A DNA stretch of 64,000 nt, from positions 1-64,000 of the forward strand of contig FOBR01000007.1 of assembly GCA_900109895.1 (NCBI GenBank), read 5' to 3'. The position numbers were made by a program, and so were the translations under genes. The stretch is from a bacterium A37T11 (GTDB taxonomy: Bacteria > Bacteroidota > Bacteroidia > Sphingobacteriales > Sphingobacteriaceae). Under the pieces are notes generated by a model, which ran no database searches, had not been told where the DNA came from, and saw nothing but the letters and a program-made list of their open reading frames with translations. This document shows positions 1-64,000 of the stretch, piece after piece. Position 1 is the first letter of the stretch, and every line of letters begins with the position of its first letter.

Positions 1-146
1 AAGACTGCCAGGCAAGAAGCTACAAAAAACTAAGCTTCCACTTCAATATGGCCTTAAGTGCCGTAAGTACGGCTAAGGATGCCGTATGGTTGTCAGTATC
101 ACAACAAATTAATCGCAGACCGAATTTTTTCAAACTTAGGTCTTGA
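1..146 (+). pseudogene. C-terminal end of an IS transposase (cut by window edge)
   Basis: Reading frame 3 is open from the window edge to a TGA at 144-146. It encodes a tail containing KLSFHFNMALSAVSTAKDAV followed by WLSV. A tail of the type FHFNxxLxAVxxAK is familiar from the C-termini of Bacteroidota DDE transposases (IS4-like). Only about 47 residues are visible, so neither the family nor intactness can be decided; the catalytic residues lie outside the window. No terminal inverted repeat was recognised in the next 70 bases, which hold no gene. The family assignment is from memory of the motif, not from a search. Confidence 0.45.
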
Positions 147-216
147 GCTGAATTGCAGAAAAATTAAACAGATTTATGAACAATGTATTTACACAGGAAT
201 AACAGCTGCGTAAATA

Positions 217-1341
217 TTACCGAACTATTGATAATAAGGAAGCTAATTTGGCTGCTAATTCCTCGCCATGCAAATTCTTGGCAATAATTTTACCCTTTGG
301 ATCAATTAAAAAATTTGTAGGAACTGCGTGGATAGAATATAACTGAGCCGGCGCGCAGTCAAATCCTGTGAGGTCCGAAACTTGATCCCAAGGTAACTTG
401 TCCATCTGGATTGCCCTGAGCCACATTTCTTTCCCTTTTTTGCCATAATCTACCGATACCCCGAGCACGCTGAATTTCCTATCCTTATACGTATTATACG
501 TTTTGATCAGGCTTGGATTTTGAGCACGGCAGGGCATGCACCAACTAGCCCAAAAATCAACCAGCACATAGCGGCCCCGGTAGGAAGCTAACGAAACAGG
601 CGTACCATCAATTGATTTTGAAGTAAAGTTGGGGGCCTGTACGCCCACAGCCACAGCAAATAACTTTTGATAAGCCAATCCCTTAGGGGATGTCCTCAAG
701 TTGGACGGAAACTTATGAAATAGCTTTTTTGAATTTTTAAGATCATAAGCCGGATCAATCTCATCCGACAGCACATCAAGGCTAACCCATGAATCAGGGT
801 ATTTGTTAATAAATGAAAGTGCAGCAGCTTTTTTACGTGCTTTCAGCTCTTTTCGCCATTCTTTACCTTTGGCCATTTCTGCGGGTTTACCTTCGGAGTT
901 TACGTCGTATCTATGCAACTTTTCCTCTTCACGGACAAATGGATGTAAGAGTTGGGTCAGTTCCTGAAATTGATCGTTAAGCACTGATCCTTCAATGACG
1001 GCATTATAGACCGAATCTTTTTTACCAACTACGATCGTTCCGTTTTCCAGGTATATTTCCCGTTGATCCAATCTGGCAGGAAAATATTGAACAGAATCGC
1101 GCGGGCTGATGTATAGTACGGCCTTAGTTGGGTAAGGAACGGAGCCGGTAATGGTAAATTTCCCATGTACGATCATCCCCGAATCACGATGGTCATGGGT
1201 ATCGTCTATATTATATTGAATATAGGCTTTTGCCAGTGGTATCTGAAGATCTTTTATGGAGCCCTCTATGCGGTAATTTTGTTGTTGACCAACAGAAAGT
1301 AACGGTAGGCAGGCCAGTAATGATAAGAGGTAATTTTTCAT
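217..1341 (-). CDS. TlpA-like thiol-disulfide protein with N-terminal DUF4369 domain (copy 1)
   Basis: This is a 374-residue exported thioredoxin-fold protein. A signal peptide (about 1-19) is followed by a DUF4369-type domain (about 22-120), a helical linker rich in Lys and Glu, and a C-terminal TlpA/AhpC-TSA domain with the CxxC motif WCMPC (Cys268 and Cys271) and a cis-proline region AVPTNF near 341. Such proteins reduce or isomerise disulfides in the periplasm. It is the last gene of the sigma/FecR/SusCD locus. Its start lies 6 bp after the stop of a paralogue with the same domains, so the pair arose by tandem duplication. The substrate is unknown. The ATG start follows a normal signal peptide. 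Confidence 0.85.
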   Translation of the reverse strand: MKNYLLSLLACLPLLSVGQQQNYRIEGSIKDLQIPLAKAYIQYNIDDTHDHRDSGMIVHGKFTITGSVPYPTKAVLYISPRDSVQYFPARLDQREIYLENGTIVVGKKDSVYNAVIEGSVLNDQFQELTQLLHPFVREEEKLHRYDVNSEGKPAEMAKGKEWRKELKARKKAAALSFINKYPDSWVSLDVLSDEIDPAYDLKNSKKLFHKFPSNLRTSPKGLAYQKLFAVAVGVQAPNFTSKSIDGTPVSLASYRGRYVLVDFWASWCMPCRAQNPSLIKTYNTYKDRKFSVLGVSVDYGKKGKEMWLRAIQMDKLPWDQVSDLTGFDCAPAQLYSIHAVPTNFLIDPKGKIIAKNLHGEELAAKLASLLSIVR

Positions 1342-1347
1342 AAATGA

Positions 1348-2478
1348 TTAGTTTTTTGTGTGATTAAGGACTTTTTCTAAGGTGGAGGATAATTCCTCAC
1401 CACGGAGGTTTTTGGCAATAATTTTACCGGTAGGGTCAATTAAAAAATTGCTGGGTATTTCAGAAATAAGGTACATATTGGCCGCAGCGTTGGCTGATCC
1501 CTGCAGATCAGATACCTGTTCATAAGGAAGGCCATCTTTAGTTATGGCATCGAGCCATTTTGACTTCGCATTGGTACCTCCATCCAGTGACACACCCAAT
1601 ACCGTAAAGTTTTTATCCTTATGCTGGTTGTAGGCTTTTATAACATTGGGGTTCTCTTTGCGGCAAGGTACGCACCAACTGGCCCAAAAATCCAGTAAAA
1701 CATATTTTCCCCTAAAGGAAGAGAGCGAAATCAATGAATCATGCGTGTTTTTCATGGAAAAATCAGGAGCCATGGAGCCTATTTCTACCTTCTTGGCTTT
1801 TTCAAGCGCAGCCAAAAAACGTTTAGCAGGTGCTGATTCCTGCAAAGGCTTGCTGAGCATGCCAATCAGCATACGGCTTTTGGGTGGATCAGTTACCGGA
1901 TTAAAGGCCGACCGTATGAGGTTTAGGCTCACCAGCGAGCCGGGATGACTTTTTACAAAGGCGATTTGGGCCTTTTCTTTTTTCAGACTAAGGGCAGTGT
2001 AGGTGTCTTTAATAGCGACTTGATCTGCATCCTTTCCTTCGGCCTTTTTGTAAGCTTCATTTAATCGGTTTTCTTCCTTTTTAAAAGACGCCATTAGGTC
2101 TGTTAATTCCTGCTGGTCCTTATTAAGCGGTGTGCCTGAGATACGCGCGTGTGTCAGGGAATCAGCCGATTGTAGTAAAATGGTTCCATTTTCTAAATAT
2201 ACGCCTATTTGGTCAGGGGCGGGGGCATCGTTTAACTTTTTTCCGCCGGTAAGGAGTATCACAATTGCCTTCATTGGTTCAGAAACTTGCCCCTTAAGGG
2301 TGAAGGTGTTATGGGTTACTTCGGCCGAATCTTTTAAAAATCGGCCGTGATCCTGATACCATAAAAAGGCTTTTGCGGGATAGTGAATGTGGTTGACCTT
2401 AGCTTTGAGGGTGAAAGGTTGTTGTGCCATGGCTCCCAGCGGGAATGCCGAGAGTAATAGCAGCATGGATTTTCTCAT
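1348..2478 (-). CDS. TlpA-like thiol-disulfide protein with N-terminal DUF4369 domain (copy 2)
   Basis: This 376-residue paralogue of the next gene has a signal peptide ending near AMAQ, a DUF4369 domain, a charged helical linker and a thioredoxin domain with WCVPC (Cys269 and Cys272) and a cis-Pro in EIPSNF. I chose the ATG at 2478 because the six codons upstream begin with TTG and would spoil the signal peptide. It lies 44 bp downstream of the PKD-like lipoprotein and is probably in the same transcript. The two copies differ clearly in sequence, so they may serve different partner proteins. The role in oxidative folding or reduction of exported proteins is inferred from the fold. Confidence 0.85.
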   Translation of the reverse strand: MRKSMLLLLSAFPLGAMAQQPFTLKAKVNHIHYPAKAFLWYQDHGRFLKDSAEVTHNTFTLKGQVSEPMKAIVILLTGGKKLNDAPAPDQIGVYLENGTILLQSADSLTHARISGTPLNKDQQELTDLMASFKKEENRLNEAYKKAEGKDADQVAIKDTYTALSLKKEKAQIAFVKSHPGSLVSLNLIRSAFNPVTDPPKSRMLIGMLSKPLQESAPAKRFLAALEKAKKVEIGSMAPDFSMKNTHDSLISLSSFRGKYVLLDFWASWCVPCRKENPNVIKAYNQHKDKNFTVLGVSLDGGTNAKSKWLDAITKDGLPYEQVSDLQGSANAAANMYLISEIPSNFLIDPTGKIIAKNLRGEELSSTLEKVLNHTKN

Positions 2479-2522
2479 GTTTAATATTGCTTGCAATTTG
2501 TGTATATATAGTATGTAAATTA

Positions 2523-4127
2523 TTAATAATAACGGTATAGTGCATTAAAGAAGGCGGTGGTAGCGGGGCTGGAATAAATCAGCGATTTTACCTTACCCTC
2601 CCCCTGCAATAGAGGTCCTTCCTGATGGAGGCTGTTGCCCAATACGCTGAACTGATATATTTTGTACTTTCCATTGGAATAGGTAGCCACAACGAGCCGG
2701 CTGAAATTGTAGCTCGTGGGCGAATCATATTGGCAATCGAGGTATTTGAGGTAGGTGATTTCTTCTCCCGGATCAAAACTATGCAATTGGTTGAGATAAT
2801 TTTTACTCTCTATTTGATAAGAGCCCAACTTATTTTGGTAGGAAAAATACAAAATAGGTTGTCCTTTATGCAGCGTATAGTAACTGGCGTTCACTAGATC
2901 GGGGTAGTGGCTTGCCAGCAAGGTATCGGCATACCTGATGGGGCTATGGGCCCCGTTGTGCTGGGTTGGAACAAGCTCTGCCAGGTTTAATCCTAACAAT
3001 ACTTTGCCGGTTATGGCATTGGGCTGCAGGAGCGCGTAGGCCCTTCCGTTGGTGGTAAGCAAGGTGTCAAGAGATCCATCTGTATTTTCCAAAAATTCCA
3101 GCTTGCCGCCTAAATGGTTGGATGAAATTTGGTAGGCGTTGCCTCCGGGAGAAGGCAAATATTCATCCGGGAAATAGGTGATGCCTGTTTGCTGGTATCT
3201 TACGGTGACAAACGATTCATTTTCTTGGTCAAATCCAAGTATGTATCCGGCATCTGTGGAGGTGAGGTGCGGGGGTATGGTAAAGTAGGGAGATAGGTTG
3301 TACGCGCCAAGACGCTCCGGAAGAAAGCTGTTTGAAGCAGGGTTCATGCCATGTGCATGTCCATTGTTTACCACCACCATGAGTTTGGGGTCAGAAATTA
3401 TGCCTGCAAAGTTTCTGGATGCCGCGGCAGGTACTTCATAAAATAACCGATCGGTATTGGCCAGAACTTTTTCATCTTTGATGCGATAAGCGATGATCTC
3501 TTTTTGGCTCACGGCGATGAGGCAACTATTATTGGGGGTAAATTTATTGCTTACAGGGTCTAAATAGTTGTATGCTGAGGTAAACGTAAGACCTATTGGT
3601 TCTCCGCTAAGTGCTTGTCCATATTTTTCAGACAGCAAATGAGGGGTTGAAACAATAGTGGTGCCCGATAGGAGAAAACCATCCATTTCGGTATTGCCAT
3701 CGACTGTAGCTTTTAACACATACCAGCCGCGCTCGGCCCTGCTTACCACATTCCAGGTGGTTAGGGATGCTGCGGTTATCCCGGTGGCCGTATTGGTCAC
3801 TTCTTCCCGCAGCTGATAGGTGCCCAAGCTGTCCATAACAGCTACAAAGTCTTTTTCTTCTGAAATTAATTTGAGTACTTGCGTGTAGTTGGGCAACGTG
3901 ACATATTTATACCATTTGTAGCTGAAGTTGGCGGTTTGGCCACCATAGTCAACCGTAGAGCTTAGCTTGACGGTATCACCGATACTTTTGTCAGTGACTG
4001 TAAGGGGCGCTATGGTAATGTCGGGTATGGCGTTGATGCGGTAGTTTTCATCTTTGCAGCTGCCTATGGTGAGCAGAAGTACTGACATCAAAAGCAGCAA
4101 TGACTTTTTATATGTATTGTCGTTCAT
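2523..4127 (-). CDS. PKD-like family surface lipoprotein of a SusCD locus
   Basis: This 534-residue protein starts with a lipoprotein signal (lipobox near LLTIGSCKDE, Cys about 24). An Ig/PKD-like region near residues 30-130 follows (KLSSTVDYGG, then FSYKWYK), and then a long beta-rich part with repeated short blocks resembling a propeller. It matches the family annotated as PKD-like proteins that sits beside DUF4843 and SusCD genes in Bacteroidota. The start is 18 bp after the DUF4843 stop. It is probably an outer-membrane, surface-exposed ligand-binding component. The ligand is unknown, and no catalytic motif was seen. Confidence 0.7.
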   Translation of the reverse strand: MNDNTYKKSLLLLMSVLLLTIGSCKDENYRINAIPDITIAPLTVTDKSIGDTVKLSSTVDYGGQTANFSYKWYKYVTLPNYTQVLKLISEEKDFVAVMDSLGTYQLREEVTNTATGITAASLTTWNVVSRAERGWYVLKATVDGNTEMDGFLLSGTTIVSTPHLLSEKYGQALSGEPIGLTFTSAYNYLDPVSNKFTPNNSCLIAVSQKEIIAYRIKDEKVLANTDRLFYEVPAAASRNFAGIISDPKLMVVVNNGHAHGMNPASNSFLPERLGAYNLSPYFTIPPHLTSTDAGYILGFDQENESFVTVRYQQTGITYFPDEYLPSPGGNAYQISSNHLGGKLEFLENTDGSLDTLLTTNGRAYALLQPNAITGKVLLGLNLAELVPTQHNGAHSPIRYADTLLASHYPDLVNASYYTLHKGQPILYFSYQNKLGSYQIESKNYLNQLHSFDPGEEITYLKYLDCQYDSPTSYNFSRLVVATYSNGKYKIYQFSVLGNSLHQEGPLLQGEGKVKSLIYSSPATTAFFNALYRYY

Positions 4128-4145
4128 GACCTTTTTTTTAACTGT

Positions 4146-4931
4146 TTATAATGGAGGAAAAGTAACGGCTGAGGTGGGGTCTGCAGGATTTTCACGCAGT
4201 TCAGTTTGCCCTGCTGCCTTGCGTTGGGCATTGACCACATTTAAGGCTTGCGAAAACTTGAATAGGTAGTAAGCCTGGAGGCTGGTATTGGTACCGATGG
4301 AAGTTATAAAGTCAGCATCCCATTTTTCACCCGACTGCTCTACAATAAATTGGTGTTTAACAGGTCCGTACGTGCCTAAGAAAAAGTTATAGGTCCAATT
4401 GGAGGGTTGACTTAACTTGTCTGAAATATAGACAATGCCTTCGGTGTGGTCACTATTTCCAGGATAAAAATCGGCTGAGGTGTCTATACGGAAATGTAGC
4501 TGGTAGGTTGCGTTTTTTAGGGATGCATCCCGGATAGTAACAATGGGAAGGTAGCCTTCATACTGTCCTGCTTCCAGCTTCCATAATAAATTAAGCTGCG
4601 CATCTTCAAACGATACGTAATGTACGCCGGCTACCGCATCCGGAAATGCGGGGGATGCAGTGGTATCAGCAAACGCTTTGAATTTGACGTAGCTTGTTTT
4701 TTGGGGTAGGGTACCTACCGTGCGTACATGAAATAATACGGTGTCGTATTTTACTCCGGGTTCCTGGTAATAAAAGGTGGAGTAACCCGTGGTTATCGCT
4801 TTGGTGTCATTGATATAATAGAACTCCACAAATTGTTTCCCAGCGTAAACACTGGGTGCGTCTTTACGGCATGCTCCGCACAGGAACAGGGTTAGCGATG
4901 CCAGCCAGCAATAAGGAATGATATGTTTCAT
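4146..4931 (-). CDS. DUF4843 domain lipoprotein
   Basis: This 261-residue lipoprotein has the lipobox LFLCGACRKD. The body is beta-rich and matches the DUF4843 pattern seen in SusCD loci: YAGKQFVEFYY near the start, then FHVRTVG, then SNWTYNFFLGTYGPVKHQF in the C-terminal half. Function is unknown. Its position between susD and the PKD-like gene is the usual arrangement for this uncharacterised locus type and suggests an accessory surface lipoprotein. Spacing to neighbours is 41 bp and 18 bp, consistent with one transcript. Confidence 0.75.
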   Translation of the reverse strand: MKHIIPYCWLASLTLFLCGACRKDAPSVYAGKQFVEFYYINDTKAITTGYSTFYYQEPGVKYDTVLFHVRTVGTLPQKTSYVKFKAFADTTASPAFPDAVAGVHYVSFEDAQLNLLWKLEAGQYEGYLPIVTIRDASLKNATYQLHFRIDTSADFYPGNSDHTEGIVYISDKLSQPSNWTYNFFLGTYGPVKHQFIVEQSGEKWDADFITSIGTNTSLQAYYLFKFSQALNVVNAQRKAAGQTELRENPADPTSAVTFPPL

Positions 4932-4972
4932 CGTAACATTTTTTTGTTGATAATCAAACGTTAGGGTATGGA

Positions 4973-6406
4973 TTATTGATAATTACTGGTTTCGCCTGTT
5001 GGTAAGGGTACTACATACTGGTCTTTACCTGTAATGTGGTCGCTCCACAGCATGGTAGTGGTTCCGTAGCGTTTGTAGGCATAAAAGGATTGTCCTTCTC
5101 CGTAAAATTCCTTGATATACTCATTCAACAGGGTTGACGACCGGTTCACTTCCGTCAAAGTGATTGGATTGGTCTCTTTGGCGATACGGTAGGCCGAAAA
5201 ATAGGTATTAGCCTCATCAAGGGGCGCGCATTCGCTGGCAATTAAATACATTTCGGATAAGCGGATCATGGGTACGGAAAAGGGATTGGTATTGCCTGTA
5301 GCCGCAATCATTTCTGCATACTTTTTCGTAGAGGAACATGTAGTGCCTACGGTGGATGAATAGACGCTGTAGAATAAGGAACTGCGCAGGTCGGGGGTGT
5401 TTTGATAAAGATCAGTTGTGATCCGTACCTGAGGGGTAACGTTGGTGGCCTGATATCCGCTTGACATGCCTGCATCATCAAAGGTAGTCATGTTGATTCC
5501 AAATAGGTGCTCGGTGAAAAATACATAGTTTTTTGCCGATAAATTGGCCCGCACACCAAATGTAAATTCCTTGGCATTGTCAATATTGAGGGCGTTCATA
5601 ACTAAAAGGGCATATTTCAAGGCGTTGGCTTTGTCGCCCATCCATAAGTATACTCTGGCTTTCAGACCCAACACGGCATAATAGTTCATCCGGTGCTGAC
5701 GATGGTACCAAAATAAATCGGGATAGGCGCTGATGGATGCATAAGAAGCGTTTAAATTATATAGCCTGTATTTTAATATGGGATCTGAAGCTTGTAGTAA
5801 GGGTTCTGCCTTATTTAAATCATCCAGCACTTTGGCCATATAACTGCTATAAGTTTCGTAGGTATATGAGTCTTTGGTTACCTTGGTTACATAGGGCAAA
5901 TAGGCTTTGGTACCGGGGTCTGATGGCATTGGCCCAAATATGCGCATCAGGTCAAAATGGTTAAAGGCCCGTAAGGCCAATGACTCGCCTTCTATGAGGT
6001 TAGCCATGGGTTCATCCAGAATGGTTTGTGTAGAGAGTGCGTCTAACAGGCTATTTATGTTGGCTATGACATTGTATTGGTTCTGAAACATTTCATCCAA
6101 TACCTTGTCGGCTTCTGTGGCGGTGTAGTTGTGATTTATTAGTTGATAATTGGATGAGTTAGGGCTGGATGCATACCACAATTGGGCCATAAACTCAATG
6201 CCTCCATTAACCAAAAAGGAAGCCGGTCCATAATTTTTACGCATGTCTATATAAACGCCGACCAATGCGTCTGAATAGCCCTGTATACTGGCAAAAAGCT
6301 TATCCTTGGTGGTTTCCTGGGCCGGCTCAACGGTTAAGTATTTTTTGCAGGAAAATGCAGATAGCAAAATGGCAGGGAGTAATAAATTGATGATTAATTT
6401 TTTCAT
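4973..6406 (-). CDS. SusD/RagB-family nutrient-binding lipoprotein (locus 1)
   Basis: This 477-residue outer-membrane lipoprotein begins MKKLIINLLLPAILLSAFSC. I set the start at the ATG at 6406, because the 23 codons upstream lack a signal and overlap the end of susC. The N-terminal SusD-like TPR region has the typical pattern YLTVEPAQETTKDKLFAS, and the C-terminal RagB region includes MIRLSEMYLIASECA. SusD proteins cap the SusC channel and bind the ligand. It lies 10 bp behind susC. It is shorter than typical glycan SusDs, and the C-terminal end GETSNYQ is abrupt but ends at a normal stop. The ligand cannot be inferred from sequence. Confidence 0.9.
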   Translation of the reverse strand: MKKLIINLLLPAILLSAFSCKKYLTVEPAQETTKDKLFASIQGYSDALVGVYIDMRKNYGPASFLVNGGIEFMAQLWYASSPNSSNYQLINHNYTATEADKVLDEMFQNQYNVIANINSLLDALSTQTILDEPMANLIEGESLALRAFNHFDLMRIFGPMPSDPGTKAYLPYVTKVTKDSYTYETYSSYMAKVLDDLNKAEPLLQASDPILKYRLYNLNASYASISAYPDLFWYHRQHRMNYYAVLGLKARVYLWMGDKANALKYALLVMNALNIDNAKEFTFGVRANLSAKNYVFFTEHLFGINMTTFDDAGMSSGYQATNVTPQVRITTDLYQNTPDLRSSLFYSVYSSTVGTTCSSTKKYAEMIAATGNTNPFSVPMIRLSEMYLIASECAPLDEANTYFSAYRIAKETNPITLTEVNRSSTLLNEYIKEFYGEGQSFYAYKRYGTTTMLWSDHITGKDQYVVPLPTGETSNYQ

Positions 6407-6416
6407 GTCGTTATCT

Positions 6417-9400
6417 TTAAAAAGTACAGGATAGCGTAAAACTGGGCTTAAGGGTGTATGGGTAGGAGGTGCCACGTTCCTGATCGATATTGCTCCAGTA
6501 GGCCAAATCGCTCATGGAAGCCGTAACACTGACATGTTGCATATTTACGTGTTTTACCCACTTGATGGGTAGTTCATACGATAAATTGACGTTATTGAGC
6601 ATAACGGTGTTTTCAGTGAATACAAAACGGTCATTGGCATAGGTTACGTCGGTGGCGGTAATTGACTTGTATGCGGTAATGTCACCGGGTTTTTGCCACC
6701 GGAGGTCTAATACCCGCTGGTCTACATTGGTTCTCACATAGGCATTCTCAACATTGGACAAGAGTGTTTGATTGAGTTTTTTTCCTCCCAGCCTGGCTGC
6801 AAAGCCTATATTGGCTACCAGCGATCCATATCTTACCGTTGTGCTCATGCGTCCGTTTACCTTGGGTTGGGCGCTGCCTACCGCTATTTTTTGCAGGCCT
6901 GCAAGGTTGGTGGTAAGGGTGCCGTCTGGCTTTTCGTACAGTACTTTTCCGGTGGCGGCATCGACTCCTGGCGATTTTAGTACATAGATTTCATCGATTG
7001 ATTTTCCTTCGACGTATTCATAATAGGTCGAGTTTCCGGAATTCTGGCTGGCATATTTTTCATTGGCTGTTTTTATGGCTTCGCTCAGTTTGACCAATAT
7101 ATTTTTATTATTGGATACGGCAGCCTGTACGGACCAACTCATTTTTTTGTCATTATTGCGTATGAGGTATATCGACGTCGAAATATCGGTGCCATAGTTA
7201 TGAACTTCACCCAGGTTTTCGGTATAGCTGTCAAAGCCATGTGATGAGGGTAGGACGGCTTGTGTGATGGTATTTGGCGTATATTTTCGGTAATAGTTGG
7301 CACTTAAGGATACAAAGCCGTTAAACAGCGTGAGGTCAACGCCTACGTTGTGCTGAAAGGTGTTTTGCCAGGATAGGTCCGGGTTGCCAAGGGCCGTCAT
7401 GGTGGCGCCTACTAAGGTAAAATATTGTTGGGTGCGGTCGTAGGTATAGGTGGTAAGCGATTGATAGGGCGCAAAGTTTAATCCGCCACTAACTCCGTAG
7501 TTATATTTTAAACGCATCAGGCCTATAAAGGGCAAATTATCTGCAAAAAAATGTTCATTGCTAATTGTCCATCCCAAACCTAACGAATAGAATTTTCCAA
7601 AACGGGTGTTTGGACCAAAAGATGATCCGCCTTCCATGCTGTAGGTGGCGTCGGCAAAATAGCGGCTGTCATAGTTATAGTTGGCTGTTGCGCTCATACC
7701 TACGCTGCGTACGGTAGCTTCGGAGGTGGAGGGGTGTGTGCCACTGTAGGATGATCCATTGGAGATATCCGTTTGGGTGTCATTGGCAAATCCGGTGACC
7801 ATAATGGTATTATCCGAGTTTTGGTTTTGCAGCACCTGGGCGTTTACGCCAAAAAATACACTGTGTTTTTCAATGGTTTTTCCAAAACTTAGATTGGTCC
7901 TGAACTGATATCCTTGTTTTATTCCATTTGTTTTGGAATAAGAGCCTTTTTGGGTGTATTGTAAAAAATCAAGGTTTGAAGGGGATTTGAAGACGTCGGT
8001 GCCGCCCACTTCTCTGGTATAACCTACGGAATTATTCCACCTGAGGCCTTGGGTAATGTCCCACTCCACGGAGGTGGTGTTTCGTACCAGCGTGTATTGC
8101 CCCTTGTTAAAATCGGTGAGTGACCCATTGTAGGCCGGGTTGGGTTGGGTACCATTAAAACTGGTAAATTGCTGCACCGCGCTGCCGTCGGCCTTATACG
8201 GATTCCAATAGGGATTCATCAGCAGATAATTGCTGAAGTCTCCATAGGTACTATTGGCAGAGTTATTAAATCCTATGCTGAGATTGTTGGTGAACCGAAC
8301 TTTTGACAGTAAATACATAATGCTCATGGAGCCATTAAAATTGTTCCTTTTTGAGCCTTTCATGGCGCCGGTAATTTGGTCATAGGAGGCATTGAGGATG
8401 TATCGGAATTGGTTGTCGCCTCCTGTGAGGTCAAGCTTATGGTATTGTCCTACGCCATTATGTACGGGTACTTTTGCCCAGTTGGTGTTTACGCCTTCTA
8501 CAACCGATTTTAGGTTGGTGTTATATAATTCACTCAGCGAGCTTTGCGTATAGAGGTCGGTACTGTTATATAGGCCAACGGACTTTTCAAGCGCGAGTTT
8601 ATCAGCAGCACCGAGCCGCTTGTAGGATGATAGGTCGGGCAATTCAAGGTTTAACCCTGCAGAATAGGATACTCGGAGCTTACCGGCTTCAGGTTTTATG
8701 GAGGTAATGACGACCACGCCGTTTGCTCCCCTTGATCCATACATGGCTGTAGAGCTGGCATCTTTTAAAATGACAACCGATTCTACATCGCTCTCGTTCA
8801 TGTCATATACTCTTTGCAAGGAAACTTCAAATCCATCTAATATGAACAGGGGAAGATTTAACGTGTTTCGGACGTTGCTTTGCAGGTCGCTAATGTCTGC
8901 CAGGGTGGTGCTACCCCTAATCTCAATGTCGGGCAGGGAGTTGGGATCGGATCCCAGTGTGTTTCTTTCCTGAATGTCAAACGAGGGGTCAATATTTCCT
9001 ATGGTTTTGAGTAAGTTTCTGTTGCCATACATTTTAATTTGTTCTTTGGAAATTACGGTAACTGCTCCCACGTAACTTTCTTTGGGCTTGTCAAACATCC
9101 CTGTGACGACCACGTCTTCCAAGGCTTCATTTACTGGTTTTAACCGTATGACATAGGCTGATTTTTTTTTCTCAAGCTTAATAAGCTCATTTTTATATCC
9201 CAGATAACGAATTTGGAGTGCCGTATCCCCTGGTTGCTGCATCCATTGAAAGTTGCCTTCCTTGTCTGTTGTTAGCATGGTTATGCGGAGGCCAACTACT
9301 TTTACAAAGGCTCCGGCAAGTGGTTTTCCATTTTCATCGGTTACTTTGCCAGTGCTTTTTTCGGGCTGTGCGGATGGGGGTGCGTTCGGGGTATTGACCG

Positions 9401-9758
9401 GACGCTTTTCAGTAATGACCACAATTTTATCTACGAGATAATATTGCAGGTTTAGTGGGTCTAAACAGGCCTGCAGGGCCTTGTCTATGGAGGCGTCTGA
9501 AATAGTTAGGGTTACTTTTAAACTGGAAATGTCCAGGTTCTTATTAATGTAGGCATATCCGGTTTGTGCCTGTATTTGCTTCAAAACACGTGCTAAAGGT
9601 TCGTTTTTTACGGATATAGTAACTTGACTATAGCTTTTTGCGCTCAATTGCAAAAAGAAACTGAATAGTAGGATGGTTGTTATCCTCATGATCAAGACTA
9701 ATTTTTTAAATCGTGGAATCCATCGGGACCAAGAATCATCGATCGTATAAAAATTCAT
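6417..9758 (-). CDS. SusC/RagA-family TonB-dependent transporter with STN domain (locus 1)
   Basis: This 1113-residue transporter has, in order, a signal region (LLFSFFLQLSAKSYSQ), a secretin/TonB N-terminal (STN) domain at about 45-120 for signalling to FecR, a carboxypeptidase-D-like domain (about 135-210, ending in EDVVVTGMF), a plug (SMYGSRGANGVVVIT-like segment near 340) and a C-terminal beta barrel ending in LSCTF. The 24-residue stretch before MRITTILLF is common in FecR-controlled SusCs, so I keep the longer start, but the ATG at 9689 is possible. It is preceded by FecR and sigma genes and followed by susD, the usual trans-envelope signalling arrangement. Confidence 0.93.
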   Translation of the reverse strand: MNFYTIDDSWSRWIPRFKKLVLIMRITTILLFSFFLQLSAKSYSQVTISVKNEPLARVLKQIQAQTGYAYINKNLDISSLKVTLTISDASIDKALQACLDPLNLQYYLVDKIVVITEKRPVNTPNAPPSAQPEKSTGKVTDENGKPLAGAFVKVVGLRITMLTTDKEGNFQWMQQPGDTALQIRYLGYKNELIKLEKKKSAYVIRLKPVNEALEDVVVTGMFDKPKESYVGAVTVISKEQIKMYGNRNLLKTIGNIDPSFDIQERNTLGSDPNSLPDIEIRGSTTLADISDLQSNVRNTLNLPLFILDGFEVSLQRVYDMNESDVESVVILKDASSTAMYGSRGANGVVVITSIKPEAGKLRVSYSAGLNLELPDLSSYKRLGAADKLALEKSVGLYNSTDLYTQSSLSELYNTNLKSVVEGVNTNWAKVPVHNGVGQYHKLDLTGGDNQFRYILNASYDQITGAMKGSKRNNFNGSMSIMYLLSKVRFTNNLSIGFNNSANSTYGDFSNYLLMNPYWNPYKADGSAVQQFTSFNGTQPNPAYNGSLTDFNKGQYTLVRNTTSVEWDITQGLRWNNSVGYTREVGGTDVFKSPSNLDFLQYTQKGSYSKTNGIKQGYQFRTNLSFGKTIEKHSVFFGVNAQVLQNQNSDNTIMVTGFANDTQTDISNGSSYSGTHPSTSEATVRSVGMSATANYNYDSRYFADATYSMEGGSSFGPNTRFGKFYSLGLGWTISNEHFFADNLPFIGLMRLKYNYGVSGGLNFAPYQSLTTYTYDRTQQYFTLVGATMTALGNPDLSWQNTFQHNVGVDLTLFNGFVSLSANYYRKYTPNTITQAVLPSSHGFDSYTENLGEVHNYGTDISTSIYLIRNNDKKMSWSVQAAVSNNKNILVKLSEAIKTANEKYASQNSGNSTYYEYVEGKSIDEIYVLKSPGVDAATGKVLYEKPDGTLTTNLAGLQKIAVGSAQPKVNGRMSTTVRYGSLVANIGFAARLGGKKLNQTLLSNVENAYVRTNVDQRVLDLRWQKPGDITAYKSITATDVTYANDRFVFTENTVMLNNVNLSYELPIKWVKHVNMQHVSVTASMSDLAYWSNIDQERGTSYPYTLKPSFTLSCTF

Positions 9759-9856
9759 TACATTTGTGCTGTTTTGGGTTAATAAATTAAACTGACCTGA
9801 GAATTTAGTTTATCCCTGTTGCCTGGCAATGGGGAAAGGGTTAATCCAGACATCAG

Positions 9857-9884
9857 CCGTAGTGATGTTGGAGCATCACTGCGG
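9857..9884. other. Stem-loop in the fecR-susC spacer
   Basis: CCGTAGTGATG (9857-9867) pairs with CATCACTGCGG (9874-9884) around a 6-nt loop, with one G-T pair. On the plus strand TTTTGTTT follows, but the flanking genes are on the minus strand, where no T-run follows. It may be an mRNA processing or stability hairpin separating the regulator genes from susC. The rest of the spacer 9759-9968 shows no gene. Confidence 0.4.
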
Positions 9885-9968
9885 TTTTGTTTGGTTATCC
9901 CAAAAGGATATTATATTGCTTGGTAATTATGAATACATTTTTTAATAGTTAATGCCTGAATTGTTTAG

Positions 9969-11108
9969 TTATTTATTTACGACGACTAGTTCATTTCCGG
10001 TAGTATATAGATTGATATCTAAGTGTTTGAGTACTTCGACCACCTTTTTTAAGCTCATATCCCGGTAGATGATGCCATTTATTTCGGCATGCATTGGAGG
10101 GCCTTCGAAAACGACTTTTACATTGTACCACCTGGATAATTGCCGCATAACTTCTTGAATATCGGTATTCTGAAAGGTAAATACGCCATTTTTCCACGAT
10201 ATGTCTTGTTCTACGTTGGCCTTTTGTATGCTGATGTGTTGATCATGCATAATAGATTTTTGGCCGGGGTGTAGCAAGGATAAGTTAGCTAGATTATCAG
10301 CACGATCAAGGGTGCCCACTTTAACGGATCCTTTAACCAAGGTGACACAGGTATTTTTTTCATCCAGATAGCTGGAAATATTAAATTCAGTACCCATGAC
10401 CATGACGACAAATCCGTTGGTTTTTACGTAAAAAGGTTTGCGAGCATAGAGCGGATTGGTACTGTTTACTGCAAAGTAAACTTCGCCATCTATTTCAACA
10501 GAACGATCTATTCCATTAAAGTGGGCGGGATATTTAATGGTTGAAGCGGCATTTAACCATACTTTGGTGCCGTCGCTTAGTATGAGTTGGTATTGTCCTC
10601 CGCGGGGGGTGGTCAATGTTTGGTAATCTTCAGGTGCAGAAATGCTATTTTTGGAGGATGAAGTGCGAAGGTTGGTACCATCCGTATAGACCACGTGGTT
10701 ATTTGTTAGTTGAATGCCTGTTTTTTCATTATCAAGATCGATAGTTTGTCCATTGGCAAGTTTTAACGTGGCCCGATTTCCGCCTGGGGCTACGTCAGCA
10801 GTAGTGAGCATAGTTTGGTTTACAGCCACTGATTTGTGGGTATAGCGAACAATGAATAGGCCTGCAGTGGCCAGCAATATGACGGCCGCAGCTATTTTTA
10901 GCCATAACCTGCGGGTTATGCTGCGCGTTGGGATGGGTAAGGAGGCATATATTTCCTTCAATTGCCTATTTTTGTCGGCTTCTGAAATAACCGGCAGTGG
11001 AGAAGCCTGGTGCTGTTGGTACCATTGCTCCAATAACTGACGTTCGTCTTCTGTGCAATTGCCGTTTAGGTATTTTTGTAATAATTCCTGCGCTTTCTGA
11101 TATTTCAT
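9969..11108 (-). CDS. FecR-family anti-sigma factor (locus 1)
   Basis: This 379-residue inner-membrane protein has a cytoplasmic N-terminal segment (about 1-80, starting YQKAQELLQKYLNGNCTEDE), one membrane helix (LKIAAAVILLATAGLFIVRY, about 87-107), and a periplasmic FecR domain. The FecR domain contains TPRGGQYQLILSDGTKVWLN and GTEFNISSY, and the C-terminal FecR_C/DUF4974 part contains FQNTDIQEVMRQLSRWYNV. It holds or activates the adjacent ECF sigma factor and receives the signal from the STN domain of the downstream SusC. It lies between sigma and susC, 130 bp from the sigma stop. Confidence 0.93.
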   Translation of the reverse strand: MKYQKAQELLQKYLNGNCTEDERQLLEQWYQQHQASPLPVISEADKNRQLKEIYASLPIPTRSITRRLWLKIAAAVILLATAGLFIVRYTHKSVAVNQTMLTTADVAPGGNRATLKLANGQTIDLDNEKTGIQLTNNHVVYTDGTNLRTSSSKNSISAPEDYQTLTTPRGGQYQLILSDGTKVWLNAASTIKYPAHFNGIDRSVEIDGEVYFAVNSTNPLYARKPFYVKTNGFVVMVMGTEFNISSYLDEKNTCVTLVKGSVKVGTLDRADNLANLSLLHPGQKSIMHDQHISIQKANVEQDISWKNGVFTFQNTDIQEVMRQLSRWYNVKVVFEGPPMHAEINGIIYRDMSLKKVVEVLKHLDINLYTTGNELVVVNK

Positions 11109-11237
11109 GTATGCGATAAAGGAGTTTTTTGCTCTTTATAAGACAAAGACAGGAATGTGGGGGGCCAACAGGTATATGAAAATGGATTATTTTTTTAAGT
11201 AACTATAAATCAAATAAAAATATTTTGGTAATAGTGG

Positions 11238-11837
11238 TTATAAGTGAAAATAAAGTAGTGAAGCCATGTGCAATACAAGGAAAAATAAAAGAAATCTTAG
11301 TTTTTTGCGTAAAATAGTAAGGGCATTACTGACTTGTTTGGATACGGTTTGTTCTGAGAGCTGCAGTTGGTCTGCAATTTCTTTATGGCTGAGACCTTTT
11401 TTACGGCTTAGAATAAAGATCTCTCTCATTCTGGCTGGTAGTGCATCAATCTCCCGATTGATCTCTTCAGCGAATTCATGTTCTATAATGTGATTTTCGG
11501 TGTCGTTATGTCCTTCATTCAAGTAGTTCTGCAGCGATTCCAGGTATTTGGTAGATACTTTTTTATGGGCTAGCAGGTTAAATATATGGTTTCGTACGGC
11601 ATTATACAGATAGCCTGAAAGGTTGGAAGTTATGAGCAGGCTTTCCCGCTTGGTCCATAAGGTAGTGAACACTTCCTGCAAAACATCTTTTGCTTCTTCA
11701 AAATCCCCTAACTTTTTATAGGCATGACTTTGTAATACGTATTTATACCGGTGATATATTTCGGCATAGGCAGCATGATTGCCTTGTTTTAATAAAACAA
11801 GTAGTTTTTCGTCAGGATATGAAGTGTATTCTGCCAT
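11238..11837 (-). CDS. ECF RNA polymerase sigma factor (locus 1)
   Basis: This sigma-70-family factor of 199 residues has region 2 (YAEIYHRYKYVLQSHAYKKL, then DVLQEVFTTLWTKR) and region 4 (LPARMREIFILSRKKGLSHK, EIADQLQLSEQTVSKQVS), plus a short hydrophobic tail. I use the ATG at 11837 (MAEYTSY). The longer TTG start at 11858 would overlap the -7 promoter element at 11856-11863. It should activate the downstream fecR-susCD locus after the signal passes through SusC and FecR. The C-terminal hydrophobic end (LRFLLFFLVLHMASLLYF) is frequent in this Bacteroidota subgroup. Confidence 0.92.
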   Translation of the reverse strand: MAEYTSYPDEKLLVLLKQGNHAAYAEIYHRYKYVLQSHAYKKLGDFEEAKDVLQEVFTTLWTKRESLLITSNLSGYLYNAVRNHIFNLLAHKKVSTKYLESLQNYLNEGHNDTENHIIEHEFAEEINREIDALPARMREIFILSRKKGLSHKEIADQLQLSEQTVSKQVSNALTILRKKLRFLLFFLVLHMASLLYFHL

Positions 11838-11855
11838 TTTCTTTCCATTGCTGAC

Positions 11856-11863
11856 CAAAGATA
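11856..11863 (-). promoter_or_regulatory. Bacteroidota -7 promoter element for the locus 1 sigma gene
   Basis: On the minus strand the sequence reads TATCTTTG, an exact match to TAnnTTTG, the -7 element recognised by the primary sigma of Bacteroidota. It lies 18 nt before the ATG at 11837, leaving a leader of about 10 nt. No convincing -33 TTTG was seen. Confidence 0.5.
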
Positions 11864-11938
11864 GCTATAAATAAAATTAGTTTGAAAGTTATTGTTAACT
11901 TTTTCAATCCAATTTATAAAATTTCATCGGCATAAAGG

Positions 11939-12442
11939 AAGTCTCCAGGAATGGGGAGTAAGTCTTCTAGATAGTTTAGGAAGTCTTCTTATTGGTTTAG
12001 GAAATCTCCGGAAAGCCTCCGGAGATTTCCCGGGTGTTTTTTATGTTTTCCTATACAGTTTGACCGTTTTCCTAAGCGTTTCATGAAAACGGTTTAACCG
12101 TTTAGGAAACTTCCTGGAAGGAGCTTCTGTTTTCCTGAAAAGACAAAGAAGTTTCCGAAAACTTCCGGGAAAACGGTTGGAATGTTTCGTAAACTTCCTG
12201 GTCAGTTTTTCCGTTTTCCGGACAGATTCGGGAAGTTTCCTAAACCTTTCCGGAAAACGGTTCACGGACTTTTCTGACTTCCTGAAAGGTTTTTCCGTTT
12301 TCCTGAAAACCTATCGAAGCCTCCGAAGGTGTTTAGCAAGCCTCCGAAGGTGTTCAGGAATTCTCGGAAGCGATTCAGGAAGTTTCCGAAACGTTTCAGG
12401 AAAATGGTTAAAAGATTTTTCCAACTTCCTGAAAGTTTTTTC
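11939..12442. repeat. Array of 24 degenerate tandem repeats of exactly 21 bp
   Basis: The whole gap between the sigma gene and the sulfatase is a tandem array with a strict 21-bp period (11939, 11960, 11981 and so on to 12422), with no insertion or deletion. A further weak unit can be seen on each side. Units fall into types beginning AAGTTTCCGAAA, AAAACGGTT, AAACTTCCTG or CGTTTTCC, most ending TTTTTC or TTCAGG. Unit types recur in sets of four (84 bp): 12149-12232, 12233-12316 and 12380-12463. Positions 12225-12302 and 12372-12449 match at 66 of 78 bases. On the minus strand each unit reads as a heptapeptide of type PExFRKL, but with in-frame stops in the units at 12296 and 12023. No gene is claimed. 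Confidence 0.9.
12000..12030 (+). repeat. Perfect inverted repeat inside the 21-bp array
   Basis: GGAAATCTCCGG (12000-12011) and CCGGAGATTTCC (12019-12030) form a 12-bp perfect stem with a 7-nt loop. A T-rich run follows on the plus strand (GTGTTTTTTA), which gives it a terminator look in that direction although no plus-strand gene precedes it. It spans two array units. Confidence 0.55.
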
Positions 12443-12475
12443 CGTTTTCTTTATTCCTTATTTATTCATGTTGAT

Positions 12476-13930
12476 TTATTGTTTATCAATTAAAAAAGTA
12501 TCTTTATTTTTTAGGAGATACTCTTCCAGTTTATGTCGTAAACGAAGAACGACATTGGGCTTTTTGTTCGCCAGATTGTGCAGATCGTCAGGATCCTTTT
12601 TGTAATCGAACAAATAGGTCGTAACTTGGTCAAATGCCAGTTTGTATCGCCCATCGCGTATTCCCCTGAATCCAGAATTGATGTTTCCCGGAGCTACATG
12701 GCCCATAAAATATTGTGCATCGGGTCCGGTTTGTTTCTTACCCAAGAAAAATGCAGAGAGGTTATGCCCATCGGTTTTGGCCGGGTTTTGTATACCTAGT
12801 AACGAAAGTAGTGTAGGTTCAACATCGATTAGCGAAAAAAGCAAAGTTTTATCCACCCGGGCAGGAATATGATTTTTCCAATGGATGATAAAAGGTACAT
12901 GAAGAGACTGTTCAAAAAAAGTATTTTTAGATTCCTGCCCATTTTTCCCTAACGAATTTCCGTGATCAGATGAAAAAATGATGATGGTATTGTCTGCAAG
13001 CCCTAGTTTGGAAGCGGCTTGTAATAAGCGCCGGATCTGGTCATCAATACCAGTCATGGCAGCATAGTAATAACGGATGTTTTCCCGATAAAACTGCCCC
13101 CATTTTGTGTCTGCCGCATTCACAGCGGGAAAATCCACGAGTTTTTCTAAAGGGATCCTATTATAAGGCTCTACATATCGAAATGGTACTTGCTTATAAA
13201 CCGAGTGGGGAGGGTTGAAAGATAAAAACAGCGAAAATGGTTTTCCTTTTGTCCTATAACGTCCGGTGGAATCCTGTAAAAATTCAATGGCTTTGTCTAC
13301 CTCATGTTCAGGCCCCCATTGGTCAACAAAGTGGAAGGCGTTGCGATCCGCATCATTATCCCAATACATTGGGCGCAGGTGGTTGTCATAGGTTCCATAG
13401 GCATACCAATAGTCATTACCGTGTCGTCGGCTGGGTGGGGTAAATTCATTCCATTTTACGGCTTCAGCATTATTGCTGGTGGGAATATAAGGTGCATGCG
13501 GTGAGTCCAAGTGCCACTTGCCAATATATGCAGTGCAATACCCTTGTTGTTTGAGGACGTCAAACCATGTGATGGCGTTATTTGGAAGTTCTACCCCAAA
13601 AGCTGTGCTGTTAGAATTGACATTTGCATAAACGTTTGTTTTGATAGGATGCATACCCGTAAATAAGCTTGCCCTTGATGGTGAACAAAGTGGATAGTTT
13701 GCAATGGTTTGGGTTAGAACCAAACTTTGTTTGGCTAAAGAGTCAATGGTTGGTGTTATAACGGGTTCCTGATGCAGGAATCCGAGCGCTTGCCCTCGCC
13801 ATTGGTCGGTTAGGATATATATAATATTCGGCCTCAATGCTTCTTGTGCCATAACTCCCGAAATACTAAAAAATAAGAGTACTAATCCAAAAGACCGATA
13901 TAAAGAGAATGTCTGTAGGTTAATTTTCAT
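12476..13930 (-). CDS. Secreted sulfatase, FGly type (locus 2)
   Basis: This 484-residue arylsulfatase-superfamily enzyme has a signal peptide ending near VMAQ, the N-terminal metal-binding pattern RPNIIYILTDQWR, and the formylglycine motif CSPSR with Cys82 as the residue to be modified, followed by ASLFTG. FSSDHGNSLG supplies the later metal ligands. It should hydrolyse a sulfate ester on a polysaccharide or oligosaccharide; the sugar cannot be told. It lies 7 bp behind susD and is the last gene of the sigma/FecR/SusCD locus. Downstream lies the 21-bp repeat array, beginning about 34 nt after the stop. Confidence 0.9.
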   Translation of the reverse strand: MKINLQTFSLYRSFGLVLLFFSISGVMAQEALRPNIIYILTDQWRGQALGFLHQEPVITPTIDSLAKQSLVLTQTIANYPLCSPSRASLFTGMHPIKTNVYANVNSNSTAFGVELPNNAITWFDVLKQQGYCTAYIGKWHLDSPHAPYIPTSNNAEAVKWNEFTPPSRRHGNDYWYAYGTYDNHLRPMYWDNDADRNAFHFVDQWGPEHEVDKAIEFLQDSTGRYRTKGKPFSLFLSFNPPHSVYKQVPFRYVEPYNRIPLEKLVDFPAVNAADTKWGQFYRENIRYYYAAMTGIDDQIRRLLQAASKLGLADNTIIIFSSDHGNSLGKNGQESKNTFFEQSLHVPFIIHWKNHIPARVDKTLLFSLIDVEPTLLSLLGIQNPAKTDGHNLSAFFLGKKQTGPDAQYFMGHVAPGNINSGFRGIRDGRYKLAFDQVTTYLFDYKKDPDDLHNLANKKPNVVLRLRHKLEEYLLKNKDTFLIDKQ

Positions 13931-13937
13931 CGTTTAA

Positions 13938-15692
13938 TTAATTTATCCATCCATCATTTTGCACTAAATTTGGATTTTTCTGTACTTCTGCCAGTGGAAT
14001 TGGCCATTTGTATAGATAGTCGCCCTGCCATACGTACGGTATGATAGTTGTGCCCCAAATATGCTTCACTCCGTTACCTTCGTAAAAAGTATTATTTTTC
14101 CAGGTTTTCAAGCGAAGCTCATCAAAATACGAAATACCTTCATTTGGAAATTCCAACCTTCTTTCCTGCTGTATTTTTTCGCGCAATTCCGCTTGCCCTG
14201 CAATCGCAGTTGCCTGCGAGGCATTTAGTAAGCCTACACCTGCCCTTTTTCTTACCTTATTTACAAGATCAATGGCATCTTGGGTATTACCAATCTCATT
14301 TAAAGCTTCTGCATGCATCAACAAGACGTCTGCTAACCGGATGATCGGAAAGTCAATTCCTCCAGAAGTGCGGTCAGGCAATTGGGTACTTCCCGTGTAC
14401 ACAAATTTGCGATTCAAATACCAAAAATACGTTCCTGGATTATAGCGGATGTCAAGAACGCCAACAGCCTCACTTCGGTAGGGCCATCTCAACGTAAAGG
14501 TGCGGTCTGCACCATCCACTTCGCGACCAAGAAAAGTGGAATAAGGAGTAATTACGTTACTGGCCAGCCGCGGATCCCTATGGGCATATGCTTTTAAAAT
14601 TCTTGCTTCATTGCCATTGGTCAAGTACTCACTCATTTTGGCGCCACGGGCGGAGGCGGCATTGTACTCAGCTGTTGTCAAATTATTGCGCAAAAAATAA
14701 ACTTCCCGTTGGGCGGGGCTTAATGCATTATATCCGGGAATGATATCTTCCCAACTAAATGGGCTTCCATCTTCATTTTCATAGCTATCTACGAGGTCAG
14801 ATGTGATGAGGTAGGTATTCCAGTCGGAACCAAAAGCTGATCGCGTACCACAAAAGAACTGCGTAGTAGAGCCAAAACCAGCAATGGGTAAGTTTTGCAA
14901 GGAAAATATTATTTCGTCGTTTTGTTCATTCTCTTCCAAAAATAGTTTGTCATATGACGGGAATAATGTGTATCCTGATGCTTCTACTTTCGAAAAATCT
15001 TGTGCAGCCAGGGTCCACTCATTTAAATACAGATAAGCTTTGCCTCTTAGGGCATATGCTGCGCCTTTGGTGACACGTCCGAAACTGGCATCACCGGAAG
15101 CATATTTGATGGGCAGATCTTCGGTATTAATGGCATCCGTTAGGTCTTGTAATACTTGTTGCCACACTTCTTTCTCTGACGATCGAGGCTTAGTTGTCTC
15201 TGAAGCATCCACCGGTTCTAAGTAAATGGGCACACCTTTATACAGTTGATTTAGCCTAAGGTAAAAATAGGCGCGTAAGAATTTACTTTCAGCTATTAAC
15301 CGGTTTTTTTTGGATTCATCGCTGGGTGAAACTAATGGAATATGATAAATAGCATCATTTGCACGGTTTATGCCTTCATATAGTTCTTTCCATACACTGG
15401 AGAAAAGGTTGCTGCTGGTAGTAACAGAGCCTGTTAACAAGGGGTCTGCATCACGACATTGACTGCTAGCAAAACGATCATAATGATAAAGTTCCCTTCC
15501 TGAAGCCGCATCAGTAGTAATACCCAAGCGCAATGCTTGATAAATGCCTGTTACGCCTTGATCGGTCAGATTATCTGTCGTCCACATGCTGGAAGAAGAC
15601 AAAGCATCAGAAGGAACCGTGTTTAAAAGTCCTTTTTGACAAGAGCTGGTCATGATGAGGATAAGGACTAGCTGATAGGTGATATTTTTCAT
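13938..15692 (-). CDS. SusD/RagB-family lipoprotein (locus 2)
   Basis: This 584-residue outer-membrane lipoprotein has a lipobox at TSSCQKGLL, the SusD-like N-terminal region (LNTVPSDALSSSSMWTTDN) and a RagB C-terminal region (FPIIRLADVLLMHAEALNEI). It ends WQGDYLYKWPIPLAEVQKNP, typical of full-length SusDs. It lies 18 bp behind its SusC partner and just before the sulfatase, which suggests a sulfated glycan as ligand. Length is normal for the family. Confidence 0.92.
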   Translation of the reverse strand: MKNITYQLVLILIMTSSCQKGLLNTVPSDALSSSSMWTTDNLTDQGVTGIYQALRLGITTDAASGRELYHYDRFASSQCRDADPLLTGSVTTSSNLFSSVWKELYEGINRANDAIYHIPLVSPSDESKKNRLIAESKFLRAYFYLRLNQLYKGVPIYLEPVDASETTKPRSSEKEVWQQVLQDLTDAINTEDLPIKYASGDASFGRVTKGAAYALRGKAYLYLNEWTLAAQDFSKVEASGYTLFPSYDKLFLEENEQNDEIIFSLQNLPIAGFGSTTQFFCGTRSAFGSDWNTYLITSDLVDSYENEDGSPFSWEDIIPGYNALSPAQREVYFLRNNLTTAEYNAASARGAKMSEYLTNGNEARILKAYAHRDPRLASNVITPYSTFLGREVDGADRTFTLRWPYRSEAVGVLDIRYNPGTYFWYLNRKFVYTGSTQLPDRTSGGIDFPIIRLADVLLMHAEALNEIGNTQDAIDLVNKVRKRAGVGLLNASQATAIAGQAELREKIQQERRLEFPNEGISYFDELRLKTWKNNTFYEGNGVKHIWGTTIIPYVWQGDYLYKWPIPLAEVQKNPNLVQNDGWIN

Positions 15693-15710
15693 TTTTTCAA
15701 CCTTTATTAA

Positions 15711-18700
15711 TTATAACTTAATCTGTATTCCCATTGCAAATTGCCGCATACTTGGGTATTGGATTGATGCCCCTAACTCCGGGTCAATACCAGGATATGG
15801 GCTAAACAATAAGAGATTTTCACCCGTCAGGAAAATACGTACAGCGTGGATGGTTCCTTTTTTTATAAGAGTTTCCGGAAAGGTATAACCCAATTGTAAA
15901 TTTTTTAATTTAAGGTACGAACCGTTGTATAGCCAAAAATTATTATTCACCTGGTTTATATTATCAGTCAAAAACTTAAGCCTGGGAAAAACGCCCTGCT
16001 GATTATTACTTGCATCAGTCAAATCTTGCTGATTAAAATAATAATGGTTTGCAGCAATCCGGTTGCTAATGCCTGTTCCATTATTTATTATGGTAGTATT
16101 ATAAGCAGATGCATTCCAATAGAGCTGTTGCCCAAATGCTCCTGCCCATAACATTGATAAATCAAACCCTTTGAAGGTAAATGCGGCATTAAATCCTAGG
16201 GTCAAATTAGGTTGATCATTTTTTCCGGTAAATCCATAATCGTAAGAATTTCCATATATGCCATCACCATTCTTGTCTGCATAAATAAAATCTCCATAAT
16301 AAAGTTGTGAGGGTCCAACCCCGTTAACAGGCGCAAATACATAACCTGCGGCTTGCATAGCCTGTACCCAAGCGAGGTCATCGTTTGTGCGGATCATTCC
16401 GCCGGCAGGGCCACCTGCCGGATTGACAGAGCCGTTCTGATTGTAATATTTGCCATTACCATGATATAGGTTTAACACATATAGCTCATCAATAAGATGC
16501 CCTTCCAAGGTCCTTTTTAATGTTCCGGCAGAAACTTCACCCAAGTTGCTTGTATAGATTTCTGACCCACTACCATTGTTTTGCCACCCTTCCTCCAACT
16601 GTCCTTTATAGTGGGTTACCTGATTGTGATTGTAGGCCATATTTATTCCTAGGCTATAGGATAATTCTTTGATGGCTCCGTTCCAGTTCATGCCTAATTC
16701 AAAACCACGATTGGAGACTGTTGCACCATTGACAGTTGGTTGTTCTACCGTACCACTGGTTAAATACCCATCATAAGTGGTCAAAATGCCGCTGGTGATT
16801 CGGTTATAAGCATCCAACTCTACTTTAAGCCGGCTATTAAAGGTATTAAATTCCAAGCCTACGTCACTTAACGTAGTTTCTTCCCATCTTAATGCCTCAT
16901 TTGCCAACTTTGATTGGGCTAAACCATTGCTTACTGCTCCACCAAAGGAATAATTTACATTGGCATAAGAAGAAAGGTGGTCATAATCACCAGCAGCATC
17001 ATTCCCTAGTTTCCCCCACGAAGCACGAAGCTTTAGATGCTGAACTTTATCTCTTAATCCCTGAAAAAATTTTTCGCTTGAGATAAGCCAACCGCCTGAA
17101 AAGGAAGGGAAAACTCCCCATCTGCTATCATTTCCGAATCGGGAAGAACCATCGTAGCGCAGGTTTGCCTCAAATAAATAACGGTTTTGAAAGTCATAGT
17201 TGATTCGACCAAAAAAAGATCGAAGCCCCCTATCGTTAGAGCTTCCGTCAATGGAGCTCATTTCTGCTGCCGAACCAATATCGGTAATCGTATTATCTAT
17301 TAGCCCTTTTTTAACGGCTTTGAATTCATAATAATGGTCGTAAAATTCATTATGTCCTACTAGGACCGCCAAGTGATGCGGTTCATTTAGGGTTGGAGTA
17401 TACCGCACGACATTATCAAAAGTGATGCGATAGTCTTTATTATTACCACGGCTTGTAGTAAGCTCACTAGCCAATATGGCTTCCCGTACAATGCTGTTAT
17501 CATTGAAACGCCATAGATCGTGTGGGTTTGCATAGTCAGATGTTTCCTGAAATCGGATCTGATAGTTCACCTTGCTCTCTATACTCAATCCCTTCAAAAT
17601 ATCAACCTTTGCAAAAAGGGTAGTATTAAAGCGGCTGGTTTGATTGGTGCCTCCGGCTGAAGACAGCGTCTGAAACGGATTATTCAGCTGCGGGTTCTCG
17701 TAAATACTTTCAGGCCCGCCATATTTACCTTCATAGAGCGGATAGGCTCCTGGAGTAGTTGAAGCTAAGAAAGAAAAAACATCGTCAGTCTTACCTTTGT
17801 CGGTTAGTTGGGTAGAAGCAAAGGTCTGGGTGCCGATAGTAAGAAAATTTTTTATTTTCGTTTGTACATTTGCCCTGATTTCATAGCGGTTCAGACCCGT
17901 GTTGTCCATTAAACCCGGATTGTGAAGGTACCTTGCCGAAAGGTTAAATTCGGTTTTCTCTCCGCCTCCCAGTACAGAAAGTTGGTGCGTTTGAATGAGG
18001 TTATGCTGGAATAACACATCATTCCAGTTAGTGTTGGGATAGGCTACCCGATTAGGAATCTCATATGCGTTCAGACCGTCAGGATTTGCTTTTGCCGTAT
18101 TCCATCGATCTAGCTCACTTTGTGGAAAGCGGGAGGTTTGGCCAATATTAACTGCCGATTGATTAACAAGCGCCATATATGTTGGGTAGTCACTTATTAA
18201 GTCAGGTACTCCAACAGGGTTGTTAATGGAAAAAATACTTGAATATTGTAATTCGGCAGGACCATTCTTTCCTTGTTTGGTGGTAACCAAAATCACTCCA
18301 TTACCTGCTTGGGCGCCATAAATAGAAGCCGCCGCTGCATCTTTTAAAATGCTGATTGATGCAACATCAAGTGGGTTTACTTCGTCCAGATTGCCAATTA
18401 TACCATCTACCAATACCAATGGACTTGCATTGTTGAGAGTTCCGGTACCACGTATTCGTATGTTAGCGCCATCTGAACCTGGCTTTCCAGACGATTGACT
18501 TACAAATACGCCTGCTGTGGTACCAGCCAAAGCGGCCGATACACTCGTTATGGAGCGACCATCCACCGATTTAATGGGTACACTACTCACTGAGCCGGTG
18601 ACATCTGCTTTCAATTGTTTAGCGTATCCCACAACCACTTCATCAAGTGTACCTACCTCTGACTCTAGTAAAATGTTGAGAAACTTTTGTCCATAGGCAT

Positions 18701-19208
18701 TGATTTTCTGTGTTTTATAACCCACATAGGTCACGATTAATTGGGCATTGGGAGGAATATCCTTAAATGAAAAATGGCCATTATTTCCACTAATGGTGAT
18801 TATGTTAGTACCTTTTATAGCTATACTTGCCCCAGCCAAAGGTTCTCCGTTGCCGTTAAGAACAATACCTTCTAAGGATATTTGTTGCGAAAACTGCGTC
18901 GGGTCCTGCGATTTTTGTTGAATGATTATAGTTCCCTTTCGGAGTGTATAGGATAAAGGCTGACCTATAAAAAGCTGGTCAAGAACCGTTTCTATCGAAG
19001 CATTTTTTACTTGGATGGATACCTGTTTAGCACTAGTCAGCATGTTATTGCTATACACGAGATCATAGCCACTTTTTGTACTTACCTCTTGCAAAGCCAG
19101 AAGAAGGTTTACGTCGTGAAGATTCATGGTGAGGGTTTGTGAATATCCTTTTGCATAGGCTTGAATTAAGGCCAAAAAAATAAAAAGTGAAGTTATATAT
19201 ACTCGCAT
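15711..19208 (-). CDS. SusC/RagA-family TonB-dependent transporter with STN domain (locus 2)
   Basis: This 1165-residue protein has a signal peptide (LIQAYAKGYSQ), an STN domain (about 25-95, LALQEVSTKSGYDLVYSNNM), a carboxypeptidase-like domain (about 115-190), a short TonB-box-like segment EVVVGYAKQ, a plug with IYGAQAGNGVILVTTKQGK, and a beta barrel ending FAMGIQIKL. With the FecR and sigma genes upstream it forms a complete signalling transporter. It should import the product bound by the adjacent SusD. The start is the ATG at 19208, 35 bp after the fecR stop. Confidence 0.94.
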   Translation of the reverse strand: MRVYITSLFIFLALIQAYAKGYSQTLTMNLHDVNLLLALQEVSTKSGYDLVYSNNMLTSAKQVSIQVKNASIETVLDQLFIGQPLSYTLRKGTIIIQQKSQDPTQFSQQISLEGIVLNGNGEPLAGASIAIKGTNIITISGNNGHFSFKDIPPNAQLIVTYVGYKTQKINAYGQKFLNILLESEVGTLDEVVVGYAKQLKADVTGSVSSVPIKSVDGRSITSVSAALAGTTAGVFVSQSSGKPGSDGANIRIRGTGTLNNASPLVLVDGIIGNLDEVNPLDVASISILKDAAAASIYGAQAGNGVILVTTKQGKNGPAELQYSSIFSINNPVGVPDLISDYPTYMALVNQSAVNIGQTSRFPQSELDRWNTAKANPDGLNAYEIPNRVAYPNTNWNDVLFQHNLIQTHQLSVLGGGEKTEFNLSARYLHNPGLMDNTGLNRYEIRANVQTKIKNFLTIGTQTFASTQLTDKGKTDDVFSFLASTTPGAYPLYEGKYGGPESIYENPQLNNPFQTLSSAGGTNQTSRFNTTLFAKVDILKGLSIESKVNYQIRFQETSDYANPHDLWRFNDNSIVREAILASELTTSRGNNKDYRITFDNVVRYTPTLNEPHHLAVLVGHNEFYDHYYEFKAVKKGLIDNTITDIGSAAEMSSIDGSSNDRGLRSFFGRINYDFQNRYLFEANLRYDGSSRFGNDSRWGVFPSFSGGWLISSEKFFQGLRDKVQHLKLRASWGKLGNDAAGDYDHLSSYANVNYSFGGAVSNGLAQSKLANEALRWEETTLSDVGLEFNTFNSRLKVELDAYNRITSGILTTYDGYLTSGTVEQPTVNGATVSNRGFELGMNWNGAIKELSYSLGINMAYNHNQVTHYKGQLEEGWQNNGSGSEIYTSNLGEVSAGTLKRTLEGHLIDELYVLNLYHGNGKYYNQNGSVNPAGGPAGGMIRTNDDLAWVQAMQAAGYVFAPVNGVGPSQLYYGDFIYADKNGDGIYGNSYDYGFTGKNDQPNLTLGFNAAFTFKGFDLSMLWAGAFGQQLYWNASAYNTTIINNGTGISNRIAANHYYFNQQDLTDASNNQQGVFPRLKFLTDNINQVNNNFWLYNGSYLKLKNLQLGYTFPETLIKKGTIHAVRIFLTGENLLLFSPYPGIDPELGASIQYPSMRQFAMGIQIKL

Positions 19209-19243
19209 ATGCTATTTATTTTATTTAATTTTGTTTTGATCAG

Positions 19244-20293
19244 CTATTTTGACGGAATGACTTCGATTTTTCCTCCATTATTTGAATCGATTTCAAAATG
19301 AACCTGCCCTGTCAGTTCTAACATTTTCAGCACTTCAGTTATATCGCTGAAACGCGATATAGAACCTCCAAAAGTGTCGTTGGGAAAGGAACCCTTAAAT
19401 TCAATATCTACATTGTACCAGCGTTCTATTTTTTTCATAATACGATATATGGACTCATTCTGAAATACAAATTTTCCATCTTTCCATGCATTGACCCGGT
19501 TAGAGCCTATAGTCTGTCTATGTATAAGCCCATTTTTATTTGTCGTTTGTTCACCAGGATTTAGTAATATGGCTCCTGAAGCGGAATGAACTTTTATAGA
19601 CCCCTTAAGCAGACTTGTAATTTCGTTTTCTCCATCATAAGAAGAAATATTGAAGGAGGTTCCTAAAACTACTATTTCCTGCCCTGCAGATAACACCTTA
19701 AAAGGAGAAATGGCATGGTTAGATACCTCAAAATAAGCTTCTCCAGTCAATTGGACAATCCTATTATCAATTCCAAATCGGTCTCCCACTGATAGCTTGC
19801 TATCAGCATTTATCCATACTTTTGTACCATCGGGTAGTATTACCTGATATTGGCCTCCTCTTGGTGTGATGACGGTCATAGCGTTGAGACCTCTGCTAAT
19901 TTTTATTGAGTGATTTTGGTTGTTAATGTATGATATGTTGGTTTTTCCTATAATAATTCCAGGAAATTTTCCACTTAAATTTAGTTTTTTCCCGTCAGCT
20001 GTTAGCAAGATCGCTTGGTTATGCCCCGCGCTTATAGTGGTAAGTTTCTTAACGGTTGACCCACGAATGCCAGGGAAAATTGTTTTATAAAAACAATAGA
20101 CACCAGTGGTAAGGATTAACAAAACGATGGCTGCTACGGTAATTATTTTTTTTAGTTTTTTCGCCCGAATTTGAAGATGATATGCTGAATGGTCATAGTT
20201 GTTATACCAAGTTTCAACCAATGCCTTTTCAGCCTCAGTACACCTCCCCTCAAGGTATTTCTTAATATATTTCTTTAAGTGTTCTTCTGTCAT
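19244..20293 (-). CDS. FecR-family anti-sigma factor (locus 2)
   Basis: This 349-residue protein has a short cytoplasmic domain (KKYIKKYLEGRCTEAEKALV), one membrane helix (ITVAAIVLLILTTGVYCFY, about 50-69), a FecR domain (TPRGGQYQVILPDGTKVWIN) and a C-terminal DUF4974 part (FQNESIYRIMKKIERWYNV). It couples the STN domain of the following SusC to the sigma factor encoded just upstream. It is shorter than the locus 1 FecR but has all the domains. Confidence 0.93.
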   Translation of the reverse strand: MTEEHLKKYIKKYLEGRCTEAEKALVETWYNNYDHSAYHLQIRAKKLKKIITVAAIVLLILTTGVYCFYKTIFPGIRGSTVKKLTTISAGHNQAILLTADGKKLNLSGKFPGIIIGKTNISYINNQNHSIKISRGLNAMTVITPRGGQYQVILPDGTKVWINADSKLSVGDRFGIDNRIVQLTGEAYFEVSNHAISPFKVLSAGQEIVVLGTSFNISSYDGENEITSLLKGSIKVHSASGAILLNPGEQTTNKNGLIHRQTIGSNRVNAWKDGKFVFQNESIYRIMKKIERWYNVDIEFKGSFPNDTFGGSISRFSDITEVLKMLELTGQVHFEIDSNNGGKIEVIPSK

Positions 20294-20376
20294 CGTCTGT
20301 CCCTGAACTAACAGTTCCGGTTTTATATACTAGACAATTCAAATGAAGTATGGGGCTAGTGATAATTAAAATAAAT

Positions 20377-20985
20377 CTATAAATTTAATAGGCTATGCGA
20401 TATAACAAGGAGTAATCCGCAAATGGACATTAAAAATGTTGATTTAATACGGCCTCTTATTTTTTTTAGCGCAGCTTTTATGTGGTTTTTTACAGTAGAC
20501 TCTGATATGGCAAATTTTTGGGCAATTTCTTTATGGCTAAGGTATCCTTGCCGACTAAGCAAAAATACGGTTTTCATTTTTTTAGGAAGCTGTTCAATTT
20601 CTGCTTGAATGGTGTGCTGTAATTCTGAAAGGCGTAGTTGCTGGTCTGCGTCATCGCCAAAAAAATCTACCACATGCTGGAAAGAAACTAGATGACTTTC
20701 GTTCATTTTTTTATGAAGGAGCATATTTAGAATAATATTTCGGAGCATTTGATGCAGATATCCTGAAAAATTATTCGTTTTTGGTAATGCTTGCCTCTTT
20801 TCCCATAATTTGACAAATAAGGATTGAACAGCGTCTTGGGCATCATCCTTATTTCCTAATTTTTTATAAGCTTGTGCTTGTAAAACGTCTTTAAATCTAA
20901 TAAAAATAATTTCGAAAGCTTTTTCATTACTTTCTTTGATTAACTCAGCCAACACTTCAGCCGTATATGATTGGTAAATAGACAT
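20377..20985 (-). CDS. ECF RNA polymerase sigma factor (locus 2)
   Basis: This factor of 202 residues has region 2 (FEIIFIRFKDVLQAQAYKKL, DAQDAVQSLFVKLWEKR) and region 4 (LPKKMKTVFLLSRQGYLSHK, EIAQKFAISESTVKNHIKAA). A hydrophobic C-terminal tail resembles that of the locus 1 factor. It starts at the ATG at 20985, 18 nt behind a good -7 element. It is the first gene of the locus 2 cascade. Confidence 0.93.
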   Translation of the reverse strand: MSIYQSYTAEVLAELIKESNEKAFEIIFIRFKDVLQAQAYKKLGNKDDAQDAVQSLFVKLWEKRQALPKTNNFSGYLHQMLRNIILNMLLHKKMNESHLVSFQHVVDFFGDDADQQLRLSELQHTIQAEIEQLPKKMKTVFLLSRQGYLSHKEIAQKFAISESTVKNHIKAALKKIRGRIKSTFLMSICGLLLVISHSLLNL

Positions 20986-20999
20986 ACCTTGTTTTTAAA

Positions 21000-21089
21000 G
21001 GGCAAAACTAAATAAAATAATTATAAAATCTATTGATATTATATATAAAAAACTTTTTCATTTCGATAAGCAATAAAGAGGTTTTGCCC
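21000..21089 (-). promoter_or_regulatory. Promoter of the locus 2 sigma gene inside a spaced inverted repeat
   Basis: The minus strand reads TAGTTTTG at 21010-21003, an exact TAnnTTTG match. It overlaps one arm of a 9-bp inverted repeat, GGGCAAAAC at 21000-21008 and GTTTTGCCC at 21081-21089, with AT-rich DNA between. From 21088 to 21155 the motif TGCCCGA occurs three times. No gene lies between 20986 and 21227. Confidence 0.4.
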
Positions 21090-21227
21090 CTACTGCCCGA
21101 AACGCATCGGGTGATAGGGATTGTACTGCCCGATATTGCCCGATTTTTTCAAGGGGTTAGCGGGGTTTGCCACATTTGCTCCTGTTAGGAACGCATAAGG
21201 ATTTAACTAAAAAAGAAAGGAGTAATA

Positions 21228-21653
21228 ATGCATCAAGAAAAATGGTGGCTAAGCCACTTGGAAATGCCGGAGCCGTGCGAAATAAAATTAAAGAGAAATC
21301 GCTGGCGCTGGCGGATACCCTGTATAGCGGGGATGAAATTGTTAATCATGCTTGGATTGTTTTTATACAGCGGGCCCTTACTGCGGCTGGTGGATCCCAC
21401 CTCAGCCAGTTTGGATGCCGGAGTCATCAGTATACTGTTGTGTTCGATGCTGTTGGTGGATGCCAGTGTGGTTTCAGCGTGGTTGATGATCAGGTTGATT
21501 CGGGACTTTTTTCCTGTTGCCAGCAGCTGGGATGTGGATGTAGATAAATTAATTACTGAAAAAATAACGCCATGTTTAGAAACAAAATTGTTGGTTGGAT
21601 CATTTTGGGGATTGGTCTTGTTGGGCTGTTTGGGATTTTGGGTTTTGTTGTAA
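21228..21653 (+). CDS. Small membrane protein of the hydrolase/FnIII cassette
   Basis: This 141-residue protein of no recognised family has a basic N-terminal part (KLKRNRWRWRIPC) and two clear membrane helices (about 36-55 and 65-90, AGVISILLCSMLLVDASVVS). A third hydrophobic stretch lies at the C-terminus (LLVGSFWGLVLLGCLGFWVLL-like, about 120-141). The start is firm because AAAGGAG sits 5 nt before the ATG, a strong Shine-Dalgarno that is rare in Bacteroidota. The end overlaps the next gene by 82 bp in another frame. Size, helices and position before a peptidoglycan-hydrolase-like gene recall a holin, but this is only an inference. Confidence 0.6.
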   Translation: MHQEKWWLSHLEMPEPCEIKLKRNRWRWRIPCIAGMKLLIMLGLFLYSGPLLRLVDPTSASLDAGVISILLCSMLLVDASVVSAWLMIRLIRDFFPVASSWDVDVDKLITEKITPCLETKLLVGSFWGLVLLGCLGFWVLL

Positions 21654-22243
21654 TTAAACACCGGGTCACACATGCTGTGGTATCCACTACGCTACAACAC
21701 GATCGGATTATCATTCGCCGAATTTACGCCGCTGAGGTCGGGGTAAGGGAGACCACGGGTAGGAATGACGGGCCAAGAGTTCAGCAGTACTTGCAAGTGG
21801 TGGGCCTGAAAGGCAACTATTCGTATTGTGCCGCCTTCATTTCATGGACATTTGCCCAAGCTGGGATGGCTGAGCCGAGGACTGCCTGGAGCCCGGCGCT
21901 GTTTCCAAAAAATCGGGTGATTTGGGAACGGAATACGGGAGGAGGCAAAACAGTAAGGAATACACAAGAAATTACCCCGCAAACAGGCGATGTATTCAGT
22001 TTATACTTTCAGGAAGTCGGACGCATAGGCCATTGTGGATTTGTGGATGAATGGAGCGGAAGGTGGTGCATGACCGTTGAAGCCAATACAAACGATGTAG
22101 GTTCCGTTGCAACGACAGATAACGTAGGAAACCCTATTAGAGCAGGACCGGGAGAAGGGGTATATCGTAAAAAGAGATCAGTCAGTACCTTATATAAAGT
22201 GGCAGACTGGGTCGAAAAAAGCAATTTATCAACGAATAAATAA
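21572..22243 (+). CDS. Membrane-anchored CHAP-like peptidoglycan hydrolase
   Basis: This 223-residue protein has an N-terminal membrane helix (about 8-28, GWIILGIGLVGLFGILGFVV). A CHAP/NlpC-P60-like cysteine hydrolase domain follows (about 45-190). The likely catalytic residues are Cys86 (NYSYCAAFISW), His154 (RIGHCGFVDE) and an acidic or Asn residue in VEANTND (170-174). Such enzymes cut peptidoglycan peptide or amide bonds. The uncleaved-looking N-terminal helix would place it in the periplasm or give it signal-arrest-release topology. The ATG at 21572 has no Shine-Dalgarno, so translation may be coupled to the overlapping upstream gene. Confidence 0.65.
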   Translation: MFRNKIVGWIILGIGLVGLFGILGFVVIKHRVTHAVVSTTLQHDRIIIRRIYAAEVGVRETTGRNDGPRVQQYLQVVGLKGNYSYCAAFISWTFAQAGMAEPRTAWSPALFPKNRVIWERNTGGGKTVRNTQEITPQTGDVFSLYFQEVGRIGHCGFVDEWSGRWCMTVEANTNDVGSVATTDNVGNPIRAGPGEGVYRKKRSVSTLYKVADWVEKSNLSTNK

Positions 22244-22265
22244 TGTATAAAAGGAGTAAAAAACA

Positions 22266-22901
22266 ATGAGAAACGATCGGGTAATTACCAATTATTCCAA
22301 GCTGAGTGACGCTGATTTATCTACACTGGCTGGAAAGACGTTAACCAATATGACAGGCAATGTGAATTTTCCAACGCCAGATATTTCACTGGAGGATTAT
22401 ACCGTGCTGGTTAATGATTATCGTACCAAACACGAGGCCGCTGCTGAAACTGGGGGGAAGTTTGCTGTGACTGCCAAAGATTTGGCAAAACTTATCCTGG
22501 TGGAAGGGATGAAACGCATGGCTGGCTATGTAAACTACATCGCTGTTGGCAATGCCAACATGCTGGTAAGTTCTGGGTTTATATTGGCCGAGCAGCCGGC
22601 TAATGGCTCACGGCCATTGCCACCGCTATGGGTTCGCTTGCGGATAGGTCAGCAAAAAGGTGAGCTGAAAATGGACCTGGCCCCGGTGAAAGGGGTATGG
22701 GAATACGAGTATCAGCTGAGTAACCAGGTAGGCTTAGATGGACAGATAGTGTGGAGTGAAACCATAAAGACTACGACGAAGGCCCGCAGTACGCAGCTTT
22801 CTGCACTACAAAGTGTGCAGACCTATTGGGTCCGTGTCCGTGCGCGGAATGGGTACGGGGTTAGTGATTGGACGGAGCCGGTTTCCGGAGTCACTAAATA
22901 A
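22266..22901 (+). CDS. Fibronectin type III domain protein of unknown function
   Basis: This 211-residue protein has no signal peptide. The N-terminal half is helical (SKLSDADLSTLAGKTLTNM, then GNVNFPTPDISLEDYTVLVN and KLILVEGMKRMAGYVNY). The C-terminal part (about 118-211) is one fibronectin type III module (YQLSNQVGLDGQIVWSE through VRVRARNGYGVSDWTEPV). Proteins of this size and design recur in Bacteroidota genomes with no known role. A strong Shine-Dalgarno (AAAAGGAG, 9 nt before the ATG) matches that of the first cassette gene. A hairpin repeat element follows the stop directly. Confidence 0.75.
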   Translation: MRNDRVITNYSKLSDADLSTLAGKTLTNMTGNVNFPTPDISLEDYTVLVNDYRTKHEAAAETGGKFAVTAKDLAKLILVEGMKRMAGYVNYIAVGNANMLVSSGFILAEQPANGSRPLPPLWVRLRIGQQKGELKMDLAPVKGVWEYEYQLSNQVGLDGQIVWSETIKTTTKARSTQLSALQSVQTYWVRVRARNGYGVSDWTEPVSGVTK

Positions 22902-22903
22902 TT

Positions 22904-22972
22904 AAAATGAGGCTTTGAGGACGGGGGCCTTGGCTGCGAAGCAGGCTCGGCCCCGGACCAAAGTCTCATTTT
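22904..22972. repeat. Intergenic hairpin element, copy 1
   Basis: Outer arms AAAATGAGGCTTTG (22904-22917) and CAAAGTCTCATTTT (22959-22972) pair over 14 bp with one G-T pair. They enclose a 41-nt core with GGGGCC (22924-22929), CTGC-GAA-GCAG (22934-22944) and GGCCCC (22949-22954). The A-rich left arm and T-rich right arm could terminate transcription in both directions. It starts 2 nt after the FnIII gene stop. Confidence 0.85.
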
Positions 22973-23006
22973 ATAATGAACACATGACCTTATAAAATAC
23001 AAGACC

Positions 23007-23501
23007 ATGAAAAAAGTAATCATTTTAATCGGGATATACCCGATCATGTCCTGCGCTGTATTTAAACACAAATCAGCAAGCAGCAGTGCCCAAAAAGTCC
23101 TCACGGTCCACGCCAGTCACATCACAGATAGCCTTCAGATGAGGTTACAAACCCAGCACATTCAGTTCCTATCCTTAAACCAACAGGACATCACCGAGAT
23201 TATTCCACAAGGTACATTCAGCTACCGGCCGGACTCCGGATTTATAGGGCAAGCTTCCCACGTGACGGTCTATCGGCAGCAAAAACAGCAATCTCAGATA
23301 AAAGACGCCACAGGTCTCCAGCTCTCCACAACCCACCATCAACAAAAAATAGACAGCACGCTCCAGCAACAATCCCGGCAAAATAGGGAAGAAACACAAA
23401 AATCTAAACCAACTTTAATAATATGGATATATGTGATGGCAGGAATACTGCTGATAATAGGATATGCGTACTTAAAAAAATTTAGAAAATGTGGTAGTTA
23501 A
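23007..23501 (+). CDS. Lipoprotein with C-terminal membrane helix (spanin-like layout)
   Basis: This 164-residue protein of unknown family begins MKKVIILIGIYPIMSC, a lipoprotein signal with Cys16. A hydrophilic, Gln-rich, probably helical middle follows (about 70-130, TVYRQQKQQSQIKDATG and STLQQQSRQNREETQKSK). One C-terminal membrane helix ends it (about 137-157, TLIIWIYVMAGILLIIGYAY) with a basic tail. A lipid anchor at one end and a membrane helix at the other would let it bridge two membranes or fold back on one. It is the last gene of the cassette that includes the CHAP-like hydrolase. Function is an inference only. Confidence 0.55.
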   Translation: MKKVIILIGIYPIMSCAVFKHKSASSSAQKVLTVHASHITDSLQMRLQTQHIQFLSLNQQDITEIIPQGTFSYRPDSGFIGQASHVTVYRQQKQQSQIKDATGLQLSTTHHQQKIDSTLQQQSRQNREETQKSKPTLIIWIYVMAGILLIIGYAYLKKFRKCGS

Positions 23502-23515
23502 ATTTTTTAGCTACC
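23493..23515 (+). terminator. Stem-loop overlapping the cassette's last stop codon
   Basis: GGTAGTTAAA (23493-23502) and TTTAGCTACC (23506-23515) pair around a 3-nt loop with one G-T pair. The hairpin covers the stop of the lipoprotein gene and abuts the possible -7 element TACCTTCG (23512-23519) of the next gene. It may act as a weak terminator, or hide the promoter region in read-through RNA. Confidence 0.3.
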
Positions 23516-23519
23516 TTCG
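23512..23519 (+). promoter_or_regulatory. Possible -7 element for the siderophore receptor gene
   Basis: TACCTTCG differs by one base from TAnnTTTG and lies 37 nt before the ATG at 23556, a normal distance. No clear -33 element was seen. No Fur-box match was recognised by eye. Confidence 0.3.
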
Positions 23520-23555
23520 CCTAATTTTTAATTATTCTAAATAAACTTATATTGT

Positions 23556-25970
23556 ATGAATCAATTTTTATACCTTGTGGTATTTATTTTGGCTACCCAA
23601 TCAGTGGCAGCGCAGCAAAACTTTCAAATAAAAGGTATTGTACTAACGGCAGACGGTAAGCCGGCTGAAGGCGTGTCGGTGCGGCTGGTAGGCTTGGGAA
23701 TTGCCACAAAAACATCGGCTAATGGCGAATATTCGCTGCAAACCACCGAAAAAGGCACCTTTACCCTCCGCATTTCTTCTGTAGGGCTTATGCCGATAGA
23801 AAAGCAAATAACGATTAAGGATGCAACTGTGCAGATGGATACCATTCGATTAGCAGAAAGTGCCGAAACCTTGGAAGAGGTGGTCATATCCACCTCAAAA
23901 CCCAATCCATTTGTGGTGCGTCGCAGCCGGAATGTAGCGAAAATACCGCTGGGTAATCTGGAAAACCCGCAGGTATATACAACCATCACCCGGCAGCTGC
24001 TGGATGAACAGGTCACCACCGATCTCACAGATGCCCTTAAAAATACGCCTGGCATATTGAAAATGCAGGGAAGTCCAGGTAGGGCAGGTGATGGGGGCAT
24101 CTATTATAACTTGCGCGGTTTTTCTACCCGTATTACGATGGTAGATGGTATGCCTGCCCAAACTAATGGGGAAACGGATGTGGCCAACATAGAACGGGTA
24201 GAAGTAATTAAAGGGCCATCCGGAGCACTTTATGGTGGTGCTTTGACAACGTTTGGTGGTTTGATCAATGTGGTAACTAAAAAACCAGTTGACACCTTAG
24301 GGGGCGAGGTTTCATACACAGCAGGCAATTTAAACCTCAGTAGGATCGCTGCCGACATTTATGGTCCCATAGATAAGGGACGTAAACTGACTGCTCGACT
24401 TAATGCGGCTTATCATAAACAAAATACGTTTCAGGATAATGGTCACAGGCAGTCAACGTTTCTGGCTCCGGTGCTGGATTATCGGTTAAATGACCGTGTG
24501 CAGATTACCTTGGGTGCAGAATTTTATCAATACGAAGGAACAAACCCATCTATCGTGTTCCTAGCACGCACCAGGCAGTTTTTTGCGCGTACACCTAAGG
24601 AGCTGCATTTTGATTGGAATCGGTCATACACCAATGATGACATGACTTTAAAGGCGCCTTCTTCGAATGTACATGGTCAACTAAATGTTCATCTTTCAGG
24701 CTCGTGGACTTCGCAAACGAATTTTTCAAGAAATAGCCGCAAAACGGATGGGATATACCAATACCTGTTTGTGCGGGGTAATGAAAGCGACGATGCCCTG
24801 GAACGAAATGTGCAGTTGCAAAATTATGCAGGGGCAAGCACTGGTATCCAACAAAATTTTATAGGTGATGTCAAAGTGGCCGGGCTGCGTAACCGCATCA
24901 TAGTCGGGTTGGACTACTTAAATCAGGAGCTTAACAATAACCTTTCTGCGATTGTAAAATACGATACCGTAAGTGGGTCTAATCCCGGAGCAAATTATGG
25001 TAAAATCTCCAATGCGCTGGTGACTGAAAAAATAGTGAATGCCGGGGGTGCCTTGACACGAAACCATAGCTCCAGTAATGTATATAGTGCCTATGCTTCT
25101 GACTTAATCAATATAACCGGTCAATTGATGGCGATGCTGAGTTTGCGGGTAGATCGTTTCCAGAGTTTGGGCCAACGCAATATCAGTACAGGGGTAATGA
25201 CTGACAACAGTAAGTATGGACAGACTGCATGGTCACCTAAGTTTGGCCTGGTATACCAGTTGCTTAAGGACCGGGTTTCGTTATTTGGTAATTATATGAA
25301 TGGTTTTAGTAACCTGGAGCCCGTTTCACAACCACTGGATGATATCTCAGGTGTGCTAAAACCACAACAGGCTAATCAATGGGAAGGGGGAGTAAAGGTA
25401 GATTTGCTTAATAACCGGTTAAATCTGACGGCCAGCTATTATGACATCAGTGTAACCAACATGGTGCGTACTGAAGTTGTTGAAAGGGAAGGGGTGGCTT
25501 ATAATATTAGTGTACAGGATGGTACCCAAAAGAGCAAAGGGATGGAGCTGGAACTGATCGCAAATCCTTTAAAAGGATTAAATATTGTGGCTGGATTTAG
25601 TCATAACGATAGTAAGTATGAAAAGGCAGACGCCAATGTAAATGGACGCCGGCCAGGATCGGCCGGGCCTGCTGATGTGGCCAATGGCTGGATTAGCTAT
25701 ACGCTGTGGCAGGGAAAGGTTAAAGGATTAGGTGCAGGTTTTGGGATTAACTACGTGGGTAAGCATTTGACGGCAAATACCCTGACGACAGGCGTGTTCA
25801 CTTTCCCATCATACACCTTGCTGCAAGCTACTGTTTATTATGATGGTCCTCGTTTTCGGCTTGGCCTGAAGGTGAATAATTTAACCGATGAACACTATTT
25901 TACCGGTCAGGGAGTCATTAGTCCGCAAATGCCCAGGAATGTCGCGGCCAACCTCACCGTAAAATTTTAA
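23556..25970 (+). CDS. TonB-dependent siderophore-type receptor
   Basis: This 804-residue outer-membrane receptor has a signal peptide ending SVAAQ and a carboxypeptidase-like beta-sandwich (about 22-105). The plug domain (about 130-250) carries TPGILKMQGSPGRAGDGGIY and VEVIKGPSGALYGGAL. A 22-strand barrel ends in NVAANLTVKF. The plug motifs match the ferrichrome/catecholate class rather than SusC, there is no SusD partner, and the length (about 800) fits siderophore receptors. It should import ferric siderophore using TonB-ExbBD. Two PepSY membrane proteins, often linked to siderophore use, lie elsewhere in the window (41106 and 48623). A hairpin element follows 18 nt after the stop. Confidence 0.88.
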   Translation: MNQFLYLVVFILATQSVAAQQNFQIKGIVLTADGKPAEGVSVRLVGLGIATKTSANGEYSLQTTEKGTFTLRISSVGLMPIEKQITIKDATVQMDTIRLAESAETLEEVVISTSKPNPFVVRRSRNVAKIPLGNLENPQVYTTITRQLLDEQVTTDLTDALKNTPGILKMQGSPGRAGDGGIYYNLRGFSTRITMVDGMPAQTNGETDVANIERVEVIKGPSGALYGGALTTFGGLINVVTKKPVDTLGGEVSYTAGNLNLSRIAADIYGPIDKGRKLTARLNAAYHKQNTFQDNGHRQSTFLAPVLDYRLNDRVQITLGAEFYQYEGTNPSIVFLARTRQFFARTPKELHFDWNRSYTNDDMTLKAPSSNVHGQLNVHLSGSWTSQTNFSRNSRKTDGIYQYLFVRGNESDDALERNVQLQNYAGASTGIQQNFIGDVKVAGLRNRIIVGLDYLNQELNNNLSAIVKYDTVSGSNPGANYGKISNALVTEKIVNAGGALTRNHSSSNVYSAYASDLINITGQLMAMLSLRVDRFQSLGQRNISTGVMTDNSKYGQTAWSPKFGLVYQLLKDRVSLFGNYMNGFSNLEPVSQPLDDISGVLKPQQANQWEGGVKVDLLNNRLNLTASYYDISVTNMVRTEVVEREGVAYNISVQDGTQKSKGMELELIANPLKGLNIVAGFSHNDSKYEKADANVNGRRPGSAGPADVANGWISYTLWQGKVKGLGAGFGINYVGKHLTANTLTTGVFTFPSYTLLQATVYYDGPRFRLGLKVNNLTDEHYFTGQGVISPQMPRNVAANLTVKF

Positions 25971-25988
25971 TGATGAATACCCATCAAT

Positions 25989-26057
25989 AAAATGAGTCTT
26001 TGTGAACGGGGACCTTGGCTGCGAAGCAGGTTCGGCCCCGGATCAAAGGCTCATTTT
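25989..26057. repeat. Intergenic hairpin element, copy 2
   Basis: Arms AAAATGAGTCTTTG (25989-26002) and CAAAGGCTCATTTT (26044-26057) pair over 14 bp. The single T-G pair sits where copy 1 has G-T, so the two bases are swapped while pairing is kept. The core is again 41 nt with CTTGGCTGCGAAGCAG. It lies between convergent genes (siderophore receptor and DinB protein), so it may act as a two-way terminator here. Confidence 0.85.
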
Positions 26058-26069
26058 ATACAAAAAAGA

Positions 26070-26531
26070 TTAAAGCAAAATAAATTTTCGAATACTCATC
26101 ATATATCCCATGTGCAGACCCTCGTGATAATTATTAGCTTCCAATGCATCTTGTATAGAAGCGACATGAAATCCCGTACCAGTAGTCCGCTCATTGTAGG
26201 AGATAAACAGTCCATTCCTCACATCTCTTTCGGTTACTTCTATGACCGAAGTTAAGAGCCTTTTCAATTCATCCGCCTCCGCAGTTAATACCGGAGCAGT
26301 AGGTTTTGTGCCGGAATTGTATTTATCAAATAATTCTTCAGGAATGTATCCTTGCAAATGAGATCCTTTGTAAATTAACTTTTGTTGAATAACAAGGATG
26401 TGTCCAATATTCCAGATGAGGTTATTGTTAAAACCAGTTGGAATTTTGTTCAGTTGGTCTAAAGTGTAGTCTTCAAAGAAATTTAAAAATAGCTTTCGGC
26501 TAGTTCTCCACGTTTTAAATAAAGCATCCAT
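26070..26531 (-). CDS. DinB-family putative metal-dependent protein
   Basis: This 153-residue four-helix DinB-superfamily protein has the three metal-ligand histidines at the expected places: one in LIWNIGHILVIQQK (about 48) and two in NNYHEGLHMGYM (about 135-139). Members act as metal-dependent thiol-S-transferases or have unknown roles. It lies behind the stress operon but is separated from it by a strong terminator at 26624-26656, so it is probably transcribed on its own. Confidence 0.85.
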   Translation of the reverse strand: MDALFKTWRTSRKLFLNFFEDYTLDQLNKIPTGFNNNLIWNIGHILVIQQKLIYKGSHLQGYIPEELFDKYNSGTKPTAPVLTAEADELKRLLTSVIEVTERDVRNGLFISYNERTTGTGFHVASIQDALEANNYHEGLHMGYMMSIRKFILL

Positions 26532-26623
26532 TTTATGTTATAGCAAAGTGCAACTCGCCAAAGTTACTTAAATTTATAGCAGACGCTTAAAATTTTTAGG
26601 AAGCTTTATTTTAAAAAATATAC

Positions 26624-26656
26624 AAAGCAGGGATATGGTGATTATATCCCTGCTTT
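26624..26656 (-). terminator. Intrinsic terminator of the ohrR-ohr-DJ-1-ALDH operon
   Basis: AAAGCAGGGATAT (26624-26636) and ATATCCCTGCTTT (26644-26656) form a perfect 13-bp stem with a 7-nt loop. In the minus direction a T-rich stretch follows (rc of 26611-26623, GTATATTTTTTAA). It lies just after the ALDH stop. Confidence 0.8.
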
Positions 26657-26666
26657 ATGGCTGTTA

Positions 26667-27986
26667 CTAGATGACTTCTAATACAGATCTAATGTGACTA
26701 AACGTCTGGAAACTATATTTTCCATGGTATTTGCCCAAGCCGGAATTTCCTACACCACCAAAAGGTAGGTCCGGATTGCCCACGTGGACCAAGGTACTGT
26801 TGATTTCCGCATCCCCGCTGGTGGTCCGATTGATCACATCAGCAGAAAACTCCCGGTTTTTGCTAAAGACATACAACGCCAATGGTTTAGGACGCGCGTT
26901 GATTTCATCAAGCACTGTATCAATATCCGAATAACTTAAGAAAGGAAGGAGTGGACCAAAAATTTCCTGCTGCATGACCTTATCATCCCAGGTGACATTG
27001 GTCAACAAGGTAGCTTCAAAATAACGGTTATCAACGTCATATTTACCACCATAAACTACGTTTTCAGGTTTGTCACTTAGGTAGCCAGCCAAATTTTGTA
27101 CTTGTCGCTGAGAAACAATTTTTCCGATCTTACCCAAAGAACCACCTTGATAAGTTTTGTCCAAATATTCCTTAAATTTTTGGATAAGCTCGTCTTTTAC
27201 CGATTCATGCACATATATATAATCTGGGGCAACACACGTTTGACCACAATTCATCCATTTTCCGGCAGAAATTTTTTGGATAGCTTCATCCAGGTCAGCA
27301 TCCTTATGTACGATCGTGGGTGATTTACCACCAAGTTCAAGTGTCAGCGGAATAAGTTGCTCAGCAGCGGCGCGCATGACAACCTTGCCCACATTGGGGC
27401 TGCCAGTAAAGAATATATAATCAAATGGAAGGCTCAACAAAAGCGTATTTTCTTCTATTGCACCTTGTACCACTGTTACATATTCTGGAGAAAAAGCTTC
27501 CTTTATGACTTTTTCAATAGCATTCGCAACATTTGGCGTGTTTTCAGAAGGTTTAATTATTGCTGTATTTCCTGCAATTAATGCACCTAGTAACGGGCTG
27601 AACGTTAACTGAACAGGATAATTAAAAGGACTGACTATATAAGTTACGCCATAAGGCTGATAAGTAACTTTGCTGATTACTTTTTCACCGGATGGAGAGG
27701 GTGTAGATGGTATTTCAATAGGTTTTGCCCATTCTTCCAAATGAGCGATGCAATAATCAAACTCATCAATGGTCATATTTACTTCTATATACTCTGCTTC
27801 GGCCCTGCTTTTGCCTAAATCAGTGTATAAAGCTTCGCAGATGTTATCTGTATTTTTTAAAAATACTTCTTTCAAGCGAGTTAATTGTTTAATTCTGAAG
27901 TCTATAGACTTTGTTTGATTTGTTGCAAAGAATTTTTTCTGACTTTGAAATACTTGTTCAATATATTTCTTTTGTTCTGTGTCCAT
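26667..27986 (-). CDS. Aldehyde dehydrogenase (class 3-like, NAD(P)-dependent)
   Basis: This 439-residue cytoplasmic enzyme has no signal peptide. It has the NAD-binding motif FFTGSPNVGK, the catalytic base Glu217 in LELGGKSP, and the nucleophile Cys251 in NCGQTCVAPDY. The short length and the missing N-terminal extension fit the ALDH3 group, which oxidises medium- and long-chain or lipid-peroxidation aldehydes. It is the last gene behind ohrR, ohr and the DJ-1-like gene (72-bp spacing), consistent with removal of aldehydes formed from lipid peroxides. Confidence 0.92.
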   Translation of the reverse strand: MDTEQKKYIEQVFQSQKKFFATNQTKSIDFRIKQLTRLKEVFLKNTDNICEALYTDLGKSRAEAEYIEVNMTIDEFDYCIAHLEEWAKPIEIPSTPSPSGEKVISKVTYQPYGVTYIVSPFNYPVQLTFSPLLGALIAGNTAIIKPSENTPNVANAIEKVIKEAFSPEYVTVVQGAIEENTLLLSLPFDYIFFTGSPNVGKVVMRAAAEQLIPLTLELGGKSPTIVHKDADLDEAIQKISAGKWMNCGQTCVAPDYIYVHESVKDELIQKFKEYLDKTYQGGSLGKIGKIVSQRQVQNLAGYLSDKPENVVYGGKYDVDNRYFEATLLTNVTWDDKVMQQEIFGPLLPFLSYSDIDTVLDEINARPKPLALYVFSKNREFSADVINRTTSGDAEINSTLVHVGNPDLPFGGVGNSGLGKYHGKYSFQTFSHIRSVLEVI

Positions 27987-28058
27987 TTTATTGATTTTTA
28001 AGTGATACTATTATTAACGAGGCCATATTTTGAGTGACCTCATAACGTTTATTCTGAT

Positions 28059-28754
28059 TTAATATTTCGATAAGAGTGCTATCATTTGATCAGCAGCAGC
28101 CGCGGAGGATGCCGGATTTTGTCCGGTAATTAATAAACCATCTTCTACAACATGCACACCCCAGTCGGCAACTTTCGTATAACGACCGCCCAGACGGCGT
28201 AATTCATCTTCCACCAGGAAAGGTACTACATCAGTTAAATGTACGGCAGCTTCTTCTGAATTGGAAAAACCAGTTACGTTTTTACCTTTAACAAAAGGTT
28301 GTCCGTTGGCTAATGTGATATTTTTGAATACGCCAGGCGCATGACAAACTGCTCCTACTGGTTTACCTTGACTGTAAAAGTCAAGTATGAGCTTTTGTGA
28401 ATTGGTGTCATTGGCCAGGTCCCATAGTGGACCGTGCCCGCCCGGATAGAAAACCGCATCAAAATCTACTGCTTTAACTTCAGAAAGTTTGTGCGTATGA
28501 GCAATCAAATCTTGTGCAGCTTTATCTTTGTAATAGCGGTCTGTGGCTGCTGTTTGAGCCGATTCAGCCATACTTCTGGGATCTGCCGGAGCCTGGCCAC
28601 CTTTGGGAGTAGCTATGGTAATGTCAACGTTTGCATCTTTAAACTTATAGTAAGGTGCAGCAAACTCCTCCACCCAAAACCCCGTTTTATGCCCCGTATC
28701 TCCCAACTGATCGTGGGAAGTTAACACAAATAATATATGCAATGGGTTACTCAT
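28059..28754 (-). CDS. DJ-1/PfpI-family protein, Hsp31-like glyoxalase III type
   Basis: This 231-residue class I glutamine-amidotransferase-fold protein has nucleophile Cys137 and His138 in GAVCHAPG and a conserved Glu in GFWVEEFAAPYY (29-30), the triad of Hsp31-type glutathione-independent glyoxalases. It probably detoxifies methylglyoxal or repairs glycated thiols. Its start overlaps the ohr stop by 8 bp, so translation is likely coupled, and it belongs to the OhrR operon. The alternative reading as a protease (PfpI) is less likely because of the Hsp31-like lid and length. Confidence 0.88.
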   Translation of the reverse strand: MSNPLHILFVLTSHDQLGDTGHKTGFWVEEFAAPYYKFKDANVDITIATPKGGQAPADPRSMAESAQTAATDRYYKDKAAQDLIAHTHKLSEVKAVDFDAVFYPGGHGPLWDLANDTNSQKLILDFYSQGKPVGAVCHAPGVFKNITLANGQPFVKGKNVTGFSNSEEAAVHLTDVVPFLVEDELRRLGGRYTKVADWGVHVVEDGLLITGQNPASSAAAADQMIALLSKY

Positions 28755-29172
28755 CGTTGCTTACTGATAATTTCACATCTATATTTCCCCTGGTGGCATT
28801 GGAATAAGGACAAACCGCGTGTGCCTGTTCAATCAACGATTGCGCTTCCGCTAAACTAACACCAGGGATATTGGCATGTAGCTCTGCTGCTAACCCAAAA
28901 CCACCATTTTCTAGTTGGCCGATACTTACTTTGGCTTTAACTGAGGTAGTGCCTGTTTTTATTTTTTGTTGCTTGATAATTAAATTCAAGGCACTATCAA
29001 AACAAGCCGCATACCCAGCCGCAAACAACATCTCCGGATTCGGATAATCATCGTTGGCCCCACCTAAACCTTTTGGCATCCTAACTTCTAAATCCAATAC
29101 GCCATTTTCGCTCTTCACATGTCCGTTCCTACCACCCGTAGCGGTAGCCGCTATAGCATATATTGCTTTCAT
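28747..29172 (-). CDS. ohr: Organic hydroperoxide resistance protein (Ohr/OsmC family)
   Basis: This 141-residue thiol peroxidase has the two redox cysteines of Ohr: Cys57 in GYAACFDSAL and Cys121 in AHAVCPYSNA, with Arg31 (EVRMPKGLGG) and Glu in PEMLFAAGY. It reduces organic and fatty-acid hydroperoxides using lipoyl thiols. It starts 4 bp after the MarR-family regulator gene in the same direction, which identifies that regulator as OhrR. Confidence 0.95.
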   Translation of the reverse strand: MKAIYAIAATATGGRNGHVKSENGVLDLEVRMPKGLGGANDDYPNPEMLFAAGYAACFDSALNLIIKQQKIKTGTTSVKAKVSIGQLENGGFGLAAELHANIPGVSLAEAQSLIEQAHAVCPYSNATRGNIDVKLSVSNDE

Positions 29173-29176
29173 TTTT

Positions 29177-29623
29177 CTATTGTTTTAATTTATTTTTCTT
29201 TACCTTATTCAGTATTTTGTTAACGCTATATTGTAGTTCGGCCAGTTCTTCACCCGTTATGCCAAGGGCTTCTACCAGTTTTCCTGGAATGCAACCTGCT
29301 TCGGATTCTATCGCTGAACCTGCTTCAGTGAGGGATATTTCAACTACCCGTTCATCAATATTACTCCGTTTCCTTAAAACCAAACCTTTTAGTTCCAAAC
29401 GTTTTAATAAAGGAGTAAGTGTTCCGCTATCTAAAAGAAGTTTTTCACCCAACTGATTTACTGTTTGTTTTTGATGTTCCCACAGTACCATTAATACCAA
29501 ATATTGGGGATAGGTAATGTCCAGCGTATCCAAAAAAGGATGATAACGCTGAATAATTTCCCTGGATAAGGCATATATTGGAAAACAAACCTGTTGTTCT
29601 AGTTTTAAAACTTCTTCTTCCAT
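29177..29623 (-). CDS. ohrR: MarR-family organic peroxide sensor OhrR
   Basis: This repressor of 148 residues starts at the ATG at 29623 (MEEEVLKLEQQVCFPIYALS). A longer frame upstream runs through the promoter and is not used. The N-terminal Cys13 stands where OhrR proteins carry the peroxide-sensing cysteine, and the following Tyr17 fits the usual hydrogen-bond partner. The winged-helix region contains YPQYLVLMVLWEHQKQTVNQ and LLDSGTLTPLLKRLELKGLV. Oxidation should release the operator at 29634-29667 and switch on ohr, the DJ-1-like gene and ALDH. Confidence 0.92.
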   Translation of the reverse strand: MEEEVLKLEQQVCFPIYALSREIIQRYHPFLDTLDITYPQYLVLMVLWEHQKQTVNQLGEKLLLDSGTLTPLLKRLELKGLVLRKRSNIDERVVEISLTEAGSAIESEAGCIPGKLVEALGITGEELAELQYSVNKILNKVKKNKLKQ

Positions 29624-29633
29624 TTCGTTTATT

Positions 29634-29667
29634 AATTGTACAAAGGTAAATTGTATGCAATATAATT
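29634..29667 (-). promoter_or_regulatory. Promoter and probable OhrR operator
   Basis: On the minus strand the -7 box TACCTTTG (29648-29641) is an exact TAnnTTTG match 18 nt from the ohrR ATG. On the plus strand the box is bracketed by AATTGTA at 29634-29640 and again at 29649-29655, a 15-bp spacing. The second copy is part of the near-palindrome ATTGTAT-GCA-ATATAAT (29650-29666). AT-rich sites with TACAATT/AATTGTA are typical OhrR targets. Binding would cover the promoter and make the operon self-repressing. Confidence 0.6.
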
Positions 29668-29787
29668 GTGTTAGATTAAAGTAATCTTTTAGAAAAATGA
29701 GTTTCCCAGGAAAACATATTATAACGACACTATCAAATTGATTCCCAATTGGCCAAAGGAAAATAATGTACAATTTATTAACCTTAG

Positions 29788-30000
29788 GTCAAGAGTGCCT
29801 TTTTAGTAACCTCTTTTTTGGTAGATAGCCAAGTAAGATGGATTTCAATCTTCAGTGAAAAAGGAATTAAACTTAGTATAAGGTCCCCATGGGGAAAGAA
29901 GGGTTATTTGATAAGAGATGGAAGAAAGCAACCAATTATTTCCAATATTACAGAAGTGCAAACTTTTCGGGGTGAACAAATCCTAATGCCATTCGGCTAG
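29788..30000 (+). pseudogene. C-terminal remnant of a glycosidase-like protein
   Basis: An open frame from 29788 to the TAG at 29998-30000 lacks a plausible start; the ATG-less 5' end is preceded by a stop. It encodes VRWISIFSEKGIKLSIRSPW, then GYLIRDGRKQPI and EVQTFRGEQILM. This pattern resembles the C-terminal beta-sandwich of large secreted glycoside hydrolases (GH95-like or DUF5703-type), where SEKG and a Pro-Trp recur. About 70 codons remain. It lies upstream of and codirectional with the SusCD-sulfatase locus, so it may be what is left of a lost enzyme gene. The family is assigned from memory of the pattern. Confidence 0.35.
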
Positions 30001-30115
30001 TTAAAAAAAGTAATTCGATTATTTATGTAAAATAATTTCTTTTTCAATCTAAAAAAAGCATAAAATATACCATTATAAGTAGTAAATATGCCTATTTTAT
30101 ATGTTTTATTTCCTA

Positions 30116-30123
30116 TAATTTTG
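30116..30123 (+). promoter_or_regulatory. Possible -7 element of the locus 3 susC
   Basis: TAATTTTG is an exact TAnnTTTG match 35 nt before the ATG at 30158, in very AT-rich DNA (30001-30157). No TTTG was found at the -33 distance, and AT-rich DNA gives chance matches. The stretch 29624-30157 otherwise holds only the OhrR operator and the glycosidase-like remnant. Confidence 0.35.
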
Positions 30124-30157
30124 CCTTTTATTAAATACTATAAAATATATAGAGTAT

Positions 30158-33100
30158 ATGAATATAGACAAACTTATTTTTACATACGGGTGGTTGTTGG
30201 TGTCGATATTGGGTGTTGGAAAGGGATGGGCACAAAATACCAGACCCATTGTTAATTCTACCCTTGAAGGCCGGGTAATCGATTCGTTGTCTAAAGACCC
30301 TTTGCCTGGGGCAACGGTACAAATAGCTGGGGTGACGCATAAGGTACAGACGGATGGGCAAGGGTTGTTTCGGATTGTTACCGGACAAAAATTTCCTTAT
30401 AAGTTGGTGATCAGTTTTATAGGATATAAAACCAAAGAAATTCAAGTACAAAAGGGCCCTGTTGAGATCTTTTTATCGGGCAATAATACGCTGGAGGATG
30501 TGGTCGTGGTGGGGTATGGTACGCAAAAGCGGAGGGCAATATCCGGAGCGGTAGGTTCATTGCAAATAGACAAGGATATTTCTGCGCGTACGAATGCTGA
30601 GTTTGGCCAGGCACTTTATGGAAAGGTGGCCGGTGTACAAGTGTTAAGCAACAGTGGCCGGCCTGGCAATTCGTCAACGGTACAGATAAGAGGTATTAAC
30701 TCAGCCTCTGCAGGTAGTGCGCCATTGATCGTGGTAGATGGAATTCCCATCCCTAATTATGACTTGAATTTAATTAATTCGGCTGATATTGAGTCGATTG
30801 ATATTTTGAAAGATGCTGCTTCTGCAGCTATTTATGGTTCAAGAGGTGCTAATGGGGTCATATTAGTTACTACTAAAGGGGGAGGTATGGGTGCAACACG
30901 CGTTAATATAGATTATTCTGGCGGTTTTCAGCATGTTATCGACAAGGTGGATGTTATGAATAGTAGCGAATATGCGCAGGCAGCTATAGATGCAGCACAA
31001 AATGGTTGGATTGAGTCTGGTGGCGACCCTAATGCTCCTAATACGATTGAAGCGCGTGGTGCGTATAAATATACATGGCCGGTAGCCCTTGAACATCCTG
31101 AGACGTTGCCTAATACTGATTTTCAGGACGCCATATTCCGCACGGCACCTGTTAATAAACTGGGGTTGAATGTGACGGGTGGATCAGACAAATCGACTTT
31201 TTTGTTTTCGGGGGGCTATCAAAATCAGCAGGGTATAGCCCTCACTTCCAATTATCAGAAATATAATGCTACGATTAAAAATGTGACTAAATTGAAAGAT
31301 TGGCTTCAGATTGGGGCTTCTTCTTCCTTTACCTATGATCATGAGCGGGAACCGTATAGCCGGATGTTTGAGTGGGCGGTGCAATATCCAAGCATCTATC
31401 CGCTGTATAGTTCCAATGGTTATTTGGGTTCTCCTAATAATCAGGCTGGTTTTGAAAAATATAATGCGATATTATTTAGGCCACAAAATGGTCATCCGCT
31501 GTACCGCATCAATGATAATATACAGCATAACCGCCTCAATGTGCTGGGAAGTGCTTTTGCAGAGGCTACCCTTCTGCCTGGCCTGACTTACCGGACGGCG
31601 TTGAATTATTTTTTTAACAGAAAAGATAATAGTAATTATCAGGCGGTTGACCATAATCTGGGATCTGCATATTATACACAAGGGGTCATGACCGTCGATC
31701 AAAGCAGGATAGTTAATTATACTTTTCAGAATTTATTAAGCTACCAAAAAAAACTGGGTGCTCATGATTTAGCATTCTTGCTAGGCTATGAATACAATAA
31801 TAATGACCTTTACTACACTGATCAGGAGCGGCGGGGCTATGATAATGATTTGGTACAATCGCTAGCTGCGGGTAAGACGGTGTATGAGGCAACGGATGAT
31901 AAGACCAAAACGGTACTGATTTCTTATTTTGCACGTGCTAATTATGATTTTAAAAATAAATATTTACTGTCGGCCAGTTTGCGAAGGGATGGATCTTCTC
32001 GGTTTGCTCCTCATAATAAGTGGGGTTACTTTCCGGCGGTTTCTGCCGGATGGGTGGTATCTGAAGAGCCGTTTTTAAAGGCTGTTACTTTTATAAATAA
32101 CCTGAAGCTGCGGGCTAGTTATGGTTTGACGGGTAATGACAACTTTGATGATTATAAATGGATAGGGGCTATTGCGCAAGGACGTGTGGCCTTTGGAAAT
32201 AATTTGTCCGCATCTTATTATCCTTCCAGTATTACCAACCGAGATCTGAAATGGGAACGTACCAAACAGCTTGACTTAGGGTTGGATCTTTCTTTATGGC
32301 ATGGCAGGGTATCTTTGGAAGCCGATTGGTATCATTCCACTTCGGATGGGTTGCTTTTGGATGTGCCTGTGCCCGTGGTTTCCGGATTCACGACGGCGTT
32401 TAAAAATGTGGGCAAATTGCAGAATAAGGGAGTGGAACTGGCCCTGAATACTCAAAACTTGGTGGGTAAAGTTGGTTGGTCATCGCAGGTGACCTTTTCT
32501 TTGAACCGCAACAGGGTGCTGGCATTGGGCGATGATAATGCCCCCATGATTTTATCGGCCGCTGTGGCAAGCGGTATGCAGAAAATTAATGAAGTGGGCC
32601 AACCGATATTTAATTTTTACGGGTATAGGTACTTGGGGGTATATAAAAATCAGGCAGAAATTGACGCGGATCCTGCCCATTATGCTACCGCCAAGCCTGG
32701 AGACGGACGGTACCAGGATGTGAGTGGTAATGGGGTATTGGGGGTGGAAGACCGCACCATTATCGGCAATCCTGCGCCCGATTTTGTGTGGGGTTTTACT
32801 AATAAGTTTACTTATGGCCAGTGGGACTTGAGCGTGTTGCTGCAAGGGGTGCAGGGTGGTGAGGTAATGGATGAAAATATTCACCGGTCTACGCTATATC
32901 ACGAAGGAAGGAACTATTACAAAGAGGTGGTCAATAGGTGGCGATCTGAGCAAGATCCAGGAGATGGTTATCACTATAAGCTGACTGTTGACTTGGATGG
33001 TTATGAAAAGACGCCATCGAGTTATTGGCTGCGTAGTGCTTCTTACCTGCGTGTGAAAAGCTTGACGTTGGGTTATAATTTTCCGCAAGGGCTGATGAGC

Positions 33101-33286
33101 CGTATAAAGCTTTCTTCCTTGCGGGTTTTCCTGAACGGAACTAATTTGTTTACCCATAAAGATAGTCCTGTAGTTGATCCGGAGACATTTTCAAGTACGG
33201 CCGATAATGCGGCTATGCGGGGGGTAAGCAGTGATCCTTATCCAACGGCTAAGGTGTATTCTTTTGGTATTCAATTGGGTCTTTAA
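30158..33286 (+). CDS. SusC/RagA-family TonB-dependent transporter (locus 3, no STN domain)
   Basis: This 1042-residue protein has a signal peptide ending GVGKGWAQ, a carboxypeptidase-like domain (about 35-110), a TonB-box-like EDVVVVGYGTQKRR, a plug with IYGSRGANGVILVTTKGGG, and a barrel ending VYSFGIQLGL. It has no STN domain, so it is not controlled by a FecR/sigma pair. The STN domain is the main difference from loci 1 and 2. It pairs with the SusD that starts 20 bp downstream and with three sulfatases, suggesting import of a sulfated saccharide. No regulator gene lies next to it. Confidence 0.94.
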   Translation: MNIDKLIFTYGWLLVSILGVGKGWAQNTRPIVNSTLEGRVIDSLSKDPLPGATVQIAGVTHKVQTDGQGLFRIVTGQKFPYKLVISFIGYKTKEIQVQKGPVEIFLSGNNTLEDVVVVGYGTQKRRAISGAVGSLQIDKDISARTNAEFGQALYGKVAGVQVLSNSGRPGNSSTVQIRGINSASAGSAPLIVVDGIPIPNYDLNLINSADIESIDILKDAASAAIYGSRGANGVILVTTKGGGMGATRVNIDYSGGFQHVIDKVDVMNSSEYAQAAIDAAQNGWIESGGDPNAPNTIEARGAYKYTWPVALEHPETLPNTDFQDAIFRTAPVNKLGLNVTGGSDKSTFLFSGGYQNQQGIALTSNYQKYNATIKNVTKLKDWLQIGASSSFTYDHEREPYSRMFEWAVQYPSIYPLYSSNGYLGSPNNQAGFEKYNAILFRPQNGHPLYRINDNIQHNRLNVLGSAFAEATLLPGLTYRTALNYFFNRKDNSNYQAVDHNLGSAYYTQGVMTVDQSRIVNYTFQNLLSYQKKLGAHDLAFLLGYEYNNNDLYYTDQERRGYDNDLVQSLAAGKTVYEATDDKTKTVLISYFARANYDFKNKYLLSASLRRDGSSRFAPHNKWGYFPAVSAGWVVSEEPFLKAVTFINNLKLRASYGLTGNDNFDDYKWIGAIAQGRVAFGNNLSASYYPSSITNRDLKWERTKQLDLGLDLSLWHGRVSLEADWYHSTSDGLLLDVPVPVVSGFTTAFKNVGKLQNKGVELALNTQNLVGKVGWSSQVTFSLNRNRVLALGDDNAPMILSAAVASGMQKINEVGQPIFNFYGYRYLGVYKNQAEIDADPAHYATAKPGDGRYQDVSGNGVLGVEDRTIIGNPAPDFVWGFTNKFTYGQWDLSVLLQGVQGGEVMDENIHRSTLYHEGRNYYKEVVNRWRSEQDPGDGYHYKLTVDLDGYEKTPSSYWLRSASYLRVKSLTLGYNFPQGLMSRIKLSSLRVFLNGTNLFTHKDSPVVDPETFSSTADNAAMRGVSSDPYPTAKVYSFGIQLGL

Positions 33287-33305
33287 AAGGTATTTTTTTA
33301 TTTTA

Positions 33306-34721
33306 ATGGTTATGAAATTACTTAATAACATACTTATACTGGTGGCTTTGCTTGTATTAGTAGGGGCGTGTCGTGATAAACTGGATCTTTACCCTGAATC
33401 TTCATTGACAGAGGGGGCCTTTTATAATAATGAAACGCAGTTTATCCAGGCGGTAAATGATGCTTACCGGCAATTGGGTATCTTGTATGATGCTGGTGGT
33501 ATACCGGATATTTTTGGGGAGCTGGCTTCTGATAATGTGTATATTAAGGCAGCCTCTGGTGCTGATACGTATCCGGAAGATATCAATCTGCATCATATCA
33601 AGTCGGATAATGGGAAGCTGGAGTCTGCTTGGAACAAGGCATATAGCGCGATTTATGTAATCAATAATGTACTGGATCAATTAGGGACTACGGATGTCAA
33701 CTTCTCCAGCCAAGAGCTAAAAAGCCGGCTTATTTCGGAGGCAAAAACCATCAGGGCGTTATTTTATTATAACTTGACGCAGGCTTGGGGGGCAGTGCCG
33801 TTTCCGCTTAAGGTGGTTTCACCCAGCGAAAGTTATGGTTACGGGCGCGAGGATTTGCCGGTCATTTATGCACAACTTATCCAAGATCTACAGGAAGCGA
33901 AAAGCAATTTGCCTACTGCTTATTCGGGAAGTGATGTGGGGCGTGTGACTAGTTATGGTGCATCGGCAGTTTTGGCTTGGATATATTTGGCAGATGGTGA
34001 TAAGGCCAAAGCTATCAATGAGCTGAAAGAAATCATCGATGCGGGTAATTTTTCGCTGGATGCAAATAATGATGGAACTATTAATAGTTCCGATTATGCC
34101 TATTTATTTCTTGCTACCACTAAAAATGCTAAGGAGTCTATTTTGGAAGTGCAGTATCTTGCAGGTGAAAATCAGGTAAACAGCCATCATCAAACGGAGT
34201 ATGCACCTTGGGATTTTGCGTTTCATCTTCCGGGAAATTCGGTGACTTTTAGGGGTAACGGGCTCAATACTCCAAGCAATGGCCTGATTGCTGAATACGA
34301 ATTGGGTGATCCTCGCAAAGATTTATCGTTAAGTTTGGGATTCTATGACTTGCAAACAAATAATTTTATTAGTTATCCCTACACGTTAAAGTTTTATGAT
34401 CCTAATTATTTGTACCCGGGACAAAATGTAGAAATTATACGTTATGCCGATATTTTATTATTGTATGCCGAGTTGACCGGTGATCCTGCTTACCTCAACT
34501 TGGTAAGGGCGCGGGTTGGACTAGCCAATTATGGCTCGTCTGCTTATCCTTCCACGACTTATTCAAATCTTCAGGGGGCTATTGCCCATGAACGGCGGGT
34601 AGAACTGGCCTTTGAATTTCACCGGGGTTTTGATTTAAACCGTACTGGAAAGACTACTTTGAAATTCCCAATACCCCAATCGGTGATTGATACTAACCCT
34701 GCAATTACCCAAAACCCTTAA
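33306..34721 (+). CDS. SusD/RagB-family lipoprotein (locus 3)
   Basis: This lipoprotein of about 471 residues has the lipobox VLVGACRDK. I set the start at the ATG at 33306 (or 33312), because the longer frame runs back into susC and its N-terminus is not signal-like. SusD-like TPR segments (YNNETQFIQAVNDAYRQLGI, WNKAYSAIYVINNVLDQLG) and a C-terminal RagB part with ADILLLYAEL and ERRVELAFEFHRGFDLNRTG are present. Its TAA overlaps the ATG of the first sulfatase by one base (TAATG), so translation of the two is coupled. Confidence 0.92.
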   Translation: MVMKLLNNILILVALLVLVGACRDKLDLYPESSLTEGAFYNNETQFIQAVNDAYRQLGILYDAGGIPDIFGELASDNVYIKAASGADTYPEDINLHHIKSDNGKLESAWNKAYSAIYVINNVLDQLGTTDVNFSSQELKSRLISEAKTIRALFYYNLTQAWGAVPFPLKVVSPSESYGYGREDLPVIYAQLIQDLQEAKSNLPTAYSGSDVGRVTSYGASAVLAWIYLADGDKAKAINELKEIIDAGNFSLDANNDGTINSSDYAYLFLATTKNAKESILEVQYLAGENQVNSHHQTEYAPWDFAFHLPGNSVTFRGNGLNTPSNGLIAEYELGDPRKDLSLSLGFYDLQTNNFISYPYTLKFYDPNYLYPGQNVEIIRYADILLLYAELTGDPAYLNLVRARVGLANYGSSAYPSTTYSNLQGAIAHERRVELAFEFHRGFDLNRTGKTTLKFPIPQSVIDTNPAITQNP

Positions 34722-36616
34722 TGAAAATGTATAGAATCGTATGTTTTTTTAGTTTCTTTCTGGTGTCAGCAATTTATGGCCAGGAAAAGTCCTCACGCCC
34801 TAATATTATTTGGATAGTGAGTGAAGATAACAGCCCCTTTATTGGTGCATATGGCGATAAGGAGGCTACTACCCCAAATATTGATAAATTGGCGCGAGAG
34901 GGTATTTTGTTTCAAAATGCCTACTGCACGGCAGCGGTTTGTTCTCCATCTAGATCTACCCTTATAACGGGGGTGTATCCGCCGGCCATAGGCACCGAAA
35001 ATATGCGTAGTGAATACCCGTTGCCATCTTTCATCCGCCTTTTTCCGGCTTACTTAAAGGATGCTGGGTATTATACGACCAATAATGCTAAAAAGGACTA
35101 CAATACGGTGGACCAGCCGGAGGTATGGGATGAATCAAGTGATACGGCAACGTACAAACACCGTTCAAACAATCAACCTTTTTTTGCGGTATTCAATTTA
35201 ATGACGACACATGAAAGCAGTATATTTCCGGATAAGGTGAAGCGGGCAATGTATGCGCACTATATGCATGTCCCGCTGGATAGTATCAAATTGCCGCCTA
35301 CGGGGCCGCTTATACATGATCCGGAACGGATGCACATTCCCTCTTATTTACCTGCGACAACTGAGATGAAACATGACTGGGCGTTGTATTATGACAAAAT
35401 GACGCAGATGGACAGTCAGGTAGGTAAGCTGCTCAAGGATCTGGAGGATGCCGGACTTGCAGACAATACGATTGTTTTTTACTATGGGGATAATGGGGGG
35501 GTGCTGGGCAGAAGCAAACGATTCATGTTTGAGTCTGGTCTTCGGATTCCATTGGTAGTCAGAATACCAGAGAACTATCGGAATTTGAACCCATATGGAG
35601 CTGGAAGCCGGGTAAACAGACTAGTTGATTTTGCCGATTTTGCGCCGACTTTATTGCACCTGGCGGGGGTGAAAGTCCCTTCTTATATGCAGGGTAAACC
35701 GTTTTTGGGGGAAGATATCGCTCCTGATGGTGGCAGGGATTGGGTGTTTGGTTTTCGTGGGCGTATGGATGAGCGATTTGACTTGGTGCGTACGATTCGT
35801 GATAAAAAGTACAGGTACGTACGCAACTTTATGCCGCACAAGATCTATGGACAGCCTATTCAATTTTTATGGATGGTTCCATCAATGCAGTCCTGGGAGC
35901 AGGCCTATAAAGCTGGCCAACTTAATGATACCCAATCTGCATTTTTTAAGGAGAAACCGGTGGAGGAATTGTATGATGTGGCTGCTGATCCGGATAACGT
36001 ACACAACCTGGCCGGGCTGCCTGCATATGCAACAGTATTGGCTGGGCTGCGCAAAAAGACGTTCGACTTACTGGTGAATTTACAGGATGTTGGTTTTATT
36101 CCAGAAGGGGCTGCTGAAGAGATTAGTAAGATGGGCTCATTGTATGATTACGCCCGATCGGGCAAGTACGATGTGCGTAAAGTGATCCATGTGGCGGATA
36201 TTGCCTCATCCAGACGGACAGATAAACTGCCTGAGCTGATTCAGGCTTTTAGCGATCCTGACCCGGTGATCCGTTATTGGGGTGCAGTGGGGGCGACAGT
36301 TTTAAAAGGTAATGCGCGCGGTGCACTGGGTGGACTTCATGTGCTAATACATGACACGGCTGCCTATGTTCGGGTGGCTGCTGCGGAGGCGCTTTATGGT
36401 TTGGGTGAACATGCACAGGCATTAAACGTGTTGTCTGATGCGCTTAAAAGCGGCAATACGATGGTAAGGTTGCAAGCTTTGAATGTGCTGATGTTGGCAA
36501 GCGTGGCGGAATTGAAACCGCTGCAAAATGATCTCTCCTTGATTGTAAAACAGAATGTTTCTGAATATGATGTTAAAGCTGCGCAATTCTTGCTGAAAAA
36601 ACTGGGCCATGAATAG
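34721..36616 (+). CDS. Sulfatase with C-terminal HEAT-like repeats (locus 3, first)
   Basis: This 631-residue FGly sulfatase has a signal peptide ending AIYGQ, RPNIIWIVSEDNSPF at the metal site, and the formylglycine motif CSPSR with Cys74. YGDNGGVLGRSKR supplies the later site. The last 110 residues or so form HEAT-like helical repeats (DPVIRYWGAVGA, DTAAYVRVAAAEALYGLGEH, GNTMVRLQALNVL), an extension seen in heparan N-sulfatase-like S1 subfamilies of Bacteroidota. Its start overlaps the susD stop and its end overlaps the next sulfatase by 8 bp. The substrate is a sulfated sugar, not further defined. Confidence 0.9.
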   Translation: MKMYRIVCFFSFFLVSAIYGQEKSSRPNIIWIVSEDNSPFIGAYGDKEATTPNIDKLAREGILFQNAYCTAAVCSPSRSTLITGVYPPAIGTENMRSEYPLPSFIRLFPAYLKDAGYYTTNNAKKDYNTVDQPEVWDESSDTATYKHRSNNQPFFAVFNLMTTHESSIFPDKVKRAMYAHYMHVPLDSIKLPPTGPLIHDPERMHIPSYLPATTEMKHDWALYYDKMTQMDSQVGKLLKDLEDAGLADNTIVFYYGDNGGVLGRSKRFMFESGLRIPLVVRIPENYRNLNPYGAGSRVNRLVDFADFAPTLLHLAGVKVPSYMQGKPFLGEDIAPDGGRDWVFGFRGRMDERFDLVRTIRDKKYRYVRNFMPHKIYGQPIQFLWMVPSMQSWEQAYKAGQLNDTQSAFFKEKPVEELYDVAADPDNVHNLAGLPAYATVLAGLRKKTFDLLVNLQDVGFIPEGAAEEISKMGSLYDYARSGKYDVRKVIHVADIASSRRTDKLPELIQAFSDPDPVIRYWGAVGATVLKGNARGALGGLHVLIHDTAAYVRVAAAEALYGLGEHAQALNVLSDALKSGNTMVRLQALNVLMLASVAELKPLQNDLSLIVKQNVSEYDVKAAQFLLKKLGHE

Positions 36617-38111
36617 GAATTTCCTACGATTGTGGGTGATGTTTACGTTGCTATTATTGGTGGCCTGCCAGCATAATAAAGGGGGTCGTAAACCAAATAT
36701 ACTGCTCATCATGTCTGATAATCAATATGTGAGTCACTTGGGAATCTATGGCGACAGGGTGGTTAAAACTCCAGAGATAGATGAGCTGGCTAAGCAAGGT
36801 GCACGCTTTGAAAATGCGTTTTGTGCAGCTCCTTCCTGTACGCCTTCACGGGCGGGCTTGCTGACGGGGCAGGATATTTGGCGGTTAAAGGAGGGGGCAA
36901 ATTTGTGGGGTACCTTAGATAGTACTTATGCTACTTATGCGGAGATATTAGCCGAAAATGGATATTCGGTGGGTATGCAAGGCAAAGGTTGGGGCCCTGG
37001 AAACTATATGGCGGGTGGTAGAAACCAAAATCCGGGTGGCCCTACTTACCCTGATTTTGCTACATTTTTAAAGAACAATGTGCGGGGCAGGCCATGGGCC
37101 TATTGGTTTAGCAGCCACCACCCGCATCGGCCTTACGAACCGGGAGCTGGAAAGTTGGCAGGCATTTCTCCGGAGAAGGTAGTGGTGCCTTCTTACTTGC
37201 CTGATACCAAGTCCGTACGTGCAGACATTACCGATTACTATGCAGCTATTGAAGCTTTTGATAAAGAGGTGGGGGGTATTATCGCCCAGCTTAAAGCTTC
37301 TGGCGATTTTGAAAATACCTTGATTGTTATTTGTAGTGACAATGGGTGGCAGATGCCTCGTGGATTGGGAAATCTTTATGATGCGGGTACGCATGTGCCT
37401 CTTATTATTGTGTATGATAAATTTGGTAAGGCTGAAAGGGTATTGCAGGATTTTGTAAATTTGAATGATCTGGCGCCTACTTTTTTGGAATTGGCGGGGA
37501 TTACCATTCCATCGGATATGACGGCCCGGAGTCTAATTCCGGTACTCCGTTCTGAGCGACAACTTGGGGTGGTGGATACAACCAGAAATACGGTGTATTT
37601 GGCCCGGGAGCGCCATGCGTTTGTAAGGCACCTAGGGTTGGGGTATCCGGCAAGAGCGTTACGCAATAAAAGTTTTTTATATATCCATAATTATTCGCCA
37701 GATAGATGGCCAGCAGGCGACCCTCCGCTTTATGGGGATGTGGATGCAAATATGCTAAATTATCCGTCGCCTACTAAAGTAGAAGTGATGCAACTGGCTC
37801 ACAAGCCGGATAGTGCTTATTTCCTACTGGCGTTTGCGAGGCGGCCTGCTGAAGAACTCTATGACCTAAAAAATGATCCGGATCAACTAAAAAACCTGGC
37901 TGATAAGCCGGCATATGCCAATATTAAAAAGAAATTGGCTAAACAGTTGTTGGATTACCAAGTGAAGTCGGGTGATCCGCGTACCCAGGCCCAGGGAGTT
38001 GATTGGGATAAGGCTGCTTATTATAAGGAGGCTGACAAGCGGCCAAAACCTTCAAAATATTATCAGCAGCTGTTGGGGTTGGATTCGGTTTACAATTATT
38101 TGAAAGAATAA
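36609..38111 (+). CDS. Sulfatase lipoprotein (locus 3, second)
   Basis: This 500-residue FGly sulfatase is probably a lipoprotein (LLLLVAC with Cys20). RKPNILLIMSDNQYVSHLGI forms the metal site and CTPSR (Cys77) is the formylglycine motif, followed by AGLLTGQD. VICSDNGWQMPRGL lies at the second metal-binding site. It overlaps the upstream sulfatase gene by 8 bp, so translation is likely coupled. It differs strongly from its two neighbours, which points to a different linkage or position on the same sugar rather than a recent duplication. Confidence 0.9.
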   Translation: MNRNFLRLWVMFTLLLLVACQHNKGGRKPNILLIMSDNQYVSHLGIYGDRVVKTPEIDELAKQGARFENAFCAAPSCTPSRAGLLTGQDIWRLKEGANLWGTLDSTYATYAEILAENGYSVGMQGKGWGPGNYMAGGRNQNPGGPTYPDFATFLKNNVRGRPWAYWFSSHHPHRPYEPGAGKLAGISPEKVVVPSYLPDTKSVRADITDYYAAIEAFDKEVGGIIAQLKASGDFENTLIVICSDNGWQMPRGLGNLYDAGTHVPLIIVYDKFGKAERVLQDFVNLNDLAPTFLELAGITIPSDMTARSLIPVLRSERQLGVVDTTRNTVYLARERHAFVRHLGLGYPARALRNKSFLYIHNYSPDRWPAGDPPLYGDVDANMLNYPSPTKVEVMQLAHKPDSAYFLLAFARRPAEELYDLKNDPDQLKNLADKPAYANIKKKLAKQLLDYQVKSGDPRTQAQGVDWDKAAYYKEADKRPKPSKYYQQLLGLDSVYNYLKE

Positions 38112-38129
38112 AATTCTTGTAGTGTAAGA

Positions 38130-39599
38130 ATGATGAATAGCAAAGTTAACGTATGGCTGCTGGCAAGTGTGGTAATGTCAGGCCTTTTTAATGTGACGCT
38201 GGCTCAGGTGAAATCGTCCCAGCCTAATATCATTATGGTCTTAGGCGACGACATTAGTCAGGAGGATATTGGGGTGTTTGGCAATACACATATTCGTACG
38301 CCAAATATTGATCGGCTGGCGGCAGAAGGTGTTCGTTTTACCAATGCGTTTGTAACGGCTAGCTCGTGCAGTCCGAGCAGGACCAGTTTATTGACGGGGA
38401 GGTATCCACACAATACGGGTGCGCCTGAGTTACACAGTGAGCTGCCCAGCCATGCACTCTTTTTTCCGGAGGAACTAAAAAAAGCGGGGTATTATACGGC
38501 GTTGGCTGGTAAATGGCACGAAGGCCGGGAAACGACCAGGGCATACGATACGCTGCTTACTGAGAAGAGTGCTAATGGGGAAGGTGGGGAGCAACAATGG
38601 ATCGGGTTGTTAAAAAACCGACCAAAGAATAAACCATTTTTCTTCTGGTTGGCTTCGTATGATGCGCATCGTGACTGGTCATCTTCAGATCAGTTTGAAA
38701 AGCCATACCGTCCGGAGGAAGTGGATATCCCCCAGACGTTGCTCGATGGACCTGGCTCTCGGGGTGACCTGGCTTCTTATTATAATGAGGTGAGCAGGTT
38801 GGATGATTACCTGGGTAAAATTAGGGCTGAGCTGGAACGGCAAGGCATTGCAAACAACACGATCATTGTCTTTCTTGCTGACAATGCCCGGCCATTTCCG
38901 GGCAGTAAAGTACGTTTGTACGACCGGGGGTTAAAAACTCCGTTGATTGTTTATTGGCCTGCTGATGTCCAGAACAAGGGAAAGACCAATGCTTCGTTGG
39001 TGAGTACTGTAGATCTGGCGCCCACGTTGCTTGACTTGGCTGGGCTCCCACAAGCTAAGTCTTTCCAAGGAGAAAGTTTTAAAAATTTGCTGGAGGATCC
39101 GGCCAAAGGCTTCCGGAAGTATGTGTTTGCTGAACATAATTGGCACGACTATGAAGCGCTGGAACGGTCTGTGCGTACGGATAGTTTTTTATATATTCTA
39201 AATGAAAGGCCTCAGCTTAATAATACAGGGGCCATCGATGTCAATCAAAGCCCTGCTGCCAAAGAGTTAAAACAGGCTTGGCAACAAGGCCATATTACGC
39301 CGCTGCAGTCGGATGTGTTTATACAGCCAAGGCCCACCGAAGAGCTTTATGATGTGAAGCAGGATTCGTTGCAAAAACACAATTTGGCGGCCGATCCTGC
39401 TTATAAAAGCCAGCTTAAATCCCTCCGTGCTGTATTGGGTAGGTGGCGGCAGGAAACAGGAGACAATACCCCGATTAAACTAACCCCAGACTGGTATGAC
39501 CGCGATACAGGCAAACCTTTGCCCGCAAAAGGTTCAAGAGGGGAGTTTCCTGGTGCAGCGAATGGAGCCGATACCTTGAACCGGAAAGGGCCGTTTTAG
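38130..39599 (+). CDS. Sulfatase (locus 3, third)
   Basis: This 489-residue secreted FGly sulfatase has a signal peptide ending VTLAQ, QPNIIMVLGDDISQEDIGVF at the metal site and CSPSR (Cys80) as the formylglycine motif, followed by TSLLTGRYP. FLADNARPFPGSKVR carries the later active-site residues. It is the last gene of the locus, 18 bp behind the second sulfatase. A 3' gene on the opposite strand follows after 15 bp, with no obvious terminator between. All three sulfatases need an anaerobic or FGE-type maturase encoded elsewhere. Confidence 0.9.
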   Translation: MMNSKVNVWLLASVVMSGLFNVTLAQVKSSQPNIIMVLGDDISQEDIGVFGNTHIRTPNIDRLAAEGVRFTNAFVTASSCSPSRTSLLTGRYPHNTGAPELHSELPSHALFFPEELKKAGYYTALAGKWHEGRETTRAYDTLLTEKSANGEGGEQQWIGLLKNRPKNKPFFFWLASYDAHRDWSSSDQFEKPYRPEEVDIPQTLLDGPGSRGDLASYYNEVSRLDDYLGKIRAELERQGIANNTIIVFLADNARPFPGSKVRLYDRGLKTPLIVYWPADVQNKGKTNASLVSTVDLAPTLLDLAGLPQAKSFQGESFKNLLEDPAKGFRKYVFAEHNWHDYEALERSVRTDSFLYILNERPQLNNTGAIDVNQSPAAKELKQAWQQGHITPLQSDVFIQPRPTEELYDVKQDSLQKHNLAADPAYKSQLKSLRAVLGRWRQETGDNTPIKLTPDWYDRDTGKPLPAKGSRGEFPGAANGADTLNRKGPF

Positions 39600-39614
39600 G
39601 TCCAGATTAGTGGC

Positions 39615-40229
39615 TTAAAGTTCCTCCATCTGAACAAGGGTGCTTTTGATTTGTTTAAGGTATTTTTCATAAGATGTCCTTACCATGACTTCCAGAATCA
39701 CGATGACCACCACAATAGATGCTATCGTCGACAAGATGATCCACAGGATAAAATAAGGGTCCTGAGATAACGTTGTACCAAAGTGATAGAGCTTTTCTAG
39801 CCAGGCTGTACTGTGACGTTGTCCAAACAAGATCATAAAAAGAACCAATCCCTGAGGCATCAGTACATACGTAGTAATGCGGTAGGTTTCTATGGCATAC
39901 TTAAGTTCGTAGTACAATTTTACCAGGTATTCGCGGGATCCAAGCAACTCAAATTGGTTAGCACTTTTATAAAAATAATAGAAACGTTGGTAATAGAGTA
40001 AACTGGATAAAGCCAATTGTACCACGACGAAATAGTAGACAAAAGTCGCATAGCCCTCAATTTTATAGATCGGAAGAAGGGGGATGACAAATAAGAACAA
40101 CATACAAAAGATAGAGAAGAGCAACTCTTTTTTTATATTCTTCTGCAATCTAACTAAGATATTTCCAACCTCTTTATAGCGGTGAAGGTCGGCCGTATCC
40201 TTGATCCTGCCACGATTGTTGAATGTCAT
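39615..40229 (-). CDS. Four-helix membrane protein, possible partner of the adjacent sigma factor
   Basis: This 204-residue protein of no recognised family has a short basic N-terminus (ADLHRYKEVGNILVRLQKN) and about four membrane helices (LLFSIFCMLFLFVIPLLP, FVYYFVVVQLALSSLLYY, TTYVLMPQGLVLFMILFG, FILWIILSTIASIVVVIVIL), ending in a charged helix. The ATG at 40229 shares a base with the TGA of the sigma gene's second frame, so the two were translationally coupled. Position and topology suggest an anti-sigma or membrane sensor. The longer TTG start at 40232 is unnecessary. Confidence 0.6.
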   Translation of the reverse strand: MTFNNRGRIKDTADLHRYKEVGNILVRLQKNIKKELLFSIFCMLFLFVIPLLPIYKIEGYATFVYYFVVVQLALSSLLYYQRFYYFYKSANQFELLGSREYLVKLYYELKYAIETYRITTYVLMPQGLVLFMILFGQRHSTAWLEKLYHFGTTLSQDPYFILWIILSTIASIVVVIVILEVMVRTSYEKYLKQIKSTLVQMEEL

Positions 40230-40731
40230 CAAAATTCATAACGATATTTTTTTATGATGTGTTGTATTTTTTCTTTAGTGCGATTTAGTTTTACCCGGGC
40301 ATTTCCCTCTGAGATGCTCAAATGCCTGGCGATGTCCCGGTGGCTATGTCCTTCCAAAATAGGAAGATCAGCGCTTTTTCAACCGGATTCAATTCCTGTA
40401 CGGCTTTATAAAATACCGCCAGTTGTTCATCTCTACGGTAGTCTGCGGGCTCCTCCCCGATGTCGTGCCGACTTTCCAAAGATTCAGTCTGTAGCTGCTT
40501 TTTCTCCTTTTTGAAGTAAGCCAAGGCCGTATTGAGCGCTACCTGATACATCCAGGTAGAAAACTTGCTCTGGTTTTTGAAGCTGGGATAAGACTTCCAC
40601 AGCTGATAAACCATTTCCTGATACAGGTCCCGCTGGTCTTGCAGGTGGTCCATATACATACGACTCAGCTTAACCAGGATCCCCTTGTTCTGATCAATGT
40701 GTTCAAGAAATAGTATTTCCAGCTTTTCCAA
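40229..40731 (-). pseudogene. ECF sigma factor gene interrupted by a one-base frameshift
   Basis: From a TTG at 40731 the frame encodes region 2 (LVKLSRMYMDHLQDQRDLYQ, MVYQLWKSYPSFKNQSKFST) and the start of region 4 (QELNPVEKALIFL), then leaves frame at the A-run at 40356-40359 and stops at 40318. One base further on, the frame continues EGHSHRDIARHLSISEGNAR and VKLNRTKEKIQHIIKKY, a complete region 4.2, ending at 40229 exactly on the start of the next gene. The original gene was therefore about 167 codons with one T lost in a T-run (coding strand). It is a real mutation, an assembly error or, less likely, recoding. Confidence 0.8.
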
Positions 40732-40845
40732 AGCAGTTATTTTCTATTTTCTGTTAAACTAATCAATGAGTATTGCAAAAGCAAGAAATGTTACAGCGAT
40801 CTATAAAATTGGTAAATATTTATTTAACTCAGGTATTATACCTCC

Positions 40846-40920
40846 ATTAACAGGTGGCTTTGAGGACGGGGGCCTTGGCTGCGGAGCAGGCTCGACTCCG
40901 TATCAAAGACACCTGTTAAT
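40846..40920. repeat. Intergenic hairpin element, copy 3
   Basis: Arms ATTAACAGGTGGCTTTG (40846-40862) and CAAAGACACCTGTTAAT (40904-40920) pair over 17 positions with one G-A mismatch. The distal arm sequence differs from copies 1 and 2 on both sides in a matching way. The core is 41 nt with CCTTGGCTGCGGAGCAGGCT. It lies between divergent genes, so it is not simply a terminator. Together with copy 4 it fills most of the gap 40732-41105, which holds no gene. Confidence 0.85.
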
Positions 40921-40934
40921 ATAACTTACTAATA

Positions 40935-41003
40935 AATATGAGGCTTTGAGGACGGGGGCCTTGGCTGCGGAGCAGGCTCAACCCCGTACCAAAGACACAT
41001 TTT
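40935..41003. repeat. Intergenic hairpin element, copy 4
   Basis: A second copy begins 15 nt after copy 3, in the same orientation. The core (40949-40989, 41 nt) is nearly identical to that of copy 3, including GGACGGGGGCCTTGGCTGCG. The outer arms (ATATGAGGCTTTG and CAAAGACACATTTT) pair less well, with about three mismatches, so this copy looks decayed at its stem. Confidence 0.8.
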
Positions 41004-41105
41004 ATTCTACAACATAGTATATTAATTAAGATTATTTCTAGATAATTTGTCAGTCCCGATAAAAGTTAAGTAATTTGCGCTCTAATAAAGTTGGACAAGT
41101 TAATC

Positions 41106-42605
41106 ATGAAACGCTGGGCCACACACCAAAAACGTTGGTTTGCCAAATGGCATCTGTACCTGGGGATCCTGGCAGGTGCCATTGTTGCCGTGGTTGGCGT
41201 TACCGGGAGTATCCTGGTATTTCAGGATGAGATAGACCGGGCGCTCAATCCGCATTTGCTTACCTTAAAACAGGTTCCAGAAAAAAAACAGCCATTGCCC
41301 CTGGATGAGTTGCTGGACACCTTCAGACGCGAGCATCCTTCCACAAAGATTGATTACCTCTTGATGGAAAACGATCGGCCCGATGCCAGCTTTGTCATTT
41401 ATGATTATAGTAAAGACGTCGCACATTTTATAGACCCCTATACCGGCAAACTATTGGGCAGCCGTTCCTTTAAAAGTGGTTTCATTGCAGTGGTCACCAG
41501 CATCCACACTTCATTGCTCATACCGGTAGCTGGCCAATACCTGGTCGGCATTTCTGCCCTTATATTGCTCATTTTAACGATTAGCGGTTTGCGGTTGTGG
41601 ATCCCCAAAAAGTGGAGCCAACTGAAACAGGTGCTCACGGTCAATTTCAAGGCTTCGGCCAAACGCCAAAATTATGATTGGCACAATAGTTTGGGTTTTT
41701 ACTCATCACCTGTGGTGGCTGTGCTATCGCTCACCGGTTTTTGCATTACCTTTTCTCTGCTTGTCATTCCCATTTTGTTTATGATGGGGGGGAAATCCCC
41801 GCAAGGGGTACAGCAACTGCTAGCAGCCAAATCAGTTTATAAAGCAGGACAGACCCCAATTCCTATAGATTCCTTACAACATATTCTGCATAATCATTTC
41901 CCTGCGGATAGTCGGATTGCGGGCATTGCTTTTCCAGCAGATAGTACAGGTAACTACCGGTTGGATATTCTCAGTACAGGTTTGCCACAAAGTGGTAAAC
42001 GGGGAATGTTGCTCATTGACCAGTATAACGGAAAGGTGCTGACAAATAGCCGTAATGATTTCATGCAAGCTGGAAATGCTTACCTCAGTTGGCTCACGCC
42101 CTTGCATTATGGAACGTTTGGCGGGATGCCTACGCGCATCCTGGCTTTGCTGGGAGGACTTATACCTTTGGTATTGTTTATTACCGGGTTTGTCATCTGG
42201 TGGCCGAGATATAAAAAGAATAAGCGCAATAACGGAAAGCACAAAAAGAATAAAGTAAGGATAGAAAATTTGCCAGCAGGCAAAGCAGCGTACTTTAAAA
42301 TGCAAGTGCGGCGGGGATTTATCTATGCGTTTTGGCTGCTCGTACTCAGTGCGGCCTGTGGGGCTATTTATGGCCTGCCTAGTGGACTCCTCATCCGTCC
42401 AGCTGCTTTTTCCATTTTATTTATTACGCCGCTGGTTCTTATTAATTTAGTCATTGCATTGCTGGTCATGGTGGGTCAGCTGATATTTTTGGCACCTTTT
42501 AGAGGCATCAACTTAACGCTTGTCCGTTATTTTAGCTGGTCAATGCCCATTGCGCTGGTTTTTGTGGCGGTATACTATGTGTTAGCCAGCCTCGTACTTT
42601 TTTGA
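41106..42605 (+). CDS. PepSY-associated membrane protein (siderophore/iron reductase type)
   Basis: This 499-residue protein has an N-terminal membrane helix (WHLYLGILAGAIVAVVGVTG) followed by the extracytoplasmic PepSY segment (SILVFQDEIDRALNPHLLTL) and further helices near 150, 205 and 350. Two extra C-terminal helices are present (RRGFIYAFWLLVLSAACGAI and IALVFVAVYYVLASLVLF). Conserved His residues in HLYLG, SIHTSLL, DWHNSLGF and PLHYG fit haem ligation in this family, which includes ferric-siderophore reductases. I use the ATG at 41106; the upstream TTG adds only five codons. No iron-uptake gene is adjacent. Confidence 0.8.
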   Translation: MKRWATHQKRWFAKWHLYLGILAGAIVAVVGVTGSILVFQDEIDRALNPHLLTLKQVPEKKQPLPLDELLDTFRREHPSTKIDYLLMENDRPDASFVIYDYSKDVAHFIDPYTGKLLGSRSFKSGFIAVVTSIHTSLLIPVAGQYLVGISALILLILTISGLRLWIPKKWSQLKQVLTVNFKASAKRQNYDWHNSLGFYSSPVVAVLSLTGFCITFSLLVIPILFMMGGKSPQGVQQLLAAKSVYKAGQTPIPIDSLQHILHNHFPADSRIAGIAFPADSTGNYRLDILSTGLPQSGKRGMLLIDQYNGKVLTNSRNDFMQAGNAYLSWLTPLHYGTFGGMPTRILALLGGLIPLVLFITGFVIWWPRYKKNKRNNGKHKKNKVRIENLPAGKAAYFKMQVRRGFIYAFWLLVLSAACGAIYGLPSGLLIRPAAFSILFITPLVLINLVIALLVMVGQLIFLAPFRGINLTLVRYFSWSMPIALVFVAVYYVLASLVLF

Positions 42606-42813
42606 TAGCATACTCGTTTGAAGCCAGAAAGTTGAGTGAATGGCGAAGTATTATCTCATGTTGCAAAGCATAAGCAATGGTTGAGACAATAAATTGTCAA
42701 ATTCTCCTCCTCTGGGAACTATTGACAATCCTTCGGGAATTTTGCACATTGATCTGCCTATGTCCAATCAGCACCTTTGTATTATTATATTAAACTGATA
42801 AAAGGATAACAAG
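42606..42813. promoter_or_regulatory. Gap with a short palindrome upstream of the spondin gene
   Basis: The 208-bp gap contains no gene. GACAATAAATTGTC at 42685-42698 is a palindrome apart from its two central bases, and TTGACAAT recurs 40 bp later. It could be a regulator site (an AraC gene lies nearby at 44152), but this is weak. Confidence 0.2.
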
Positions 42814-44115
42814 ATGAGTGCATTTAGTATGAATGTGAAAAGGTGGTCGGCGATGGCGTTATTTCCATTGGTGATGGTGGCCTGCAATGACGATGACGAT
42901 AACATGCAAGGGTTGGGGACTACTGCAACCCTTACGGTTGAAAATGTATTACAGGGAAAGCTGTTGGTAGAGTCTGGTACATTTATGGGCAATGGAAGTG
43001 GTGCGCCGGTTATTTTGCCAGGTGAAACGGTGAGTTTTACGGTTTCGGCAGGAAAAGGACAGCGGCTTTCTTTTGCTGCGATGTATGGTTTGAGCAATGA
43101 CTTGTTTTTTGCGCCCGAAAACCCTGGTATAGCTTTATACACGGATGCGGGAGAGGCTATTGAGGGTGATGTTTCTGCTTCTGTAAAACTGTGGGACAAT
43201 GGCACACGCGTAAACCAAAAACCGGGTGCTGCAGTGGTGCATCCAGGGACAGCCGAAAATAAAATGATTCGTGAAGTAACGAATATGGATGACCAGGGAA
43301 ATTCCTATGAGGCTGCAAGCAAATTGCTGAAGGTAACACTGGCATACCAAGGAAACTCGGTTTTTAAAGTAACTCTGAACAATAGTTCAAAAGGGACAAT
43401 TAATGAAACAGGAATCAGTCCGGGTGTATGGTCTGTATCATATATTGCCGGTGGTGACTTATTGAACAAAACACCGCTCTATGAAACAGGTAAAGCAAGT
43501 ACTGAAGGGCTTACACTGATAGCTGAATCTGGCGACAACTCCAAACTAAGTGAAGCTACTAAGGCTAATACCGGTATTTTTACCCCGCTTTCGCCGATTT
43601 TAGTAGCAGTATATGAGGGAGACGCCAATCCTTTTTTCAAGGTAGGCGAAAATGATCGTGGTGAAGGATTAGCTAAGTTGGCGCAAACAGGTAATGCAGA
43701 TGATCTGGCAGCTTCATTAAAGAAAAAATCGGGTGTCAAAAATGTTTATGTATTGCCCGATCCGGCAAATACGGTGTTATTGCCTTCTGTGGGCGGTGCT
43801 GCTGGAGGCAAGGTTCAACAATTATTGACTCTGTCTAAAGGCCAGCATGTGGCTATTGCTACGATGTATGGTTTTTCAAATGACTGGTTCTTTGCTGGAA
43901 ATGTAGACGGTAGCCAGCGTGGTGATATTTCAGGTAGCCTGCATTTGTATGACAACGGAACGGCGCTTGATGAATTTCCTGGGGCTGGAATATCGCAGGT
44001 TAATCTGGGCGGAAAGATTGTTCCGGTGAGTAAGCCAATTAGTGAGGTGCCAAACCCTAATGCGTTCACAACGTTGCCGGAGCTATCCAGCATTATTAAG
44101 GTAACACTTAACTGA
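42814..44115 (+). CDS. Spondin-domain lipoprotein with internal duplication
   Basis: This 433-residue protein has a lipoprotein signal (LFPLVMVACNDDDDN). Two spondin_N-like modules follow. The first carries AGKGQRLSFAAMYGLSNDLF (about 75-95) and the second SKGQHVAIATMYGFSNDWFF (about 340-360). Each is followed by a matching block with a D-N-G-T turn (SVKLWDNGTRVNQKPGA and SLHLYDNGTALDEFPGAGIS), so the protein arose by internal duplication. Bacterial spondin-domain proteins are of unknown function and probably surface exposed. It lies 37 bp upstream of an AraC-type regulator in the same direction. Confidence 0.85.
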   Translation: MSAFSMNVKRWSAMALFPLVMVACNDDDDNMQGLGTTATLTVENVLQGKLLVESGTFMGNGSGAPVILPGETVSFTVSAGKGQRLSFAAMYGLSNDLFFAPENPGIALYTDAGEAIEGDVSASVKLWDNGTRVNQKPGAAVVHPGTAENKMIREVTNMDDQGNSYEAASKLLKVTLAYQGNSVFKVTLNNSSKGTINETGISPGVWSVSYIAGGDLLNKTPLYETGKASTEGLTLIAESGDNSKLSEATKANTGIFTPLSPILVAVYEGDANPFFKVGENDRGEGLAKLAQTGNADDLAASLKKKSGVKNVYVLPDPANTVLLPSVGGAAGGKVQQLLTLSKGQHVAIATMYGFSNDWFFAGNVDGSQRGDISGSLHLYDNGTALDEFPGAGISQVNLGGKIVPVSKPISEVPNPNAFTTLPELSSIIKVTLN

Positions 44116-44151
44116 GCCAACAGGCACTGTATTTGATACAATTGGTTCATT

Positions 44152-44997
44152 ATGAAATGGGAGTATTTAGATAATTGTACTGGCGGTTTGTTTGTAATGA
44201 AGCACGCTGAAAAACGCCTCATTGGGAAAGGTGTGCTTGGAGGTCATGCTCATTCCATCAATACATTTGTTGTTAATAAGGGAGAACCGCAGCAGGTATG
44301 GATCGATGAAATTGCCTATACAATGCCAAAAAATTCGGTTCTCCCATTAGTTTCAAATCAATATTTTGTTTTTGATACTCCTCAGGATTTGCTGGTTTGG
44401 CAATTTAACAGGGAGTTTTATTGTATCGTTGACCATGATGCAGAGGTGGGATGTGTTGGATTTTTATTTTATGGGATCCATCATCCCATGTTTGTATCAC
44501 TTGATGAAAAAGGAATGGAAGCCATTTGTCAAATAGAAAAACTTTTTTTAGAAGACTTAAGCCATTCTGACCGCATGCAAGGTGAAATGTTGCGTACTGT
44601 TCTCAAACGGCTCATCATTAGTGTGACCCGGATAGCTAAAGGGCAAACATCCGGTTATACGCATTTTTCAGAAGACCGTATGGAATTGATCAGACAATTT
44701 AGCTTGCTATTAGAAATGAATTTTCGTAAGGAACACGAGGTTAAATTCTATGCGAATGCTCTTAATCGTTCGCCAAAGACTCTTTCTAACTTGTTTTGTT
44801 TGTGCAACTACCCATCACCATCCCAAATTATACGTGAACGGATAGCTATGGAGGCAAAGCGGTATGCTCTTTTTACCAATCATTCGGCTAAGGAAGTGGC
44901 ATTCAGACTTGGATTTGAAAGTGCTGCCCACTTTAGCCACTTTTTTAAGCAAAATACGCAAAAAACATATAGCGAAATGAGAAATTATCTTACCTAG
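44152..44997 (+). CDS. AraC-family transcriptional regulator
   Basis: This 281-residue protein has an N-terminal cupin-like sensing region (QVWIDEIAYTMPKNSVLPLV) and a C-terminal pair of helix-turn-helix units. The first, near 200-220, is VKFYANALNRSPKTLSNLF. The second is SAKEVAFRLGFESAAHFSHF, then FKQNTQKTYSEMR, typical of AraC/XylS. It probably regulates the spondin gene upstream or the yceI-like gene downstream. The effector is unknown. Confidence 0.9.
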   Translation: MKWEYLDNCTGGLFVMKHAEKRLIGKGVLGGHAHSINTFVVNKGEPQQVWIDEIAYTMPKNSVLPLVSNQYFVFDTPQDLLVWQFNREFYCIVDHDAEVGCVGFLFYGIHHPMFVSLDEKGMEAICQIEKLFLEDLSHSDRMQGEMLRTVLKRLIISVTRIAKGQTSGYTHFSEDRMELIRQFSLLLEMNFRKEHEVKFYANALNRSPKTLSNLFCLCNYPSPSQIIRERIAMEAKRYALFTNHSAKEVAFRLGFESAAHFSHFFKQNTQKTYSEMRNYLT

Positions 44998-45277
44998 AAC
45001 CGTGTTTTTTTAAACAGCTTCCATAGTGTGAAGCAGCTACCATGTTTTTCATTATTATGCCATTGATGATATAAACTATGGGATGAAGGCTTTGGCGATC
45101 ATGTTTGGAAGTCTAGGTTCTTTAAAGGGCAACCAGGGTGAGGCAGATGTTGAAAATGAAGAAGAACAATAAATTTACGATGTTGTGATGATGTTGTTAA
45201 GGTGAAATTTGTATGTTTACACATCTATTTTTATGGATGGAGAATTCGATTTTAATAACACTTATTATTTTTAAAAA
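44998..45277. other. 280-bp gap, no convincing gene
   Basis: This stretch holds one tiny open frame (45083-45172, 29 codons, MKALAIMFGSLGSLKGNQGE then an acidic tail) without a ribosome-binding signal, and a weak inverted repeat of AGCTTC/GAAGC near 45013-45033. I see no promoter that matches TAnnTTTG exactly before the YceI gene. Confidence 0.3.
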
Positions 45278-45853
45278 ATGAAAAAATTTCTTTTTACTTC
45301 TGTAGTAGCTTTTGTGGTGCTGTCATCATTCGTTTTGGTAAACACGTTATGGAAAAATGACCCGCCCCATTCTCAACTAGGTTTTACGGTAACTCATTTG
45401 GGCATAAGCGACATTTCTGGCACCTTTAACGATTTTACGGCCACCATTGATGCACAGAAACCAGATTTTTCGGATGCTAAATTTGAGCTAAAGGCTAAGG
45501 TTGCTTCTATTGACACGCGGGTGGAACAACGAAATACACACTTGAAAAGTCCGGATTTTTTTGATGCTGAAAAATATCCTGAACTTACTTTTACCAGTAC
45601 TTCTATCAATAGTACGGGTGGAAAAACATTTAAATTAACGGGTGATTTGACTATTCATGGTGTTACAAAGACGGTAACTTTTGATGGCGTGTACAGAGGT
45701 ACTATTGATAATCCGATGAGCAAGAAACCATCTGCTGGATTTAGTATCAGTGGAATCATCAAACGGTCGGATTTTAAATTGGGTGAAAAATTTCCTGATG
45801 CGATGGTAAGCGATGAAGTGCGAGTCAAAGCTGATGGAGAATTTGCTCAATAA
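45278..45853 (+). CDS. YceI-family lipocalin-like protein
   Basis: This 191-residue exported protein has an N-terminal signal or anchor helix (LFTSVVAFVVLSSFVLVN). The body is the YceI beta-barrel with family motifs DPPHSQLGFTVTHLGISDIS, SIDTRVEQRNTHLKSPDFFD, LTIHGVTKTVTF and SDEVRVKADGEF. YceI proteins bind isoprenoid or other long hydrophobic molecules in the periplasm and are linked to stress. It stands alone on its strand, with a hairpin element beginning 14 nt after the stop. Confidence 0.93.
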   Translation: MKKFLFTSVVAFVVLSSFVLVNTLWKNDPPHSQLGFTVTHLGISDISGTFNDFTATIDAQKPDFSDAKFELKAKVASIDTRVEQRNTHLKSPDFFDAEKYPELTFTSTSINSTGGKTFKLTGDLTIHGVTKTVTFDGVYRGTIDNPMSKKPSAGFSISGIIKRSDFKLGEKFPDAMVSDEVRVKADGEFAQ

Positions 45854-45867
45854 GCTCAAAGTTATTT

Positions 45868-45937
45868 AAAAAAAGGTTTTTGGGATGGTTACCTTGGTTG
45901 TGAAGCAGCCTCGGCTCCAAACCAAAAACCTTTTTTT
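45868..45937. repeat. Intergenic hairpin element, copy 5
   Basis: Arms AAAAAAAGGTTTTTG (45868-45882) and CAAAAACCTTTTTTT (45923-45937) pair perfectly over 15 bp, although their sequence is unlike the arms of copies 1-3. The 40-nt core is more diverged but keeps ACCTTGGTTGTGAAGCAG and CCTCGGCT. It lies between the convergent YceI gene and sulfatase remnant and should work as a two-way terminator. Confidence 0.75.
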
Positions 45938-45979
45938 TATAAAAGTACTTTATTTATTTTTATAAAAGTACTTTATTTA
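45937..45979. repeat. Short tandem duplication (23-bp period)
   Basis: The 20-mer TTATAAAAGTACTTTATTTA occurs at 45937-45956 and again at 45960-45979. The second copy covers the stop codon of the sulfatase remnant. The duplication directly follows element copy 5. Confidence 0.8.
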
Positions 45980-46686
45980 AATGTGTCAAAAAGGTCTTTT
46001 AGCTCTTTTGTTTTTTCTGGAAATTCCGCTAGCACGTTTGTACGTTCACTGGGGTCCCAATTAATATTAAAGAGCTCTTCAATGGCATCATAAGATTTAC
46101 CAGAGCTGGGATTTATGCCAGCACTTAATCTTCGGTATTTCCATTCTCCCAGCCTTACTGCTTCAACCTTTCCGTGATTGACCAGGTATATAGGTTTGTG
46201 CTGATATCCTTTTTCTGCAACTTGACCAGTAAGCAATGAAGCGATGGACTGTCCGTCCAATGCCCGGCCGGCAGGTAGTGTGGCACCTGTCCATTCAGCT
46301 AGGGTTGGCAACAGATCTACGTTGCTTATAGGGCTTCGAAGAATTTTTCCTGCAGGTACGTGGCCTTTCCAATATACGATAAACGGCTCACGTACACCAC
46401 CTTCAAAGGTCTGTGCCTTGGAGCCGCGAAATACACCGGCTGTACCGGCATGCCAATTTTTAGTATGGCCATCTCCACTCATGCGTACGGGATATTCAAT
46501 CCAGGGGCCATTATCGCTTGAAAAGATCAGGATGGTATTGTCTGCCAATCCTTGCTCTTCGACCACTTTCCATAGCTTGGCAATGTGTGCATCCAGGTCT
46601 TCTACAACTGCTCCCAGAGGACCAGCCTGTTGAAGGTCTTTCATTCGGGCTGCTTGTGCGGCAAAGGCTACGGGTAAATGAGGCAT
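45973..46686 (-). pseudogene. Sulfatase remnant lacking the N-terminal half
   Basis: A 237-residue frame encodes only the C-terminal half of an S1 sulfatase: MPHLPVAFAAQAARM, TILIFSSDNGPWIEYPVRMS, GVFRGSKAQTFEGGVREPFI, VDLLPTLAEWTGATLPAGR. The N-terminal metal site and the formylglycine motif CxPSR are missing, so it cannot be an active sulfatase. In-frame TAG lies two codons before the first Met, and the upstream 60 bp carry no matching sequence in any frame. The fragment is bracketed by hairpin elements, copy 5 after its stop and copy 6 upstream of its broken end, which suggests loss of DNA by recombination. Confidence 0.85.
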
Positions 46687-46754
46687 TCTCTATGTCAGGA
46701 GCCGTTCCTGATCTTATCAATAGGTTCATATCATAATACTACTGCTCTGTAATC

Positions 46755-46819
46755 AAAATGAGACTTTGGGGATGTAAACCTTCGTTGAGGAGTCGCCTCG
46801 GTACCAAACAAACCTGAAT
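46755..46819. repeat. Intergenic hairpin element, copy 6 (degenerate)
   Basis: The left arm AAAATGAGACTTTG (46755-46768) matches copies 1 and 2. The core is about 36 nt with AAACCTTCGTTGAGGAGTC and GCCTCGGTACCAAA, related to copy 5. The right arm after CAAA has diverged (CAAACCTGAATTT), so the outer stem is mostly lost. It lies 68 nt from the broken end of the sulfatase remnant. Confidence 0.6.
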
Positions 46820-46874
46820 TTATCGGAATGTTTGGCAACATTATGAAAATTATGGATGGTATGTAAAATTTTCT

Positions 46875-46882
46875 TAACTTTG
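46875..46882 (+). promoter_or_regulatory. -7 promoter element of the small lipoprotein gene
   Basis: TAACTTTG is an exact TAnnTTTG match 30 nt before the ATG at 46912, leaving a normal short leader. No clear -33 motif was seen. Confidence 0.5.
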
Positions 46883-46911
46883 CCGCTTGTTTAATTAATT
46901 TAAAAGATAAT

Positions 46912-47439
46912 ATGAACGTAAAGTCAATAAAGAAAATTTTCGTATTGTTTATGGTTTTTGGGATCGGAGCAGGCATTTTGGGATGTAGTAAAGATGATGA
47001 CGTTGAGCCAGCGAAAGATGAAGAATATTTAACCTGTAAAATCGATGGTGAATATCGCGAGTTTAATGGAAATGTGAATGCCAATGATAAACCAGATGGG
47101 CCCGTTCATTTTGTGGTAATTTCTGGACATGAAACCGATGATTCTAATTCTCCTGGATTTGGCATTGATTTACTGGTAGAAGATGGTGAAGCTACGACCA
47201 AAAAATACACGACAGCTAATGCCAATCTGCATGGTTCATATTATGAACAGACAAATAACGGAACAATTAGTTATGATGCCGTGGGAACGGATGGTACTAG
47301 TTTTAAACTGAATATAACTCGTTTGGATGATTGGGGGGTATCCGGAACATTTTCTGGGGTATTGAAGTTGGGGGGATCCAATACTTATATTACCGTAACA
47401 GACGGTAAATTTTCGGCGGCATATAATGGAAATGATTAG
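46912..47439 (+). CDS. Small lipoprotein of unknown function
   Basis: This 175-residue protein has a lipoprotein signal (GIGAGILGCSKDDDVEPAKD) with an acidic stretch behind the Cys, a feature often linked with surface export in Bacteroidota. The body is beta-rich and begins EYLTCKIDGEYREFNG, a pattern common to small Bacteroidota lipoproteins of the DUF6252 kind, and ends in short strands (FSGVLKLGGSNTYITVTDGK). It has its own promoter and terminator, so it is a single-gene unit. Function is not known. Confidence 0.65.
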   Translation: MNVKSIKKIFVLFMVFGIGAGILGCSKDDDVEPAKDEEYLTCKIDGEYREFNGNVNANDKPDGPVHFVVISGHETDDSNSPGFGIDLLVEDGEATTKKYTTANANLHGSYYEQTNNGTISYDAVGTDGTSFKLNITRLDDWGVSGTFSGVLKLGGSNTYITVTDGKFSAAYNGND

Positions 47440-47483
47440 TACTTTTTTCTGTTTGCCCAGCCTTGCTGGAATTTATTCAAATA

Positions 47484-47512
47484 AAGCCGGTAGTGATACC
47501 GGCTTCTTTGTT
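47484..47512 (+). terminator. Intrinsic terminator between convergent genes
   Basis: AAGCCGGTA (47484-47492) and TACCGGCTT (47497-47505) form a 9-bp perfect stem with loop GTGA, followed by CTTTGTTATTTTC. It ends the lipoprotein gene and touches the stop of the PepSY gene on the other strand. Confidence 0.8.
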
Positions 47513-48623
47513 ATTTTCTTTTGCCTAGCCATATGTTGAATCCGGTAATGGGGAGGCTCGCTCCAATTAGTGTGACGATAATGGCCAACAATTTGGTAGG
47601 CCAGCCAAAAATCCGACCACTATGAATGGGTAGCATCAGTCTACGTACTTGATTGCCTGTGCTAAGGCTATTATAAGGTTCATTGCGGAGTAAGACGCCG
47701 GTTTTAGAATAATATGAGTGATCCAAACGATTGGGAATAGGGTTAGAAGGAATCGACTTACTAACGATATATAAGGGATCTTTAGCACTTGGGAAGGTAA
47801 TTTCCAGCTCTCCATTATAAGGAAATTGATCGTTAGTTTGTGTAAGAATAATTTCAAGCACACCATATTTCGTTGATGTGGATGCTTTGTCAATAGGAGA
47901 GGGTTTTATGGTGGTTTTAGTAGGCAAATGACCATCAAATAGCAAATAAAGGCCATTTTCAAACCAGTCATAACTCCAAGTGAGCCCCGTAAGTGCTATG
48001 ATGAACAAAATGGGTAGTGTGTAAAAGCCGCCAACGGCATGTACATCCCAATTGAGTCGTTTGCTCTTGGCATCCCATTTTATCTTGATCCGCTGTTTAA
48101 GCAATTTTCTGTTTTTGGGCCACCAAATAATAAGCCCTGTCAATAAAATAAGGACGTAGCTGAGACAAAGGGCGCCGGTAATGATTCTACCGGTTTTATC
48201 CATAAGGAGGTAGCGGTGGATGTTGGTTATTACTTGAAACAATCGTTGGCTTTCACGTACCTTGACAGCTAAAAGGCCATCATCCGGATGTAATGATAGC
48301 AAGAAACGCTTGGTTTTACTGCCTGCGGTTTGATATAAAATATTGCGGCCCTCTCCGGTTTTTGGTATTATTACTTTATTTAATTTCTGATCGCCGGCAT
48401 ATTCTTGGGCGAGATTGGTTAAACTATCCAGGGATAATGGCGCTTTATGGGTATTTTCAACTTTTGGAGCAAAATGAAACTTGGGAAATAGCAGATCATC
48501 CAATTCGTCTTCAAATACCAATAAGGTTCCGGTAATGCAAACAATACAAAAGAGCAAGCCAGTCGCTAGACCAAGCCAGCGGTGGAGCCATAAATAGATT
48601 GTTTTAAAGGTGCGTTTTGCCAT
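47511..48623 (-). CDS. PepSY domain membrane protein
   Basis: This 370-residue protein has an N-terminal helix with the family pattern WLHRWLGLATGLLFCIVCIT followed by GTLLVFEDELDDLLFPKFHF. Further helices lie at about 145-165 (GALCLSYVLILLTGLIIWWP) and 195-215. It ends with LIGASLPITGFNIWLGKRK. The histidines in LHRWLG, NIHRYLL, DVHAVGGFY and PIHSGR probably bind haem. It is shorter by two helices than the PepSY protein at 41106. The ATG at 48623 is used; four upstream codons begin with a non-ATG. No uptake receptor is adjacent. Confidence 0.8.
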   Translation of the reverse strand: MAKRTFKTIYLWLHRWLGLATGLLFCIVCITGTLLVFEDELDDLLFPKFHFAPKVENTHKAPLSLDSLTNLAQEYAGDQKLNKVIIPKTGEGRNILYQTAGSKTKRFLLSLHPDDGLLAVKVRESQRLFQVITNIHRYLLMDKTGRIITGALCLSYVLILLTGLIIWWPKNRKLLKQRIKIKWDAKSKRLNWDVHAVGGFYTLPILFIIALTGLTWSYDWFENGLYLLFDGHLPTKTTIKPSPIDKASTSTKYGVLEIILTQTNDQFPYNGELEITFPSAKDPLYIVSKSIPSNPIPNRLDHSYYSKTGVLLRNEPYNSLSTGNQVRRLMLPIHSGRIFGWPTKLLAIIVTLIGASLPITGFNIWLGKRK

Positions 48624-48757
48624 TATTTTCGGCAAAATTAAAAGTTATTTTAAATGAATCTTAATTAAAAAGATATTTATTGAAAAATTATAAGTTATTG
48701 TAACCTTAATCTTCCAATGATATAAATGTTACCGTTGTGTTTAGGCAGTTGGTCCAC

Positions 48758-49483
48758 CTACTGATCAAGCCAGGCTTGAAAATTTGGTGAACGCTCTTCA
48801 CTGACGATGACAGTGATGTCGGGTGGCGGGGGAGGGTTTAGGAGAACCTTAAGCCGGTTATGGTTAGTTTTGATAATTTCAGCGATGGATTGGATGTGGA
48901 CAATGAACTTCCGGTTGACCTGATAGAATTCGGTGGCAGGAAGACCTTTGCCTACGGCGGATAAGGTCATGTCCAGCAAAAAGCGGTCTCCATTATAGGT
49001 GTACAGGTAAAGCCATTTGTCTTCAGCCATAAAAAAAGCAACCTCTTTAACAGGGATCGTTTTCATGCGGATCCCTGAGCGGACCAGAAATCTTTTACGG
49101 GGGTATTGTTGAGTGGGTATTGGTTTGATAAGTCCTTGAAACTTATGCAAGGCTCGTAAGATATCTGATTGGTCAAATGGCTTTAGCAAATAGTCTATTC
49201 CTTGATTTTTGAATGCCTGCAGGGCATATTGGTCGTATGCTGTTGTAAAGATTACGGGGGCTTTTATTGTGACTTGCTCAAAGATGGAAAAGCTCTCGCC
49301 GTCTCCCAGATGAATATCCATGAAAATAAGGTCGGGCTGGCTTGTGGCCAGATATTGGCAAGCTTCCCTAACGGTGGGAATGGGTGCCGGAACGTCTGCC
49401 TCGGGTAATAAAATAGACAAAAAGCTGCGCAGGCTGTCAGCGGCCCAGGTTTCATCTTCTATAATAAGTACTTTCATCGACAT
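48758..49483 (-). CDS. LytTR-type response regulator
   Basis: This 241-residue protein has a receiver domain (1-120) with phospho-acceptor Asp56 (LIFMDIHLGDG), acidic pocket DE (10-11) and Lys101 (YLLKPFDQ). The C-terminal LytTR DNA-binding domain (about 135-240) carries FLVRSGIRMKTIPVKEVAFF and FYQVNRKFIVHIQSI. It is the last gene behind susD (47 bp). The matching LytS-type kinase is the first gene of the same unit, 7 kb upstream, so the two-component pair flanks the genes it most likely controls. Confidence 0.92.
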   Translation of the reverse strand: MSMKVLIIEDETWAADSLRSFLSILLPEADVPAPIPTVREACQYLATSQPDLIFMDIHLGDGESFSIFEQVTIKAPVIFTTAYDQYALQAFKNQGIDYLLKPFDQSDILRALHKFQGLIKPIPTQQYPRKRFLVRSGIRMKTIPVKEVAFFMAEDKWLYLYTYNGDRFLLDMTLSAVGKGLPATEFYQVNRKFIVHIQSIAEIIKTNHNRLKVLLNPPPPPDITVIVSEERSPNFQAWLDQ

Positions 49484-49530
49484 GAGCCGATGAAAGTACG
49501 TAATTTTTAGAAGACACCCAAATAAAGTAG

Positions 49531-50862
49531 TTATAGGTTTGGGTTATTGGCAGTGGCCTCCCGTGGATAGCGGATCACATAGCGGGGATCTCCCTGAGTG
49601 AGCACAAAGGATTTATCCTGATAAGTGTGTTCAATACTGGGCTGGGTAGTACGTTTGAGGTCATACCAACGCAATCCTTCTAAGGCCATTTCCCTTGCAC
49701 GTTCCTGATAGATTTCTTGTAGCAGTGCGCTTGCCGAAAGGTTGGCAATGGTACTTTTCCATGTTTCAAGATAGGAGGGTGTAAGACGGTTTTTACCCAG
49801 CGTTTCAAGTGAAGACAGGGCTTCGGCTATTTTTCCTTGTTGTGCAAGTGCTTCTGCTTGGATCAGGTAAAGTTCCCCTGTGCGAAAGGAGCAAAGAAAA
49901 TCTGTGCTGCCACCTTTTATGCCTACCAGGGTTCCGTCATTGTCCTGGAAGTAGCGTGCATAGCGCATGTCGCCCTGTTTGTCATATAATTCTGCAAAAA
50001 GTGGTGATACCCTGCTGGAATTTTGAAGGGTGCTGTTAAATACATTTTCAAGTGCCTGGAGTTGCTCTACAGAGCGGTAATCGTTTGGAAGATGGGCGTC
50101 ATCCTTATTCAGATTTTCAAGATCGCCGTGCAAGGCAAGGGCTGCTGCTGCCTTCTGGCTGGCAAGCTCCCATTCACCCCGGTATAGGTAAATACGTGCT
50201 TCCAGCGCTTTCGCAGCTGTTTTGGTAAAACGATACCGGAATTTGGGGGTTTCGCTCGTTTCATTTAATAACGCTTCCCCCTCTTGGATGTCTTGAAATA
50301 TTTGCTGGTAGACAGTTTCAACTGTAGCGGGCACATAGGGCTGCTCCAGATCCAGCTTGGTGGAGATAGGTACTCCGCGGTCTGTGACCGATGTGGTCTT
50401 GTTATAGACCGGCGCATACATATTTAACAATTCAAAATGTGCATATGCACGTAATAAATAGGCTTCACCCCTGATCTGCTGTACTTCTTTTGTATCACCT
50501 GCTTTTTCCTTGGCTTGATCAATAACTTGGTTTGCATAGAAAATGCTTTTGTAAAAGGTTTGCCAGGCAAAAGGAGTGGTCGTGCGGTCTGGGTTCAGAT
50601 CGTTCCAAATGTAAATGTCTTTTACCGACGCTATGTCTTCTGAGAATTCATCCAAGTCTAATTCATCCGTTCGCAAGTTCAAGTACGATTTATGATCAGG
50701 GAACCCATTATAGGCCGATACCATCAGGCCCCTGAAATCGGCTGGGGTAGTGGGTATAACTGTGCCGACGGGTTTAATGTCCAAATATTTGTTGCAGCCC
50801 GCCAAAGTTAAAAATGACAGAGGAAGGAATAGTATCCGTGTGATGTTTTTTATGATGTTCAT
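49531..50862 (-). CDS. SusD/RagB-family lipoprotein (locus 4)
   Basis: This lipoprotein of 443 residues has the lipobox LTLAGCNKYLDIKPVG. The SusD-like N-terminal domain (VIPTTPADFRGLMVSAYNGF, SIFYANQVIDQAKEKAGD) and a shortened C-terminal RagB part (LYLIQAEALAQQGKIAEALS and ALEGLRWYDLKRT) are present. I use the ATG at 50862; the preceding codon is TTG. It follows susC by 12 bp. Its short length fits the SusDs that partner with peptide-type SusCs better than classical glycan binders, but this is an inference. Confidence 0.9.
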   Translation of the reverse strand: MNIIKNITRILFLPLSFLTLAGCNKYLDIKPVGTVIPTTPADFRGLMVSAYNGFPDHKSYLNLRTDELDLDEFSEDIASVKDIYIWNDLNPDRTTTPFAWQTFYKSIFYANQVIDQAKEKAGDTKEVQQIRGEAYLLRAYAHFELLNMYAPVYNKTTSVTDRGVPISTKLDLEQPYVPATVETVYQQIFQDIQEGEALLNETSETPKFRYRFTKTAAKALEARIYLYRGEWELASQKAAAALALHGDLENLNKDDAHLPNDYRSVEQLQALENVFNSTLQNSSRVSPLFAELYDKQGDMRYARYFQDNDGTLVGIKGGSTDFLCSFRTGELYLIQAEALAQQGKIAEALSSLETLGKNRLTPSYLETWKSTIANLSASALLQEIYQERAREMALEGLRWYDLKRTTQPSIEHTYQDKSFVLTQGDPRYVIRYPREATANNPNL

Positions 50863-50874
50863 GGTCAATTAGAA

Positions 50875-53800
50875 TTAAAAGGAAGCACTTAAACCAAAGG
50901 AAATACTGCGCGCTAATGGCTGCGCATATGGATCGCCATAGGTTTCTGGGTCAAAATAGCCGTCATAATTGCTGCCGAATACGAGCAGATTGCGTGCTTC
51001 TACATTAAACCGCAATGAGGCAGCTTTTATCTTCCCGCTGATCCTGCTGGGCAGGGTATAACCTAGCCGGATGCTGTTAATGCGAATAAAGCTAATTTCT
51101 TTGGTCCAAATGTCCAAATCGTTATAAGAAGTCCCCGGATCGTTATCAGAAAGCCAGGAATAGGCCATCCAACGGTTGGTTACGTCAATTGAGGTACTGC
51201 CAATGGCCGGCAAATTGCCGCCTGGGTTGGAAGGGCTGTAGGCATTCAAGATGTCGCGTACTTGATTGACCCCCCGGTCTACGGTGGCCGGATTGTAGGG
51301 TACCGAACGGCGCCTCCACTGGTTCAGGTTAAATACTGCCGAAACAGTGAGGTCAAACTGATGGTATCCGAATCGGTTGATGAGCCCACCTGAAAATTTA
51401 GGATCCATACTCCCTTTATACGTAAACAAATTTTGATAAGCCTTTGCATCCAGGTTGCTTTCTACGAGATATCCTGGTAAAAAATCGGCGTATGGATCTT
51501 TCAATCCGTAAAAATCTTCATAAGACACAGCTTGGCCCTGCTTGTTGACGAATAACGGTAACCCGTCGGCATCCAGGCCAGCTGTCTGAAGTACAAACAG
51601 CCCGTTTAATGGGTAACCTACTTGTTTGCCTGGGTCGTATATATTGGGGTCTTGCTGAACTTGGGTGAGCCGGTTATTGTTGTGGGCTATGTTAAAATCG
51701 GTGCTCCAGCTAAAATGCGCGTGACTGATGTTGCGGGTAGATATCGTAAGTTCGATGCCTTCGTTTTTAACACGTGCCCAATTGCGGGTCACAAATTCAA
51801 ATCCTGTTTCCAGTGGAAGTGGACTGAGATCTACTAGGTCGCGGCTGCTTCTGTGGTAATAATCGGCAGTGATCTGGACGGCATTATGAAATAGTCCTAG
51901 GTCAAGTCCGGCATCAATGGTAGCGGTCCGCTCCCATCGAAGCTTGTCATTAGGAGGAGAACTAACCACAATAGAGGTTTCATTTCCTCCTGGAAGAATG
52001 GACTCATTGCCATATTGGCCTACGACAAATGGATAAGTATTTCGGTCTACATTACCCTGCAGACCGTAAGAGAGCCGCACTTTAAGGTCAGAAAGCCAGC
52101 CGACATGCTGCATGAACGATTCCTGAATCGCATTCCAAGCGCCTGATATAGACCAGATGGGCAAATAACGGTATTTGGGATCTACGCCAAACATATTGGA
52201 CCCGTCATATCGAAGGCTTCCATAGAGGGTATATCGCTGGTCATAGCTGTAAGAACCCAAAGCAAAAAATGAGGCGTATGATGTCTCATTACGTGTTTTT
52301 GTGTATGGACTAAAGGTTTTGTCGTTTGCAAAGTCATTATTCGGAAAAACAATATTTTGCGTGGTGAGTGTTTCTGGATTATAACCAAAACCTTTGCTAT
52401 TAATACCTGTGCTATTGGTGCGGCGCAATTCGGTACCGGCAGTAAGGTCTAATTCATGTTTCTGAACAAATGTGTGTACGTAATGGGCAAATGATTTCCA
52501 GTTATACTGAATATCCCGGCTATTAAAGTTTTCTATTACGCCACCCTGTGGCAAAAAGTAATCGTAAGTTTTGGTGTCCCGGTCATAATAACGGGAGCGC
52601 TCTCGGATTTTTCGGGTGTAATAGGAGGCTTGATCGCCAAATCGTTCAGTACCGGTATCCTCAAATTGCAATCCCAATTCTGTGTGTAATTGCAGCGATG
52701 GCAACACTTGGTACTGCAGGTAGGCTAATGACTTGACGCTTCGATTGTCAAGATCGTAGTGGGTGTTTTTCCGTTCTTCCACTGCATTAAATGGGACGTA
52801 GGTGTCTTTGCTATACCCTTCAATATCGGGATCATAAACAAAATTACCCGTGGCATCCCGAACGGTTAAATAAGGGTTTACCGTGCGTAGGTAATAGGAT
52901 GGATTAGAGAATGCATCGGCGTCCTGGATAAAGTTGTTTCGTTTGGATGTGGAACCCAGAATGCTTAGGCCGGCTTTCAGCTGATTGCTTAGCTGGATGT
53001 TGGTTTTGAGGGTTAAGGAGTAGCGGTTCATGTCTACTCCTTTGGTTGCTCCTTTTTCATCGTAGTAGCCCGCCGATAAGTAGTAATCGTTACGGTCACT
53101 GCCTCCGGATATGGAAGCGGTATATTGTTGATTCAGTGTGTTCCGGTAAAGTTCCTTACCCCAATTGGTATTGGTTTGCCGAAGCTGGGCAATGGCGTCC
53201 TGAGCCTGTTGTCCATTTTGGCTGGCCAGTATTCGTGCTATCTCCCCCTTGTCAGCACGGTAGGTAAGATCTTTTCGGTCGGCCATCTGAAGTTCCCAGT
53301 CTATCTTTTCGGTGGCATTCATCAGATTTAGTTTGTTTACATCAGGGCTTTGGCTGAAAAATGTATTGGCTTGTACATTAATTCGGGCGGGGCCTGATTT
53401 TCCGTTTTTGGTGGTGATGACGATTACTCCGTTGGCAGCACGGGCGCCATAGATGGAAGTGGCTGCTGCATCTTTTAACACGGTGATATCGGCAATATCA
53501 TCTGGATTTATTCCGGCTATTGGAAAATTTTGCAGGTTATTAATGTTATCTTTTTCAATAATATTGTTAGGTAATGCTGTGCCTTCCAAAGGCAGGCCAT
53601 CAACTACCCAAAGTGGATCCTGTGTGCCATTAAGCGATACGGTGCCGCGTATGCGAATCTTCGGCGCTGTATTGGGTCCTCCATTGAAATTGCTCAGTTG
53701 CAGGCCGGCTACCTGCCCTTCTAATAGTTGGTCAACACCCGATACGGCTGTTTGGCGAATTTTGTCTATTCCAACTTTGTTATATGCGCCAGTATTTTTC

Positions 53801-54189
53801 CGACGTTTGATATCGCCATATCCTGTTACGATCACTTCAGATAGTGATTGTTGGGCTGGCACCAGCGATATGTGCAGGGAGTCTGAACTTATGGCTGCGC
53901 GTTGGGTTTCATATCCGAGGTAAGTTACCGACAACCAGTTGACGCCAGCAGGAACTGTTAGAGAAAACTTACCGCTGATATCGGTAACGGTGCCAACGGC
54001 TGTCTGTCTGATTTGGTTGGGTACGCCGGTATTTTCTCCAACCGATAGGTCTTCTACCAGCACAGATACACCGGATAGCGGAGTGTGGGTTTGAGCATCC
54101 AACACTTTTCCTGTAATACGTTTGTTGGTCTGGGCGAAAGTGACCGTACTTATTAAAATAAACGCAGCGATGTATCGTAATTTTGCCAT
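50875..54189 (-). CDS. SusC/RagA-family TonB-dependent transporter (locus 4)
   Basis: This 1104-residue transporter has a signal peptide (RYIAAFILISTVTFAQ), a carboxypeptidase-like domain (about 28-125, with a long insert SVGENTGVPNQIRQTAV), a TonB-box-like VIVTGYGDIKRRKNTG, a plug with IYGARAANGVIVITTKNGKS, and a barrel ending ARSISFGLSASF. There is no STN domain. I use the ATG at 54189; the longer frame starts at TTG and would overlap the protease stop. It lies between the protease and SusD genes. Confidence 0.93.
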   Translation of the reverse strand: MAKLRYIAAFILISTVTFAQTNKRITGKVLDAQTHTPLSGVSVLVEDLSVGENTGVPNQIRQTAVGTVTDISGKFSLTVPAGVNWLSVTYLGYETQRAAISSDSLHISLVPAQQSLSEVIVTGYGDIKRRKNTGAYNKVGIDKIRQTAVSGVDQLLEGQVAGLQLSNFNGGPNTAPKIRIRGTVSLNGTQDPLWVVDGLPLEGTALPNNIIEKDNINNLQNFPIAGINPDDIADITVLKDAAATSIYGARAANGVIVITTKNGKSGPARINVQANTFFSQSPDVNKLNLMNATEKIDWELQMADRKDLTYRADKGEIARILASQNGQQAQDAIAQLRQTNTNWGKELYRNTLNQQYTASISGGSDRNDYYLSAGYYDEKGATKGVDMNRYSLTLKTNIQLSNQLKAGLSILGSTSKRNNFIQDADAFSNPSYYLRTVNPYLTVRDATGNFVYDPDIEGYSKDTYVPFNAVEERKNTHYDLDNRSVKSLAYLQYQVLPSLQLHTELGLQFEDTGTERFGDQASYYTRKIRERSRYYDRDTKTYDYFLPQGGVIENFNSRDIQYNWKSFAHYVHTFVQKHELDLTAGTELRRTNSTGINSKGFGYNPETLTTQNIVFPNNDFANDKTFSPYTKTRNETSYASFFALGSYSYDQRYTLYGSLRYDGSNMFGVDPKYRYLPIWSISGAWNAIQESFMQHVGWLSDLKVRLSYGLQGNVDRNTYPFVVGQYGNESILPGGNETSIVVSSPPNDKLRWERTATIDAGLDLGLFHNAVQITADYYHRSSRDLVDLSPLPLETGFEFVTRNWARVKNEGIELTISTRNISHAHFSWSTDFNIAHNNNRLTQVQQDPNIYDPGKQVGYPLNGLFVLQTAGLDADGLPLFVNKQGQAVSYEDFYGLKDPYADFLPGYLVESNLDAKAYQNLFTYKGSMDPKFSGGLINRFGYHQFDLTVSAVFNLNQWRRRSVPYNPATVDRGVNQVRDILNAYSPSNPGGNLPAIGSTSIDVTNRWMAYSWLSDNDPGTSYNDLDIWTKEISFIRINSIRLGYTLPSRISGKIKAASLRFNVEARNLLVFGSNYDGYFDPETYGDPYAQPLARSISFGLSASF

Positions 54190-54202
54190 GTGTGAAAAGT
54201 AA

Positions 54203-56785
54203 TTATTTTTCAATGTTTCTTGGAATTAATTGTTCATTTATGCGTAAAAGAAGGTCTTGGTAATGGGCTTGTGTCTTTATATCGCCGGCATGTAGTTTTT
54301 TGGTCAGCAGTTGTCGGATGGCCAACAGTTCGGCACGTTTTTCTGTGATCACAGGAGAGGTACGGGTCATGGACGAAACGTGAATGTTGCGAAGTAAAGG
54401 CTGACTACAGGGCAAAGATTTGGTGACTAAAACTTGGTTCAATTCTGCTAGTTCTTTCTTTTTGATCTTTTCTAGCGCCTTGTCTGTGCTGACTAGCAAA
54501 ACATCTATATAATTTTGTTGCAGCATACGTTGCTCAGCGGTCAGGCTGCTTCCGGCTATAGTTGGCGCCATGACCAGTTGCCGTGTATTTTGAAATAATT
54601 CGCCCACTGTTAAGCATGCTTTTTTGCCATATAAAAGTTCCATCTCTGTCATCCGCAGTAAGCGTTCGTCATTTAAAAGGGTATATAAAAGCCCATATTG
54701 CAGTTCACGTTGCAGGTTATTAGGGCCGTACTCAAAAAGGCCTAATGGCGTGTCACGTTCTGGAAAAGTTTTTTCAATAAGGTTCTGCGGGAATAGCCAG
54801 CGGGGCATGCTTAATGCGTTTTTGGCCAGATAATCAAATGCCCGTAGCTGAGTAAGCCGTGATACAGGTAGGTAGGCTTTTTTATGGTCACCTTTTACCG
54901 GATTTTCTAGATAGATGCCACCTATGTTGGCTAGTACTTGCTCTGCATAGGTACGCCATTGTCCTATGGCTGCCATATAGAGTTTTCCTGCTTCTGTGTA
55001 ATTGTCTCCAGGTTGTGTGGTCCAGTCAATGATCTGTGGTATTAAACGCTGCAAATTAAGCAGTCCGTAGGTGGATGCTTGGACCGCGTCGTTGCCGAGG
55101 TCCTCAGGCTGGTTACGTGGATCAATGATGGGGTCGGCATCCTGTTGCTCGCCATATCGGTACAGGGGGTCGTTCTGGTGGGTCGCTATCCAGGATCGGG
55201 TAATCGGCATTTCTGTCCACGGATCGCGGCTATCTATCCAGCGATATCCCCAAGCAATTGCGTAACGATCGTATATTCCTATTTTGGGTGAAAGCTCTGT
55301 TACTCCATCCCCTGGCTGAGCTACGTAATTAAATCGTGCGTAGTCCATAATAGACGAGGCCGTCCCGCCCATAAGGTGTGTAAAAGTTGGCGAGCGCAGT
55401 GAATCGACCGGGTAAGCCCAGGAAGCACCCATATTATGTTTTAAACCCAATGAATGGCCGATCTCATGGGAAGAAGCAAAACGGATGGCTTCGCCCATTC
55501 GATCATCGGGTATGACATTTCTCCGTACGGCAGTGTCAACTATTCCGATTTGTACTCGCATCCAGGAGCTGAGCGCAGACATCACATTATGCCACCAGAT
55601 AACGTCAGCCTCCAGGATTTCTCCTGAACGCGGATCTACTACCGAGGGGCCCATGGCATTGGCGGTAGGCGAGGCTGCGTAGGTAACTACGGAATATTGG
55701 GTGTCATCTGGGTCAATAGTTGAGGTGTCGGCAATCTCATAGGCTACAATAGCGTTTTTAAAGCCTGCTGCTTCAAATGCCTTCTGCCAGTCAGTAATGC
55801 CTGCCATGATATAGGGTTTCCATTGGCGGGGTGTGGAGGGATCTATGTAAAATTGGATAGGTTTTTTGGGGATAACCAACTCGCCTTTCAGGTAGCGATC
55901 TTTATCTTCATCGCGAGGTTCCAGCCGCCAACGGGTAATGAGCTCCCGTTTTTCCAGTTGTTGTTGTTTATCGCTAAAATACCAGCGCGGTGTGCTGAAA
56001 TATCCAATTCTGTTGTCAGAAAAGCGGGCTTTCATGGGCTGCTCGGGTAGAAGTAGCAGGTTGCTGGTAACGGTTACGGAGATGGGTATTGTGGATGGGC
56101 CTTCAGTTACACTGGTAGATAGGAGAGCGCGTACCAATACGTTTTTTTCAAAACTTTTGATCTGCTGGATGGCCGAAAGAGCCGGTTTTGGGGAGGTGCC
56201 CAGGCCGATGTCATTAAACACATCATTAAAACTTTTTTCTGAGCCGTCAAAGACCTTATTGACTTTGATGAGGACGGCAGAGGAGTCGGTGTTGTATGCT
56301 TCGATTTTAAAAGACTCAATGACCGACGGGGTATAGTTGTCTTTAACAGACCGCGCTATCGCATCTTCTCCGGATACATTGGTCTGTGGGTTGATCTGGC
56401 TGGCCCATACCGTCATTAGTTCTTTGTTCACAGTGAAACAGATGACTTTATTATCAAAGTTGATTCCCTTATTGACACCGGCTTCATTGATGGCTAAAGG
56501 GACCGAAGAGATCTTATTAACCAATAGCAGGTCTTTGCCCATTAGTTTTAGGGGTAATTCAAAATAGTAGTCTTTTTCTTTGTGGATCACGCGGATGAGG
56601 CCACTATCTATGCGAGCGCCCTTGATTAGTTTTTGAAAGGTCTTGTCGGTATCGTTGGTTAGGCTGTCTTTTTTGTCATGGAAGGTGATTTTTGAGGAGG
56701 TAGGCTTTCGCAGGATACAACTTGCAAGCAAGGTGGTTGTGCCTGCAATAATTAACATCTTAATTATGGGTTTCAGTTTGTGCAT
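54203..56785 (-). CDS. Zinc-dependent metzincin-like protease lipoprotein (DUF5117/DUF5118 type)
   Basis: This 860-residue protein has a lipoprotein signal (LLASCILRKP). DUF5118- and DUF5117-like regions (about 45-300) precede the catalytic domain. The zinc motif HEIGHSLGLKH (440-450) fits HExxHxxGxxH, and a Met-turn SIMDYA (478-483) follows, as in metzincins. The C-terminal part (DUF4953-like, about 560-860) is helical. It should degrade proteins or peptides at the cell surface or in the periplasm. It lies directly before susC in the same transcript, which suggests that its products are imported by SusCD. Confidence 0.9.
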   Translation of the reverse strand: MHKLKPIIKMLIIAGTTTLLASCILRKPTSSKITFHDKKDSLTNDTDKTFQKLIKGARIDSGLIRVIHKEKDYYFELPLKLMGKDLLLVNKISSVPLAINEAGVNKGINFDNKVICFTVNKELMTVWASQINPQTNVSGEDAIARSVKDNYTPSVIESFKIEAYNTDSSAVLIKVNKVFDGSEKSFNDVFNDIGLGTSPKPALSAIQQIKSFEKNVLVRALLSTSVTEGPSTIPISVTVTSNLLLLPEQPMKARFSDNRIGYFSTPRWYFSDKQQQLEKRELITRWRLEPRDEDKDRYLKGELVIPKKPIQFYIDPSTPRQWKPYIMAGITDWQKAFEAAGFKNAIVAYEIADTSTIDPDDTQYSVVTYAASPTANAMGPSVVDPRSGEILEADVIWWHNVMSALSSWMRVQIGIVDTAVRRNVIPDDRMGEAIRFASSHEIGHSLGLKHNMGASWAYPVDSLRSPTFTHLMGGTASSIMDYARFNYVAQPGDGVTELSPKIGIYDRYAIAWGYRWIDSRDPWTEMPITRSWIATHQNDPLYRYGEQQDADPIIDPRNQPEDLGNDAVQASTYGLLNLQRLIPQIIDWTTQPGDNYTEAGKLYMAAIGQWRTYAEQVLANIGGIYLENPVKGDHKKAYLPVSRLTQLRAFDYLAKNALSMPRWLFPQNLIEKTFPERDTPLGLFEYGPNNLQRELQYGLLYTLLNDERLLRMTEMELLYGKKACLTVGELFQNTRQLVMAPTIAGSSLTAEQRMLQQNYIDVLLVSTDKALEKIKKKELAELNQVLVTKSLPCSQPLLRNIHVSSMTRTSPVITEKRAELLAIRQLLTKKLHAGDIKTQAHYQDLLLRINEQLIPRNIEK

Positions 56786-56908
56786 GCGATGTTTGCTAAC
56801 AAATTTTTGGGGAATTTCGTGATTTAGGTGCGAATAATATAACCAGATTTCTCCAAACGGTTTAAAAATAGCGCGAATCAGGAAAATAGCGGAGCGAAGT
56901 TGGAAGGA

Positions 56909-58309
56909 CTATAATAATGGAAGTATGCATTGAAAGGTTTCTGCTTGTTTTTTCGCAGCAAACGAAGCTATGCCAAAATGTTCATAAATACTTCGAAGGT
57001 ACTGCATTCCATAGCCCGAAGGTGCTTGTGGGGTTTTTCGCGGTTGCCAGTTATTAATTACCCAAAGTTGATTGTCGAATGTGCTAATTTTGATTTGTAA
57101 AGGATTTTGTAGGGATATTTCATTGTGTTTTATAGCATTTTCAATGAGTATTTGTAAACTGAACACGGGAATTTTTTTACTAAATTGGCGTTCATCTATT
57201 TGGATTTGTAAGGGGGTTATGGACTTACCAAACCTTATTTTTAATAGGAAAAAATATTGTTTGGCAAATTCTAGTTCATCAGCCAGTGTGGCTAATTGCT
57301 GACCCTCTCCTTGTAGTACGTAGCGGTACACTCGTGCTAATTTATTAACAAATTCAACGGCAAGCATCGGTTCTTTTTGAATTAATTGTGTTAATGAACC
57401 CAATGAATTAAATAAAAAATGCGGATCAAATTTTTGCCGGATGCGCTCAAGCATTAAGATTGCGTGTTCTTTTTCGCTAGCTGATTGTGCTAGCTCAAGT
57501 CGGTGTGCTTTGCGGGTAGATCGGTTATTTAAAAATACGAGCAGGAGTAGCAGGCAGGTGGCTACAACACCCAAGCCAACCATATAATTACGTATTGAAG
57601 CGGCATCCTCTTCAAACGTAAAGTCTGGGACGGCTACGGCCAGAATCCAGGTGCCGGTTCCTGTATACAGCGGTCGGGATGTTTGCCGTACAGGTAGTTC
57701 GAGGTATTCTGATACCAGGACCGTATCTGATGGTGGTATTTTTTTGGCTAGCTTGCCAATGAGTCGTTGATCGGGGTGGATTAAGTATCGCCCATGTTGG
57801 TCAAGAACAGAAAAATAGGCACGGCTGTGCTCATTAATTTTCCAGAAATGCTGGTTCAATTGATCAAGGTCTGTATAGGAAATAAGCATACGGATTTTGC
57901 CAGCGGTGGTATCTATTGGCAATGCTTTTCTCAAATACATGTTATTTTTTATACGGATAATTGTATCATTGATCAGGCAAAGAGCTTGCCGACTACTGGT
58001 TTGCACGATAGTCAAGCTATCGCTTAGCGTGGAAGATATTCTAGCCTCTTTTAGGCTGCGATCATTGGATAGGAGGTTTGCTTTTATTAAATGTGCTGTT
58101 TTCTCAAATTGCTGAAATAGCTGATCAAATTCATGCTGTACACCTTCAGCTTTCTCTCGATTATAACTTAATAGTATACTATTGTTAATCAGTTGAAGGC
58201 GTTGGTCCAGTTTCTGGTAGATCCACGAGGAAATACCAATAAAAAGCATCATTGCGCCTATGGATATCCAGATCCATTTGATATGAAGTTGTTTTCTTCC
58301 TAAGATCAT
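56909..58309 (-). CDS. LytS-type sensor histidine kinase with extracytoplasmic Cache-like domain
   Basis: This 466-residue kinase has a first membrane helix (about 12-31), a periplasmic Cache-like sensor region (about 35-235, with ISYTDLDQLN, SVLDQHGRYLIHPDQRLIGK and VAVPDF, the pattern of small-molecule Cache domains) and a second helix (242-260). The His_kinase domain carries the phospho-accepting His297 (KFDPHFLFNSLGSL), and the ATPase region has VFSLQILIENAIKHN and GYGMQYLRSIYEHFG. It should phosphorylate the LytTR regulator at the other end of the locus. It is the first gene of the unit, 40 nt behind a good -7 element. Confidence 0.9.
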   Translation of the reverse strand: MILGRKQLHIKWIWISIGAMMLFIGISSWIYQKLDQRLQLINNSILLSYNREKAEGVQHEFDQLFQQFEKTAHLIKANLLSNDRSLKEARISSTLSDSLTIVQTSSRQALCLINDTIIRIKNNMYLRKALPIDTTAGKIRMLISYTDLDQLNQHFWKINEHSRAYFSVLDQHGRYLIHPDQRLIGKLAKKIPPSDTVLVSEYLELPVRQTSRPLYTGTGTWILAVAVPDFTFEEDAASIRNYMVGLGVVATCLLLLLVFLNNRSTRKAHRLELAQSASEKEHAILMLERIRQKFDPHFLFNSLGSLTQLIQKEPMLAVEFVNKLARVYRYVLQGEGQQLATLADELEFAKQYFFLLKIRFGKSITPLQIQIDERQFSKKIPVFSLQILIENAIKHNEISLQNPLQIKISTFDNQLWVINNWQPRKTPQAPSGYGMQYLRSIYEHFGIASFAAKKQAETFQCILPLL

Positions 58310-58348
58310 GAAACCATTTCGCTATATTTTTTGTTCATACAAACGTCC

Positions 58349-58356
58349 CAAATATA
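58349..58356 (-). promoter_or_regulatory. -7 promoter element for the kinase-protease-SusCD-regulator unit
   Basis: The minus strand reads TATATTTG, an exact TAnnTTTG match 40 nt before the kinase ATG and 10 nt after the end of the peroxidase gene. It separates the two transcription units. No -33 TTTG at the usual distance was seen. Confidence 0.5.
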
Positions 58357-58365
58357 CGCATCTCC

Positions 58366-60159
58366 TTATTCTCTGCTGTCCAAGCTGCCAATAAACGCAA
58401 TGATCTGATCAATCTCCGGTTGAGAGAGGTGCAGTGAGTCTGGCGCCAAACTTTGGTTAGGTACATGGACGCCTTGACCGGATCCGCCGCCGTCATTGTA
58501 AAACTCCATGACATCCTGGAGGGTAGGGAATACCCCATTGTGCATATAGGGGGCTGTTTTGGCTGCATTGCGTACAGAGGTAGTTTTAAAGCCGTGCAGA
58601 TAGTCGGGCACGGGAATGATGCGATACCAACCGCTATCTGGGTCAATTGTCTTGTTATGTATGGCTGAAGGGACGCCCAATACTTCTACTTCCGTTTGAT
58701 AGTATTTGGGTGGAAAAGTTCCGTTAAACAGGGGCATAAAATGGCAAGTTGCGCATTTGGCCTTTCCCATAAATAAATTGAATCCTTTTACTTCTTGTTG
58801 GTTCATGGCTTTCTTGTTGCCACGCATGTAATCGTCAAAACGACTGTTCAGTAATGTGAGGCTGCGGAGGTAGGAAGCAAGGGCATTGGCTATTTCCATG
58901 CTGTCAATACCGCTACGATTCTTACTTGGAAATACTTCAAGAAATAATTTTCGATAGCTGGGCAGCGCCCATAATTTTTTGCTGGCCTGCCTTAATGTAC
59001 TATGCATCTCATCCGGGTTGTGGATCACGTCCTGCAATTGGTCTTCCAATGTGATGGCACGTAAGTCGTAGAATAGGTAGGGCTGGAGGGCCGCATTGAG
59101 CAGGGTAGGGGTGTTGCGCAAAAGTAACTTTTTCCCGTTTATGGTTGTGTTTTTGACTAGTCCATCGGTGTAGGCATTTTCTGGGCGGTGACAGCTTCCG
59201 CAACTTCGGGTTCCTGAACCTGACAAGAGCGGTTCATTAAACAATTTTTTGCCAAGCATGGCTTTGGCCTTACTGTAATTGAAGTTATGGCCGGGAGAAT
59301 AAGCATTGACGTCAAATGCACTGCTATCAAAGAGTGTTTGGGCATCCTGACGTAACAGTCGATTGTACTTGACCAACGGAATATGCAGGCTGTCATGAAG
59401 CTGGCTGATGATGCTGCTTAGCGGATTGCCAAAGGCCGAGATGAAGATAGCCCGGTCAAACTGGTTAAAGTCAGGGTGGCTGCGCAGGTATCGAATGGCG
59501 ACTGTAAATTGGCTGTCCAATTGGTGGGAAATCCCCTGAACGGAATAGTGGGCCATCGTAGCTTGCACTGCCTGCAGGGCTGTAGCCGACTCAGCCATGC
59601 TGTGAAGAGTAAGCGGATTGTCATAGCCGGTGATGCCCAAGGTCAATATTCGGAAGACCTCCTGTTTGCAGGCGTCAAATACCTGCCAGTCTGCCAGGGG
59701 GACGTGCGTATGGTAAGAGCGGACTTCCTGGCATTGCTCCTTAAGCAAATTCAATTGCTCTAAGAGGCTAGCACGTTTTGAAGTATTTATTTCGGGGAAT
59801 ATATCGGCCTCCATGACCTGCATGCCGGCTGGCTTAAATGACCAACCGCTGGCGGGCTCCACCTCAACGACGGGTGCCCCGTTGATGAGCCGGCTATTAG
59901 TCGGGGTAAAGTATTCGGTGGCCCATTCCATTTTTTTGTAGGTATCCCTTAGTTCCAGGAAAGCAGGCTGTATGCGGGTCTGCCATTCAGACCCGGAAGT
60001 GAGCCTGGTAAATTGGTCGACAGCATATTCAAAACTGTCGACCTGGGCAAGGATGTTTTTTTTTATTTGGGCAGCCGGTGGATCTGATTGATGCCGGCAA
60101 GAAATAAATGCAATACAGATGGTGAGTCTTATAAGCGCTTTACTAAAGTTCAAATGCAT
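58366..60159 (-). CDS. Di-haem cytochrome c peroxidase with N-terminal imelysin-like extension
   Basis: This protein of 597 residues starts at the ATG at 60159; eight further codons upstream are possible. It has a lipoprotein-like signal (ICIAFISCRHQ). The N-terminal 200 residues are helical and recall imelysin-type domains (MEWATEYFTPTNSRLINGAP, GMQVMEADIFPE). The peroxidase part has two haem c sites, CGSCH (320-324) and CATCH (469-473), with the usual ENAYTDG and MHNGVFPTL segments. Such enzymes reduce peroxide in the periplasm or modify a partner protein (MauG/MbnH type). Its start overlaps the phosphoesterase gene by 17 bp, so the pair is co-translated. Confidence 0.85.
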   Translation of the reverse strand: MHLNFSKALIRLTICIAFISCRHQSDPPAAQIKKNILAQVDSFEYAVDQFTRLTSGSEWQTRIQPAFLELRDTYKKMEWATEYFTPTNSRLINGAPVVEVEPASGWSFKPAGMQVMEADIFPEINTSKRASLLEQLNLLKEQCQEVRSYHTHVPLADWQVFDACKQEVFRILTLGITGYDNPLTLHSMAESATALQAVQATMAHYSVQGISHQLDSQFTVAIRYLRSHPDFNQFDRAIFISAFGNPLSSIISQLHDSLHIPLVKYNRLLRQDAQTLFDSSAFDVNAYSPGHNFNYSKAKAMLGKKLFNEPLLSGSGTRSCGSCHRPENAYTDGLVKNTTINGKKLLLRNTPTLLNAALQPYLFYDLRAITLEDQLQDVIHNPDEMHSTLRQASKKLWALPSYRKLFLEVFPSKNRSGIDSMEIANALASYLRSLTLLNSRFDDYMRGNKKAMNQQEVKGFNLFMGKAKCATCHFMPLFNGTFPPKYYQTEVEVLGVPSAIHNKTIDPDSGWYRIIPVPDYLHGFKTTSVRNAAKTAPYMHNGVFPTLQDVMEFYNDGGGSGQGVHVPNQSLAPDSLHLSQPEIDQIIAFIGSLDSRE

Positions 60160-61474
60160 TTTTAAACGGGTTGGCCTTGGCATCCCTGCTGGTCAGTGGC
60201 TTGAGATCCCACCTGTGTTCAATAAAAGAAAGGATGCTAACCGTCTCATAAGAAGTGTGATCTACAAAATTCTTTTTGGTGAACGGTGAAATGAGGATTG
60301 CTGGGATGCGGGTGCCGGGTCCCATTTCATCAATGACCGGTGGTGCAACGTGATCCCAGAAGCCGCCATTTTCGTCATAAGTCAAGATAACCAGGGCATC
60401 TTTGCCATTGGGCCCTTTCAGTACGGCGTTTATAAGTTCCAGAGCGTGTTTTTCTCCGCGAAGGAGGTTGGTATAGCCTGGATGTTCAGTATCGATACCC
60501 AATGGTTTTACAAACGATACGGCAGGCAAAGTACCTGCTTTGGCCGCTTCTAAGAATAGTTTTTCATCTTTAAGGTGTTCTTTGCTTCCTTTAGTACTGT
60601 CTGCAAAATTGGCATAATAGGCAAAGGCCTGATGGTGGAACTGAAAGGTAGGGTCCGGATGTCCGGCCTCAGCATCGTCCCACCCGCCCGAATACCAAGC
60701 CCATGAAACACCTTTTTCACTAAGACGATCGCCTATGGTGGGGGAAGTTTGCGGAGGAAGTAACCGCTCAGGTTTGCTATTGGCAGAATGTGGGCCTTTA
60801 GCAGGCATGACGGTATTAACCGCGAATCCATCAGGAGTGACCGCGCCGTCCTTGATCAGCTTTCCGGTAGAATCCACCTTCGCTTTCATATATTCAGGCG
60901 CATTTGGAAAAACGGGAGTAGCCGAAGCGATGAGCCATTGATGGTTGAGGTAAGAGCAACCGAAGGCACTATGGAAGAAATGGTCGCACAGGGTATACTT
61001 TTTGGCGATTTCATACAAAGGTAGCATCTTGGTAGTGTAGTATCCCATGGTAAGACCTGCAGTGGCATTATGCAACGCAAACTTATCCATTTTGCCGCCA
61101 TTAATCTGCATGCGTTCCATATAATAGGCATGGGTCACATCTGGAATCTCTTGATCAGAAGGTACATATTGGTCAATATTAAATAAAGCGTTAGGCATAT
61201 TGGTAGGGAATACATCTGTCCTTGGAATGGTCGGCAGGTATTGATATGGTTTATTACTGCTATCCAATTGGGTAATAATTTTCTTATTTGCACTATCAAT
61301 GCCATTTGCCCCTTCAAACTGACCATATAAATTGTCAAAACTGTGATTTTCCATGTAGATAACCACCACATGCTTCACCTTGTCTTTAATTAAGCTGTTA
61401 AAATCTTTGGGTACCTGTTGGCAACCTAAAAATAGGGCGCCTAGGCTAAGGAATGAGAGAAGTAATTTATTCAT
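60143..61474 (-). CDS. Phosphoesterase (phospholipase C / acid phosphatase AcpA family) lipoprotein
   Basis: This 443-residue protein has the lipobox LFLGCQQ (Cys18). It carries the signature of bacterial phospholipase C/AcpA-type phosphoesterases: VVIYMENHSFDNLYG (about 37-51, with the nucleophile region), an N-A-T segment in LHNATAG, and TYDENGGFWDHVAPP near the C-terminus for metal binding. Substrates in the family are phospholipids or phosphomonoesters. It is the first gene of a two-gene unit with the di-haem peroxidase. Phosphate or lipid scavenging is an inference. Confidence 0.85.
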   Translation of the reverse strand: MNKLLLSFLSLGALFLGCQQVPKDFNSLIKDKVKHVVVIYMENHSFDNLYGQFEGANGIDSANKKIITQLDSSNKPYQYLPTIPRTDVFPTNMPNALFNIDQYVPSDQEIPDVTHAYYMERMQINGGKMDKFALHNATAGLTMGYYTTKMLPLYEIAKKYTLCDHFFHSAFGCSYLNHQWLIASATPVFPNAPEYMKAKVDSTGKLIKDGAVTPDGFAVNTVMPAKGPHSANSKPERLLPPQTSPTIGDRLSEKGVSWAWYSGGWDDAEAGHPDPTFQFHHQAFAYYANFADSTKGSKEHLKDEKLFLEAAKAGTLPAVSFVKPLGIDTEHPGYTNLLRGEKHALELINAVLKGPNGKDALVILTYDENGGFWDHVAPPVIDEMGPGTRIPAILISPFTKKNFVDHTSYETVSILSFIEHRWDLKPLTSRDAKANPFKNAFEL

Positions 61475-61593
61475 AGTGCTCGTATTTAGTAAAAAATAAG
61501 GTGGAAAAATACGGAATTTGTCAGGAAAAAGATGAATTAAGGGTAGATTGTTACATATATAATTTTACCATGGTATATTCAAGCTATTTTTAT

Positions 61594-61601
61594 TATGTTT
61601 G
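61594..61601 (+). promoter_or_regulatory. -7 promoter element close to the small cysteine-protein start
   Basis: TATGTTTG matches TAnnTTTG exactly but ends only 5 nt before the ATG at 61607. Transcription from it would begin at or near the start codon, so the mRNA is leaderless or the Met at 61631 is used. Confidence 0.4.
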
Positions 61602-61606
61602 CCACC

Positions 61607-61978
61607 ATGAAACGTCTATTGACAGGATTTATGGCTTTAGTGCTCTTATCACAGAGCTGCTCGGGGCTGATCGTTTTGTCGGCGTTTTATGCAAACCGCT
61701 CATACATTGCAAAATATTTGTGCGAAAACCGGTTCAATCCCAACTCTGTCTGCCATGGGCAGTGCGTGCTCATGAAAAAGATGCGCAAGGAATTGGAAAA
61801 GGAAGAGAAACTGCCCGACCTTAAAATGAAGGAAGTGCAGTTTGTGATGCCATCGACCATTTTGCCAGAGAGAGCGTTAGTTTGTTTGTTGCCGCAACCG
61901 GAACCACCGGTAGCCGATCAGCCTCATTTATTAAGCGGATACATTTCCGGAATCTTTCGTCCCCCCCTCTCAGTTTAA
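61607..61978 (+). CDS. Small cysteine-containing exported protein upstream of a TonB receptor
   Basis: This protein of about 123 residues has an N-terminal hydrophobic signal (RLLTGFMALVLLSQSC). A conserved-looking block YIAKYLCENRFNPNSVCHGQ and CVLMKKMRKELEKEEK follows, and then a Pro-rich tail. The pattern CxN...CxGxCxL is known from small Bacteroidota proteins encoded just before TonB-dependent receptors and may bind a metal or haem. I prefer the ATG at 61607 because it gives a basic N-terminus, but see the promoter overlap. It should be co-regulated with the receptor 100 bp downstream, though a terminator-like hairpin lies between. Confidence 0.65.
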   Translation: MKRLLTGFMALVLLSQSCSGLIVLSAFYANRSYIAKYLCENRFNPNSVCHGQCVLMKKMRKELEKEEKLPDLKMKEVQFVMPSTILPERALVCLLPQPEPPVADQPHLLSGYISGIFRPPLSV

Positions 61979-61996
61979 TTTCCAACATTATTTTCA

Positions 61997-62051
61997 AGGC
62001 ATAATGGGTTGATAAAAAAACCCAAATGAATTGTTATGCCTGTGCTTTTTT
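61997..62051 (+). terminator. Two-part stem-loop with T-run before the TonB receptor gene
   Basis: AGGCATAA (61997-62004) pairs with TTATGCCT (62034-62041). Inside, TGGGTT (62005-62010) pairs with AACCCA (62019-62024). GTGCTTTTTT follows at 62042-62051. This is a terminator or attenuator layout, 30 nt before the receptor ATG, and could set the ratio between the small protein and the receptor. Confidence 0.6.
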
Positions 62052-62080
62052 CGGAATTAATCTAATCGTTAAAAAATTAA

Positions 62081-64000
62081 ATGAACTTTCATATAAAGTG
62101 GCTGTTATGCTTTGTCATAGCGGCACAAATGGCTTTTGGCCAATCAAAAATGACTGGAAGGGTGCTGGATAATGCCACCCAGAGGCCGCTAGAAGGAGCG
62201 ACCGTGCGCCAGGGTGACCTGATGGTGACAACCGACGGGAATGGGCGTTTTGTCTTGGCTGCGCAAGATGACCATCAACCAATTACGGTGAAATACATTG
62301 GGTATAAAGAAGTAACAGTGTTAATAAAAGGACAATCAGAGCTGAACATTGCGCTGGAACCCAATAATCAAAGCCTGAACGAGATCATTGTGACTGGATA
62401 TGCTAGTGAAAAGCGGTTACAGGATGTGCCTGGATCCGCGGGCCTTCTCACCGAAAAAGATTTCAAAAGAGGCAATTCGTTTTCCCTACAGCCAGTGCTG
62501 AATACCATACCGGGGGTACAGGTAGATCAGAGCAATCTGGCCGAAACCCGCATCTCCATTAGAGGGGTCGGCGTACGGGCATCATACGGCAACCGTAACT
62601 TGAAATTTTATATCAACGATATCCCCATCACTGAAGCAGACGGTTTTACCAGGATAGAAGGGATTGATGTAGCTACACTGGGCAGGGCAGAAGTGATCAA
62701 AGGACCGGCCTCCAGTATTTATGGGTTTGGCACAGGCGGTGTATTGAATTTTGAAGTACAAAAATCGGCATATAATGAAATGAGCCTGGGGGCGGAAGCT
62801 ATGGTAGGGTCCTATGGTTTTAACCGCCTATCTTCAACGTTTCGCGCAGGAAGTGATAAAATGAATATCGCAGCGACGTATGGTTATCAGCAATACGATG
62901 GTTACCGCGACCATAATAAGGATATGCGACGATTCCTGACTACAAGTGCCCAATTTTATCCGTCAGAAAAACAAACGGTGTCCATCTTTATCAACCGTAC
63001 CACCCAGTTTGCAGATATTCCCGGAGCATTGACGGCCGAGCAGGTTGCTGAAGATCGTAAACAAGCCAATGCAACTAACCTGAAGGTCAAAGCCGGCAGG
63101 TACCAGACCTGGACGCGTATTGGCTTATCGCACACTTACGCCATATTACCCAATTTTAAAAACATCAGCAGTGTGTTTATGTCCACCTACAACCTCAATC
63201 ATCCCTTGCCTTATGCCTATCTTCGAGGGGTGTACCAGAGTTATGGTGGTAGAACCCGATTGGTGTATGATGCGCCATTTGCTATATTGCCTACCCGATT
63301 TACCGTAGGAGGTGAATTTCTGAATGGATTTAATCGAGGACAACAATATGTCAACGAAGAAGGAAAAGAGGGGGCATTAAAATCAAACACCGATCAAGAC
63401 AATACCCAGTACAGTATATTTTATTACTCAGAAACCAAACTGGCTGCCAAGTGGATGCTGACCCTGGGAGCCAGCTATAACAAGATGCGGTATGACGGCA
63501 AGGACTACTTGAAACCTGATAGGACCGGGGTGAAGGACTTTGATGCACAAGTGACGCCCCGGGTGGCGTTGTCCTATTTTATGCACCCAAATCATTCCAT
63601 CCATGCGAGTATGAGCTATGGGTTTGCACCACCATCCTCTTCAGAAGTAAGCAATGCTGATGGCAGTATCAACCAGGCCATCCGTCCTGAAAAAGGCGTA
63701 AACTATGAGTTAGACGTTAAAGGAAGTTTTTTGGATAAGCGGTTGTCCTATGACCTATCGCTCTATCGGTTTAATTTAAAGGATGAATTGATACCCCAAA
63801 CGGTGTCTCAGGGAGTCACCATTTATAACAACGCAGGTCGCACGCGAAGGAACGGGGCAGAGCTAGGCTTGTATTACAGCGTACCGCTACCAGCTGCCGG
63901 CTGGCTAACAGAGATCAGGCCCTTTGCGACGGTGAACTATTCGGATTTCAGTTTTCAGCAGTATCAAATCCAGAATGCAGAAAACGAGGTGACGGCAGAC
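62081..64000 (+). CDS. TonB-dependent receptor, FecA-like (3' end outside window)
   Basis: The frame is open from the ATG at 62081 to the window edge (640 codons seen). A signal peptide (WLLCFVIAAQMAFGQ) is followed by a carboxypeptidase-like domain (about 24-100), a TonB-box-like NEIIVTGYASEKR, and a plug (about 125-225) with LNTIPGVQVDQSNLAETRIS and AEVIKGPASSIYGFGTGG. Barrel strands follow. The plug IRGVGVRASYGNRNLKFYIN and the size resemble ferric-citrate/siderophore receptors rather than SusC, and no SusD is visible. Link to the divergent phosphoesterase and peroxidase genes is by position only. Confidence 0.85.
   Translation, partial: MNFHIKWLLCFVIAAQMAFGQSKMTGRVLDNATQRPLEGATVRQGDLMVTTDGNGRFVLAAQDDHQPITVKYIGYKEVTVLIKGQSELNIALEPNNQSLNEIIVTGYASEKRLQDVPGSAGLLTEKDFKRGNSFSLQPVLNTIPGVQVDQSNLAETRISIRGVGVRASYGNRNLKFYINDIPITEADGFTRIEGIDVATLGRAEVIKGPASSIYGFGTGGVLNFEVQKSAYNEMSLGAEAMVGSYGFNRLSSTFRAGSDKMNIAATYGYQQYDGYRDHNKDMRRFLTTSAQFYPSEKQTVSIFINRTTQFADIPGALTAEQVAEDRKQANATNLKVKAGRYQTWTRIGLSHTYAILPNFKNISSVFMSTYNLNHPLPYAYLRGVYQSYGGRTRLVYDAPFAILPTRFTVGGEFLNGFNRGQQYVNEEGKEGALKSNTDQDNTQYSIFYYSETKLAAKWMLTLGASYNKMRYDGKDYLKPDRTGVKDFDAQVTPRVALSYFMHPNHSIHASMSYGFAPPSSSEVSNADGSINQAIRPEKGVNYELDVKGSFLDKRLSYDLSLYRFNLKDELIPQTVSQGVTIYNNAGRTRRNGAELGLYYSVPLPAAGWLTEIRPFATVNYSDFSFQQYQIQNAENEVTAD

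What the first reader, a model, noticed from the sequence alone, without database searches (positions are those of the whole stretch)
11939..12442. A 504-bp array of 24 degenerate units with a strict 21-bp period and no indels
Every unit boundary from 11939 to 12442 falls on a multiple of 21 bp although single units share as little as half of their bases. Ordinary minisatellites this diverged usually carry indels. Twenty-one bp is both two turns of B-DNA and seven codons. Unit types recur in sets of four (84 bp), and two 78-bp blocks (12225 and 12372) match at 66 of 78 bases, so the array grew by multi-unit duplication. Two explanations remain: helix-phased protein binding or DNA bending, or a decayed heptapeptide gene (minus strand, PExFRKL-like, with two internal stops). 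The array fills the space between a sulfatase stop and the promoter of the next locus.
Basis: seen in the sequence. Interest (0 to 1): 0.8.

Follow-up and report, generated by a model that had tools for sequence, protein, structure and literature searches.

The report
Palindromic 21-bp-spaced noncoding repeat array
Between two genes of a Bacteroidota bacterium lies a stretch of worn, non-coding DNA repeats set exactly 21 bases (two turns of the double helix) apart and alike on both strands; the same genome carries several more such stretches with unrelated sequences but the same spacing, so the spacing rather than the sequence seems to be what is kept.

Summary
The array is real: 22 of 24 units score best exactly in phase, lag-21 matches are 10.6 sd above shuffles, and the quoted 66/78 block is correct. 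It is not a decayed heptapeptide gene: every frame has stops, substitutions between copies ignore codon position, and it is not unusually curved. (1) The unit profile is its own reverse complement (r = 0.83 versus 0.39 expected), so the array is alternating 10.5-bp half-sites; its 15 best inverted matches sit on one 21-bp lattice. (2) The 1.5 of 5.1 Mb scanned holds at least five further arrays with unrelated motifs, all dyad-symmetric, all period 21; no strongly dyadic array has another period. (3) Copies diverge freely in sequence but change length by whole units (126, 42, 42 bp); orthologous arrays in another genus differ by 21-bp steps, while their flanks carry 1-30-bp indels. It fails the REP/BIME, CRISPR, Rfam and coding-repeat tests. 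Best reading: a spacing-constrained, helically phased DNA lattice, probably a scaffold for a dimeric DNA-binding protein (inferred). The main rival is a neutral or selfish satellite evolving by whole-unit exchange.

The parts
11939..12442 (.). Array of 24 degenerate 21-bp units (consensus AAattTCCTgAAaggTTtagg), with a partial unit to about 12449
11995..12392 (.). Long imperfect ungapped palindrome on the 21-bp lattice (arms 11995-12176 / 12211-12392); all 15 best inverted matches share the same reflection phase
12000..12030 (.). Perfect 13-bp-stem hairpin inside the array (GGAAATCTCCGGA-AAGCC-TCCGGAGATTTCC); terminator-like on the + strand
12225..12302 (.). 78-bp block repeated at 12372-12449 (66/78 identical, lag 147 = 7 units)
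12372..12449 (.). Second copy of the 78-bp block
12085..12358 (.). Stretch shared without internal gaps with the second copy of the array elsewhere in the genome (G000:C28:218780-219052, 83% identical by BLAST)
12476..13930 (-). Neighbour: sulfatase gene whose stop lies 34 bp from the array
   Evidence: PF00884, E 4e-49
11238..11858 (-). Neighbour: ECF sigma factor gene downstream

Best explanation
SHOWN: the finding is one member of a class of noncoding, dyad-symmetric arrays built on an exact 21-bp lattice. Each unit carries two opposed half-sites of about 10.5 bp, so a symmetry axis recurs once per helical turn. Copies differ by whole units, and direct and inverted multi-unit matches lie on one lattice. 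Sequences drift and differ between families, while the 21-bp spacing is kept. INFERRED: because spacing is kept more strictly than sequence and there is no reading frame to protect, the array acts as DNA. The likeliest role is a scaffold on which a C2-symmetric (dimeric) DNA-binding or nucleoid protein assembles side by side on one face of the helix, one dimer per two turns, with relaxed sequence demands, in gaps between transcription units. No such protein was identified.
For: Phase and period. Unit-profile dyad symmetry r = 0.83 versus 0.39 +- 0.09 for permuted columns. Other arrays in the same genome with unrelated motifs, r = 0.93, 0.91, 0.81, 0.71-0.84 and 0.66, all period 21; in a lag scan of 12-69 over 1.50 Mb no strongly dyadic array had another period. 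Only whole-unit indels between copies: family 1, 51 substitutions, gaps 126 and 42; family 2, 104-106 substitutions, gap 42 only, under three gap penalties; genus g3 orthologous arrays, 59 substitutions, gaps summing to 21+21+21, whereas their flanks carry gaps of 1, 2, 1, 9, 10, 1 and 30. At the flank rate (7 indels per 179 substitutions) about 11 off-lattice indels were expected in the four array pairs (290 substitutions) and none were seen (my calculation, P about 1e-5; two pairs share one array). Noncoding: stops and dN/dS near 1. Substitutions fall preferentially in variable columns in families 2 and 3 (rho 0.51 and 0.47).
Against: No binding protein, occupancy or expression data. The motif differs in every family, which a single sequence-specific protein would not explain. 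The lattice is not absolute: the C28:191.6-kb array has a 1-bp phase shift and family 3 copies differ by a net 20 bp. The flank control is one locus only. In family 1 the column constraint is not significant (rho 0.25, p 0.28). No such array was seen in 400 kb sampled from ten other genera of the family.
Confidence: 0.42

Rival explanations
1. Neutral or selfish palindromic satellite: the arrays have no host function. They arise and spread by template switching and recombination between direct and inverted units; concerted exchange keeps every unit on the founding 21-bp lattice and makes the profile its own reverse complement. All families descend from one ancestral array whose sequence drifted while its period could not.
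For: Whole-unit gains and losses; inverted multi-unit matches all on one lattice phase; a second copy at an unrelated locus without shared flanks; motif families unrelated in sequence but equal in period; families not found in other genomes of the taxonomic family.
Against: Neutral point indels should still occur: none off-lattice in four pairs with about 290 substitutions, while adjacent flanks have them. Gene conversion strong enough to erase 1-bp indels should also erase substitutions, yet units share only 46% identity.
Confidence: 0.36
2. RNA-level element: transcribed as a 3' untranslated region of the upstream gene, it folds into a long double-stranded RNA that stabilises or terminates the transcript.
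For: Both strands fold far better than shuffles (z -8.6 and -7.9); the array starts 34 bp after the sulfatase stop; a perfect 13-bp hairpin lies at 12000-12030.
Against: Within individual dyads complementarity is not maintained (183/470 pairs, below the 214 expected from independent columns, z -3.9). No Rfam family near its gathering score. Transversions outnumber transitions between copies (31:20). One other array (C28:138 kb) lies between divergent genes. RNA stems would not require a constant 21-bp lattice.
Confidence: 0.13
3. Decayed or living heptapeptide (7-codon) repeat gene.
For: 21 bp = 7 codons; FRKLPE-like heptads on both strands; real coding heptad arrays with period 21 exist widely (ETDRKFQ-type coiled coils); an in-gene array occurs in a DUF3108 protein.
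Against: Stops in every frame of the window array; substitutions even over codon positions (17/12/22, p 0.23); dN/dS near 1 for g3 arrays; no Pfam match above cut-off; coding arrays score lower on the dyad test (mostly 0.2-0.5).
Confidence: 0.05
4. REP/BIME-type repeat mobilised by a RAYT transposase.
For: Intergenic, palindromic, alternating orientation of half-sites, clustered units (compare PMC2817692).
Against: No IS200-like/RAYT transposase (PF01797) in the genome although control genomes rang; no compensatory pairing; no single shared REP sequence.
Confidence: 0.03

Closest known systems
REP / BIME elements with RAYT transposases (PMC2817692)
   Same: Intergenic palindromic units, alternating orientation, clusters, reported to bind nucleoid and topology proteins
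   Different: No RAYT found, no conserved stem pairing, no common sequence across arrays, contiguous 21-bp spacing without inter-REP segments
Minisatellites / VNTRs (tandem repeat loci)
   Same: Head-to-tail units, whole-unit copy-number changes
   Different: Units only about 46% identical, no off-lattice indels in four copy pairs, reverse-complement-symmetric profile, one fixed period across unrelated motif families
Plasmid iterons and heptad operator arrays (own knowledge, not searched)
   Same: Repeats spaced in register with the helix, bound side by side by dimers
   Different: Several arrays of different sequence in one genome; no cognate Rep or ribbon-helix-helix gene shown; far more degenerate
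Heptad-repeat coding sequences (ETDRKFQ-type coiled coils)
   Same: Exact 21-bp period without frame indels
   Different: Coding, dyad score mostly 0.2-0.5, at least one open frame; the window array has stops in all frames

Membership tests
REP/BIME | Genome carries a RAYT (IS200-like tyrosine transposase, PF01797) | tested here: not met
   no match in own genome, controls positive
REP/BIME | Each palindrome keeps its stem through compensatory changes | tested here: not met
   183/470 pairs, below expectation
REP/BIME | Many dispersed copies of one REP sequence | tested here: not met
   one other copy in the genome, none confirmed in the 200 other family genomes searched
Minisatellite / VNTR | Tandem units with whole-unit length change | tested here: met
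Minisatellite / VNTR | Ordinary point indels accumulate with divergence | tested here: not met
   none off-lattice in four copy pairs; a net 1-bp deviation from whole units in the fifth
Heptapeptide-repeat gene | Open reading frame and codon-position bias | tested here: not met
CRISPR array | Conserved direct repeats with unique spacers of regular length | tested here: not met
   contiguous degenerate units, no spacers; a CRISPR-like array lies elsewhere
Intrinsically curved (phased A-tract) DNA | Predicted bend well above background | tested here: not met
   (wedge values from memory)
Known structured RNA (Rfam 15) | Match at gathering score | tested here: not met
Protein-bound operator / iteron-like array | Cognate dimeric protein occupies the units | not testable with these tools
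   needs footprinting or ChIP

The most novel reading that the evidence does not exclude
A previously undescribed class of chromosomal DNA lattice in Bacteroidota: dyad-symmetric arrays whose selected property is helical spacing (one symmetry axis per 10.5 bp, 21 bp per unit) rather than sequence, serving as assembly tracks for a dimeric protein that reads DNA geometry.
Probability: 0.25. Interest if true: 0.85.

Novelty: new variant of a known kind. Interest (0 to 1): 0.62.

Why it matters
Intergenic repeats are usually classed by sequence. Here several unrelated sequences in one genome share only a 21-bp dyadic lattice, and that lattice survives while the letters change, which points to selection on DNA geometry. 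If the spacing constraint is confirmed, these arrays would be natural test objects for how bacterial proteins assemble on one face of the double helix, and would explain a type of noncoding array that is easily mistaken for small heptad-repeat genes. If the arrays are neutral, they are a clean example of whole-unit, direct-plus-inverted concerted evolution.

Tried and rejected
Heptapeptide gene. DNA curvature. Individual hairpins or cruciforms under selection. Rfam RNA. RAYT-driven REPs. BLASTN for relatives in 201 family genomes gave only short chance or terminator-like hits. A collection-wide DNA pattern for TTTCC-type 21-mers returned at least 117 stretches in many phyla, but most lie in coding sequence with an ETDRKFQ-like heptad frame, so it said nothing about the noncoding class; it supplied coding controls. 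A lag-21 hit in genome G007 (L076) has no dyad and reads as a coiled-coil heptad. Ten genera sampled at 40 kb each gave no dyadic 21-bp array. Paper searches found no description of such arrays.

Full report
OBSERVATION. The array at 11939-12442 is as described. Lags 21, 84, 147, 168 and 231 stand out in autocorrelation, lag-21 matches exceed 2000 shuffles by 10.6 sd, and 22 of 24 units score best exactly in phase with the profile of the others. The 66/78 block match is exact. Mean pairwise unit identity is 0.46. It lies 34 bp downstream of the stop of a minus-strand sulfatase gene and upstream of an ECF sigma factor gene.

NOT CODING. All six frames contain stops. A second copy in the same genome (contig C28:218780-219052) aligns end to end with the window array, with 51 substitutions spread 17/12/22 over codon positions. 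Predicted curvature is ordinary and Rfam has nothing at gathering score.

ANATOMY. The unit profile matches its own reverse complement (r = 0.83; permuted columns 0.39 +- 0.09). The array is thus a run of half-sites about 10.5 bp long in alternating orientation, with two symmetry axes per 21 bp. The 15 best inverted matches inside the array all have the same reflection phase modulo 21; the largest pairs 11995-12176 with 12211-12392 without a gap. Both strands fold strongly (z -8.6 and -7.9), but complementarity inside individual dyads is below what independent columns predict. The symmetry therefore belongs to the profile and the multi-unit layout, not to maintained small hairpins.

A CLASS, NOT A SINGLE CASE. 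A scan of lags 12-69 over 1.50 Mb of the genome found further arrays with unrelated motifs: C28:139.4 kb (AACCgatAcCgGTTtaCgGtA), C28:138.0 kb, C28:191.6 kb, C24:14.2 kb (GT.aaCACAATATTGTG.ccA) and C26:0.1 kb. All have period 21 or its multiple and clear dyad symmetry, and no strongly dyadic array has another period. Searching with these found further copies at C14:136.3 kb, C10:9.7 kb and C47:16.2 kb. The families have no DNA relatives in the other 300 family genomes searched (window family). Genus g3 (G026, G002) carries its own TTTCCTTAAAGG-type family on the same lattice, with weaker dyads (0.41-0.54), partly selected by the search pattern. Forty kb from each of ten other genera showed none.

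SPACING IS KEPT, SEQUENCE IS NOT. Window versus C28 copy: the only gaps are 126 and 42 bp, six and two units. C24 versus C14: 104-106 substitutions, one gap of 42 bp, stable under three gap penalties. The G026 array and the array beside the orthologous gene (88% identical protein) in G002 differ by 59 substitutions and gaps summing to three times 21, and a G026 paralogue pair differs by 76 substitutions and 21-bp gaps. With softer gap penalties some of these gaps are split, but neighbouring pieces still sum to multiples of 21. The flanks of that orthologous pair, aligned in the same way, show gaps of 1, 2, 1, 9, 10, 1 and 30 bp for 179 substitutions. At that rate about 11 off-lattice indels were expected in the four array pairs and none were seen (my calculation). 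Exceptions exist: one 1-bp phase shift in the C28:191.6-kb array and a net 20-bp difference in the family-3 pair.

INTERPRETATION. With no reading frame to protect, a spacing kept at exactly two helical turns with a symmetry axis every 10.5 bp suggests that geometry is what matters: a track for a dimeric protein that assembles on one face of DNA. That step is inferred; no protein was found. The main rival, a neutral satellite evolving by whole-unit direct and inverted exchange, explains the layout and the copy-number changes but not the lack of off-lattice indels. RNA-level and coding explanations are weaker.

RELATION TO KNOWN KINDS. It resembles REP/BIME clusters (PMC2817692) but fails on RAYT, stem conservation and shared sequence. 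It resembles minisatellites but fails on point indels. Coding heptad repeats share the period but not the symmetry or the stops. No description of such arrays was found in the papers searched.

Noticed in passing
G000:C20:786-1879 (L102): CRISPR-like array: 36-bp repeat GTTGTGTGTACCCTACAAAATGAGGGCAATAACAAC with 30-bp spacers (period 66).
   Followed up: no
L186 5999-6562 (Dysgonamonadaceae MAG): A 26-unit dyad-symmetric 21-bp array (r 0.74) sits in frame inside a gene whose DUF3108 domain matches in two stretches, as if such arrays can expand inside genes.
   Followed up: partly
L004 3836-4195, L050 18800-19225, L098 14765 onward, L292 2277 onward: Arrays often neighbour accessory genes: PIN-domain proteins beside the C28 arrays (Pfam PF01850/PF13470), and a P-loop ATPase-like ORF (Walker A seen, family not searched) after both C24 and C14 arrays.
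   Followed up: partly
L109-L225 (many phyla): Coding 21-bp arrays of an ETDRKFQ-type heptad coiled coil are widespread in Chromatiaceae, Magnetococcales, Treponema, Desulfobacterales and Bacteroidales.
   Followed up: partly
L059 3126-4429 (G000:C29:107126-108429): Nearly perfect tandem copies (112 bp x 4.2 and 374 bp x 2.2) that look like an amplified tRNA region.
   Followed up: no
window 45934-45979: Perfect 23-bp tandem duplication TTTTTATAAAAGTACTTTATTTA.
   Followed up: no
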